Source: an uncultured Pseudomonadota bacterium
GTDB taxonomy: Bacteria; Pseudomonadota; Alphaproteobacteria; RF32; CAG-239
Length of the DNA: 41,262 bases
NCBI GenBank assembly: GCA_902793695.1
Contig: CADBEI010000021.1
Location: forward strand, 1-41,262
Reading direction: 5' to 3'
Of this stretch, positions 1 to 41,262 are shown piece after piece. A model generated the notes under the pieces. The model worked only from the letters and a program-made list of their open reading frames with translations. It ran no database searches and was not told the origin of the DNA. Position numbers and translations under genes: made by a program. Every line of letters starts with the position of its first letter. The first letter of the stretch is position 1.

Positions 1-40
1 AAAACTCCCGAGAATAAAAGCATCTCGGGAGTTTCTTGTG
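1..40 (-). terminator. rpoBC operon terminator
   Basis: A perfect inverted repeat (ACTCCCGAG facing CTCGGGAGT, 11-nt loop) lies just after the rpoC stop. Read on the minus strand it is followed by a short T run at the window edge, as in a Rho-independent terminator. It implies that no further gene is co-transcribed downstream of rpoC. Confidence 0.8.
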
Positions 41-56
41 TTTAGTCAGAAAGGAA

Positions 57-3000
57 TTATTCGGCTTCCGTCATTTCCGGAGCGGTGTTGCCTTCCTCAA
101 GCAAAGCTTTTTGCTTTTGAGCGTTGGCTTCCGCCTCCTGACGACGCATTTCCAGAATTTCCTTATCATTCTGTGCCGCAACTTTGCGGAGCGAGCGCAA
201 AACGCTACCCGTACCTGCCGGAATCAAACGTCCGACAATTACGTTTTCTTTCAGACCCGTCAAGGTATCGACCTTACCTTCAACCGCAGCTTCGGTCAAA
301 ACGCGGGTGGTTTCTTGGAAGGATGCGGCCGAAATAAACGACTTGGTCTGCAAGCTGGCCTTGGTAATACCCAAAAGAATATCATCAGCTTTGGCCGGCT
401 CGCCACCTTCGGCAACAATCTTCTGATTTTCAGCTTCAAACACATCGCGGTCAACCTGTTCGCCCACCAAGAATGTAGTGCCGCCGGCGTCGGTAATTTC
501 TACCTTCTTCAGCATTTGCGAAACAATCACCTCAATGTGCTTATCATTAATTGCCACACCTTGCAGGCGGTACACGGCTTGAACTTCCTGAACCAGATAT
601 TCGGCCAGTTTTTCAACACCCAATACGCGCAGAATATCGTGCGGAGCCGGTGTTCCGTCAACCAACAAATCGCCCTTCTTTACCTTATCGCCGTCTTGAA
701 CAACCAAACGACGTCCCTTCGGGATAAGATATTCGATTTCGCGACCTTCGTTATCTTCATCAATTACCTTAATGCGTTGTTTTGCCTTATAGTCCTTGCC
801 GTATTCGACAATACCGTCAATATCGGAGATAATCGCCGGATCCTTCGGACGACGGGCTTCGAACAACTCGGCCACACGCGGCAAACCACCGGTAATATCT
901 TTTGTTTTGGTGCTTTCTCTCGGAATACGAGCGATGACGTCACCGACATGAACTTCGGTATCTTTATCAACGTTCAAAACCGCATCCGGCGACAGATAAT
1001 AACGAACTTCCTTGCCGGAATCGTAAGTTACATGCTTGCCCTTGCTGTTTTTGAGCATAACGCTCGGTTTTAAGCCGGAATATGCACCCGAACCGGATTG
1101 CCAATCAATAACCGTTTTGGAACTGATACCGGTTGTTTCATCCATGGTTTCTTTCATCGAAACGTTCGGAATCAAATCAACCAATTCGGCCTTACCTGCT
1201 TTTTCGGAAATAATCGGCGTCATAAACGGATCCCACTCGGCAACTTTCTTGCCTTTTTCCACTTCGGTACCTTCGGCAACCAAAATCTTGGCGCCGTACG
1301 GAACATGGTGGCGGGATTTTTCGCGGCCCTGCTTATCTTGAATAACGATATCGCAGTTACGCGACAAGATAATCAGATTGCCTTCCGAATTTTCAACCGT
1401 ATGCGTGTTTTCAAGTTTCAAAATACCGGAGAACGGTACTTCAATCATCGATTGTTCGGCCGATTTGGAAGCGGCACCGCCGATGTGGAACGTACGCAGC
1501 GTCAATTGGGTACCAGGCTCGCCGATGGACTGAGCAGCAATCACGCCGACAGCTTCACCGATACTGACCGGATTACCTCTGGCCAAATCACGTCCGTAGC
1601 AAGCGGCACAAACACCATGTTCGCTTTCGCAGGTCAATACCGAACGGATTTTAACTTGTTCAACGCCGGCTTTTTCAACCTTTTCAACATCGGCTTCATC
1701 TATCAGCTTGCCTTTCTTGACAATGACTTCGCCGGTTTCCGGATTCAAAATATCTTCCTGAGCCGTACGTCCCAAAATGCGCTCGCCGATGGTGGCAATA
1801 ACCTGACCGCTGTCAACTACCGGACGAACGATAATGCCGCGTTCGGTACCGCAATCGGTTTCGGTAATAACCACATCTTGTCCCACGTCAACCAGACGAC
1901 GTGTCAAATAACCGGCGTTTGCCGTCTTTAAAGCGGTATCAGCCAAACCTTTACGCGCACCGTGGGTGGAGTTAAAGTATTCCGACACCGTCAAACCTTC
2001 TTTAAAGTTAGAGATAATCGGTTGTTCGATAATTTCGCCTGACGGTTTTGCCATCAAACCGCGCATACCAGCCAATTGGCGCATTTGTGCCGCACTACCG
2101 CGGGCGCCGGAATCGGCCATCATAAACACGGAGTTATATGAACCGTTGACCGGTTTTGAAATGTTTTCCATCATCGCGTTGGCGACTTTATCGGTATAAG
2201 ATGCCCAAATATCAACGACTTTGTTGTATTTTTCGCCTTTGGTAATCAAACCGTTTTGATATTGCTGTTCAAATTCTGCCACCTGAGCGGAAGCTTCGGC
2301 AATCATTTCCTGCTTTTTAGCCGGAACAATCAAATCGTCCTTACCGAACGAAATACCGGACAAGCAAGCGTATCTATAACCCAAGCCCATAATGGCATCG
2401 GCCATGATACAGGTTTCTTTACCGCCGCATACACGATATACTTCATCAATAATCTGCGAAATTTGTTTCTTTTTCACCAAACGATTGACAAGAGAGAACG
2501 GAACGCCCTCTTTCTTCGGCAAAATGTCGGAAACAATAATACGTCCCGGAGTTGTTGCCACAATACCTTTGGTAAATTTGCCGTCATCGCCGACATAAGT
2601 CATACGGCATTTGATTTTGGCGTGCAAATCAACCGCTTTGGCGTTCAATGCCAGCATACATTCTTCCGGACTGGAGTAAATACTGCCTTCACCTATCATC
2701 CCGTCCATTTCATACGTCAGATAATAAATACCCAACACCATATCTTGCGACGGCACGATAATCGGCTTACCCGAAGCCGGAGACAAAACATTGTTTGAAG
2801 ACATCATTAACACGCGAGCTTCCAGTTGTGCTTCAATTGAAAGCGGAACGTGTACTGCCATTTGGTCACCATCGAAGTCGGCGTTAAATGCGGTACAAGC
2901 CAGCGGATGCAAGTGAATTGCCTTACCTTCAACCAATACCGGTTCATAAGCCTGAATGCCCAAACGGTGCAAGGTCGGAGCACGGTTCAACAATACCGGA

Positions 3001-4265
3001 TGTTCACGGATTACTTCTTCCAGAATATCCCAAACTTCCGGACGCTCCTTTTCTACCATACGCTTTGCCGCCTTAATGGTGGTGGCGTGGCCGTAAAGTT
3101 CCAATTTGGCATATACGAACGGCTTAAACAATTCCAAAGCCATTTTCTTCGGCAAGCCGCATTGGTGCATTTTGAGTTCCGGACCGACGGTAATAACCGA
3201 ACGACCGGAATAGTCAACACGCTTACCCAAAAGGTTCTGACGGAAACGTCCCTGCTTACCTTTCAGCATATCAGCCAAAGACTTCAGCGGACGTTTGTTG
3301 GTGCCGGTAATGGCACGACCGCGACGGCCGTTATCAAACAAAGCATCAACTGATTCTTGCAACATACGTTTTTCGTTGCGGACAATAATGTCCGGAGCGT
3401 GCAATTCAATCAGGCGTTTCAAACGATTGTTGCGGTTAATCACACGACGATACAAATCGTTCAAATCAGAAGTGGCAAAACGGCCGCCGTCCAACGGAAC
3501 CAGCGGACGCAAATCAGGCGGAATAACCGGCAATACAGTCAGAATCATCCACTCCGGTTTAGCGTTGGAGTGAATAAATGCTTCCACCAATTTCAGGCGT
3601 TTAACCAACTTTTTGCGTTTGGCTTCGGAAGTTGTTTCCTGCAGTTCCAAACGCATGGCATCACGTTCTGTTTCCAAATCAATATTGGAAAGGATTTCAC
3701 GCAATGCTTCGGCGCCGATACCGGCTCTGAACGAATCTTCGCCGTATTTATCGATGGCATCCTGGTATTCTTCTTCCGTCATCAACTGATTTATCTGCAA
3801 ATCGGTCAACCCCGGTTCAATCACAATGTAGTTTTCAAAATACAATACGCGCTCCAAAGATTTTTCCGAAATATCGGTCAAAGTGGAAATACGCGACGGC
3901 AATGATTTCAAAAACCAAATGTGTGCCACCGGTGCCGCCAATTCGATATGTCCCATTCTTTCGCGGCGAACTTTGGAAAGCGTAACTTCCACACCGCACT
4001 TCTCGCAGACAATACCGCGGCTCTTCATGCGTTTATATTTGCCGCACAAGCACTCGTAATCCTTAACCGGACCGAAAATGCGTGCACAGAACAAACCGTC
4101 TTTTTCCGGCTTAAACGTACGGTAGTTAATGGTTTCCGGTTTTTTTACCTCGCCATACGACCACGAACGAATCTGTTCCGGAGAAGCAATCGAGATTTTA
4201 ATTGCCTCAAAGCTGTCAGCCGCTAATTGTTGCTGATCCATTACATTTACTAATTCATTACTCAT
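57..4265 (-). CDS. rpoC: DNA-directed RNA polymerase subunit beta'
   Basis: This is the largest catalytic subunit of RNA polymerase, 1402 aa, close to the usual bacterial length. The N-terminal zinc ribbon has Cys72, Cys74, Cys87 and Cys90. The clamp and rudder region follows, and the active-site loop NADFDGDQM at residues 461-469 supplies the three magnesium-binding aspartates. A second zinc site ([15 protein letters not shown]) lies about two thirds along. The trigger-loop region and a C-terminal jaw are intact. The start follows a strong ribosome-binding site (GGAGGAG) in the 18-nt gap after rpoB, so the two genes are translated from one transcript. There is no sign of truncation or of an intein. 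Confidence 0.98.
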
Positions 4266-4283
4266 TCTCTAAACTCCTCCGAA

Positions 4284-7200
4284 TTATGCGTCATCTTCGT
4301 TTAACATTTCAACATTTAAGCACAAAGACTTGATTTCTTTGACCAATACGTTGAATGATTCCGGAATACCGGTATTAAAGCTGTCTTCGCCGGCAACAAT
4401 GGCGTCATAAACTCTGGTTCTGCCGTCAACGTCATCGGATTTAATGGTAAGCATTTCTTGCAACGTATAAGCCGCACCGTAGGCTTGCAGTGCCCACACT
4501 TCCATTTCGCCGAAACGTTGGCCGCCGAATTGAGCCTTACCGCCCAAAGGTTGCTGTGTAACCAAACCGTAAGGACCGACCGAACGTGCGTGCATTTTTT
4601 CATCAACAATGTGGTGAAGTTTAATCATATACATAACGCCGACCGTGACTTTGCGGTCAAATTTTTCACCGGTACGACCGTCATACAGGTCAATCTGACC
4701 GGAAACCGGCAAACCGGCCATAGTCAGCATACTGTTGATATCGTCGCCGGTTGCACCGTCGAATACCGGAGTTGCCATCGGAATACCGTTCTTCAAGTTG
4801 GAAATCATTTCCATCTTTTCATCTTCAGTCAAAGTAGCAACTTCTTTCTTATATTGCTTTTCGCCATAAATTTCTTTCAGGCGCTTATTCAGTTCTTCGG
4901 CCGTTTTTTCGCCGCGCTTATATTGCTCGCACATTTCATTGAGCTGTGCGCCCAATTCTTTGGCGGCCCAACCGAGGTGAGTTTCCAAAATTTGGCCCAC
5001 GTTCATACGCGAAGGCACGCCGAGCGGGTTCAACACCACATCAACCGGAGTACCGTCTTCGGTATACGGCATATCCGCCAGCGGCAATACGCGCGAAACC
5101 GTACCTTTGTTACCATGACGACCGGCCATCTTATCACCGGTTTGCATTTTTCTCTTGGTGGCAATAAATACCTTAACCAGTTTCAAAACGCCCGGCAACA
5201 AATCATCACCGCGTTGAACTTTTGCTACTTTGTCGTCATAATGGGCTTTGATATCGGCCATACGAGCATCAAATGCACCGTTAAATTCCTCTATTCTGCC
5301 CATAATGTCTTCGTTTTTAACCACGATTTCTTTCCATTTGGCAACCGGAAATTCCGCCAGTTTTTCGGCAGTGATTTTTTCGTTTTTCTTAAATCCTTTC
5401 GGGCCGTCGACCACAGTCTGACCAACCAGCATTTTTTCCAAACGAGCCTGATAGTTGCGGCGAATAATTGCCATTTCATCATCACGGTCTTTGGCCAAAG
5501 CGGAAATTTCTTCCTGTTCGATAGCCAGAGCGCGCTCGTCTTTTTCCACGCCACGGCGCGAGAAAATACGAACATCAACCACAATACCGTCGACACCCGG
5601 CTGTGCACGTAACGAAGTATCACGAACATCGCTGGCTTTTTCACCGAAAATGGCACGCAAGAGTTTTTCTTCCGGAGTTACCGGAGATTCGCCCTTCGGC
5701 GTAACCTTTCCGACCAAAATATCGCCGGCCTTGACGTGTGCTCCGACATAAACGATACCTGCTTCATCAAGGTTGCGCAAAGCATCTTCGCTGACATTCG
5801 GAATATCGCGAGTAATTTCTTCCTGACCGAGTTTGGTATCGCGTGCCATTACTTCAAATTCTTCAATGTGCAGCGAAGTCAAAACATCGTCACGCGAAAT
5901 ACGTTCCGAAAGCAAAATAGCATCTTCGTAGTTCAAACCGTTCCACGGCATAAAGGCCACCAACAGGTTTTTACCCAAAGCAAGTTCGCCCAAATTGGTA
6001 CACGGACCGTCGGCAATAATATCGCCTTTCTTAATGTGGTCACCGACTTTTACCAACGGAACTTGATTGATGCAGGTATTTTGGTTGGAACGACGGAACT
6101 TGGAAAGTTTATAAATCTCAACACCGGCATCGCGAACTTCATCGCCGTCGGTACGAATAACGATACGATTAGCATCAACCGCATCAACCACACCGTCGTA
6201 TTTAGCTACCAAAGTAGCACCGGAATCTTTTGCCACCGTTGCTTCAATACCGGTACCGACCAGCGGTGCTTCGGAACGAAGCAAAGGCACGCCTTGACGT
6301 TGCATGTTAGAACCCATCAGCGCACGGTTAGCGTCATCGTTTTCCAAGAACGGAATCAAAGCGGCAGCCACCGAAACCAACTGTTTTGGCGAAACGTCGA
6401 TGTAATCGATGTCTTCCGGCTTATGAAATTCAACTTCGCCGGCGCAACGGCAGGTAATCAAATCATTTACAAAATGACCTTTATCATCAACCTTGGCATT
6501 GGCTTCGGCAATAATGATTTTTTTATCTTCGCCCGTAACCGGATCTTTAAAAGTTCTGCTTTCATCATCTGCAGACAAATAATCAACATCATCGGTTACC
6601 TTTCCCTTAACCACGCGACGATACGGACATTCAATAAAGCCGTATTTATTCACGCGCGCGTATGTAGATAAAGAGTTAATCAAACCGATGTTCGGACCTT
6701 CCGGTGATTCAATCGGGCAGATACGACCATAATGGGTAGGATGCACGTCGCGGACTTCAAAGCCGGCACGATCACGGCTCAAACCGCCAGGGCCCAAAGC
6801 TGACAAACGACGCTTATGCGTAATTTCCGACAACGGGTTGTTCTGATCCATAAATTGCGACAACTGCGAAGAACCGAAAAACTCACGAATTACCGAAGCA
6901 ATCGGCTTGGCATTGATTAAATCTTGCGGTTTAACGTTGTTCAAAACTTCGGCACTCATTTTTTCTTTGATGGCGCGTTCCATTCTGAGCAAGCCCATAC
7001 GATATTGGTTTTCCATCAATTCGCCGACTGAACGCACACGACGATTGCCGAGGTGGTCAATATCATCGACCTGACCTCTGCCGTCACGAATTTCAACCAG
7101 CTTTTTAACAATCAACAAAATATCTTCTTTGCGCAGAACACGCAAAGTATCCGGAGCTTCGCTGAACGGAATGTTCAATGAGGCGTTCATCTTAACACGG

Positions 7201-8498
7201 CCCACAGCGGACAAATCATAGCGTTCGGAATCAAAGAACTGCTGCTTGAAAGAGGCATCCGCCGCCTCCAAAGTTGCCGGTTCGCCCGGACGCATAACGC
7301 GATAAATATCAAACAATGCTTCCTGACGATTGCTGTTTTTATCAGCAGCCAATGTATTGCGGATATACGGACCGACATTCAAGTTATCGATATACAAAGT
7401 ATCAACTTCCTTGACTTTATTCTCAGCCAGTTTATTCAGCAAATCTTCATTGATTTCATCTCCGGCTTCGGCCAAAACTTCGCCGTTTTTGGTTACGATG
7501 TTTTTAGCCAAGAATTTACCGTACATCTGCTCTTTGCCGACTTTGAAAAATTCCAAACCTTCGTCAGCCAGTTTTTGTGCACTTCTCGGAGTCAGCTTTT
7601 TACCGGCTTCCCATACTTCTTCGCCGGTAGCAGCATTAACCAGCGCAAAGTCAAACTTAACGCCTTTCATACGCTTCGGCTCAAACTTCATTTTCCATGC
7701 TTTTTTATCAGCCAGATAGGTTTCGGTATCATAGAAGTAATTTAAGATTTCTTCTTTATCCATACCTTTGATATCTTCAAGCGCAACTTCCTTACCTTCT
7801 TTGGCGGCTTTGGCGATTTTTTCTTCGGTTTCTTTCGAATACAAAGAATAGAAAATCGAGGTTACCGGCAATTTACGGCGACGATCAATACGCGCATAAA
7901 TCAAATCTTTGGCATCAAACTCAAAATCAAGCCACGAACCGCGATACGGAATAATGCGGGCCGAAAACAGCTTTTTACCCGAAGATACGTTCTTACCGCC
8001 GTCGCTATCAAAGAAAACGCCCGGAGAACGGTGCATTTGCGAAACTACGACACGCTCGGTACCGTTGAAAATAAACGTACCTTTTTCAGTCATTAACGGG
8101 ATATCACCCATATAAACTTCCTGCTCCTTCACATCGTGAATGGAACGAGAGCCGGTAGCTTCATCCACATCAAACACCACCAAACGCAACGTAGCCTTAA
8201 TCGGCGCAGCGTAGGTCATATCGCGACGAATGCACTCTTCTTCATCATATTTCGGCTTATCCAAAACATAACCGACAAACTCCAATTCACCGTTACCGGC
8301 GTAATCGCTTATCGGAAAAATAGATTTAAATACTTCTTCCAAACCAAACTCACAGTGGTCGCCATTGGCGTCAACATTGTTGATAAAACCTGAGTAGGAG
8401 CCGGTTTGCACATCAATTAAATTCGGCATATCCATAACGGCATCGATTCGGCCGAAATTTTTTCTTACACGCTTTTTGCCCGTATAAGATTCACTCAT
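4284..8498 (-). CDS. rpoB: DNA-directed RNA polymerase subunit beta
   Basis: Beta subunit of RNA polymerase, 1404 aa from the chosen start. The rifampicin pocket ([20 protein letters not shown] and following residues) carries the ordinary Asp, His and Ser residues of sensitive enzymes. The segment with [19 protein letters not shown] and the C-terminal clamp-binding region ([19 protein letters not shown]) are fully conserved. I chose the ATG at 8498 because AGAAGGAAAA lies just upstream and family members begin close to the Tyr-Thr-Gly-Lys-Lys-Arg-Val-Arg-Lys segment. An in-frame TTG at 8534 would add 12 residues with no good ribosome site. The gene is normally preceded by rplJ-rplL; here it stands alone behind its own promoter. 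Confidence 0.97.
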
Positions 8499-8584
8499 GT
8501 ACTTTTTCCTTCTAAAATATTGATTCTGCGACAATTCTTTTGAAAAAATTCAATCCCGTCAACAGAAGGTTAAAACTTCTAAAA

Positions 8585-8640
8585 CGCTCAAAAAGAATAA
8601 GACCAAACCCTCGGTAAAATCTGACCTCTCAGCCTTATTC
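8585..8640 (-). promoter_or_regulatory. Candidate attenuator hairpin in the rpoB leader
   Basis: In the roughly 185-nt leader between the rpoB promoter and start codon, GAATAAG (8640-8634) can pair perfectly with CTTATTC (8601-8595). It encloses a small CTGA/TCAG hairpin and an ACC/GGT pair, and is followed directly by TTTTT. This shape resembles a transcription attenuator or a protein-binding leader. The fold is read by eye; a regulatory role is inference. Confidence 0.4.
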
Positions 8641-8689
8641 GCCAAATAATAAAAGCATGGATTTTTACATCGCATATTAAACTGCGCGA

Positions 8690-8718
8690 AGTATATATTT
8701 TTTTTATTTTTTTTGCAA
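8690..8718 (-). promoter_or_regulatory. rpoBC promoter
   Basis: Minus-strand -35 box TTGCAA (8718-8713) and -10 box TATACT (8695-8690) are separated by exactly 17 nt of A/T-rich sequence. The predicted start is near 8683, leaving a leader of about 185 nt. The rest of 8535-8859 holds only this promoter, the leader and a neighbouring terminator; I see no gene in it. Confidence 0.75.
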
Positions 8719-8814
8719 GTATTTTTATTTAAAAATAAAACTTTTTTTGTGAGATGTAAATTTGATAAGTTAAAATGCGGCAAAAATACACCGTTTTTAC
8801 CACCCGACGAGCAC

Positions 8815-8856
8815 AAAAAAACATTGCCGACTGTTGTGTCAGCAATGTTTTTTCTA
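8815..8856 (-). terminator. Terminator after the helical-repeat gene
   Basis: AAAAAACATTGC faces GCAATGTTTTTT across a 14-nt loop, forming a strong hairpin with T runs on both strands. It ends the minus-strand gene whose stop is at 8860 and insulates it from the rpoB promoter just downstream. Confidence 0.85.
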
Positions 8857-8859
8857 ATT

Positions 8860-9855
8860 TTAATGTTTCTTGGTCTTAAGTCTCCGGTAGTATTCTTCTT
8901 TTACTTCATCACTATACTCACATTGACCGGGAGATGTCTTTTCAAAGAATGTATCCAAATACTTCTTTGCTTCCGCTCTCGGAAAGTGTTCAACAATCTT
9001 ATCAAGAGTCTCGTTCCACAGATCCATATCGTTCTTAAGAGCAAGATCCAGAAGCGTTGTAATTTCCTCTTTTGAAGAACAAACATCGAAGATTTTAGCG
9101 AAAAGTTCGCTGCCTATTGAGGCTCTTTTTTCAATAAATTTCTGCAACATTTCCCTTAAATCCTCGTCGGAATAAAGACGGAGAATCTTACACTCCACTT
9201 CGTTATCCAAATGCAAATCATTGTCGGCTGCGGCCATCAAAATATCCTTGGTTTCGTCTTTTCCGAAAACTCGGAAAACCTTGTTGAAAACCTCCATTAC
9301 AAAGTTTTTCTGATTAAGGATAATTTCTTTTGCTTCCTTGCCGAAAACGCCGATTGCCCTGATAAGAACCTCGTTTGTCAGATCACAATGCTTGGTATAT
9401 GTGAGCATCAATTCCAAGGAAACTTCTTTGGGAAAAGTATCCAGCATTTTGAGCAGAACCTCAGGATAAATATGCCCGTGAAATCTACAATAAATTATAT
9501 TGGCATCTTCTTCCGAAAGATTTTGGAACAACTGTTTCTGAGTTTCTGTCGTCGGATCAATGTCTTCACACTCTCCGGCCGCGATTTTTCGAGCTTTTTC
9601 AGCTTTGCATCGCCTGATGTATTCCTCAAGGAATATATGAGGTTTTTCAACTCTGAATCGTTCAGTAAACTCCTTCCTGTCAGCTTCATCCTTGCGACGC
9701 TGAATAAAGTCATCCAGAGACGCCGTACACAACCTGTCTAAAGCAACATCGTTTACATCTGCACTGAAAGAAATGTACTCGCGCATGACCGCAACGGGAT
9801 CGGCACAGTTGAATATACCAATCTGCTGCCTTTTTGTTAATAATTTTGGTTTCAT
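8860..9855 (-). CDS. Unknown helical-repeat protein
   Basis: A 331-aa protein that I do not recognise as a named family. There is no signal peptide or membrane segment, so it is probably cytoplasmic. Residues 1-125 are charged and helical, with a few cysteines. Residues about 130-306 form six consecutive units of 26-32 residues with the shared pattern Glu-Val/Leu-x2-Lys/Arg-x4-Phe-x3-Glu-x4-Leu (for example NEVLIRAIGVFGKEAKEIIL and GSELFAKIFDVCSSKEEITT). This suggests a solenoid of helix pairs, as in other alpha-helical repeat scaffolds. It stands alone, with its own terminator and a leader containing a 59-bp tandem duplication. The gene call is firm because the frame is long and bounded; function is unknown, and a protein-binding scaffold is inference. 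Confidence 0.8.
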   Translation of the reverse strand: MKPKLLTKRQQIGIFNCADPVAVMREYISFSADVNDVALDRLCTASLDDFIQRRKDEADRKEFTERFRVEKPHIFLEEYIRRCKAEKARKIAAGECEDIDPTTETQKQLFQNLSEEDANIIYCRFHGHIYPEVLLKMLDTFPKEVSLELMLTYTKHCDLTNEVLIRAIGVFGKEAKEIILNQKNFVMEVFNKVFRVFGKDETKDILMAAADNDLHLDNEVECKILRLYSDEDLREMLQKFIEKRASIGSELFAKIFDVCSSKEEITTLLDLALKNDMDLWNETLDKIVEHFPRAEAKKYLDTFFEKTSPGQCEYSDEVKEEYYRRLKTKKH

Positions 9856-9862
9856 AAATAAT

Positions 9863-9980
9863 AAAATTTAAAGATAAAACAAAGTTAATAATAATAAATT
9901 TTGTCGATAGTCTTATGTGTTAAAATTTAAAGATAAAACAAAGTTAATAATAATAAATTTTGTCGATAGTCTTATGTGTT
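9863..9980. repeat. 59-bp perfect tandem duplication
   Basis: Two identical 59-bp units, 9863-9921 and 9922-9980, lie directly upstream of the helical-repeat gene. They are A/T-rich. A possible minus-strand -35 box TTGACT (9997-9992) sits just outside the outer unit, and a weak -10 (TAAGAC, 9974-9969) sits inside it, so the duplication lengthens the leader. Perfect identity implies recent origin. Confidence 0.95.
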
Positions 9981-10036
9981 TTTTGGTAAAAAGTCAAGTT
10001 TAAATTTGCGAGAGCAGTATTTTTAATTAAAATAAA

Positions 10037-10185
10037 TGTCATCCCTCGGTCTGCGCTATGCGTCAGGCCGTCAAGGGATCTTATCTTTGTGAAGCGCTAT
10101 ATTTATTGAAGCGGAAGTGGCACTTGCGTGCCAAAAGTCGCGATACATTGACGCACGAATGCACCGCATCGTGCGAGGTATGACA
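10037..10185. mobile_element. MITE-like dispersed repeat, copy 1
   Basis: A 149-bp element bounded by imperfect terminal inverted repeats, TGTCATCCCTCG at the left and CGAGGTATGACA at the right (11 of 12 bases match). A second copy at 34961-35110 is very similar along its whole length. Internal hairpins include TGGCAC/GTGCCA and a long one around GCACGAATGC. It has no coding capacity. The ends and size suit a non-autonomous mobile or REP-type element; no transposase is present in the window. Confidence 0.7.
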
Positions 10186-10194
10186 CCATTTTTA

Positions 10195-10314
10195 TGCGCT
10201 CATCGCCTAAAGGCGACCGGCACACTCCCGTGTGTCTTTCGCTGGTGGTCGAACTTCCCCACGGAAGTTCGAGCCTCAAAGATACCAATAAAAAATCCCT
10301 CCACATAGGGAGGG
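10195..10314. repeat. Multi-hairpin repeat module, copy 1
   Basis: A module of about 120 bp, nearly identical to 10387-10507. It contains successive perfect hairpins: TCGCC/GGCGA, CACAC/GTGTG, TCGAACTTCC/GGAAGTTCGA, and the left part of a terminator hairpin (CCCTCC/GGAGGG). In this copy the terminator lacks its trailing T run and runs into unrelated sequence. No protein is supported in either strand. Confidence 0.85.
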
Positions 10315-10386
10315 TGCGCCTAATCGGCTAACAAAACTGCGTTTTGTGAAGAAGACTGGCTACGGCATAAACCGCCTTCGCCGCCC

Positions 10387-10507
10387 CTGCGCTCATCGCC
10401 TAAAGGCGACCGGCACACTCCCGTGTGTCTTTCGCTGGTGGTCGAACTTCCCCACGGAAGTTCGAGCCTCGAGGATACCAATAAAAAATCCCTCCACATA
10501 GGGAGGG
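10387..10507. repeat. Multi-hairpin repeat module, copy 2
   Basis: The second copy of the module, fused to the tRNA-Leu terminator. The 72 bases between the copies (10315-10386) contain a CAAAAC/GTTTTG hairpin and no gene. The bases GGAAGTTCGAG followed closely by ACCAATAAAAAATCCCTCC mimic, on the plus strand, the T-arm, ACCA end and terminator of the real tRNA facing it. Confidence 0.85.
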
Positions 10508-10520
10508 ATTTTTTATTGGT
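10477..10520 (-). terminator. tRNA-Leu terminator with 19-bp stem
   Basis: A perfect 19-bp inverted repeat (ACCAATAAAAAATCCCTCC, 6-nt loop, then its complement) follows the tRNA on the minus strand. One arm begins with the ACCA of the tRNA 3' end, so in the primary transcript the mature 3' end would be paired. The T-rich part of the stem supplies the termination signal. Confidence 0.8.
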
Positions 10521-10602
10521 GCCCTGAAGAAGACTCGAACTTCCACTGCCTGAGGCAACATGCACCTGAAGCATGCGCGTCTACCAATTCCGCCATCAGG
10601 GC
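10517..10602 (-). tRNA. tRNA-Leu (anticodon CAG)
   Basis: A class II (long variable arm) tRNA of 86 nt including an encoded CCA. The acceptor stem GCCCTGA pairs perfectly with TCAGGGC, and the discriminator base is A, as expected for leucine. The D-arm reads GGCGGAATTGGTAGAC. The anticodon stem CATGC/GCATG closes loop TTCAGGT, which gives anticodon CAG for CTG codons. The T-loop is TTCGAGT. The promoter upstream is close to consensus. Confidence 0.95.
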
Positions 10603-10617
10603 AACTTATCAGAAGTC

Positions 10618-10646
10618 TGTATAATCACTTTTTGAGACGCTGTCAA
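10618..10646 (-). promoter_or_regulatory. tRNA-Leu promoter
   Basis: Minus-strand TTGACA (10646-10641) and TATACA (10623-10618) are separated by 17 nt, a near-perfect sigma70-type promoter placed 16 nt before the tRNA 5' end. Confidence 0.85.
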
Positions 10647-10675
10647 CATTTTTTCATCACGTTGCATAACTTTTT

Positions 10676-11509
10676 TTATTTTATGAATAAGTTCTGCACA
10701 TCACAAATTCCGTACGCATCCAGCAACAAAACCCCGCCGAGCAACACACGATATATTGCAAAGGGTAGAAAACTCCACTTTTTAAGCCACTGCATCAACA
10801 CAAAAATCGCCAACATTGAAAAAATAAACGAATACTCTGCCGCATTTAAGGCATCGGCGATTTGTTGCATATTCCCCTCTTGCCACAGCTGATATCCGGC
10901 AAGTATTCCGGCCGCCAAAATTGCCGGAATAGACAGCAACATCGAGAATTTTGCCGCCTCGCGTCGTTCCATTCCCAAAAAGCGGCTCATAGTTATCGTA
11001 ATGCCCGAACGGCTCGTCCCCGGCAACAATGACAAGCACTGCGCCGCACCGATTAACAACGCGTCCTTAACATCCAGATTTTTAATTTTGCGCACGGTAA
11101 TCGAAAACGTATCCACAATCCATAACAAAACGCCGTAACATAAAATATTCCAGCCGATAAGTTTGGTATTGCGCAGCCATTCGGTACCGAAATATTTTAA
11201 GCCCGCACCGCATATAACAATCGGCAACGTTGCCAACAGCAGCAAATAAAACAACTGATTACCCTCATTTTTGAAATTCGGTAAAAACTTGGTTTTCCAA
11301 AGTCCTTGCAAAATCTCCCACAATGTCGGCGCAAAATAAATAATAACGGCAATAATCGAGCCGATGTGCAAAGCCACATCCATCGCCTGCCCTTGGTCCG
11401 GAAAATCAGTGAATTTGGAAAATAAAATCAGATGACCGCTCGAGCTGACCGGTAAAAATTCGGTTATTCCCTGCAACAATGAAAGCCATATAATTTGCAA
11501 TTCAGTCAT
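10676..11509 (-). CDS. uppP: Undecaprenyl-diphosphatase
   Basis: A 277-aa inner-membrane enzyme of the BacA/UppP family that removes a phosphate from undecaprenyl diphosphate, recycling the lipid carrier used for peptidoglycan and other surface polymers. Both family signatures are present: GITEFLPVSSSGH near the N terminus and LLPGTSRSGITIT in the middle. Several hydrophobic membrane helices surround them. Length is typical. It starts 4 nt after the M23 peptidase stop, with its ribosome site inside that gene, so it is the last protein gene of an xseA operon. No clear terminator follows; the tRNA-Leu promoter comes next. Confidence 0.96.
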   Translation of the reverse strand: MTELQIIWLSLLQGITEFLPVSSSGHLILFSKFTDFPDQGQAMDVALHIGSIIAVIIYFAPTLWEILQGLWKTKFLPNFKNEGNQLFYLLLLATLPIVICGAGLKYFGTEWLRNTKLIGWNILCYGVLLWIVDTFSITVRKIKNLDVKDALLIGAAQCLSLLPGTSRSGITITMSRFLGMERREAAKFSMLLSIPAILAAGILAGYQLWQEGNMQQIADALNAAEYSFIFSMLAIFVLMQWLKKWSFLPFAIYRVLLGGVLLLDAYGICDVQNLFIK

Positions 11510-11513
11510 CTTA

Positions 11514-12416
11514 TTATTTATCCTCCTTATTTTCCTCTAACCGTATGCATTTCTTTGCCTTTATATCCAGCAACGAATGCGGACGAAACCTCACATTATT
11601 CAGCGACGCCCCCCAATGCAAATGCGCACCGGTGGCTCGGCCGGTTTTGCCGACATAGCCGATTGTATCTCCCTGACGAACCTTATCTCCGACTTTAACC
11701 GTAGCTTTTTGCAAATGAGCATAGATGGTTTGCAACTGATGACCGTGGTCAATAATCACCATATTGCCGGTAAAAAAATAATCTTTGCCGCTCAAAACGA
11801 TCACGCCGCTACCCGAAGCCTTGACCGGTGTGCCTTCAGGTGCGGCAATATCTGTGCCGCTGTGCGGACTTTTCGGAGTGCCGTTGAAAATACGCTGATT
11901 GCCGAAATGCCCGCTGATTCTTCCTTCCACCGGTAAAATAAAACCTTCGTTCCAAAAATAGTTATTATCAATATCCGATTGCAATTTGTCAGATTTGGTT
12001 GCGGCAAGCACTCTGTTTACATCACCCTGCTCGCGCTTTATTTCCGCCAAATCCGCATCCGAGGTCGGCGTTACTTTGGATTGTACCACTCCGTTGATGC
12101 GCTGAATATCCCACACCGTCGGTTTAACTTGCAAACTGTACTTGCGGCTGTTTCCATATTCATCATAAACAATAAAATTAACGTTTTTTTCGGCATTTCT
12201 GTGTAAGGCCAACGGAGTACGATTTAGTTCATCCGAAGAATAAATTTTTTCTCCTAAATTATTGTAAATCAATACTTTATTTTTGTTATTTTCAGAGGAA
12301 TCGTGTTTAAGATAAAGCAGTTCGCCTTGTTTTAAGTCGCCACATATCTCAAGCGCCGCCGCATCGACTGCGACGCACAGACTACAAATCATCAAACAAA
12401 TCGCCTTGAATGGCAC
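11514..12416 (-). CDS. Secreted M23-family (LytM-type) peptidase
   Basis: A 300-aa exported protein. Residues 1-21 form a signal peptide (MPFKAICLMICSLCVAVDAAA). The C-terminal half is an M23 zinc endopeptidase domain with GHFGNQR, HSGTDIAAPEGTPV (first His and Asp ligands) and the IYAHLQ and GATGAHLHWG-type elements (here GRATGAHLHWGASL), so the zinc ligands look complete and it could be an active peptidoglycan hydrolase rather than a degenerate activator. The start is a GTG inside the end of xseA (35-nt overlap), chosen because it gives a complete signal peptide. Neighbouring uppP supports a cell-wall role. Confidence 0.9.
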   Translation of the reverse strand: MPFKAICLMICSLCVAVDAAALEICGDLKQGELLYLKHDSSENNKNKVLIYNNLGEKIYSSDELNRTPLALHRNAEKNVNFIVYDEYGNSRKYSLQVKPTVWDIQRINGVVQSKVTPTSDADLAEIKREQGDVNRVLAATKSDKLQSDIDNNYFWNEGFILPVEGRISGHFGNQRIFNGTPKSPHSGTDIAAPEGTPVKASGSGVIVLSGKDYFFTGNMVIIDHGHQLQTIYAHLQKATVKVGDKVRQGDTIGYVGKTGRATGAHLHWGASLNNVRFRPHSLLDIKAKKCIRLEENKEDK

Positions 12417-13692
12417 AACTTCTCTCCGTTATTCGGGCTTTTACTATTCCATCGGCGAAACGGATATGCAAATTCTGTGAACTCTTGGCGCTATTGGTAT
12501 CGCATACCGTCTGAAATTTGCTGTCCGAAATCCACGCAAAACCGCGCTTCAGAACCGATTCTACCGACACCGAATCCAGACGCAGAGCCAAATTATTCAG
12601 ATTTTCATATTTCGTTTCAATAATGTTTTTAATGTAAAAAGGTTTCAAATTCGTCAATTTTAAACAATTATTTTTATCTTTCAGCAAATTTTCAAACGCC
12701 AATTTAAGGCGCTCGCTTCTGTCATCGATTTTTTGCTGATTTTCCTGCACAATTTGCTCGAGTGACGGAATACCGCGCCCCAGAGCCTCAATATATTGTT
12801 TAAGTTCATTCAGACGGCGCTGTATAGCATTTTTCATCCGCAAATCGCTGGTCAACAGACCGTTATATATCTCGTTTTTTACCGGCACCGCAAACTCGGC
12901 CGCACCGGTCGGCGTCGGCGCCCGCACATCGGCGGCATAATCAATCAGCATGGTGTCGGTTTCGTGCCCCACCGCCGAAATCAGCGGAATTACGGAATTA
13001 TAAACCGCCCGCACCACAATCTCCTCATTAAACGGCCATAAATCTTCCAAACTGCCGCCACCGCGCGCCACAATCAGAACATCCGGACGATGCGGCGAAT
13101 CGCTCGGAAGATTATTAAAGCCGTTGATTGCGCCGGCAATTTGCTCGGCCGCGCCCTCGCCCTGAACCAAAGTCGGCCACACGATAATCCGGCACGGAAA
13201 GCGGTCGCGGATACGATGTATAATATCTCTGATAACCGCACCGGTCGGGCTGGTAACAACCCCGATAGTCTGCGGCAAATACGGAATTTTCTTTTTATGC
13301 GCGATATCAAACAGACCTTCTTTTAAAAACTGTTGTTTTCTTTCTTCAAGCAACTTTAAAAGCGCTCCCTGTCCGGCAATTTCCAGCTTTTCGATAACCA
13401 ACTGATACGACGAACGCCCGTTAAACGTGGTAATTCTGCCGGTTGCCACCACCTCAAGGCCGTCTTCTATCTTTACAGCCAAAGAATTAGCCACACCGCG
13501 CCAACAAACAGCCGACAACAGCGAATTTTCGTCTTTCAGCGACAAATACCAATGGCCGGAATCCGCACGTTTGGCACCGAAAATCTCGCCTTTTACGCGC
13601 ACATTGGTAAACGAGGTTTCCATCAACTGCTTGATTGCAAAAGAAATCTCGCTGACCGTATATTCCGTTTTTTGTGCCAATATATCCAACAT
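12382..13692 (-). CDS. xseA: Exodeoxyribonuclease VII large subunit
   Basis: The large subunit of exonuclease VII, which degrades single-stranded DNA in both directions with the small subunit XseB (not in this window). The 436-aa version chosen begins MLDILAQKTEYTVSEISFAI, the usual N-terminal OB-fold start. The OB domain is followed by the catalytic domain with GVVTSPTGAVIRDI, RGGGSLEDLWPFNEE and SAVGHETDTMLIDYAADVRAPTPTGAAE, then a coiled-coil region. An ATG at 13779 in the same frame would add 29 residues that do not look like the family; neither start has a clear ribosome site. It heads the xseA-M23-uppP operon. Confidence 0.93.
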   Translation of the reverse strand: MLDILAQKTEYTVSEISFAIKQLMETSFTNVRVKGEIFGAKRADSGHWYLSLKDENSLLSAVCWRGVANSLAVKIEDGLEVVATGRITTFNGRSSYQLVIEKLEIAGQGALLKLLEERKQQFLKEGLFDIAHKKKIPYLPQTIGVVTSPTGAVIRDIIHRIRDRFPCRIIVWPTLVQGEGAAEQIAGAINGFNNLPSDSPHRPDVLIVARGGGSLEDLWPFNEEIVVRAVYNSVIPLISAVGHETDTMLIDYAADVRAPTPTGAAEFAVPVKNEIYNGLLTSDLRMKNAIQRRLNELKQYIEALGRGIPSLEQIVQENQQKIDDRSERLKLAFENLLKDKNNCLKLTNLKPFYIKNIIETKYENLNNLALRLDSVSVESVLKRGFAWISDSKFQTVCDTNSAKSSQNLHIRFADGIVKARITERSCAIQGDLFDDL

Positions 13693-13791
13693 AATGAATA
13701 TCATAAACCGCTTGGGCAAATAATCAACCGCAATATGAGCATAATCCCCATATTGTTTAAAAACAGTTTTATGATACATGTGTACAACAGA

Positions 13792-13824
13792 TTGTTTTTA
13801 ATGCAAAAAATATTTATTATAGCA
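13792..13824. promoter_or_regulatory. Overlapping divergent promoters
   Basis: On the plus strand TTGTTT (13792-13797), 17 nt, then TATTAT (13815-13820) points to the truncated glycosyltransferase. On the minus strand TATAAT (13821-13816) preceded by TGC, an extended -10 form, points to xseA. The two -10 boxes share bases, so the promoters may exclude each other. Confidence 0.5.
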
Positions 13825-13862
13825 AGTTAGACAGCAGTAGTAATATAAGAATGTTTTAAACA

Positions 13863-14342
13863 ATGAACAACGCTTTACCTAGGGTATCGATTATTATACC
13901 GGTTTACAATGTTGCCGATTATTTGCGACAATGTCTGGACAGCATTGTTAATCAGACACTCAAAGAGATTGAAATCATCTGCATTAATGACGGTTCTACC
14001 GACAGTTCACCGCAGATTTTGGAAGAATATGCCCAAAAAGATGCCCGTATCAGAATTATATCGCGCGAAAACAAAGGTTTATCAACGGATATTATGCTCA
14101 GTAAGCTGCTGGAAATTGAAACCACGCAGCAAATTCTTGCCGATAAGATAAACTTATGCTCAAATAATCTGTTTTCTGTGAAAAATGAATTACCTTTGTT
14201 GGAAAACAAATTATCCGCTACGGAAAACAAGTTGCTTCTGGCAGAAAAAGTCAATTCCGACGAGTTGCAACAAATTGATAATCTTCATCGGCAGTTTTTA
14301 CAACACGCGGAACAACTACAAAATATTTCTGGAAAGATTTGA
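13863..14342 (+). pseudogene. Truncated family 2 glycosyltransferase
   Basis: The first ~75 residues are the start of a GT-A fold family 2 glycosyltransferase (VSIIIPVYNVADYLRQCLDS, CINDGSTDSSPQIL, RIISRENKGLST), including the nucleotide-binding aspartates. The expected continuation (Ala-Arg-Asn-x-Gly and the acceptor-side DxD) is missing. The frame instead passes directly into an 80-residue helical coiled coil (for example NELPLLENKLSATENKLLLA). The whole protein is 159 aa, against 250 or more for working enzymes. An in-frame internal deletion of a longer glycosyltransferase with a C-terminal coiled coil is the simplest reading. It still has a plausible promoter and a good frame, so a small expressed product is possible, but catalysis is not. 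Confidence 0.65.
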
Positions 14343-14375
14343 TTATTTACCTCAAAAAGAAAAACAATAAGCAAA

Positions 14376-14412
14376 ACGAGAGCACCTTTCAGCGGCGCTC
14401 TCTTACTTTATA
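14376..14412. terminator. Bidirectional terminator
   Basis: GAGAGC faces GCTCTC across a 12-13-nt spacer that can itself pair partly. Moderately T-rich tracts follow on both strands. It lies between two converging genes, the truncated glycosyltransferase and the barrel protein. Confidence 0.6.
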
Positions 14413-14426
14413 AATCATCAGGCATT

Positions 14427-14990
14427 CTAAAAACGATACAGCATACCGGCCGTAACTTCGGCAAAGTTATCCAAACGCTCGGCGCCAACATACGAATAAC
14501 GACCGATAACGCGTGCTGACCAATGGTCGTTCATATCATATTGCATACCGCCGCCGACACGGTAGCCGACACGCATAAATCCTTCGTCCGGCAACCCCTT
14601 TTGCGTTACATCATACAAAGCCATACCACCGGTGGCAACCAAACCGAACGAACTGCACATTATCGGCATTTTGACATATAAATCCATGGCATAAGCGGCA
14701 AAACGCTGTTTTACGGAATTTCCGTCGTAAGCGTGCTTATTTTTGACTTGCCACGATTGCTGATACGAAAATTCGGTATATAAATTCTTATATATTTCCA
14801 TACCGAAATCTGCCTTAGCCGAATTAAAATTGCGCTTCATACCGGCGGCCGTACCCCCCAATTTGGCGCGAGAATAAACATATTCAGCACCGACATAAGG
14901 CTTAACTTCCGACCAATTACGATGCATCATCGCATTGGCATCAGCCGCAAACAACAAAGCCACACCGGACATCAACAATATTTTTTTCAT
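14427..14990 (-). CDS. Small outer-membrane beta-barrel protein
   Basis: A 187-aa exported protein. The signal peptide MKKILLMSGVALLFAADANA is followed by alternating hydrophobic and polar stretches typical of an eight-strand barrel (KPYVGAEYVYSRAKLGG, FGLVATGGMALYDVT, RVGYRVGGGMQYDMNDHWSA). It ends with YRF, the terminal aromatic recognised by the BAM machinery. It resembles the OmpA/OmpX-like outer-membrane porin superfamily in layout. The start at 14990 is preceded by GGAGAAAAAGT; a longer in-frame start 15 codons upstream would spoil the signal peptide. The exact role is unknown; such proteins are often surface-exposed and lineage-specific. Confidence 0.8.
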   Translation of the reverse strand: MKKILLMSGVALLFAADANAMMHRNWSEVKPYVGAEYVYSRAKLGGTAAGMKRNFNSAKADFGMEIYKNLYTEFSYQQSWQVKNKHAYDGNSVKQRFAAYAMDLYVKMPIMCSSFGLVATGGMALYDVTQKGLPDEGFMRVGYRVGGGMQYDMNDHWSARVIGRYSYVGAERLDNFAEVTAGMLYRF

Positions 14991-15069
14991 ACTTTTTCTC
15001 CATTTATAAATGTTCAAAAATTTTATTATTAGCAAGGTGTATATAACCGTGAAAAAGCAAATTTAAATA

Positions 15070-15098
15070 GTGACAGCGCAAAATTTCGTGTTTATGAT
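15070..15098 (+). promoter_or_regulatory. Promoter of the uracil-DNA glycosylase gene
   Basis: GTGACA (15070-15075), a 17-nt spacer and TATGAT (15093-15098) lie 18 nt before the start codon, with AAGGAG between them as ribosome site. Confidence 0.55.
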
Positions 15099-15116
15099 GA
15101 CGGCAAGGAGAAAAAT

Positions 15117-15749
15117 ATGTTGCAATGTCCGTCGGCAGATTGCGCACGGTGTCCGCGTTTGGTTGAGTTTCGTGCGCAAAATAAAACAAAGTTTCCGCAA
15201 TATCATAACGGTCCGGTCGAATCATTCGGCGGTCTGAATGCCGAAATTTTAGTGGTGGGGCTGGCTCCGGGGCTGAACGGCGCCAATCAGACCAATCGCC
15301 CGTTTACCAATGATTACGCCGGCGATATTCTGTATCCGGCGCTGAAAAAATACGGCTTTGCCCGCGGTAATTACGGCAAAGTTAAAAATGACGGCTTTGA
15401 ATTGATAAATGTGCGAGTTTCCAATGCCGTGCGCTGTGTGCCGCCGCAAAATAAGGTTACCGCCGATGAAATTGCGGCTTGCCGGCCGTATTTGCAAGCG
15501 GAAATTGCCGCCATGCCGAATTTGAAGGTAATTCTTTCGCTCGGCTCGGTATCGCACGGTGCGGTTTTGCAGGCACTCGGCTATAAAAAATCGGCGTATA
15601 AATTTGCGCATGGCGCCAAACATCAGCTTGAGCGACATAATCCGGTATTGCTTGATTCGTATCATACCTCGCGCTACAACATCAATACCGGCGTTTTGAC
15701 CGCCGCAATGTTTGATGAGATTATCGCGCGGTTGCAAAATCTGTTGTAA
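15117..15749 (+). CDS. Uracil-DNA glycosylase, iron-sulfur type (family 5-like)
   Basis: A 210-aa base-excision repair enzyme that removes uracil, and in family 5 also hypoxanthine or xanthine, from DNA. Four cysteines at 9, 12, 107 and 122 match the 4Fe-4S ligands of families 4 and 5. Motif 1 is GLAPGLNGANQTNRPFTND (residues 48-66), which is the family 5 (UDGb) form rather than the GEAPG form of family 4. Motif 2 is SYHTSRYN (181-188), also as in family 5. Length is normal. It is a single gene between its own promoter and a strong terminator. Confidence 0.88.
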   Translation: MLQCPSADCARCPRLVEFRAQNKTKFPQYHNGPVESFGGLNAEILVVGLAPGLNGANQTNRPFTNDYAGDILYPALKKYGFARGNYGKVKNDGFELINVRVSNAVRCVPPQNKVTADEIAACRPYLQAEIAAMPNLKVILSLGSVSHGAVLQALGYKKSAYKFAHGAKHQLERHNPVLLDSYHTSRYNINTGVLTAAMFDEIIARLQNLL

Positions 15750-15768
15750 TATTGCAAATGGTTTAAAA

Positions 15769-15810
15769 AGAAAAACAGCGTCTACTCTCCCGAGTAGGCG
15801 CTGTTTTTCT
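15769..15810. terminator. Strong bidirectional terminator
   Basis: AAAAACAGCG faces CGCTGTTTTT with an inner CTACT/AGTAG pair and a short loop, giving a long stem with T runs on both strands. It separates the glycosylase gene from the converging 117-aa gene. Confidence 0.9.
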
Positions 15811-16164
15811 TCAGGAAATCCTGAGGAAAAACGGAACGGAAACAACTTGTTGTTTCTCATTGCGCACGGCCAACGGATGGCGCGTGGCAGGTGAGACCAC
15901 GTCGTTTCGTCCCTCCACAGCAGCTCTCTCCGCCACAAGGGCTGAGCAAATGTAGAAGGTGTTTTCCTTGGGCTCAGGAAGCCCAGTTATCTTTCCGAAC
16001 CTCTGAATGGCAATACCGTCCACAGGTTCAGAAGTTTCCATCGAAACTTCTGCAATAGCCCCGCTGGGCTTAAACACACGGCCGTCATTAAGGACGACGT
16101 CGTGCTTACAGCAATTAATAAACTTAACTGCCTCATTGTTGCTCTTGTTCTCCATATTCTTCAT
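15811..16164 (-). CDS. Conserved unknown protein (phage/plasmid-type family)
   Basis: A 117-aa protein with the pattern Phe-Ile-Asn...His-Asp-Val-Val-Leu...Gly-Arg-Val-Phe-Lys-Pro-Ser-Gly, then GLPEPKENTFYICSALVAE, then RNDVVSPATRHPLAVRN. I know this layout (intro strand, ProSerGly turn, GLPxP, YIVSxLVA, RxDVVxPxxxxxVR) from short proteins of unknown function found in phages, plasmids and actinobacterial genomes. Here Tyr-Ile-Val is Tyr-Ile-Cys. No signal peptide. The start could instead be the ATG at 16155. A single gene ending at a strong terminator; possibly a transferred cargo gene, but that is inference from the family. Confidence 0.65.
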   Translation of the reverse strand: MKNMENKSNNEAVKFINCCKHDVVLNDGRVFKPSGAIAEVSMETSEPVDGIAIQRFGKITGLPEPKENTFYICSALVAERAAVEGRNDVVSPATRHPLAVRNEKQQVVSVPFFLRIS

Positions 16165-16519
16165 AATCGTTGACTGCGATTTGAAGCTTAACGGTAAGCA
16201 TATTTTCTTTGTGATAACCCTCGGGTTTGCAACAGGGACAAAAAAGTCAACACCAATCTATCGAAAGATGCGGGGATTTAAATTGAGCAATATCCCTTTA
16301 TTTCTGTATGTATCAACCGATCAACCGCTTAAAGTCAACACAAAATCCTACAAACCAAAACTTTTTACCCCTCCGACAATCACACTCATAAAGTATGAAC
16401 TCATCGCTAAGCTTAGGGGGACAATCCTTGTTTTAATGGAATTAAATGTACAGCGTCAAGTTCAAAAAATATCTTTGTACGGCATAAAATAAAATCTTGT
16501 TGATTGTTCGTTCTGCCTC
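16165..16519. other. Non-coding interval before the ATP synthase operon
   Basis: Between the divergent 117-aa gene and the atp promoter I see no credible gene. A plus-strand open frame spanning 16007-16492 overlaps the 117-aa gene in antisense and has no ribosome site or family resemblance. The only local structure is the short palindrome CTAAGCTTAG near 16410. Confidence 0.6.
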
Positions 16520-16548
16520 TTGCTATTAAAATTTGAATTGTTTATATT
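16520..16548 (+). promoter_or_regulatory. atp operon promoter
   Basis: TTGCTA (16520-16525), exactly 17 nt, then TATATT (16543-16548). Transcription would begin near 16555, leaving a leader of about 28 nt before the GTG at 16583. This placement excludes the more upstream TTG as the atpH start. Confidence 0.65.
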
Positions 16549-16582
16549 TGTGGCATTGAATGTTATAACAGGCAGAAATAAA

Positions 16583-17137
16583 GTGAAAAAAATTTCTAAT
16601 ATAAAAACGGCAATGATGTATGCCGGAGCAATGTATGAAGGCGCGCTGAAAACCTCACAAACAGAGGAATTGTACCGCAATGCTCAACAGCTTAAAGAAC
16701 TGGCGGAAGATGAAAACAGCGGCCTTGATATCCTTAATAATCCGATGTTGAAACCGGAACAAAAAACCGAATTGCTCGATATAATCGCTAAAAAATGCGG
16801 ATTTTGTTCGGCAATGCTGAATACGCTTAAATTGTTGGCGGAAAATGATGATTTCAAGGTTCTGTTACCGACGTTGGAACAATTTATTTTATTGTATCAG
16901 CAGAAAAATAATATTGCCGAGGTGGAAGTTACGACGGTTATGCCGCTCAACCAACAACAGGAAACTTTGCTTAAGTCAAAATTATCCGCTATTTTCAAGC
17001 GGGAAATCCTGTTACGATACATTATCAATCCGCAAATCATCGGCGGTTTGGTTTTGAAATACGGTACAAATTTTATTGATAATTCCGTAAAGCATAAATT
17101 AGATGCTTTGGAACAGCTTATGAAAGGGACAAAGTAG
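16583..17137 (+). CDS. atpH: ATP synthase F1 subunit delta
   Basis: The delta subunit (184 aa) forms the peripheral stalk joint that ties the F1 head to subunit b, holding the alpha3beta3 hexamer still while the rotor turns. The N-terminal helical bundle (IKTAMMYAGAMYEGALK) and the C-terminal part (GGLVLKYGTNFIDNSVKHKL, matching the family GG(I/L)x(I/V)xxGxxxxDxSVxxxL signature) are both present. I chose the GTG at 16583, preceded by AGGCAG, because the predicted promoter overlaps the longer frame. Its stop abuts the atpA start codon, indicating translational coupling. Confidence 0.93.
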   Translation: MKKISNIKTAMMYAGAMYEGALKTSQTEELYRNAQQLKELAEDENSGLDILNNPMLKPEQKTELLDIIAKKCGFCSAMLNTLKLLAENDDFKVLLPTLEQFILLYQQKNNIAEVEVTTVMPLNQQQETLLKSKLSAIFKREILLRYIINPQIIGGLVLKYGTNFIDNSVKHKLDALEQLMKGTK

Positions 17138-18691
17138 ATGTCTGTACAAGCAGATGAAATATCATCAATCTTAAAAGAAAAAATCGCTGATTTCGACTTA
17201 TCTTCCGATATGACCGAAGTCGGCCGCGTGCTTTCCGTCGGTGACGGTATTGCCCGCGTTTACGGCTTAGATAAAGTGCAACTCAATGAGATGGTGGAGT
17301 TTGCCAACGGCACCAAAGGTATGGCACTGAACTTGGAAGAAGACAGTGTCAGCGTGGTGTTATTCGGCTCCGATGACGAAATCAAGGAAGGCGATATTGT
17401 CAAGCGCACCAATCAAATTGTGAGTGTGCCGGTGGGGAAAGGTCTGCTCGGCCGCGTGGTTGATGCTTTGGGTAACCCGATTGACGGTATGGGCGAAATT
17501 AAGGCCGAAAAATACAGCACCGCCGAAATTAAGGCTCCGGGTATTATCCCGAGGAAAGGCGTGCACGAGCCGGTACAGACAGGTTTGAAAGTTATCGATT
17601 CGCTGATTCCTATCGGTCGCGGGCAACGCGAGCTTATCATCGGTGACCGTCAAACCGGTAAAACATCCATCATTATTGATACGATTATCAACCAGAAGCG
17701 TACCAATGATGCGGCGAAAAATGACAACGAAAAGCTGTTCTGCATTTATGTTGCCATCGGGCAAAAACGCTCATCAGTGGCACAAGTGGTGAAAACTTTG
17801 CGTGATTACGGCGCCATGGACTATACGATTGTGGTAGCGGCAACCGCTTCCGAGGCGGCACCGTTGCAATTTTTGGCTCCGTATGCCGGTACGGCTATGG
17901 GCGAATATTTCCGCGACAACGGAATGCACGCGGTAATCTTTTATGACGATTTATCCAAGCAAGCCGTGGCTTATCGTCAAATGTCGTTGTTGATTCGCCG
18001 TCCGCCGGGGCGTGAAGCTTATCCGGGCGACGTGTTCTATCTGCACTCTCGTTTGTTGGAGCGTGCGGCAAAGATGAATCCGAACTACGGCTCCGGTTCG
18101 CTGACCGCCATGCCGGTGATTGAAACGCAAGCCGGTGACGTTTCCGCCTATATTCCGACCAACGTGATTTCTATTACCGACGGTCAGATTTTCTTGGAAA
18201 CCGCCCTGTTCTATCAAGGCATCAGACCTGCGGTGAATGTCGGTATTTCCGTATCCCGTGTGGGTTCGGCGGCGCAAATAAAAGCCATGAAACAGGTTTC
18301 CGGTTCTATGAAATTGGATTTGGCGCAATATCGTGAAATGGCGGCGTTTGCTCAATTCTCGTCCGATTTGGATAAGTCTACCCGCGCTCTGCTCGACAAA
18401 GGCTCCAAGCTGACCGAACTGCTGAAACAACCGGTACATCAGCCGATGGCGACCGAAGAAGAGGTAGTGTCGATTTTTGCCGGTGTTCGCGGTTATCTGA
18501 CTAAAGTCAAGATTGAAAACGTCAAAGATTTTGAGAAATCGGCGCTGGATTATATGCACGAAACTCATCCGGAATACTTGGAAGAAATTGCCGATAAACA
18601 CGTGATTTCACCGGAATTGGAACAAAAGTTGGCTGAATTTTATGCTGCTTTTGCGGATAGATATTTGAAAGCAACGGAAAAGGCAGCATAA
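17138..18691 (+). CDS. atpA: ATP synthase F1 subunit alpha
   Basis: The non-catalytic nucleotide-binding subunit of the F1 head, 517 aa. The N-terminal barrel is followed by the P-loop GDRQTGKTS at residues 169-177, the family motif [25 protein letters not shown], and [10 protein letters not shown], which supplies the arginine finger to the beta subunit site. The C-terminal helical domain is complete. The start codon directly follows the atpH stop and atpG starts directly after the stop, so all are tightly coupled. Length and residues are ordinary. Confidence 0.98.
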
Positions 18692-19621
18692 ATGGCCGGA
18701 TTAAAAGAGTTACGTACCAGAATTGAAGCCATTAAGTCGACGCAGAAAATCACTTCGGCGATGAAGATGGTGGCGGCCTCACGTTTGCGCCGCGTGCAAA
18801 TTCTGGTTGATAAAAATCAGGGTTATTCCGAAAATTTGCGACATTCGGCGTTGCGCGTAATGACCGAAATCGAAAATGAAGAAAAAACCAAGGGCATAAA
18901 ATATATGCGTCCGATAATGTTGCGTGCGGCCATAAATCCGATGCGCTATCAGTTATGTGTTATGTCGTCGGACCGCGGTCTGTGCGGCGCATATAACAGC
19001 AATATCGCCAAAAAAGCCGCACAGCGCATTACGGAATTGCTGGAAAAAGGCAAAAAAGTCACTGTTGTCTGCATCGGCAAAAAAGCTTATGATACGTTGC
19101 GCCGTAATTTTGCCGACAAAGATGTGGAAATCAGACAAGCCGGCGACAAACTTAAGGCGCTGACTTATACCGAGCAGGCCAAGGCTTTGGAATTTAAAAT
19201 TTTCAACAGTTTCAAAAACAGAGAATTTGATGTGTGCGAGTTTGTGTTTGCACGCTTTAATTCCGCCATCAGCCGCAATTTTGTGTGTGAGCAGGTTTGT
19301 CCGATGGATTTAAACACCAAGCATTTGAGCGAAGAAGAATTGCAGTTGGTTAATCGTGCCGGTAATGCGTTTTATGAATATCTGCCGGATAAACTGACCG
19401 TATTGAAAAACATTGTGCCGCTTTTGTTTGACGACAATATTTTCAAAATCATCGTCAACTCGGCTGCATCCGAGCACGGTGCACGTATGACTTCAATGGA
19501 CAGTGCCACTCGCAACGCCAAAAATATGATAAGCGAATTGACCTTGAAATATAATAGTTTGAGACAATCGGCAATCACGACCGAGCTGATAGAAATTATC
19601 GCCGGTGCCGAAGCGATTTAA
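18692..19621 (+). CDS. atpG: ATP synthase F1 subunit gamma
   Basis: The central rotor shaft, 309 aa, slightly longer than the roughly 290 aa common in the family. The N-terminal helix (LRTRIEAIKSTQKITSAMKM) and C-terminal helix (SEHGARMTSMDSATRNAKNM) form the coiled coil inserted in the hexamer. The Rossmann-like middle with SSDRGLCGAYNSNI is intact. It has no gap to atpA and an 11-14-nt gap with a ribosome site before atpD. Confidence 0.97.
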   Translation: MAGLKELRTRIEAIKSTQKITSAMKMVAASRLRRVQILVDKNQGYSENLRHSALRVMTEIENEEKTKGIKYMRPIMLRAAINPMRYQLCVMSSDRGLCGAYNSNIAKKAAQRITELLEKGKKVTVVCIGKKAYDTLRRNFADKDVEIRQAGDKLKALTYTEQAKALEFKIFNSFKNREFDVCEFVFARFNSAISRNFVCEQVCPMDLNTKHLSEEELQLVNRAGNAFYEYLPDKLTVLKNIVPLLFDDNIFKIIVNSAASEHGARMTSMDSATRNAKNMISELTLKYNSLRQSAITTELIEIIAGAEAI

Positions 19622-19626
19622 AATAG

Positions 19627-21078
<1,452 letters not shown>

Positions 21079-21080
21079 AA

Positions 21081-21446
21081 ATGGCCGAAAAGATAACGCT
21101 CAAAATATTTACTCCGGAAAAAGAATTTTTGACTCGCAAGGTATATCGCGTGGTATTGCCGTACGGTAATACCGGTTTGACGATTATCGAAGACCGTGCG
21201 CCGACTTCTCTGGTATTGCATGACGGTGCCATGCATATTTTGAACGAAGATGATTCGATTGCCGACACCTATTTTTTGGATGACGGCGTGGTTGATGTGG
21301 CCGAGAATGTATGCAAAATATCGGCTCGCCACATTATTCATAAATCCAAAGTAAACTTGGAGCGCGCACGCGAATTGCTGGATGATGAGCCGCAAAATGC
21401 GTCGTATTATGAGGCAATTATCAATTATCTCGAAAACTTCGGATAG
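21081..21446 (+). CDS. atpC: ATP synthase F1 subunit epsilon
   Basis: A 121-aa subunit that couples the rotor shaft to the c-ring and can inhibit ATP hydrolysis. The N-terminal beta-sandwich starts ITLKIFTPEKEFLTRKVYRVVLP and the domain is typical in its spacing of Gly-Asn-Thr-Gly and Gly-Ala-Met-His-Ile. The C-terminal helical part is reduced to one helix (RARELLDDEPQNASYYEAII), as often seen in alphaproteobacteria. It starts 2 nt after atpD and ends the operon. F0 genes (a, b, c, I) are not in the window, which fits the split F1/F0 arrangement of this class. Confidence 0.92.
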   Translation: MAEKITLKIFTPEKEFLTRKVYRVVLPYGNTGLTIIEDRAPTSLVLHDGAMHILNEDDSIADTYFLDDGVVDVAENVCKISARHIIHKSKVNLERARELLDDEPQNASYYEAIINYLENFG

Positions 21447-21464
21447 ATATATAATGTTCCAAAC

Positions 21465-21498
21465 AAAAAATCCCGACCTTTTCAAAGTCGGGATTTTT
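21465..21498. terminator. Shared terminator of the atp and wall/division operons
   Basis: AAAAATCCCGAC faces GTCGGGATTTTT across a 9-10-nt loop. It serves the atp operon on the plus strand and ftsZ on the minus strand. Confidence 0.9.
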
Positions 21499-21515
21499 CA
21501 TAATTTTATTTTGAA

Positions 21516-23216
21516 TTATTTGCGACGCAAGAACGATGGGATGTCCAAGTCCTCGCCGGATAAATCAAATGCATCATCCGTGCCTGTTTTCTGTTGTTCG
21601 GCAAATGGTTTGGAAGTATTTTCCGGTTCTTCGTGACTCTTGCGACGAGCACGCGAAATACCGATAACCCGCTCAATAAAATTCGGACGGCTTTCTTCTT
21701 CCTCAAACACAGGAGCTTCCGGTTCCGGTTCGGCCGGCGCTGCATCTTTAAACATACTTGTGTCGTTATTGGCAAACAGAATTGGTTCTTCTTCGTTTGC
21801 CGGCAAGTTTTCGATATTCAAGTGAGAAGAAAAGAAATCATCACTCGGAGCAACCGAATTTAATTCCATATCGGCTTTTTCATTTTCTTCAACTTTGTTA
21901 TCGCCGTTCATAATGGCATTAAACAAAGACGAGGCTTGCGGCATTTCCGGCATTTCTTCCGATTTATCGAGCGAAGCAAAGTCGTTATCAAGCGCCATTT
22001 GTTCTGCGCTGTCTTGCGGAGTAAGTTCGATAACATCGGCATCATCATTTAAATCGGAAAAGCTGATGGTCGGATTTTCAATTTCATCTTGTGTAGTAAA
22101 CGAAATCGAACCGGAATCGAGAGATATCGGCGCAAAATCAACCGCCGGTTCCTCAATTGTCGGCACGTAAGTATTGTCGTCGTAACTTTGGTCAATCAGC
22201 GACGGTTCTTCAACCACCGGTTTTTTCTCCACAATACGCGGCATGCCGTCATTAATACCGGTTACCACAATGGAAACGCGAATTTTGCCGGACAAATTAT
22301 CATCATAGCTGGAACCGAAGATGATATTGGCATCGTCGCCGACTTCTTCTTTAATGATATTGGCGGCTTCGTCGAGTTCCGGCAAGGTAATATCCTGACT
22401 GCCGGTAATATTAATCAACACGCCTTTAGCACCCTGTAACGAGCAATCATCCAACAACGGGTTGGAAAGTGCCTGATGAGCAGCCTCGCGAGCGCGTCCC
22501 TTACCTTCGGCTTCGCCGGTACCCATAATAGCCTTGCCTTTGTCTTCCATAATATTCTTCACATCGGCAAAATCCAAATTAATCAGCCCCGGCATCATCA
22601 TTAAATCGGTAATCGAACGAACGCCGGAATACAAAACGTTATCCGCCATTTTGAAAGCTTCGGACAATGTTGTGTTTTCATTGGCAATATTAAACAGATT
22701 TTGGTTCGGAATAACAATAATACTGTCAACTTCCTGAATAAAATTTTCCAGCGATTTATCGGCAATTTCCATACGTTTCTTACCCTCGAAACTAAACGGT
22801 TTGGTAACAACACCAACCGTAAGAATGCCCTTTTCTTTAGCAATATGCGCAACCACCGGAGCAGCACCGGAACCGGTACCGCCGCCCATACCGGCAGTGA
22901 TGAATACCATATTTACCCCCTCAAGCGACTCGGCAATTTTATCTTTAGCTTCTTCGGCAGCCATTTTACCGATTTCCGGTCTGGCACCTGCACCCAGTCC
23001 TTGCGTAATTTCCAAGCCGAGCTGAATTTTTTTGCCGGCGGAAGAATGAGCCAGAGCCTGTGCATCGGTATTGGCAACAATAAAGTCGACTCCTTCAAGA
23101 TTTTGCGCAATCATATTATTAACGGCATTTCCGCCGCCGCCTCCGACTCCGACAACCGCAATACGCGGCTTTAAGTAAGAAACTGTGGTATCGGCCACTC
23201 CTAAATTTATAGACAT
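21516..23216 (-). CDS. ftsZ: Cell division GTPase FtsZ
   Basis: The tubulin-like protein that assembles the division ring at midcell, 566 aa. Glycine-rich nucleotide loop [15 protein letters not shown] lies near residue 25, the tubulin signature [13 protein letters not shown] near residue 115, and the T7 loop [11 protein letters not shown] follows. About residues 330-555 are an acidic, disordered linker, long as in other alphaproteobacteria. The last residues, [10 protein letters not shown], form the conserved tail that binds FtsA and other anchors. An 87-bp gap separates it from ftsA and may hold a promoter (for example TTGCGC 18 nt before TAATGT), allowing expression separate from the rest of the cluster. 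Confidence 0.98.
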
Positions 23217-23303
23217 GTATTCATTCTCCCGTTGGTTTTATGCAAAATTACATTATTCACTGCTTTGAATTTAGCGCAAATAAATTAAGTTTTAGTTACT
23301 ATT

Positions 23304-24545
23304 TTACGAATTTTGGCGTATCCAATTAAATATTTTGGTGAATCGATTACCCTCGCCGGAAACGGTACTGATAACCTTTTTCGGCTTGCGTTCGATATTA
23401 TTGGTTTCAAACAGCAACATTCCGAGTGCCGTTGAAAAAACAGGATTGTTATTAAGCTGTTCCGGCACGCCTTGAATATTGCGCGGTCCGCCCAAACGCA
23501 CCTGCTTATCCAAAATCATATTTGCCACTTCGCGGATTCCCACCAATTGACTGCAACCGCCGGTCAACACAACACGGTGATTCTGCCGGTTATGCAGACC
23601 GTGCGCATCGAGTTTGTGCGCCACCAGTTCAAACATTTCTTCAACTCGCGGGGCAATAATACGATTTAAATCGGCACGTTTCATCTGGCGAATCGAGCTA
23701 TCATCCTCTTCACCCAAAGGATATACGTTAATGGTTTCACGCTCGTCGTGTCCGACATTAAACGCACAACCGCTTCTGATTTTCAGGTCTTCGGCGTGTT
23801 CAAAAGAAGTGGTTAAACCGCGGGTAATATCACGAGTAATATTGATACCGCCGACCGGAATGGTGGAAAACGCCACCGGAAAACCACCTTTAAAAGTAGC
23901 AATACTGGTAGTACCGCCGCCGATATCAATGATGGTGGCACCGTATTCACGTTCATCTTCCACCAAGCAAGCGATTCCCGATGCATAAGCCGTTAAAACT
24001 TTAGTATCAATTCCCAAACGCGCAGCCTCCACCACCGAGGCCAAATTGCGATACGGTAAACTCGGATACATACCAAGCAGAATATTGACTGCCAATTCCT
24101 CGCCGTAAATATTGCGCGGGTCTTTAATATCTTCGCCGCCGTCCACTTTATAATTAGTCAAAAGACAGTGAATCAATTCATTATTGCCGACATTGATTTT
24201 AGTCAACCCTTTTTCCATAACCTTATTAAGATCAGCCTCACCAATCGGCCGATTACGTTTCAGCGAGATTGAAGAATTGCGATTATACGAGGTGGTTTTA
24301 TCGCCGGAAACATTCAGAATTACGCTGTTTATGCGTTCGTGTGCTCTTTGTTCGGCCGCCTCCACCGCGTTGCATACGGAAATTGTAGCTTGATTGATAT
24401 CGGTAATCACACCGTTTTTAATACCGGAAGACGCATTGTAGCCGTATCCGGCTATTTTTATCTTTTTATCTTTACTGACATGCGCAATTATGCAACAAAC
24501 TTTAGATGAGCCGATATCCAAAGCGGCAATGGTCGGATGATTCAA
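23304..24545 (-). CDS. ftsA: Cell division protein FtsA
   Basis: An actin-family ATPase that anchors FtsZ filaments to the membrane, 413 aa. The phosphate-1 loop AALDIGSSKVCCI, the adenosine-side loop IIDIGGGTTSIA, and RVVLTGGCSQLVGI are all present, and the insertion 1C domain lies between. I chose a TTG at 24545 because AAGGG lies 8 nt upstream and the protein would begin just before Asn-His-Pro-Thr-Ile-Ala-Ala-Leu-Asp, as expected; longer frames overlap ftsQ and no ATG is available. The C-terminal FTKIFNWIRQNS is an amphipathic membrane-targeting helix. Confidence 0.95.
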   Translation of the reverse strand: MNHPTIAALDIGSSKVCCIIAHVSKDKKIKIAGYGYNASSGIKNGVITDINQATISVCNAVEAAEQRAHERINSVILNVSGDKTTSYNRNSSISLKRNRPIGEADLNKVMEKGLTKINVGNNELIHCLLTNYKVDGGEDIKDPRNIYGEELAVNILLGMYPSLPYRNLASVVEAARLGIDTKVLTAYASGIACLVEDEREYGATIIDIGGGTTSIATFKGGFPVAFSTIPVGGINITRDITRGLTTSFEHAEDLKIRSGCAFNVGHDERETINVYPLGEEDDSSIRQMKRADLNRIIAPRVEEMFELVAHKLDAHGLHNRQNHRVVLTGGCSQLVGIREVANMILDKQVRLGGPRNIQGVPEQLNNNPVFSTALGMLLFETNNIERKPKKVISTVSGEGNRFTKIFNWIRQNS

Positions 24546-24579
24546 TGTTTTTACCCTTATAAATTTATGTTTAAACAGC

Positions 24580-25386
24580 TTATTCGGCGTTGTCGTCGGA
24601 AGTATCCAAACGCACAATAACCTTATTTTTTAATCTTAAATCAACGAAAGTTAATTTACGTTTAAGAATACCGCGTGTTTTATCCAATTTTACCAATTTT
24701 TTCCACGCTTCTTCAAAATTCTCTTCCGGCATTTTTACCGTGATACCTTTTTCAATATCATCAAACACCAAATTCCAACGACGCTTTGATATAAAATTAG
24801 CCGCCTTAAGCCGTTGAAAAAGTTCCTTATCCTTTTCGACAACTTTCAACAAAGAATTGAAATGTTCCGGTGCTCCCTCGCCAACAATCAACAACAGATT
24901 TTTTTCCGGTACGAACTCGGTTTCGATGATATTTCCGTCCTCGTCAATCGGATAAAACTCATTTTTATATTGCCAAATCGATTTAACGTTTTTCTCCTGA
25001 ATACCGATATGAATAACATTCGGAAAATAGCGACGTGTTACCACAGCGCGCTTTACCCACGGCAAAGTCTGAATCTGTTCGATTACGTCATCCAAATCAA
25101 TTTCCAAAATATTGTCGCCGCGTTTCAATCCGATTACGCGTAACACATCTTCTTTTGAGGTTTTGTGACGTCCCTCGATGGTTATATCATTTAAGCCCCA
25201 ACCGACGGCCGCTGTTTTATCATAAATTTCATCAAGCAACGAATCTATTTGTTTTCCGACCAGATTGTGGCGTATCGTAATCACTCCCAAGGTCAGCAGC
25301 CATATCACTCCGAGCAGCAAAAAATTACCGAGCAGTCGATACGGCCAGATAACGCTTTCATATACTTTATTATCCGTTGCAACCAT
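24580..25386 (-). CDS. ftsQ: Cell division protein FtsQ
   Basis: A bitopic inner-membrane protein that recruits the late division complex, 268 aa. A single membrane helix (LLGNFLLLGVIWLLTLGVITI, about residues 18-38) is followed by a periplasmic POTRA domain (ITIEGRHKTSKEDVLRVIGL) and the FtsQ beta domain. It starts 4 nt after the murB stop with GGGAG as ribosome site and precedes ftsA, as in most proteobacteria. Confidence 0.93.
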   Translation of the reverse strand: MVATDNKVYESVIWPYRLLGNFLLLGVIWLLTLGVITIRHNLVGKQIDSLLDEIYDKTAAVGWGLNDITIEGRHKTSKEDVLRVIGLKRGDNILEIDLDDVIEQIQTLPWVKRAVVTRRYFPNVIHIGIQEKNVKSIWQYKNEFYPIDEDGNIIETEFVPEKNLLLIVGEGAPEHFNSLLKVVEKDKELFQRLKAANFISKRRWNLVFDDIEKGITVKMPEENFEEAWKKLVKLDKTRGILKRKLTFVDLRLKNKVIVRLDTSDDNAE

Positions 25387-25389
25387 TTT

Positions 25390-26292
25390 TTACTCCCGCC
25401 CTATAATTTTAACTTCGCGTTCCAAAGTTACACCGCTTTTTTGTTTGACGGCGGCAACAATAGAATCGCATAACTTTTCAATGTCGGAAGCACTGTCGCC
25501 CTCATTATGCAAAAAATTGCAATGTTGTGCTGACATTTTGGCACCGCCGCAAACCATAGTATCTCCGCCGGCTTCTTTAATCAGTTTCCACGCGGCAAAA
25601 CCTTCCGGATTTTTAAAAGTCGAACCGGCGGTTTTAATGCCTTGCGGTTGATGTGTGCGCCGATATTCGGCATTTTGCTCAATTATTTTTGCCACCTCAT
25701 TTTTATCTTGCGACGTAAATTGCAAACCGACTTCAAGAATAATATCATCATTCCCGAAATTGCTGTGACGATATGCAAAACCGCAATCGGCATTTTTAAG
25801 TGTTCGCACTTTGCCGTCAACAGAAATTACCCGCACTTGAGACACAACCCTTGACATATCAGAGCCGAAACAACCGGCATTACCGCGCACGGCTCCGCCC
25901 ACGGTTCCCGGAATCGAACATAAAAATTCCAAACCGCCCAAGCCGTTTTCCGCAACAATTTTTTTAAGGTTGAAATTAATACAACCGGCCCCGCAATATA
26001 ACATATCGTTTTCAATCCGGCATTGGGTAAAAGAAGTGTTTTTGAGCTTTATAACAACACCGCCTATTCCGCCGTCGCGCACCAACAAATTGGAACCTCC
26101 GCCCAATATAAATATCGGAATATTTTTATCTTTTTGTTGCAAAAAATCGCGCAAATCATCTTCATCGACCGGAAAAAACATCACATCGGCCGGACCGCCG
26201 ACATTGAGCCAAGTATATCCTTTAAGCGGCTCGGAAAATTTATATTCCCCGCGAACTTTCGGTAAGTTATCTGTCTCAAGCGCGCCGTTCAT
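25390..26292 (-). CDS. murB: UDP-N-acetylenolpyruvoylglucosamine reductase
   Basis: This FAD enzyme reduces UDP-GlcNAc-enolpyruvate to UDP-MurNAc with NADPH in the cytoplasm, the second committed step of peptidoglycan synthesis; 300 aa. FAD-binding elements YTWLNVGGPADVMFFP and ILGGGSNLLVRDGG are followed by SIPGTVGGAVRGNAGCFG, FAYRHSNF, and GSTFKNPEGFAAWKLIKEAG, which holds the proton-donating Ser. AQHCNFLHNEGDS marks the type II form. The ATG at 26292 overlaps the ftsW stop by one base (TGATG), indicating coupling; an in-frame TTG one codon upstream is unlikely. Confidence 0.96.
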   Translation of the reverse strand: MNGALETDNLPKVRGEYKFSEPLKGYTWLNVGGPADVMFFPVDEDDLRDFLQQKDKNIPIFILGGGSNLLVRDGGIGGVVIKLKNTSFTQCRIENDMLYCGAGCINFNLKKIVAENGLGGLEFLCSIPGTVGGAVRGNAGCFGSDMSRVVSQVRVISVDGKVRTLKNADCGFAYRHSNFGNDDIILEVGLQFTSQDKNEVAKIIEQNAEYRRTHQPQGIKTAGSTFKNPEGFAAWKLIKEAGGDTMVCGGAKMSAQHCNFLHNEGDSASDIEKLCDSIVAAVKQKSGVTLEREVKIIGRE

Positions 26293-27422
26293 CAATATAA
26301 ATCCTTATCTTCCGAAGCTGTGTTCTGCCGCGTTATGGCCAAAAGCATCCCGATTTCGATGGCACTTGCCAACAGCGAAGAACCGCCGTACGAAATAAAC
26401 GGCAATGTCATACCTTTGGTCGGAATTATATGCAGTGATGATGCCATATTAACAAATGCCTGCAAACCGATAGAAGCGGCCAAACCAACTTCGGCATACA
26501 TCACAAACAAATTGGTTTCTTTCAAGGCACAACGCAAGGTACGAATCACTATAACCGCAAACAAGGCAATAATAATCAGGCAGAGCCACACGCCGTATTC
26601 TTCTCCGGCCACAGCAAAAACAAAGTCAGTGTGCGCATCCGGAATGTTCAGTTTTACGGTTCCTTCGCCCGGACCTTTGCCGATTAAGTTGCCGTTTTGA
26701 AAGGCTTGCATTGCCTTATTGATTTGATAGCTGGTTTCGTCACTGCCGTATAAAAATTGGTCAACACGCGCGTGGAAGTGCGGAAACAGGAAATAAAGTC
26801 CGAACAAACCAGCAACACCGCCCAACGCCAAAAACACAACGATAAACAGCGGTAAACCTGCTAAAAACAGTTGTAATCCGAACACCGCAGTCATCAACAA
26901 AGTCATACCCACATCCGGTTGCAACAGCAATAATCCGGCCACGGCTCCGAACAACAAAATGGAAATCCACATCCCCGGAAAATAGTCATATTTTTTGCCA
27001 CAATCCAACAGCCACGCCGTAACAATAATCAATATCGGTTTCATAAATTCCGAAGCCTGCATGGAAAACCCGAACAGACTAATCCAGCGTTTGGCGCCTT
27101 TGGTTTCGAATCCAAAAAACAGAGTCAGTACCAACAGCGCACCGACCACGATAATTCCCGCCAGCGATATTTGGCGAATGGTGCGAAGTCTGAACATAGA
27201 CAGAATAAAAATTACCACAACCGATGCCATCACATAACACACCTGTTTGCGCACAAACCAAAAATCATCGACATGAATGGTACGGGCCACCGCCGGACTT
27301 GCCGTCACATCAAGGATAATTCCGATAGTCAGCAAAGCCAAAGATACAAACAAAATAACCTTATCGACGGTCCATAACCATTTGGAAAGAGCACTGTGAC
27401 TTCTGCGAGAAAAACTGACCAT
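26292..27422 (-). CDS. ftsW: Septal peptidoglycan polymerase FtsW
   Basis: A SEDS-family glycosyltransferase that polymerises lipid II at the septum with a partner class B PBP; 376 aa with about ten membrane helices. Signature ASSLHIIPTKGMTLPFISYGGSS lies near the C terminus and FGFETKGAKRWISLFGFSMQASEFMKP near the middle, with the conserved Lys-Pro. Ribosome site GGGGATAGGAT lies just upstream. It lies between mraY and murB, without the usual murD before it or murG-murC after it. Confidence 0.95.
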   Translation of the reverse strand: MVSFSRRSHSALSKWLWTVDKVILFVSLALLTIGIILDVTASPAVARTIHVDDFWFVRKQVCYVMASVVVIFILSMFRLRTIRQISLAGIIVVGALLVLTLFFGFETKGAKRWISLFGFSMQASEFMKPILIIVTAWLLDCGKKYDYFPGMWISILLFGAVAGLLLLQPDVGMTLLMTAVFGLQLFLAGLPLFIVVFLALGGVAGLFGLYFLFPHFHARVDQFLYGSDETSYQINKAMQAFQNGNLIGKGPGEGTVKLNIPDAHTDFVFAVAGEEYGVWLCLIIIALFAVIVIRTLRCALKETNLFVMYAEVGLAASIGLQAFVNMASSLHIIPTKGMTLPFISYGGSSLLASAIEIGMLLAITRQNTASEDKDLY

Positions 27423-27432
27423 ATCCTATCCC

Positions 27433-28476
27433 CTATATCAAGGCACAAGCACCAATAAGTGCAAGAATAAGCGCCGCAGTCCAAAAACTGAACACCACCT
27501 TCTTCTCACTCCATCCGAGTTGCTCAAAATGGTGGTGTATCGGTGCCATTCTGAAAAAACGTTTTCCGGTCTTTTTAAAGTATGCCACCTGTATCATCAC
27601 CGACACGGTTTCCATAACAAACACACCACCGACAAGTGCCAGCAAGATCTCGCTTTTGGTCATAATGGCAATTGCACCCAAAACGGCACCTAAAGCCAAC
27701 GAACCGGTATCCCCCATAAACACACGAGCTTTCGGCTTATTAAAGTATAAGAACCCCAAACAGGCTCCGATTAAAGCCGCACATACCACCGCCACCTCGG
27801 CACAACGAGGAATATACAACAAATGAAAATCGGTAGCATTCGGCTGTCCGCTCAAATATGCCACTGCCATAAAGAAAGTAAAAGCCACAATCAGCAAACC
27901 GGAGGCCAGACCGTCCAAACCGTCACTTAAATTAACCCCGTTGGAAGCTCCTGACATCACAATAACCGCAAACGGAATATAGAGCCACGAAAGCCCGATA
28001 AAAAAGCCGCAAGCCGGAAAATGTAACACCGTATTTATGCTTTGCGGAGTCGCCGCCACAATAATGCTTGCCGCCACAGCCGCCGTCAAAAATTGAAAAA
28101 ACAGTTTCATACCGGCAGTCATAGCATTGGAACTTTGGCGTTTAACTTTCCAATAATCATCCACAAAACCGGTGGCGCCGTAAACCAGCAACACCAACAA
28201 ACTAACCCATACGAAATGGTATGAAATATTGGCAAACAGCAAAATTGAAAATATCGCCGTACCCAAAATCAACAACCCACCCATAGTAGGTGTGCCTTTT
28301 TTTGTTTTAAGATGGCTTTGCGGACCATCTTCGCGAATCGGTTGTCCTTTCTTTTGCGTAGCGTGCAAAAAGTCAATCAGCGGCGCGCCGCAAACCAAGC
28401 TCAAAACTAAAGCCGTCATAAACGCAAAAACCATTCGGGCCTCAACCGAAAACCCCAAATCCATCAATGCAAACAT
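27433..28476 (-). CDS. mraY: Phospho-MurNAc-pentapeptide translocase
   Basis: The membrane enzyme that joins UDP-MurNAc-pentapeptide to undecaprenyl phosphate, making lipid I; 347 aa with about ten membrane helices. Conserved stretches include KKGTPTMGGLLIL, DDYWKV (Mg-binding Asp pair), ASNGVNLSDGLDGLASG and MAPIHHHFEQLGW. The ATG at 28476 has an AGGAGA ribosome site 10 nt upstream; a longer frame would add 14 residues without support. It is the first gene of the -strand wall cluster. Confidence 0.96.
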   Translation of the reverse strand: MFALMDLGFSVEARMVFAFMTALVLSLVCGAPLIDFLHATQKKGQPIREDGPQSHLKTKKGTPTMGGLLILGTAIFSILLFANISYHFVWVSLLVLLVYGATGFVDDYWKVKRQSSNAMTAGMKLFFQFLTAAVAASIIVAATPQSINTVLHFPACGFFIGLSWLYIPFAVIVMSGASNGVNLSDGLDGLASGLLIVAFTFFMAVAYLSGQPNATDFHLLYIPRCAEVAVVCAALIGACLGFLYFNKPKARVFMGDTGSLALGAVLGAIAIMTKSEILLALVGGVFVMETVSVMIQVAYFKKTGKRFFRMAPIHHHFEQLGWSEKKVVFSFWTAALILALIGACALI

Positions 28477-28550
28477 ATCAGTAGTCTCCTTAAATATTTT
28501 GCTTAAGTTTAAACCCAATATCTAAAATAAGTCTTAAAAAAGTAATATTT

Positions 28551-28605
28551 TTGGTTTAAATTTACGGGAATTTTACTATTATGTTTTCATAATGCGTTTT
28601 AACAA
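28551..28605. promoter_or_regulatory. Overlapping divergent promoters
   Basis: Plus strand: TTGGTT (28551-28556), 17 nt, TACTAT (28574-28579), leading to the secreted unknown. Minus strand: TTGTTA (28605-28600), 16 nt, CATAAT (28583-28578), leading to mraY. The -10 boxes overlap by two bases, so only one polymerase could bind at a time. Confidence 0.5.
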
Positions 28606-28616
28606 AGGAAACGAGT

Positions 28617-29375
28617 ATGAAAAAAATATATCTGATTGCTTTAATTGCCGGAATTCTGCCGTTTGGCACCGCCGGCGCGCAAGAAACCGATATCTTTGGT
28701 GATTCAGCTGAAGACATATTGGGTGAAGACATCCAAAATATTCCGCAATCAAATGCTGCCAAAAGCACATTATCCGACTTTTTGGCACGCAAAATACCGG
28801 CAGCGGCAGCCCGCAATATCAATAAGGCGGAAAAAGTTTATTGTTATACGGTAGAATACAAACCACAGGGGTATGACGGATATACCATAGATGATTTGGC
28901 GGTCAAAGGCTCTTGCGGTGAACTTTCGAGCATCGGGCAAAAACTTATCAAAGACAACTTGTTTCAAAGCAGTATAATCTATTCCAACAGCGTTTCTAAC
29001 TGCGAAATTGCGCCGAAAGTAATGTTGCGCTATATTTACGGATTGGACCATACCGACGTTTTACTCTCGTATCCGTGCCCATCGCTGACGTTTTTCCACG
29101 GTAGTGATACGGTCATTTTGAATGCAACTCCGGGGGGCTCGATTATTGAACAAATTGTCGGAGCATATTCAAAATTAGAAGAAAAATTTTATTCTCCGGC
29201 TTTACTCGGACAAATGGTAGCTAACGGGCAACCGCAAACACAAGCGCAAAAAGAAATGATTCGTCTCAATGCTCCGACAAGCGCACCACTCAAAAAATGG
29301 GGTAATGATGCACCGGAAAAGCAGCAACCACAACCGGCTCAACCGCAAAAATCAGGTTGGAATAAGCTGAAATGA
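28617..29375 (+). CDS. Secreted protein of unknown function
   Basis: A 252-aa protein with signal peptide MKKIYLIALIAGILPFGTAGA and an acidic N-terminal mature segment, followed by a folded middle with four to five cysteines (VYCYTVEYKPQGYDGYTIDD, GSCGEL, SNCEIAPKVMLRYIY, YPCPSLTFFHGSDTVI) that could form disulfides in the periplasm. The last 40 residues are Pro/Gln-rich and end KKSGWNKLK-like. I do not recognise a family. Ribosome site AAGGAAACGAG precedes the ATG. A weak hairpin (AGTAA/TTACT followed by TTTTT) near 29390 may be its terminator. Reading frame and signal peptide make it a real gene. Confidence 0.75.
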   Translation: MKKIYLIALIAGILPFGTAGAQETDIFGDSAEDILGEDIQNIPQSNAAKSTLSDFLARKIPAAAARNINKAEKVYCYTVEYKPQGYDGYTIDDLAVKGSCGELSSIGQKLIKDNLFQSSIIYSNSVSNCEIAPKVMLRYIYGLDHTDVLLSYPCPSLTFFHGSDTVILNATPGGSIIEQIVGAYSKLEEKFYSPALLGQMVANGQPQTQAQKEMIRLNAPTSAPLKKWGNDAPEKQQPQPAQPQKSGWNKLK

Positions 29376-29524
29376 GGTTGTTTTAGCAAGTAAAGTTTAC
29401 TTTTTGTATTTTGCATGGGTTTTGAGAATATTGCATAACAAAATAATGCAAAAAAACAAAAAAAGTGCTTGCAAAACATAAAAAAACTATATACAAGAGA
29501 GCATAATTGTTCGGTTGCGTTATT

Positions 29525-29552
29525 TTGCTTGCTTTTTAAATAAAAGTATGTT
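29525..29552 (+). promoter_or_regulatory. Possible rpmF promoter
   Basis: TTGCTT (29525-29530), 16 nt, TATGTT (29547-29552) lies about 50 nt before rpmF. A competing pair (TTGCAA then TATACA, 15-nt spacer) lies near 29470-29500. The remainder of 29376-29602 shows no gene. Confidence 0.35.
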
Positions 29553-29602
29553 AAGTAATGCGCCGAATGTTTGTGTAATTAATTAACTAAAAGAGAAATA
29601 CA

Positions 29603-29788
29603 ATGGCTACACCTAAGAAAAAAGTATCAAAATCCCGTCGCGATATGCGTCGTTCTCATGATGCGCTCACTCCGAACGCTTATCAGGAATGCCCGAACTG
29701 CGGCGAATTGAAAAGACCACATCATGTTTGCCCGAAATGCGGACAATATGACAGCAAAGAAGTTGTTGCGCAAAAAGTTGCAAAATAA
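29603..29788 (+). CDS. rpmF: 50S ribosomal protein bL32
   Basis: A 61-aa ribosomal protein, normal length. The basic N terminus ([21 protein letters not shown]) is followed by a zinc ribbon CPNC...CPKC at residues about 37-53. It is followed 22 nt later by plsX, an order conserved in many proteobacteria, so ribosome and phospholipid synthesis genes share a transcript. Confidence 0.97.
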
Positions 29789-29810
29789 CTTTTAAAAATT
29801 AATTTTTTAT

Positions 29811-30875
29811 ATGGAGCAGGTTTTGTCTGAAAATAATCTGGTCATATCGGTCGATGCAATGGGGGGAGATAATTCCCCTCGCATCGTAGTTGAAGGGATT
29901 AATCTTGCACACAAGAACAATCCGGATATTAAGTTTTTGTTGTTCGGCGATGAAGAAAAAATCAACGCCGATTTGAAGCGTTTTCCTCAGATGAACAGCT
30001 ATTGCAAAGTGATTCACACTGCGGAATTTGTGCACAACGAAGATAAGCCGTCGCAGGTTATTCGCAACAAAAACACCAGTATGTATATGGCGATTGATGC
30101 CGTACGCAAAGGCGAAGCCGCGGCCGTTATGTCCGCCGGAAACACCGGTGCCTTAATGGCTATCTCCAAAATGATTTTGAAAACCATTCAACGTATTCAT
30201 CGTCCGGCTATTTGTACCAATATTCCACATAAAGACGGAATGTGCGTTATGCTTGATTTGGGCGCAAACACCGAATGCAGTGCCGTCAATTTGGCAGAAT
30301 TTGCCATCATCGGCAACATCTTAGCCAAGCACACACTGGAAATCGAGCGCCCGCGTATTGCTTTGCTTAATATCGGCGCCGAAGAGATGAAGGGCCGTGA
30401 AGAAATTCATCAGGCTGCAAAGATGATTAAGAGTACGCACCTTGATTTGAACTTTATCGGTTATATCGAGCCGCACCAAATCGGCGAAGGTTATGCCGAT
30501 GTGGTTGTTTCCGACGGTTTTACCGGCAATATTGCCTTAAAAACCATGGAAGGCACGGCTAAACTGATTTCCGGTATGTTGAAATCAACCATCAAAAAAT
30601 CGATTTGGGCCAAAATCGGTCTGCCGTTTTTGTTGCCGGCCGTTATGGCTTTGAAAAAACAAATGGATCCGCGTAAATATAACGGTGCCATGTTTGTCGG
30701 GCTCAACGGTTTATCGGTAAAAAGCCACGGCGGTACCGATGCACTCGGTTTTTCGTACGCGATTGACAATGCCTCAAAATTGGTGCGCCAGAACTTTGTT
30801 CAGACCATACGCGACGAAGTTGAACACGTTGATTTGGACGAGTTATCGCAGGATATTTTATACGATGTTTATTAG
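29811..30875 (+). CDS. plsX: Phosphate acyltransferase PlsX
   Basis: Converts acyl-ACP and phosphate to acyl-phosphate, the donor for PlsY in phospholipid synthesis; 354 aa, peripheral to the membrane. Hallmarks are ISVDAMGGDNSPRIVVEGI, SAGNTGALMAIS, LLNIGAEEMKGRE, and VVSDGFTGNIALKTMEG. The ATG at 29811 has little ribosome site; a TTG at 29823 with GGAG 8 nt upstream would give a protein beginning Ser-Glu-Asn-Asn and may be the true start. It overlaps the fabH start by 11 nt. Confidence 0.96.
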   Translation: MEQVLSENNLVISVDAMGGDNSPRIVVEGINLAHKNNPDIKFLLFGDEEKINADLKRFPQMNSYCKVIHTAEFVHNEDKPSQVIRNKNTSMYMAIDAVRKGEAAAVMSAGNTGALMAISKMILKTIQRIHRPAICTNIPHKDGMCVMLDLGANTECSAVNLAEFAIIGNILAKHTLEIERPRIALLNIGAEEMKGREEIHQAAKMIKSTHLDLNFIGYIEPHQIGEGYADVVVSDGFTGNIALKTMEGTAKLISGMLKSTIKKSIWAKIGLPFLLPAVMALKKQMDPRKYNGAMFVGLNGLSVKSHGGTDALGFSYAIDNASKLVRQNFVQTIRDEVEHVDLDELSQDILYDVY

Positions 30876-31839
30876 AAGCGAATTTATCGGCTTCGGGCAC
30901 TATCTGCCGAAAAAAATCTTAACCAACGGCGATTTGTCGCAAATGGTGGAAACCAACGATGAATGGATTCGGACTCGCACCGGTATTTGTTGTCGGCGTA
31001 TTGCCGAAGACGAAACTACGGCGGAAATGGCGGCAAAAGCGGTTAACAATGCCCTTAAACAGGCAAAAATTACTCCCGATGAAATTGATTTAATCATTTT
31101 GGCTTCGGTGACTCCGGATAACACCACTCCGTCAAGCGCCATCAAAGTCGGCAAGATTATCGGTGTTAAAGCCGGCACTCCGGCTTTTGATATTTCCGCA
31201 GCCTGCTCGGGGTTTGTGTATGCGCTGACTTTAGCCGACAGTATGATTCGTTTGGGACAAATAAAAACCGCCGTAATCATCGGCGCAGAGCGGCTTTCCA
31301 AGATTGTGGACTGGACCGACCGCAACACCTGTGTTTTGTTTGGCGATGGCGCCGGCGCGGCTGTGTTGCGCGCTGTTGAAGGCAGCGGAAACAGTAGTGA
31401 TACCGGTGTGCTCAGCACTTGCATTTATGCCGACGGCAGCCAATATGACAATCTATACACCACCGGCGGTGTTTCTACCACTCAAAATGCCGGTTTTGTG
31501 CAAATGAACGGCAAAGAGGTTTTCAAACACGCCGTTGTCAGCCTTTCCGAGGCGGCCGAAACCGCAATTAAAAAGGCACAGGTCAATAAAGAAGATGTTG
31601 ATTGGTTGGTACCGCATCAAGCCAATATCCGTATTATTGACGGCGTGGGTGAACATTTGGGAATGCCTAAAGAAAAAGTTATCGTGGCGGTAGATCACCA
31701 CGGCAATACCTCGGCCGCTTCAATTCCACTCGCCTTATCCGAAAACATCGAATCCGGTAAAATTCGTAAAGGTGATTTAGTTGTTTTGACGGCCATGGGT
31801 GCCGGATTCACTTGGGGCGGTGCGGTTGTTCGCCTTTAA
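30865..31839 (+). CDS. fabH: 3-oxoacyl-ACP synthase III
   Basis: Starts fatty acid synthesis by condensing acetyl-CoA with malonyl-ACP; 324 aa. The Cys-His-Asn triad is clear: ISAACSGFVYAL (Cys), VPHQANIRI (His) and HHGNTSAASIPLA (Asn). The N terminus FIGFGHYLPKKILTN is typical. I chose the ATG at 30865, inside the end of plsX, because it precedes the conserved N terminus; a longer frame from 30739 is read inside plsX. It ends the rpmF-plsX-fabH operon; the himA/ihfA gene that often follows is absent. Confidence 0.96.
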   Translation: MFIRSEFIGFGHYLPKKILTNGDLSQMVETNDEWIRTRTGICCRRIAEDETTAEMAAKAVNNALKQAKITPDEIDLIILASVTPDNTTPSSAIKVGKIIGVKAGTPAFDISAACSGFVYALTLADSMIRLGQIKTAVIIGAERLSKIVDWTDRNTCVLFGDGAGAAVLRAVEGSGNSSDTGVLSTCIYADGSQYDNLYTTGGVSTTQNAGFVQMNGKEVFKHAVVSLSEAAETAIKKAQVNKEDVDWLVPHQANIRIIDGVGEHLGMPKEKVIVAVDHHGNTSAASIPLALSENIESGKIRKGDLVVLTAMGAGFTWGGAVVRL

Positions 31840-31872
31840 TTACAACACATAAAAAATTCTATGATATTTCAG

Positions 31873-31905
31873 CGGCTGCCTTTTCGGCGGCCGTTAATTT
31901 TATTC
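31873..31905 (+). terminator. Terminator after fabH
   Basis: CGGCTGCC pairs with GGCGGCCG (one G-T wobble) around a TTTTC loop and is followed by TTAATTTTATT. Confidence 0.75.
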
Positions 31906-31918
31906 TCCGATTTATCCG

Positions 31919-31947
31919 TTGACAAGCGGCGCTTAAAGTGATATGCC
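31919..31947 (+). promoter_or_regulatory. Promoter of the DapB-like gene
   Basis: TTGACA (31919-31924), 17 nt, TATGCC (31942-31947). Predicted leader of about 30 nt to the ATG at 31984. Confidence 0.6.
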
Positions 31948-31983
31948 TTTAAACATAGTTTAATTATTAAAATATTATTGCCT

Positions 31984-32799
31984 ATGAATTATATCGGAAT
32001 TGTAGGAGCTTTAAGCTCTTTGGGACAAGGTGTAATTGCCGTGTTGAAAAATCAACCGGAACAGTTTAAGGTTGTATTTAAAGTCGATGACCGTTACACA
32101 ACCCAGAATTTAGTCAAAGGAGAGTTTCAGAATCTCGAACAAGTGCTCAGTCATGGTATTAATCCTTCTTTGGTATTGGACTTCGGCGTTCCCGAAAAGA
32201 TATTTGAACGAGCCAAATTCTATCGTGATTATGAAATTCCGGCAATCATGCAAACGATTTTCGGAGATGAGAGATGCCATATATTGGCAAATTCTCGTGG
32301 TTTATCGCAAAATGTTCATACGCCGCTGATATTGGTGCCGGAGTTCTCCGTCATCAAAGTTTCAATGGTCAACAATTTGAAGGTGATTGCCGAATATCTG
32401 GCTAACGACGTGAAAAATATTCATATTGACGTACTTTATAATACCGAACGCTACAACAACTTCAACCAATGGCTGTACTGGGCTTATCAGCTCAATGAGG
32501 TACTCGGCGAGTATACCAAAACGTATCGTCAGGACGGTTGTACGCTGACTTGCGGTTTTGTGCATTACGGTTTTATGAAGATTACTTCAATGAATAAAAA
32601 CGAGGAGAACATCCACATACAGATTACGACCGAAGAAAGAGAAATACCCTTCCGTTGTGAGATGCGTTATGATTTGCTCGATTCGCGTATTAAGGGGGCC
32701 ATAAAGGTGCTGAACTGGTATATTGACAACTGCAAGGCCAAGACATTATGCGGGATAAATGCCAATATATATAAAGATATATTGGCAGCACTCGTCTGA
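31984..32799 (+). CDS. DapB-like protein lacking the catalytic motifs
   Basis: A 271-aa protein whose order of elements follows dihydrodipicolinate reductase (lysine/DAP pathway): an N-terminal Rossmann start (YIGIVGALSSLGQGVIAVL), a DFGVPEKIFERAKF element like the family DFTxPE, a LILVPEFSVIKVSMVNN element like the AxNFSxGVN stretch, and a C-terminal half ending with helices like the usual RxxFxxGAxxAxxWL. However, the family catalytic stretch Glu-x-His-His-x-x-Lys-x-Asp-x-Pro-Ser-Gly-Thr-Ala is replaced by VLYNTERYNNFNQWLYW. It therefore probably does not reduce dihydrodipicolinate; it could be a structural or regulatory paralog, or bind another ligand. Assignment to the fold is by eye and is inference. 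It has its own promoter and terminator. Confidence 0.55.
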   Translation: MNYIGIVGALSSLGQGVIAVLKNQPEQFKVVFKVDDRYTTQNLVKGEFQNLEQVLSHGINPSLVLDFGVPEKIFERAKFYRDYEIPAIMQTIFGDERCHILANSRGLSQNVHTPLILVPEFSVIKVSMVNNLKVIAEYLANDVKNIHIDVLYNTERYNNFNQWLYWAYQLNEVLGEYTKTYRQDGCTLTCGFVHYGFMKITSMNKNEENIHIQITTEEREIPFRCEMRYDLLDSRIKGAIKVLNWYIDNCKAKTLCGINANIYKDILAALV

Positions 32800-32802
32800 T
32801 AT

Positions 32803-32836
32803 AAAAAAACACCGATTTGAAAATCGGTGTTTTTTT
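32803..32836. terminator. Bidirectional terminator
   Basis: AAAACACCGATT faces AATCGGTGTTTT around a 4-nt loop, with T runs on both strands. It lies between the DapB-like gene and the converging 102-aa gene. Confidence 0.9.
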
Positions 32837-33143
32837 AATCCAATAATTGCGGCTCTTGCTCCAAAATCATTCTCCAGCACTCGCAGATAAAATTCTCAAG
32901 CAGCGGAGACAGAATCTGATACTTTGACAGAGTGCCGGTTTTACCGTCCACATTTGGGATATAGCGACGCCTGATTTCCCGACGACAGGCCTGAGGCACT
33001 TCAATATTCAAAGTGTGTTCCTCTCCCTTTTCGCCGCACCTTTCGTCAAAGACGGTATATTTCATACCATCTTCATCAATAACCAGAGATACTCTCATAT
33101 AATCAGAGACTCTCTCATCAATAGTCTTAATAACAATTCTCAT
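32835..33143 (-). CDS. Small protein of unknown function
   Basis: A 102-aa protein that I do not recognise. The first half is predicted strand-rich (RVSLVIDEDGMKYTVFDE, HTLNIEVPQACRREIRRRY) and the second half helical and acidic (SPLLENFICECWRMILEQE), with three cysteines. No signal peptide or membrane helix. It ends at a strong terminator and has an A/T-rich upstream region, but no clear ribosome site. Coding is likely but not certain. Confidence 0.5.
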   Translation of the reverse strand: MRIVIKTIDERVSDYMRVSLVIDEDGMKYTVFDERCGEKGEEHTLNIEVPQACRREIRRRYIPNVDGKTGTLSKYQILSPLLENFICECWRMILEQEPQLLD

Positions 33144-33240
33144 AACAATACAAATTTGTCCATGATTGTAGCATATAACATATAAATGTCAACCATTTTA
33201 AATTGCATATAAAGAGTGTTGAACCGTCAGCGCTTTTTTA

Positions 33241-33268
33241 TTGACTTGACGAAAAAATATAATATACT
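33241..33268 (+). promoter_or_regulatory. Promoter of the 536-aa gene
   Basis: TTGACT (33241-33246), 16 nt, TATACT (33263-33268), 25 nt before the ATG, with GAGG as ribosome site. Confidence 0.65.
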
Positions 33269-33292
33269 GAGGATACAATGTGAGGTAATAAA

Positions 33293-34903
33293 ATGTTGCG
33301 ATTTTCCGATTTAAAATACAGCAAGCAACAGTTGGAAGAAGATGCCGTACACTATTTAAAAACACAGGTGTATGAGCCTTCGTACATTGATGATGTCAAA
33401 GATTTTATTGCCGCTGATTTAAGCGATTTCAAAGCATATTTTGACGATGAAGAATACGTTTTTCAGAGTGTGTATTATGATGAATACGTCGACGGCTATA
33501 CCGAGCGCGGAGATAATCTGGTGGTGCAACTCGATTATAAGCGCCTGACACATGATTTGGAAGCGGAATTTGCAGCGTGGGGTATGGACGACGAAGATGT
33601 CGAACAATATGTATCGTTTTTAGATTCGGAATTTCGCAAAAACGCCTTTTGTTCGCATATGGAACCGTATTTTTTGGGCTATGACGGCGTGGTTACCACA
33701 GTTATGACCGGTTATTCCCGCGACCCGATATTTTCGATTTATGCGATGGTGCGTGAGTGGGATATGGCATTGCATTTCAAAAAAATGTATCCGACACATA
33801 TGCGCAAGTTCGGTTTCCGCTACCAAACAATTCGGCAAAATTTTAAGGGCGAGGAGCGGCTCAAATATTTGCTTGATTTTCGCGATCGCTACAAAATCAC
33901 TTTGCGCAGTATCGGTATGTTACGTTCGGTTCATTCCAGTGTGTTTGCTTATATATATCTGTATCTGAAAGCATTTTTGTTTGGCGAAACCGAAGCCATT
34001 GAGGATTTTATTTTAGATACGTCTTCATCGCAATTATTTTTATTGTTGCAAGGTGAAGATATCCAAATCGCCGATTTTCCGATTGTCAGACATGCCTTGA
34101 AAGAATTAAAAAGCGGCCGCACTAAAGAATTGTTGTATTCCACCGGTGCTATCAACTGGGATGCGCTTTATGAGTTTGTTGACGAGATGATACAAGATGC
34201 CGGCGGTATGGAGAATCTGCGCGCTCTCGGATTTGACGGTATTCAAGCCAAGACCATCCGCGCCTTTTGGAACAAGAGTGCCAATATGCAGAAAATGCTG
34301 AAAATTTTACGCCAAATGGCTATGGACAGAAGCGACCCTATTATCAACCGGCTGATTGAGATGTGCGAATATCGTTTGGGGCGACCGGATGATAAAAGCA
34401 AGAAAAAGATGGAGCGCTTTATTGAACAAACCAGACGGATTATGGCCGCTCGCGCCTATGATTTAACTCAGCCGCGCACTATGGATCAAATGTTGATTTC
34501 GGCATTTCCGTCGGTGTTTTTGGTGTATTTCCAATGGCACCACAATTTTCGCAAGGTTTATCCGAAAGAGCCGCCGCAAAAGGTTTATTATGAAAATAAC
34601 CTGAAGAAAAAACGACAGGCCGAGGATGTTTTAAAAAATAAAATTACCTACGAAGAAGAAACAAACAGGGTTAAAAAATATCAGCAAGAAGAACAAAACA
34701 AAAAAAGAGAGAACAACTCGCTCAATCTTTTTGTGATTCAGGAAAATAGCAATAAGAAAGAGAACTCCAAAGATTCGATTTTAAATAATCGCGACAATAC
34801 TTTAGGGAAGTTTGTTGAAGATCGTAAAAACCAAAGAGATGCGGATTCCGCCGCTACCTCTTTATCGCTGATTGAACAATCCAAAAAGCAAAATTCTTTG
34901 TAA
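33293..34903 (+). CDS. Large cytoplasmic protein of unknown function
   Basis: A 536-aa protein with no signal peptide. I do not recognise a family. Residues 1-130 are very acidic and aromatic (YFDDEEYVFQSVYYDEYVDG, FAAWGMDDEDVEQYVSFLDS). Residues 130-420 are mostly helical with scattered Arg/Lys clusters. A highly charged Lys/Glu/Asn segment (KKKRQAEDVLKNK...) makes up about the last 110 residues and is likely disordered or coiled coil. A single hydrophobic stretch (SSVFAYIYLYLKAFLFG, about 220-236) could be a buried helix rather than a membrane segment. It stands alone with its own promoter. The reading frame, ribosome site and codon use support a real gene, probably restricted to this lineage. 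Confidence 0.75.
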   Translation: MLRFSDLKYSKQQLEEDAVHYLKTQVYEPSYIDDVKDFIAADLSDFKAYFDDEEYVFQSVYYDEYVDGYTERGDNLVVQLDYKRLTHDLEAEFAAWGMDDEDVEQYVSFLDSEFRKNAFCSHMEPYFLGYDGVVTTVMTGYSRDPIFSIYAMVREWDMALHFKKMYPTHMRKFGFRYQTIRQNFKGEERLKYLLDFRDRYKITLRSIGMLRSVHSSVFAYIYLYLKAFLFGETEAIEDFILDTSSSQLFLLLQGEDIQIADFPIVRHALKELKSGRTKELLYSTGAINWDALYEFVDEMIQDAGGMENLRALGFDGIQAKTIRAFWNKSANMQKMLKILRQMAMDRSDPIINRLIEMCEYRLGRPDDKSKKKMERFIEQTRRIMAARAYDLTQPRTMDQMLISAFPSVFLVYFQWHHNFRKVYPKEPPQKVYYENNLKKKRQAEDVLKNKITYEEETNRVKKYQQEEQNKKRENNSLNLFVIQENSNKKENSKDSILNNRDNTLGKFVEDRKNQRDADSAATSLSLIEQSKKQNSL

Positions 34904-34960
34904 TACGCTATTAGATTTTATAAAAACAAATGTCTTCCCTCGCAGTGTGAGAGAATAACC

Positions 34961-35110
34961 TGTCATCCCTCGAAGTGCGCTATGCGTCACTTCGTCAAGG
35001 GATCTTATCTTTGCGTAGCGCTATATTTATATGCTTTGGAAGTGGCACTTACGTGCCAAAAGTCGAGATACCTTGACGCACGAATGCACCGCATCGTGCG
35101 AGGTATGACA
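34961..35110. mobile_element. MITE-like dispersed repeat, copy 2
   Basis: A 150-bp element with terminal inverted repeats TGTCATCCCTCG and CGAGGTATGACA, nearly identical in sequence to 10037-10185. A partial left end (TGTCTTCCCTCG) lies 30 nt upstream at 34931. Small differences between copies keep the internal hairpins, for example GGCACTTACGTGCC in place of GGCACTTGCGTGCC. The stretch 34904-35254 contains these repeats and no gene. Confidence 0.7.
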
Positions 35111-35143
35111 ATAATAAGGACACGCCGTGCCGCGCGATGTATT

Positions 35144-35214
35144 GAGATTACCACGTCGCGCCGTTGGTGCTCCTCGTAATGACGAGTTTTATTCTGTACC
35201 ACCTCGTAATGACG
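35144..35214 (-). repeat. CGTCATTACGAGG-type dispersed repeat
   Basis: On the minus strand 35184-35144 reads CGTCATTACGAGGAGC, later CGCGACGTGGTAATCTC, the same layout as the widespread intergenic repeat GTCATTGCGAG...GACG..GCAATCTC known from several bacterial groups. A second start (CGTCATTACGAGG) occurs at 35214-35202. The left neighbour is the MITE-like copy 2. Confidence 0.6.
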
Positions 35215-35254
35215 CGTTTTAAAGATTGGTTTGAATATATTTAAGGCCGATAAA

Positions 35255-35306
35255 TTACAAAATTTTCAATATATTTTGCAGGGCATTAATCGAGTTTTTA
35301 GGAGCG
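35255..35306 (-). other. Displaced C-terminal end of mtnN
   Basis: In a different frame just beyond the mtnN stop, the minus strand encodes WDNAPKNSINALQNILKIL before TAA at 35257-35255. This matches the expected final helix of the nucleosidase family (Phe-x3-Ala-x3-Ser pattern). One surplus base in the TTT of the preceding Tyr-Phe codons would restore a continuous protein of about 220 aa. Confidence 0.6.
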
Positions 35307-35918
35307 TTATCCCAGAAAGTATTGCTCGGCGTGATTTTTCGCCCCCGGAACATCGCTGATTTGCCGCAGCACTAACAGCGGAACATCATATAAATAGCAC
35401 GTTTGGGCAATAGACGCACTTTCCATATCTACCGCCAAAGCTGCCGGAAAATTCGCCTTAATCTCCTGCAATTTTTCAGCCTTTTCCACAAAAAAGTCGC
35501 CGCTGCACAACAACCCCTGCTTATATTGCTTAAGGTGCGACACCAGAACAGAATCGGAGTGATACATCTCCGGCAGGCCCTGCACCTGTCCGTATTTATG
35601 AGGATTGCCGCACCATACGTCGTGATAAACAATATCTTTGCCCACCACAAAATCGCCGATTTTGAGTGAGGAATCAAGCCCGCCGGCAATACCGATGTTC
35701 AGCACTGTATCCACCTTAAAAACATTGATGAGGTCAGCCGTGCATAAGGCCGAATTTACCTTTCCCATTCCGGAAACAACCGCCGTGATGATCTTATTAT
35801 CGGCCACGCCGGTATAAAAAGTGCATTTATGTATGGTTTTTTGTTGCAAATCTTGTAATACGGAAGCAAAAAACTGCATTTCCTTATCCATAGCAAACAT
35901 TAATCCGATGTGTTTCAT
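35307..35918 (-). CDS. mtnN: MTA/SAH nucleosidase, C terminus frameshifted
   Basis: Cleaves 5'-methylthioadenosine and S-adenosylhomocysteine, the waste products of S-adenosylmethionine use, releasing adenine. The 203-aa uninterrupted frame contains the family N terminus (KHIGLMFAMDKEMQFF, with the active-site Met-Asp-x-Glu), GMGKVNSALCTADLI, NIGIAGGLDSSLKIGDFVVG, the ribose-binding AVDMESASIAQTC, and LRQISDVPG with the catalytic Asp. The last helix is missing because of an apparent single-base frameshift (tail at 35255-35306). The ATG at 35918 has an AGGAGAGGG ribosome site. It is divergent from metK. Whether the shift is real or a sequencing error is undecided. Confidence 0.88.
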   Translation of the reverse strand: MKHIGLMFAMDKEMQFFASVLQDLQQKTIHKCTFYTGVADNKIITAVVSGMGKVNSALCTADLINVFKVDTVLNIGIAGGLDSSLKIGDFVVGKDIVYHDVWCGNPHKYGQVQGLPEMYHSDSVLVSHLKQYKQGLLCSGDFFVEKAEKLQEIKANFPAALAVDMESASIAQTCYLYDVPLLVLRQISDVPGAKNHAEQYFLG

Positions 35919-35943
35919 ATTCCCTCTCCTTTTGTTGTGCTTC

Positions 35944-36009
35944 ATCATATCATAATCAGCGCAAATCACAATATTAAACCTTGACAGTGTTGATAAATGT
36001 TTTTATAAA
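35944..36009. promoter_or_regulatory. Divergent promoters of mtnN and metK
   Basis: Plus strand, metK: TTGACA (35981-35986), 17 nt, TATAAA (36004-36009), near consensus. Minus strand, mtnN: TTGTGA (35971-35966), 16 nt, TATGAT (35949-35944). The -35 boxes are about 10 bp apart, back to back. Confidence 0.7.
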
Positions 36010-36010
36010 G

Positions 36011-36081
36011 GTGCTGTTACGGTATGCGCCGTAAATGTGGATTTAACCGAATTGTCCAGCATTAAATGGACTAAACAGGAG
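36011..36081 (+). promoter_or_regulatory. Structured metK leader, candidate SAM-responsive element
   Basis: The predicted metK leader is about 73 nt. Hairpin A: TTACGG (36017-36022), loop TATGCG, CCGTAA (36029-36034). Hairpin B: GTCCA (36054-36058), loop GCATTAAA plus one base, TGGAC (36067-36071). Loop A contains ATGC and loop B contains GCAT, so a 4-bp loop-loop contact is possible. Hairpin B ends 5 nt before the ribosome site AGGAG (36077-36081). No known riboswitch class is matched by eye; regulation by S-adenosylmethionine is inference from gene identity. Confidence 0.4.
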
Positions 36082-36088
36082 AATATAT

Positions 36089-37090
36089 ATGATTAAAACA
36101 GCAGAATATGTGTCCTTGGGGCACCCGGATAAAATTGCCGATTACATTACCAGTTATATTTTGGACCGCTTTATTGAACAAGACGCGGCAACGCGCTATG
36201 CGGTTGAAGTGATGGTGAAGGATAACACCGTCGTTTTGGGCGGCGAAGTTTGTTCCAAAGTGCAAAATGCCCCATTTGAACAATACGTAAAAGAAGCTCT
36301 CCGTGAAATCGGCTATGATGAGCACTATGCCAAAATTTGGGGAGATAAGGCGATTGATGTGCGCAAAATCAAGGTTATCAACTTAATCGGTTGTCAATCG
36401 TGCGAAATTGCTAAAGGCGTTGATAATGACGGCTGGGGCGACCAAGGTGTATTTGTCGGCTATGCCTGCAAGGGCGAAGATTATATCAATCGCGAACTGT
36501 ATTTGGCGCGCAAGCTTAGTCGGGAGCTGTATCAAAAGGCACGACAAAGCGATAACCTCGGTTTGGATATCAAAACGCAAATTACCCTCGACGAAAACGG
36601 TAAGATTTTGACCGCCATTGCGGCAATACCGATGTTGCAACCGAGTGATTTGCGCGAATTTGTTTGTGATGTTTTGGGTGAAAAACCGGCGCAAATCATT
36701 ATTAACGGTGCCGGCAATTATACTTCTCATTCCAGTATTGCCGATTGCGGTATTACCGGACGTAAACTGGCCGTGGATTTTTATTCTGCCGCATGTGCAA
36801 TCGGCGGCGGCTCTCCGTGGAGCAAAGATGCTACCAAAGCCGATTTAACACTTAATTTATACGCGCGCCGTTTGGCTGTTGCCAACTTACGGAATAATGA
36901 CGAAGTTTGGGTTTATTTATCATCTTGCATCGGCAAATCGGAGTTACCGAGTGCGGTTTTAAAGTGCCGCAAGGGCAATACTTTTACGGAAAGTATTTTG
37001 CAACCGGAAAGCCGACCGTCGGTACTGATTAAACAACTCGGGCTCGATAAGCCGGTTTATGCCAAGCTCTGTCGCGACGGTTTGATATAA
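36089..37090 (+). CDS. metK: S-adenosylmethionine synthetase, short divergent form
   Basis: Makes S-adenosylmethionine from methionine and ATP in the cytoplasm. At 333 aa it is about 50 residues shorter than the usual ~384. Key motifs are kept: EYVSLGHPDKIADYI (catalytic His, Mg-binding Asp, Lys), VEVMVKDNTVVLGGEV, CQSCEI (Gln), GDQGVFVGYAC, DIKTQITLDENG (Lys), DCGITGRKLAVDFYS (Arg-Lys), and SPWSKDATKAD (both Lys and the Asp). The shortening comes from a reduced loop before GDQG and the loss of the last ~30 residues that normally contain GHFG(R/K). Sequence is divergent throughout, so it may come from another group, but the catalytic set looks complete. Confidence 0.9.
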   Translation: MIKTAEYVSLGHPDKIADYITSYILDRFIEQDAATRYAVEVMVKDNTVVLGGEVCSKVQNAPFEQYVKEALREIGYDEHYAKIWGDKAIDVRKIKVINLIGCQSCEIAKGVDNDGWGDQGVFVGYACKGEDYINRELYLARKLSRELYQKARQSDNLGLDIKTQITLDENGKILTAIAAIPMLQPSDLREFVCDVLGEKPAQIIINGAGNYTSHSSIADCGITGRKLAVDFYSAACAIGGGSPWSKDATKADLTLNLYARRLAVANLRNNDEVWVYLSSCIGKSELPSAVLKCRKGNTFTESILQPESRPSVLIKQLGLDKPVYAKLCRDGLI

Positions 37091-37102
37091 GGCAAATAAA
37101 AC

Positions 37103-37660
37103 CTATTCATCAAGAATTTTCGGACGCGTCAAATTGACGCGTTTGATTAATTCTTGCGTAACGTCTTCCACATTCTCGGTTTCGGAAGAAATTATCCGCT
37201 TATCAAAAATAATCGAAGCCCCCTTCTCCTTGGCAATTTCCGAAATTGTTTTATTTATTTCTTCGGTCAGGTTTTCAAGCGTGCGATTATATTCCTGCAA
37301 CATGGTATCGCGTTTGAGTTTCAACGATTTCAGATACACGTCGGAAAAGTTGTCTTTATCCTTGCTTTCTTTAAGCGAGGCGATTTTTTGTTGAGCGTTG
37401 GAAACCTCATCGTTCAAAATATTGATTTTTGCCTCAAATTCACGATTAAGATTATCCAACTTCACACTACGCAAAGTTTCTTCCAAATCATATACATAAA
37501 CTTTTTTGAGTTGCGCCGCAGTTTGCCTTAATTCATTATGTAAGGCGGATTGTTCCTGTTGCAATCGCACAATTTCAAATTGCTGATAAACAACGGCACC
37601 CAATAAAATGATGCCTAATATTCCCCAAATATTCGTTTTCTTTTCCGTCCGTTTAACCAT
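37103..37660 (-). CDS. Membrane-anchored Skp/OmpH-like coiled-coil protein
   Basis: A 185-aa protein. An N-terminal uncleaved membrane anchor (WGILGIILLGAVVYQQFEI, about residues 12-30) leads to a periplasmic coiled coil (KLDNLNREFEAKINILNDEV...QKIASLKE). The end, ISEIAKEKGASIIFDKRIIS...VEDVTQELIKRVN, follows the C-terminal pattern of the periplasmic chaperone Skp/OmpH (Ala-x-Glu-x-Gly-x-x-x-Val-x-Asp...Asp-Ile-Thr). Canonical Skp is soluble with a cleaved signal peptide; the anchor is unusual. It lies downstream of, and on the same strand as, a large outer-membrane adhesin gene, which fits a chaperone role, but this is inference. Confidence 0.6.
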   Translation of the reverse strand: MVKRTEKKTNIWGILGIILLGAVVYQQFEIVRLQQEQSALHNELRQTAAQLKKVYVYDLEETLRSVKLDNLNREFEAKINILNDEVSNAQQKIASLKESKDKDNFSDVYLKSLKLKRDTMLQEYNRTLENLTEEINKTISEIAKEKGASIIFDKRIISSETENVEDVTQELIKRVNLTRPKILDE

Positions 37661-37684
37661 TGTAATTCCCTGTCACAAAAATTC

Positions 37685-37712
37685 GGCTTACGATAAACAG
37701 ATACCATAAGCC
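37685..37712 (-). terminator. Terminator after the adhesin
   Basis: GGCTTA faces TAAGCC across a 16-nt loop; on the minus strand GAATTTTTG follows. A moderate terminator for the adhesin gene. Confidence 0.5.
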
Positions 37713-37727
37713 AAATTATTTTTCAAG

Positions 37728-40700
37728 TTAAAACGAATAGGTAAAGCCCATACGGTAGATATAGTCATCGGTATCGCCCCAAGCTACACCGGCGTTGACC
37801 ATCAGATTATTGGAAATCCAATGATATGCACCGACCGCAACCGCCGTATGATCGGCATAAGCACCGGTACCTACCGTCAGCTGCGTATTGCCGTCAGCTC
37901 TTGCATTCGGTGCCATTGCCGACATTGCAGCCATTGAGGACATACCGACTCTAAACTCACGACGTAAGCGTTGATACTTAATACCCAAATCATTAACTTG
38001 ATTATCCAACACATACATATTCTTATCCAAAGCCTTAATAGCGTCGGTAACATTGGTGGCATCGGAAGCATAAATTGTTTGCTTCAAACTTGAAATATCG
38101 CCGATAGCCGTGTTGACCGCGGCAATATTCTTGTTAACCGTATTGTTAACCGATACGCCGTTCATAGCTCTACCTAAATCGGCACTCGTTCCGATGGATG
38201 AAGCAACACTGGTTAAGGCTGAGGCTGTGCTCATACCCGAAATATCGGAATATCCGCCAAACGACGTGTTGTTCATCTTGGATCTGTCGCCGATTGCGGC
38301 ATCAACTGCTGTGAAGTGACTTTCAACCGTATTATCGCCAAGGTTACCGTTATATTTACCGGCTTCGCGCAACTTATCGGCCAAACCGTGAACCGTACCG
38401 AGTGTGGCGTCAATATTGTTCAACACATCAACCACATTTTCCGGAACCTTATAGCCAGGATCTCCCGGTTTGCCGTTGGTAATGTTGGTACTGTCGTTCA
38501 GATTCTTCAAATTACCGATAGTATCGTTGAGTGCTGCAATATTTTTGTTAATGCTGTTTTTAGCCGCTACACCGTTAAATTCGTCACCCAAGTCTTCTTT
38601 GGTACCGACATTGGTAATAATTTGATTAAGAGCATCGGTTACTTTTTCAACCGTGATATTGCCGTATTTAACCGCATCTTCGCCGGTGGCAACTTCCAAA
38701 TCTGCCGACCATTTATCGGTGGTGTCATCAAAAGTACCGCCCAAGGCTTCGCTGGCATTATACAAATGATTATCCAGATTTTCGAGGTTATCGGCCATGG
38801 TAGTAACAATTTTACCGTCGGCATCTTTGGAGGCCTTGATGTAGTGACCGTCCGTGTCAACAGCACCCATGGCATCATCGAGAATCATCACGTTTTCGCC
38901 GACCGTGTGAGCCAAACCGTCCACAAAATTACCTTGCGTTCTGATAAGCCCGCCGTTAACTTCCTGAACTTTAACATCACGTTGCAGTTCTTTAATAGCC
39001 TCCGATTGACCGCCGGATTCTTCTTCCAATGCCGTTACACGAACATCCAAGGCAAAGTCGGCAATCTGACGCTCCAGCGCTTCATTGTATATACGATTGC
39101 TCAAAGAAGCATCTTCGGCCTGACGTTCCGCCGCCTCGGTATTGATACGGTTGCTCAAAGAAGCGTCTTCAGCCATACGTTCCGCCGCCTCGGTATTGAT
39201 ACGGTTGCTCAAAGAAGCATCTTCAGCTTGGCGTTCCGCCGCCTCGGTATTGATACGATTGCTCAAAGAAGCATCTTCGGCTTGACGTTCTGCCGTCTCG
39301 GTATTGATACGGTTGCTCAAAGAAGCGTCTTCAGCCATACGTTCCGCCGCCTCGGTATTGATACGGTTGCTCAAAGAAGCATCTTCGGCCTGACGTTCTG
39401 CCGTCTCGGTATTGATACGGTTGCTCAAAGAAGCATCTTCGGCTTGACGTTCTGCCGTCTCGGTATCAATTCTGCTATCCAATGCCGCATCGGCCGCAGC
39501 GCGAGTAGCCGCCTCTTGCTCGACTGCCGCACCGGTTTCCGCTATACGTTGACTCAATGCCGCATCTTCAGCTTGGCGTTGTGCCGCCTCGGTATTGATA
39601 CGGTTGCTCAAAGAAGCATCTTCAGCCATACGTTCCGCAGCCTCGGTATTGATACGGTTGCTCAAAGAAGCATCTTCGGCCTGACGTTCTGCCGTCTCGG
39701 TATCAATTCTTTCATTTATATCGTCAGTCATATCTTTAACGGCATACGCTGTTACCAACTGCGATTTCAAATCGCTCTCACTCGCCGTCGTGTCGATTAC
39801 ATTAACGATATCTTTGGCGATAATCTGACTACTGCCGAAGCGCAAACCGTTATCTCTGCTGAATGTTGCTATATCGTTGACCTGCATTGTACCGTTTAAA
39901 ACCGACGCACCGTCAACGTATATACCACCGGCTGCAGTAAGCTGTTTTGTAAATGTTTTTATGCCGGTAATGGTTTCAATGCCGCTCTTATGAACTACAT
40001 CGGCACCTTCACCGTAAATAGCGTCATATACTGCCTTAGAGGTGGCAACCGTAGTGTTGTCGGAATTTGCATCAACCGTCGTGGCAAAACCTTTAATCGT
40101 GGTATCGGCATTGTCAAATTTAACACCGTTGGTACCGCTCAAAGTCGTCAAACCGCTCACACCCAACGTACCGCCGATGGTGGTGTTGCCGCCAAAGGTT
40201 GCGCTGCCGTCGTTGCCGTTCAATACAATATTGGCAGTGGCGGCATCTTTTTTGCCCATCGTCAGCGTCTTGCCGTCAATATCCGTTTCGTACGTTTTGG
40301 CGCTTTCGCCCTCGCCTTCCGTCTTTTCAAACTTCTGGACTATTTTGAACGTCTTGGTGCCGATGATATTTTCTTCACCGCTCTTGTGTACCACGTCGCT
40401 ACCGCTACCGCTGATAGCATTACTTAAAGCTTTCAGATTTTCATTTATCGTCTGGTCGGCGCTGATATCCGTTTGTTCACCTGTTGTCAGTTGTGCCGCC
40501 GTACCTATGGTCGAACTCAAGTCGGTCAACGCACCCGATACGGTCGTCGCCGTAAAGCCGTCAGCCTCATAGCGCAATGCACCGTTCTTGCCGATTGTAC
40601 TGCTCCAAGCACCGCTCGAAGTGTTAAACGTACCACCCAGGGCTCCGTCAATACGATCAGCCAGCATTGCTATCACGTTGCCCACGCTGTTCTCTGTGCT

Positions 40701-41255
40701 TATTGTCTGAGCGCCCAATATCTTCGTCGTGGCAGCGGTCGAGCCCAACTGCGTCTGAATGTTGCCGCTGATATTATCCAACGCGTTCAACTCGGTTGTC
40801 GATACTACATTCGATGCTACTATCTTCTTGTTCGCATCCGATACCAATGCCATTTCTGCAGTATCTACCACCAGATTATCCGATATTTCTTTATCTACAT
40901 ACGCTTCCGTTGACGCTTCCGTTGCCAATACACCGTTGTTCGTCGCTCCCGTCACTTCCGCAGATATGCCGCTGACGCTTCTGCCTCCCAAACTTAAACT
41001 ATTGGCTAACGTTATGCTGTCTGCCGTCAAATTCGGTACCGTCGTAAATTTGTACTTCTTGTAGGCAAAACCGCTTTCCGGATCCGTCGCGCTTTCTTGC
41101 GTTACCGTGATATTACCGTCGCCATATACTATTTGATTCAGCAATTGGTCGGTCACAACCGCTTGCGTGTTATTTACCGTCACGATTCTTTGTGTGTTCA
41201 GGTTCGTATGCAAACTTTGGGTACCCAAATCAACAACATTATATTTCGAGACCAT
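37728..41255 (-). CDS. Trimeric autotransporter adhesin (YadA-like), 5' end outside the window
   Basis: A 1175-aa visible portion of a surface adhesin. The C-terminal anchor (FRVGMSSMAAMSAMAP...GTGAYADHTAVAVGAYHWISNNLMVNAGVAWG, ending YSF) is a YadA-type four-strand segment that trimerises into a 12-strand barrel and exports the rest. Before it lies a long stalk with about 12 tandem 18-residue units (39039-39707) and globular repeats. The visible start (Met-Val-Ser-Lys) at 41255 has no signal peptide, so I infer that the gene continues beyond the window. Residues about 270-310 and 400-440 carry VVHKSGxExIxGxKTF motifs seen in phage tail fibres. The function is probably attachment. Confidence 0.85.
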   Translation of the reverse strand: MVSKYNVVDLGTQSLHTNLNTQRIVTVNNTQAVVTDQLLNQIVYGDGNITVTQESATDPESGFAYKKYKFTTVPNLTADSITLANSLSLGGRSVSGISAEVTGATNNGVLATEASTEAYVDKEISDNLVVDTAEMALVSDANKKIVASNVVSTTELNALDNISGNIQTQLGSTAATTKILGAQTISTENSVGNVIAMLADRIDGALGGTFNTSSGAWSSTIGKNGALRYEADGFTATTVSGALTDLSSTIGTAAQLTTGEQTDISADQTINENLKALSNAISGSGSDVVHKSGEENIIGTKTFKIVQKFEKTEGEGESAKTYETDIDGKTLTMGKKDAATANIVLNGNDGSATFGGNTTIGGTLGVSGLTTLSGTNGVKFDNADTTIKGFATTVDANSDNTTVATSKAVYDAIYGEGADVVHKSGIETITGIKTFTKQLTAAGGIYVDGASVLNGTMQVNDIATFSRDNGLRFGSSQIIAKDIVNVIDTTASESDLKSQLVTAYAVKDMTDDINERIDTETAERQAEDASLSNRINTEAAERMAEDASLSNRINTEAAQRQAEDAALSQRIAETGAAVEQEAATRAAADAALDSRIDTETAERQAEDASLSNRINTETAERQAEDASLSNRINTEAAERMAEDASLSNRINTETAERQAEDASLSNRINTEAAERQAEDASLSNRINTEAAERMAEDASLSNRINTEAAERQAEDASLSNRIYNEALERQIADFALDVRVTALEEESGGQSEAIKELQRDVKVQEVNGGLIRTQGNFVDGLAHTVGENVMILDDAMGAVDTDGHYIKASKDADGKIVTTMADNLENLDNHLYNASEALGGTFDDTTDKWSADLEVATGEDAVKYGNITVEKVTDALNQIITNVGTKEDLGDEFNGVAAKNSINKNIAALNDTIGNLKNLNDSTNITNGKPGDPGYKVPENVVDVLNNIDATLGTVHGLADKLREAGKYNGNLGDNTVESHFTAVDAAIGDRSKMNNTSFGGYSDISGMSTASALTSVASSIGTSADLGRAMNGVSVNNTVNKNIAAVNTAIGDISSLKQTIYASDATNVTDAIKALDKNMYVLDNQVNDLGIKYQRLRREFRVGMSSMAAMSAMAPNARADGNTQLTVGTGAYADHTAVAVGAYHWISNNLMVNAGVAWGDTDDYIYRMGFTYSF
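39039..39707 (-). repeat. 54-bp tandem repeats encoding the adhesin stalk
   Basis: Twelve adjacent units of 54 bp (one longer by 21 bp), consensus protein INTEAAERQAEDASLSNR. Variation between units is mostly at Ala/Thr (EAAER versus ETAER) and Gln/Met (RQAED versus RMAED), in combinations that suggest shuffling by recombination. The one longer unit (25 residues, AETGAAVEQEAATRAAADAA) adds a heptad. Copy number is likely to differ between strains. Confidence 0.95.
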
Positions 41256-41262
41256 ACCGATT

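Follow-up and report, generated by a model that had tools for sequence, protein, structure and literature searches.

Why does a gut alphaproteobacterium keep a protein that is shaped like a reductase of lysine synthesis and lacks the active site of that enzyme? The question is raised by a gene in the window, the whole 41,262-nucleotide stretch of DNA analysed here. It lies at 31984..32799 on the forward strand, runs from an ATG at 31984 to a stop codon at 32797-32799 without internal stops, and encodes a protein of 271 aa that we call X; the program-made open reading frame begins two codons further 5', at a TTG at 31978. A sequence-only reading had described X as DapB-shaped, with a lost active site and an altered nucleotide-binding loop, free of stops, placed behind a good promoter and probably put to a use outside lysine synthesis. 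Its reading frame, predicted DapB fold and profile homology mark X as a DapB-derived pseudoenzyme.

We first consider descent from DapB. The single X sequence was a marginal match to the N-terminal domain DapB_N in Pfam (PF01113; E 0.006, 17.1 bits, cut-off 25.6), scored 15.6 bits against TIGR00036 (cut-off 122) and gave 0 matches when searched against the PDB with phmmer. Pfam did not recognise the C-terminal domain DapB_C (PF05173) in X, though the predicted model has its fold. Among nine other X proteins, two exceeded the DapB_N cut-off with 26.6 and 29.2 bits (L005 and L050 are these relatives), and the remaining seven did not, five scoring under it and two having no match; in the same scan, the true DapB of genome G013 matched both DapB domains. 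PF01113 alone is weak evidence, as it also matches other Rossmann enzymes, with hits at E <= 0.01 in 77/82 family genomes. A profile of 12 full-length X relatives (A4) was more telling: its first 17 matches among PDB sequences were all DapB, with E-values from 7.8e-9 to 0.019. The homology is thus marginal for the single sequence and significant for the 12-row profile, and it includes the N-terminal NAD(P)-binding domain, for which X itself falls under the cut-off. A direct comparison of the X profile with the G013 DapB gave an hhalign probability of 32, and we relied on the PDB profile search rather than on this comparison.

The predicted structure agrees with the profile. AlphaFold, given six sequences and no templates, produced a model of X with pTM 0.81 and pLDDT 80.4, the best of five models, of which the poorest reached 53.1. 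All 50 matches listed by Foldseek were DapB (best E 4e-13), and so were the first 18 rows of a second structure aligner (Z 19.8 to 17.3), the best of which superposed with an rmsd of 2.8 over 227 residues; amine dehydrogenases came next, interleaved with further DapBs. In the predicted model, the DapB fold extends across the whole chain, so both structure comparisons bear out the shape that had been read from the sequence. Taken together, the profile and the predicted fold show that X descends from DapB.

What has been lost is the catalytic apparatus. We compared X with the DapB of G013, the one true DapB of the order (RF32 in our searches). The HHxxK and Ser-Gly-Thr motifs are the catalytic and substrate-binding segments of DapB. 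In X, DVLYNTERYNNFNQWLYWA (32428..32484, forward strand) occupies the place of EAHHIHKKDAPSGTAKTLA in the G013 enzyme, and the catalytic Lys and Ser-Gly-Thr columns of the alignment are conserved in none of 12 full-length X copies. Column assignments are uncertain at such divergence; a motif search that needs no alignment, and is unaffected by this, found HHxxK and SGT nowhere in any of 15 X chains, so that the catalytic motif does not lie elsewhere in the protein. The GTTG segment is lost in all 15 copies as well. The column of the second catalytic His holds a His in 5/12 full-length copies, among them L051 and L052, in which an HH pair survives shifted by one column. Across the 12 full-length copies, residues 131-225 include no invariant position. 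With no catalytic Lys, Ser-Gly-Thr or GTTG left in the copies, the loss of DapB catalysis is shown at the level of sequence.

The nucleotide-binding half has fared differently. Its loop, G8-A-L-S-S-L-G14 (32005..32025, forward strand), keeps the first and third glycines (15/15 and 14/15 copies) and has lost the middle one in every copy, where Ser, Asn, Thr, Ile or Cys is found instead. X therefore does not have the GxxGxxG dinucleotide loop, and the alteration noticed in the single sequence holds in all 15 copies. Asp35, at the end of strand 2 (32086..32088, forward strand), is Asp in 15/15 copies and aligns with a Glu of the G013 DapB; this position is presumably that of the DapB acid that binds the adenosine ribose. 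The P119-E-F-S122 segment (32338..32349, forward strand) is the counterpart of P-N-F-S in DapB, and its P119 and S122 are invariant in the 12 full-length copies, as are G8, V34, D35, D66, Y80 and A87. As the acid and the outer glycines are kept, the most likely ligand of the Rossmann half of X would be NAD(H) or a similar dinucleotide. The loss of the middle glycine in 15/15 copies speaks against tight binding, and NAD may be bound weakly or not at all.

The reading that we prefer, and to which we give about an even chance, is that X is an exapted DapB pseudoenzyme that acts through its dinucleotide-binding half; it would work on another protein, as a subunit with a regulatory or scaffold role and no catalysis of its own. 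Alternatively, X could serve in assembly or as a scaffold, using the DapB shape for contacts with proteins and binding no nucleotide at all; that all 15 copies have lost GTTG and the middle glycine of the loop would be in keeping with this. There is a published case of a DapB-like protein that serves elsewhere than in lysine synthesis, namely CRR1, a plant chloroplast protein that is needed for the NDH complex (PMC4870678). It is not a clean precedent, as that source describes it as possibly reducing an unidentified substrate (PMC4870678), and the retention of Asp35 and the first glycine in 15/15 copies is what would be expected if the nucleotide site still matters. We therefore regard a nucleotide-free scaffold as doubtful.

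Next, we examined selection on X. Nei-Gojobori dN/dS was 0.15-0.19 in five close pairs and 0.25-0.31 in three more distant ones; these values are approximate, as dS was 1.0-2.2, and a ninth pair (G083/G085) gave no estimate because dS was saturated. None of 15 X coding sequences checked contained an internal stop. When four pairs were split, both halves had dN/dS of 0.10-0.22, with 0.10-0.20 for the C-terminal half where it is present. X thus combines purifying selection with the absence of catalytic residues, as a pseudoenzyme should. The earlier statement that the gene is not degraded by stops can accordingly be extended from one open frame to its relatives, and selection and the lack of stops together support the view that X is still a working protein.

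The C-terminal half (residues 131-225; 32374..32658, forward strand) is nearly all missing in the copies of G061, G070 and G087. These proteins (167-185 aa, counted from the ATG) lack approximately residues 137-226 and keep the last ~40, which presumably complete the Rossmann half in DapB. In our tree, the three shortened copies form one clade with support 100/99, and a single excision therefore explains all of them; the root of this tree is unsure, with a DapB end branch of over 5. The two shortened copies compared had a dN/dS of 0.15, and the shortened protein was predicted to form a compact DapB Rossmann domain (pLDDT 83.6; the first 19 Foldseek rows were DapB). As the first and third loop glycines, Asp35, Asp66, Tyr80 and Pro119 are kept, and as one clade remains under selection without the catalytic half, the function that X has kept would be located in the N-terminal Rossmann half. 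That the function resides in this half alone is weakened by the selection on the C-terminal half, which is therefore not dispensable in most species.

Selection on the C-terminal half where it is present also raises the possibility that X is still an oxidoreductase, for a new substrate, and that other residues of its C-terminal half, which is remodelled and rich in Tyr and Trp, have taken over catalysis. In favour of this, the predicted model retains the full fold, and 5/12 full-length copies have a His at the second catalytic His column. We consider this unlikely, as residues 131-225 contain no invariant position in the 12 full-length copies, the GTTG segment is gone and selection continues in the clade that has no C-terminal half.

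The gene has a narrow distribution. With the window protein as sole query, relatives were found in 7/82 family genomes, including its own; a profile of eight copies found X in 15/152 genomes, every one of them in the genus of the window (15 of its 26 genomes). One genome, G082, carries two copies, the second of them diverged, which brings the total to 16; the copy of G091 runs off its contig and was excluded from alignments and the tree. X was found in 10/15 genus genomes with a completeness of 90% or more and a contamination of 5% or less, and no copy was found in the other five of these or, overall, in 11/26. A class-wide profile search of 385 genomes returned two positives, the own genome and G369; the latter match was weak, and Pfam identified the matched stretch as DapB_N. 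A candidate relative in Eubacteriales (L009) was dropped because the match spans 33 residues only. The copies missing from 11/26 genus genomes count against our preferred reading of X as a non-catalytic subunit, and so does the divergence of X, whose profile reached only one DapB-like protein in 385 class genomes.

The surroundings of X differ between clades. The neighbouring genes, named by eye, include fabH, holA, greA, lon, dnaG, rpsA, a DHH-type gene, a HAD-type gene and an orphan of 90 aa. BLAST placed fabH beside X in both G000 and G082, and inspection by eye found greA in common between G053 and G144, lon between G036 and G091 and the DHH-type gene between G083 and G085. As close relatives have several X neighbours in common, vertical descent combined with rearrangement seems a better explanation than mobility. 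Searches for X relatives returned no match among plasmids; viral sequences gave 13 pattern matches and no relative. No tRNA gene lies directly beside X in the window or the 12 loci scanned; G029 has two ~1 kb downstream. We looked for a gene cluster from which a partner of X could be named and rejected the idea because contexts differ between clades; this variation also counts against the preferred reading, as the neighbourhood names no partner on which X would act.

Other genes near X were recorded. A conserved orphan of ~90 aa (LMFAGTIYESFEALEEVMGKLKLERP, with variants) is found near X in five genomes (L069:1420-1731, L070:5406-5684, L071:1193-1456, L072:5388-5666 and L074:1245-1523); the L072 copy had no Pfam match and the L069 copy no NCBIfam match. 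In the window, a 536-aa protein without a Pfam match (33293-34903, forward strand) also adjoins X in the nearest relative, L008, where it is 85% identical. Further downstream, a PNP_UDP_1-family protein (35307-35969) adjoins the gene of a short S-adenosylmethionine synthetase (36089-37090, forward strand; 333 aa), in which all three Pfam domains exceed their cut-offs, the central one being matched in part.

Conserved signals flank X. Upstream lies a promoter-like TTGACA - 17 nt - TATGCC (31919..31947, forward strand), followed by an AT-rich leader with AATTATT and no Shine-Dalgarno sequence (31948..31983, forward strand). A terminator-like hairpin after fabH (31871..31895, forward strand) separates the plsX-fabH genes from X, and an intrinsic terminator-like hairpin follows X (32802..32837, forward strand; -18.2 kcal/mol, z -6.2), which none of 200 shuffles equalled. 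Both hairpins and the TTGACA box are kept in L008. TTGACA occurs in 16/16 copies, and in 15/15 it precedes the start by 57 to 79 nt (the sixteenth being the G091 copy), counts that are limited by the related copies not being independent. In control sets, it was found within 100 nt upstream of 5/108 other ORFs and at -100 to -31 in 23/345 ORFs (22/344 without the window X), the latter an unbiased set from 419 kb chosen regardless of the pattern. As to the good promoter of the sequence-only reading, the exact TTGACA at 31919 is kept in relatives, which supports this box as the likely X promoter; the -10 (TATGCC) is weak, and a consensus scan left the pair unlisted and gave another, matching 9 of 12, at 31950-31978. 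From this conserved sequence, we infer that X is its own monocistronic unit with a functional promoter and terminator.

An SD-like tetramer is present in 0/16 X copies, as against 55/108 and 188/345 control ORFs; this lack does not clearly set TTGACA genes apart, since 10/23 TTGACA ORFs and 178/322 others have one. AATTATT was found in the leader of 3/23 TTGACA ORFs versus 7/322 others. The combined TTGACA and AATTATT pattern had 223 matches in the 26 genus genomes, compared to 20 for the reversed pattern; these are summed rows in which overlapping matches at one site count twice, and reversal makes a weak control, given that promoters lie ahead of starts by nature. The own genome had 18 matches at 16 sites (L100, L109-L125) against 0 reversed. 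Eight of ten proteins scanned behind the pattern had no Pfam match, and the other two were an HD-domain YfbR-like protein and, below the cut-off, an ACP-like protein. We do not claim a regulon, as AATTATT was no more frequent than its permutations in the leaders of the unbiased 345 ORFs (10, compared to a permutation mean of 9.8). On contig C6 of the own genome, L114 and L116 encode similar proteins of 256-257 aa that start with MILLYVTCSGANERTD and MILNYITCSGTNEFTD, have no Pfam match and share the promoter and leader layout of X. Convergent with X is an orphan of 102 aa (32835-33143, reverse strand), also without a Pfam match, which has a near-consensus promoter, TTGACA-16-TACAAT (11 of 12).

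These signals bear on a further explanation, namely that X is a relic on its way out that is tolerated rather than used. Its absence from 11/26 genus genomes, the shortened copies and its fast divergence would fit: in L008, from the Alphaproteobacteria MAG Tb.RUG.243, X is 77% identical to the window protein, compared to 92% for fabH and 99% for plsX. Still, X does not look like a decaying gene, given coding sequences without a single internal stop in 15 copies, purifying selection in eight pairs, a conserved promoter box and terminators, and the second, diverged copy in G082. We rate this explanation as very unlikely.

We then turned to the pathway in which DapB normally serves. The own genome is 99.82% complete. 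Our searches for the pathway covered DapA, DapB, DapF and LysA. DapB_C was not found in the own genome, and in the order it occurs in 1/153 genomes, that of G013, where DapB adjoins DapA with Asd (by eye) between them (G013:C1 27300-29681; L010, L040); this DapB was perhaps regained by transfer. DapA was not found in the own genome and exceeded its cut-off in 1/65 genomes. DapF was found in 0/18 genus genomes and not in the own genome, and LysA was over its cut-off in 0/26 genus genomes, with one match below it in G077. Of the pathway enzymes covered, neither DapA before DapB nor DapF or LysA after it was thus found in the own genome. Nor was a second, catalytic DapB found there: the other PF01113 match, on contig C4, outscores X and is over the cut-off with its neighbours in frame, and was rejected as a Gfo/Idh-type oxidoreductase whose nearest NCBIfam models, below their cut-offs, are UDP-GlcNAc 3-dehydrogenase and inositol dehydrogenases. 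These absences and the purifying selection support the proposal that X has a use other than lysine synthesis, and this gut alphaproteobacterium appears to have lost diaminopimelate and lysine synthesis. That X is instead a very divergent active DapB serving a hidden diaminopimelate pathway is hardly credible, as the fold alone speaks for it, the catalytic motifs are lost and searches of the own genome yielded no DapA, DapF or LysA.

The MurE model matched in 26/26 genus genomes and was over its cut-off in 0/26; three of these cross-matches were identified as MurF (G082, 357 bits, over its own cut-off) and two MurC-like ligases. The ligase of the own genome scored 325 bits with the MurC model and 153 with that of Mpl, for which the cut-offs are 335 and 389, with similar scores in G142. 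Its gene adjoins that of an LD-carboxypeptidase identified by Pfam (G000:C13:9000-13000, reverse strand; L065 1120-2481 and 229-1116). The MurC-like ligase and LD-carboxypeptidase, the lack of a MurE over the cut-off and the failure to find DapA, DapB or DapF suggest that the bacterium builds its cell wall on imported or recycled peptides. In G061, an AmpD-like amidase (L071:4517-5236; over the cut-off for Pfam Amidase_2 and below it for NCBIfam AmpD) lies ~4 kb from X, a second hint of cell-wall peptide recycling.

Our preferred reading, that of an exapted non-catalytic subunit, can be extended with these observations. As the lineage seems to have lost diaminopimelate synthesis, and perhaps takes cell-wall peptide from outside, DapB would have been freed of its old job. 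It is possible, and we propose it only tentatively, that DapB in this genus then turned into a regulator that senses a dinucleotide and perhaps controls the uptake or recycling of cell-wall peptides, and that one clade excised the catalytic domain and kept the sensor half. X lets one trace how an enzyme of core metabolism turned into a pseudoenzyme after the apparent loss of its pathway. A single genus holds, side by side, full-length copies that retain remnants of the His pair, others that retain none, and a clade without the catalytic domain; this makes it testable which part of the old enzyme carries the new function. The analysis also points to an order in which DapB is nearly absent (1/153 genomes) and yet MurF- and MurC-like ligases and an LD-carboxypeptidase are found.

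Finally, we compared X with known systems. Amine dehydrogenases, inositol dehydrogenases and inositol-phosphate synthases have the same general Rossmann fold as X, and the best amine dehydrogenase (Z 16.8) is level with several DapB rows; nonetheless, these enzymes rank after 18 DapB rows, and none is among the sequence matches of the profile. DapB itself (4-hydroxy-tetrahydrodipicolinate reductase; PF01113 and PF05173, TIGR00036) has a two-domain fold that X, in its model, shares over the full length. In the Rossmann half, X keeps the first and third loop glycines and the strand 2 acid of DapB, and the P-x-F-S segment is common to both. Unlike DapB, X has no HHxxK, SGT, GTTG or middle loop glycine, no recognised DapB_C and a score far under the TIGR00036 cut-off. 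CRR1 is DapB-like, as X is, and its role too lies elsewhere than in lysine synthesis; it differs from X in coming from plants (PMC4870678). This plant protein suggests that the lysine pathway is not the only setting in which DapB-like proteins can work.
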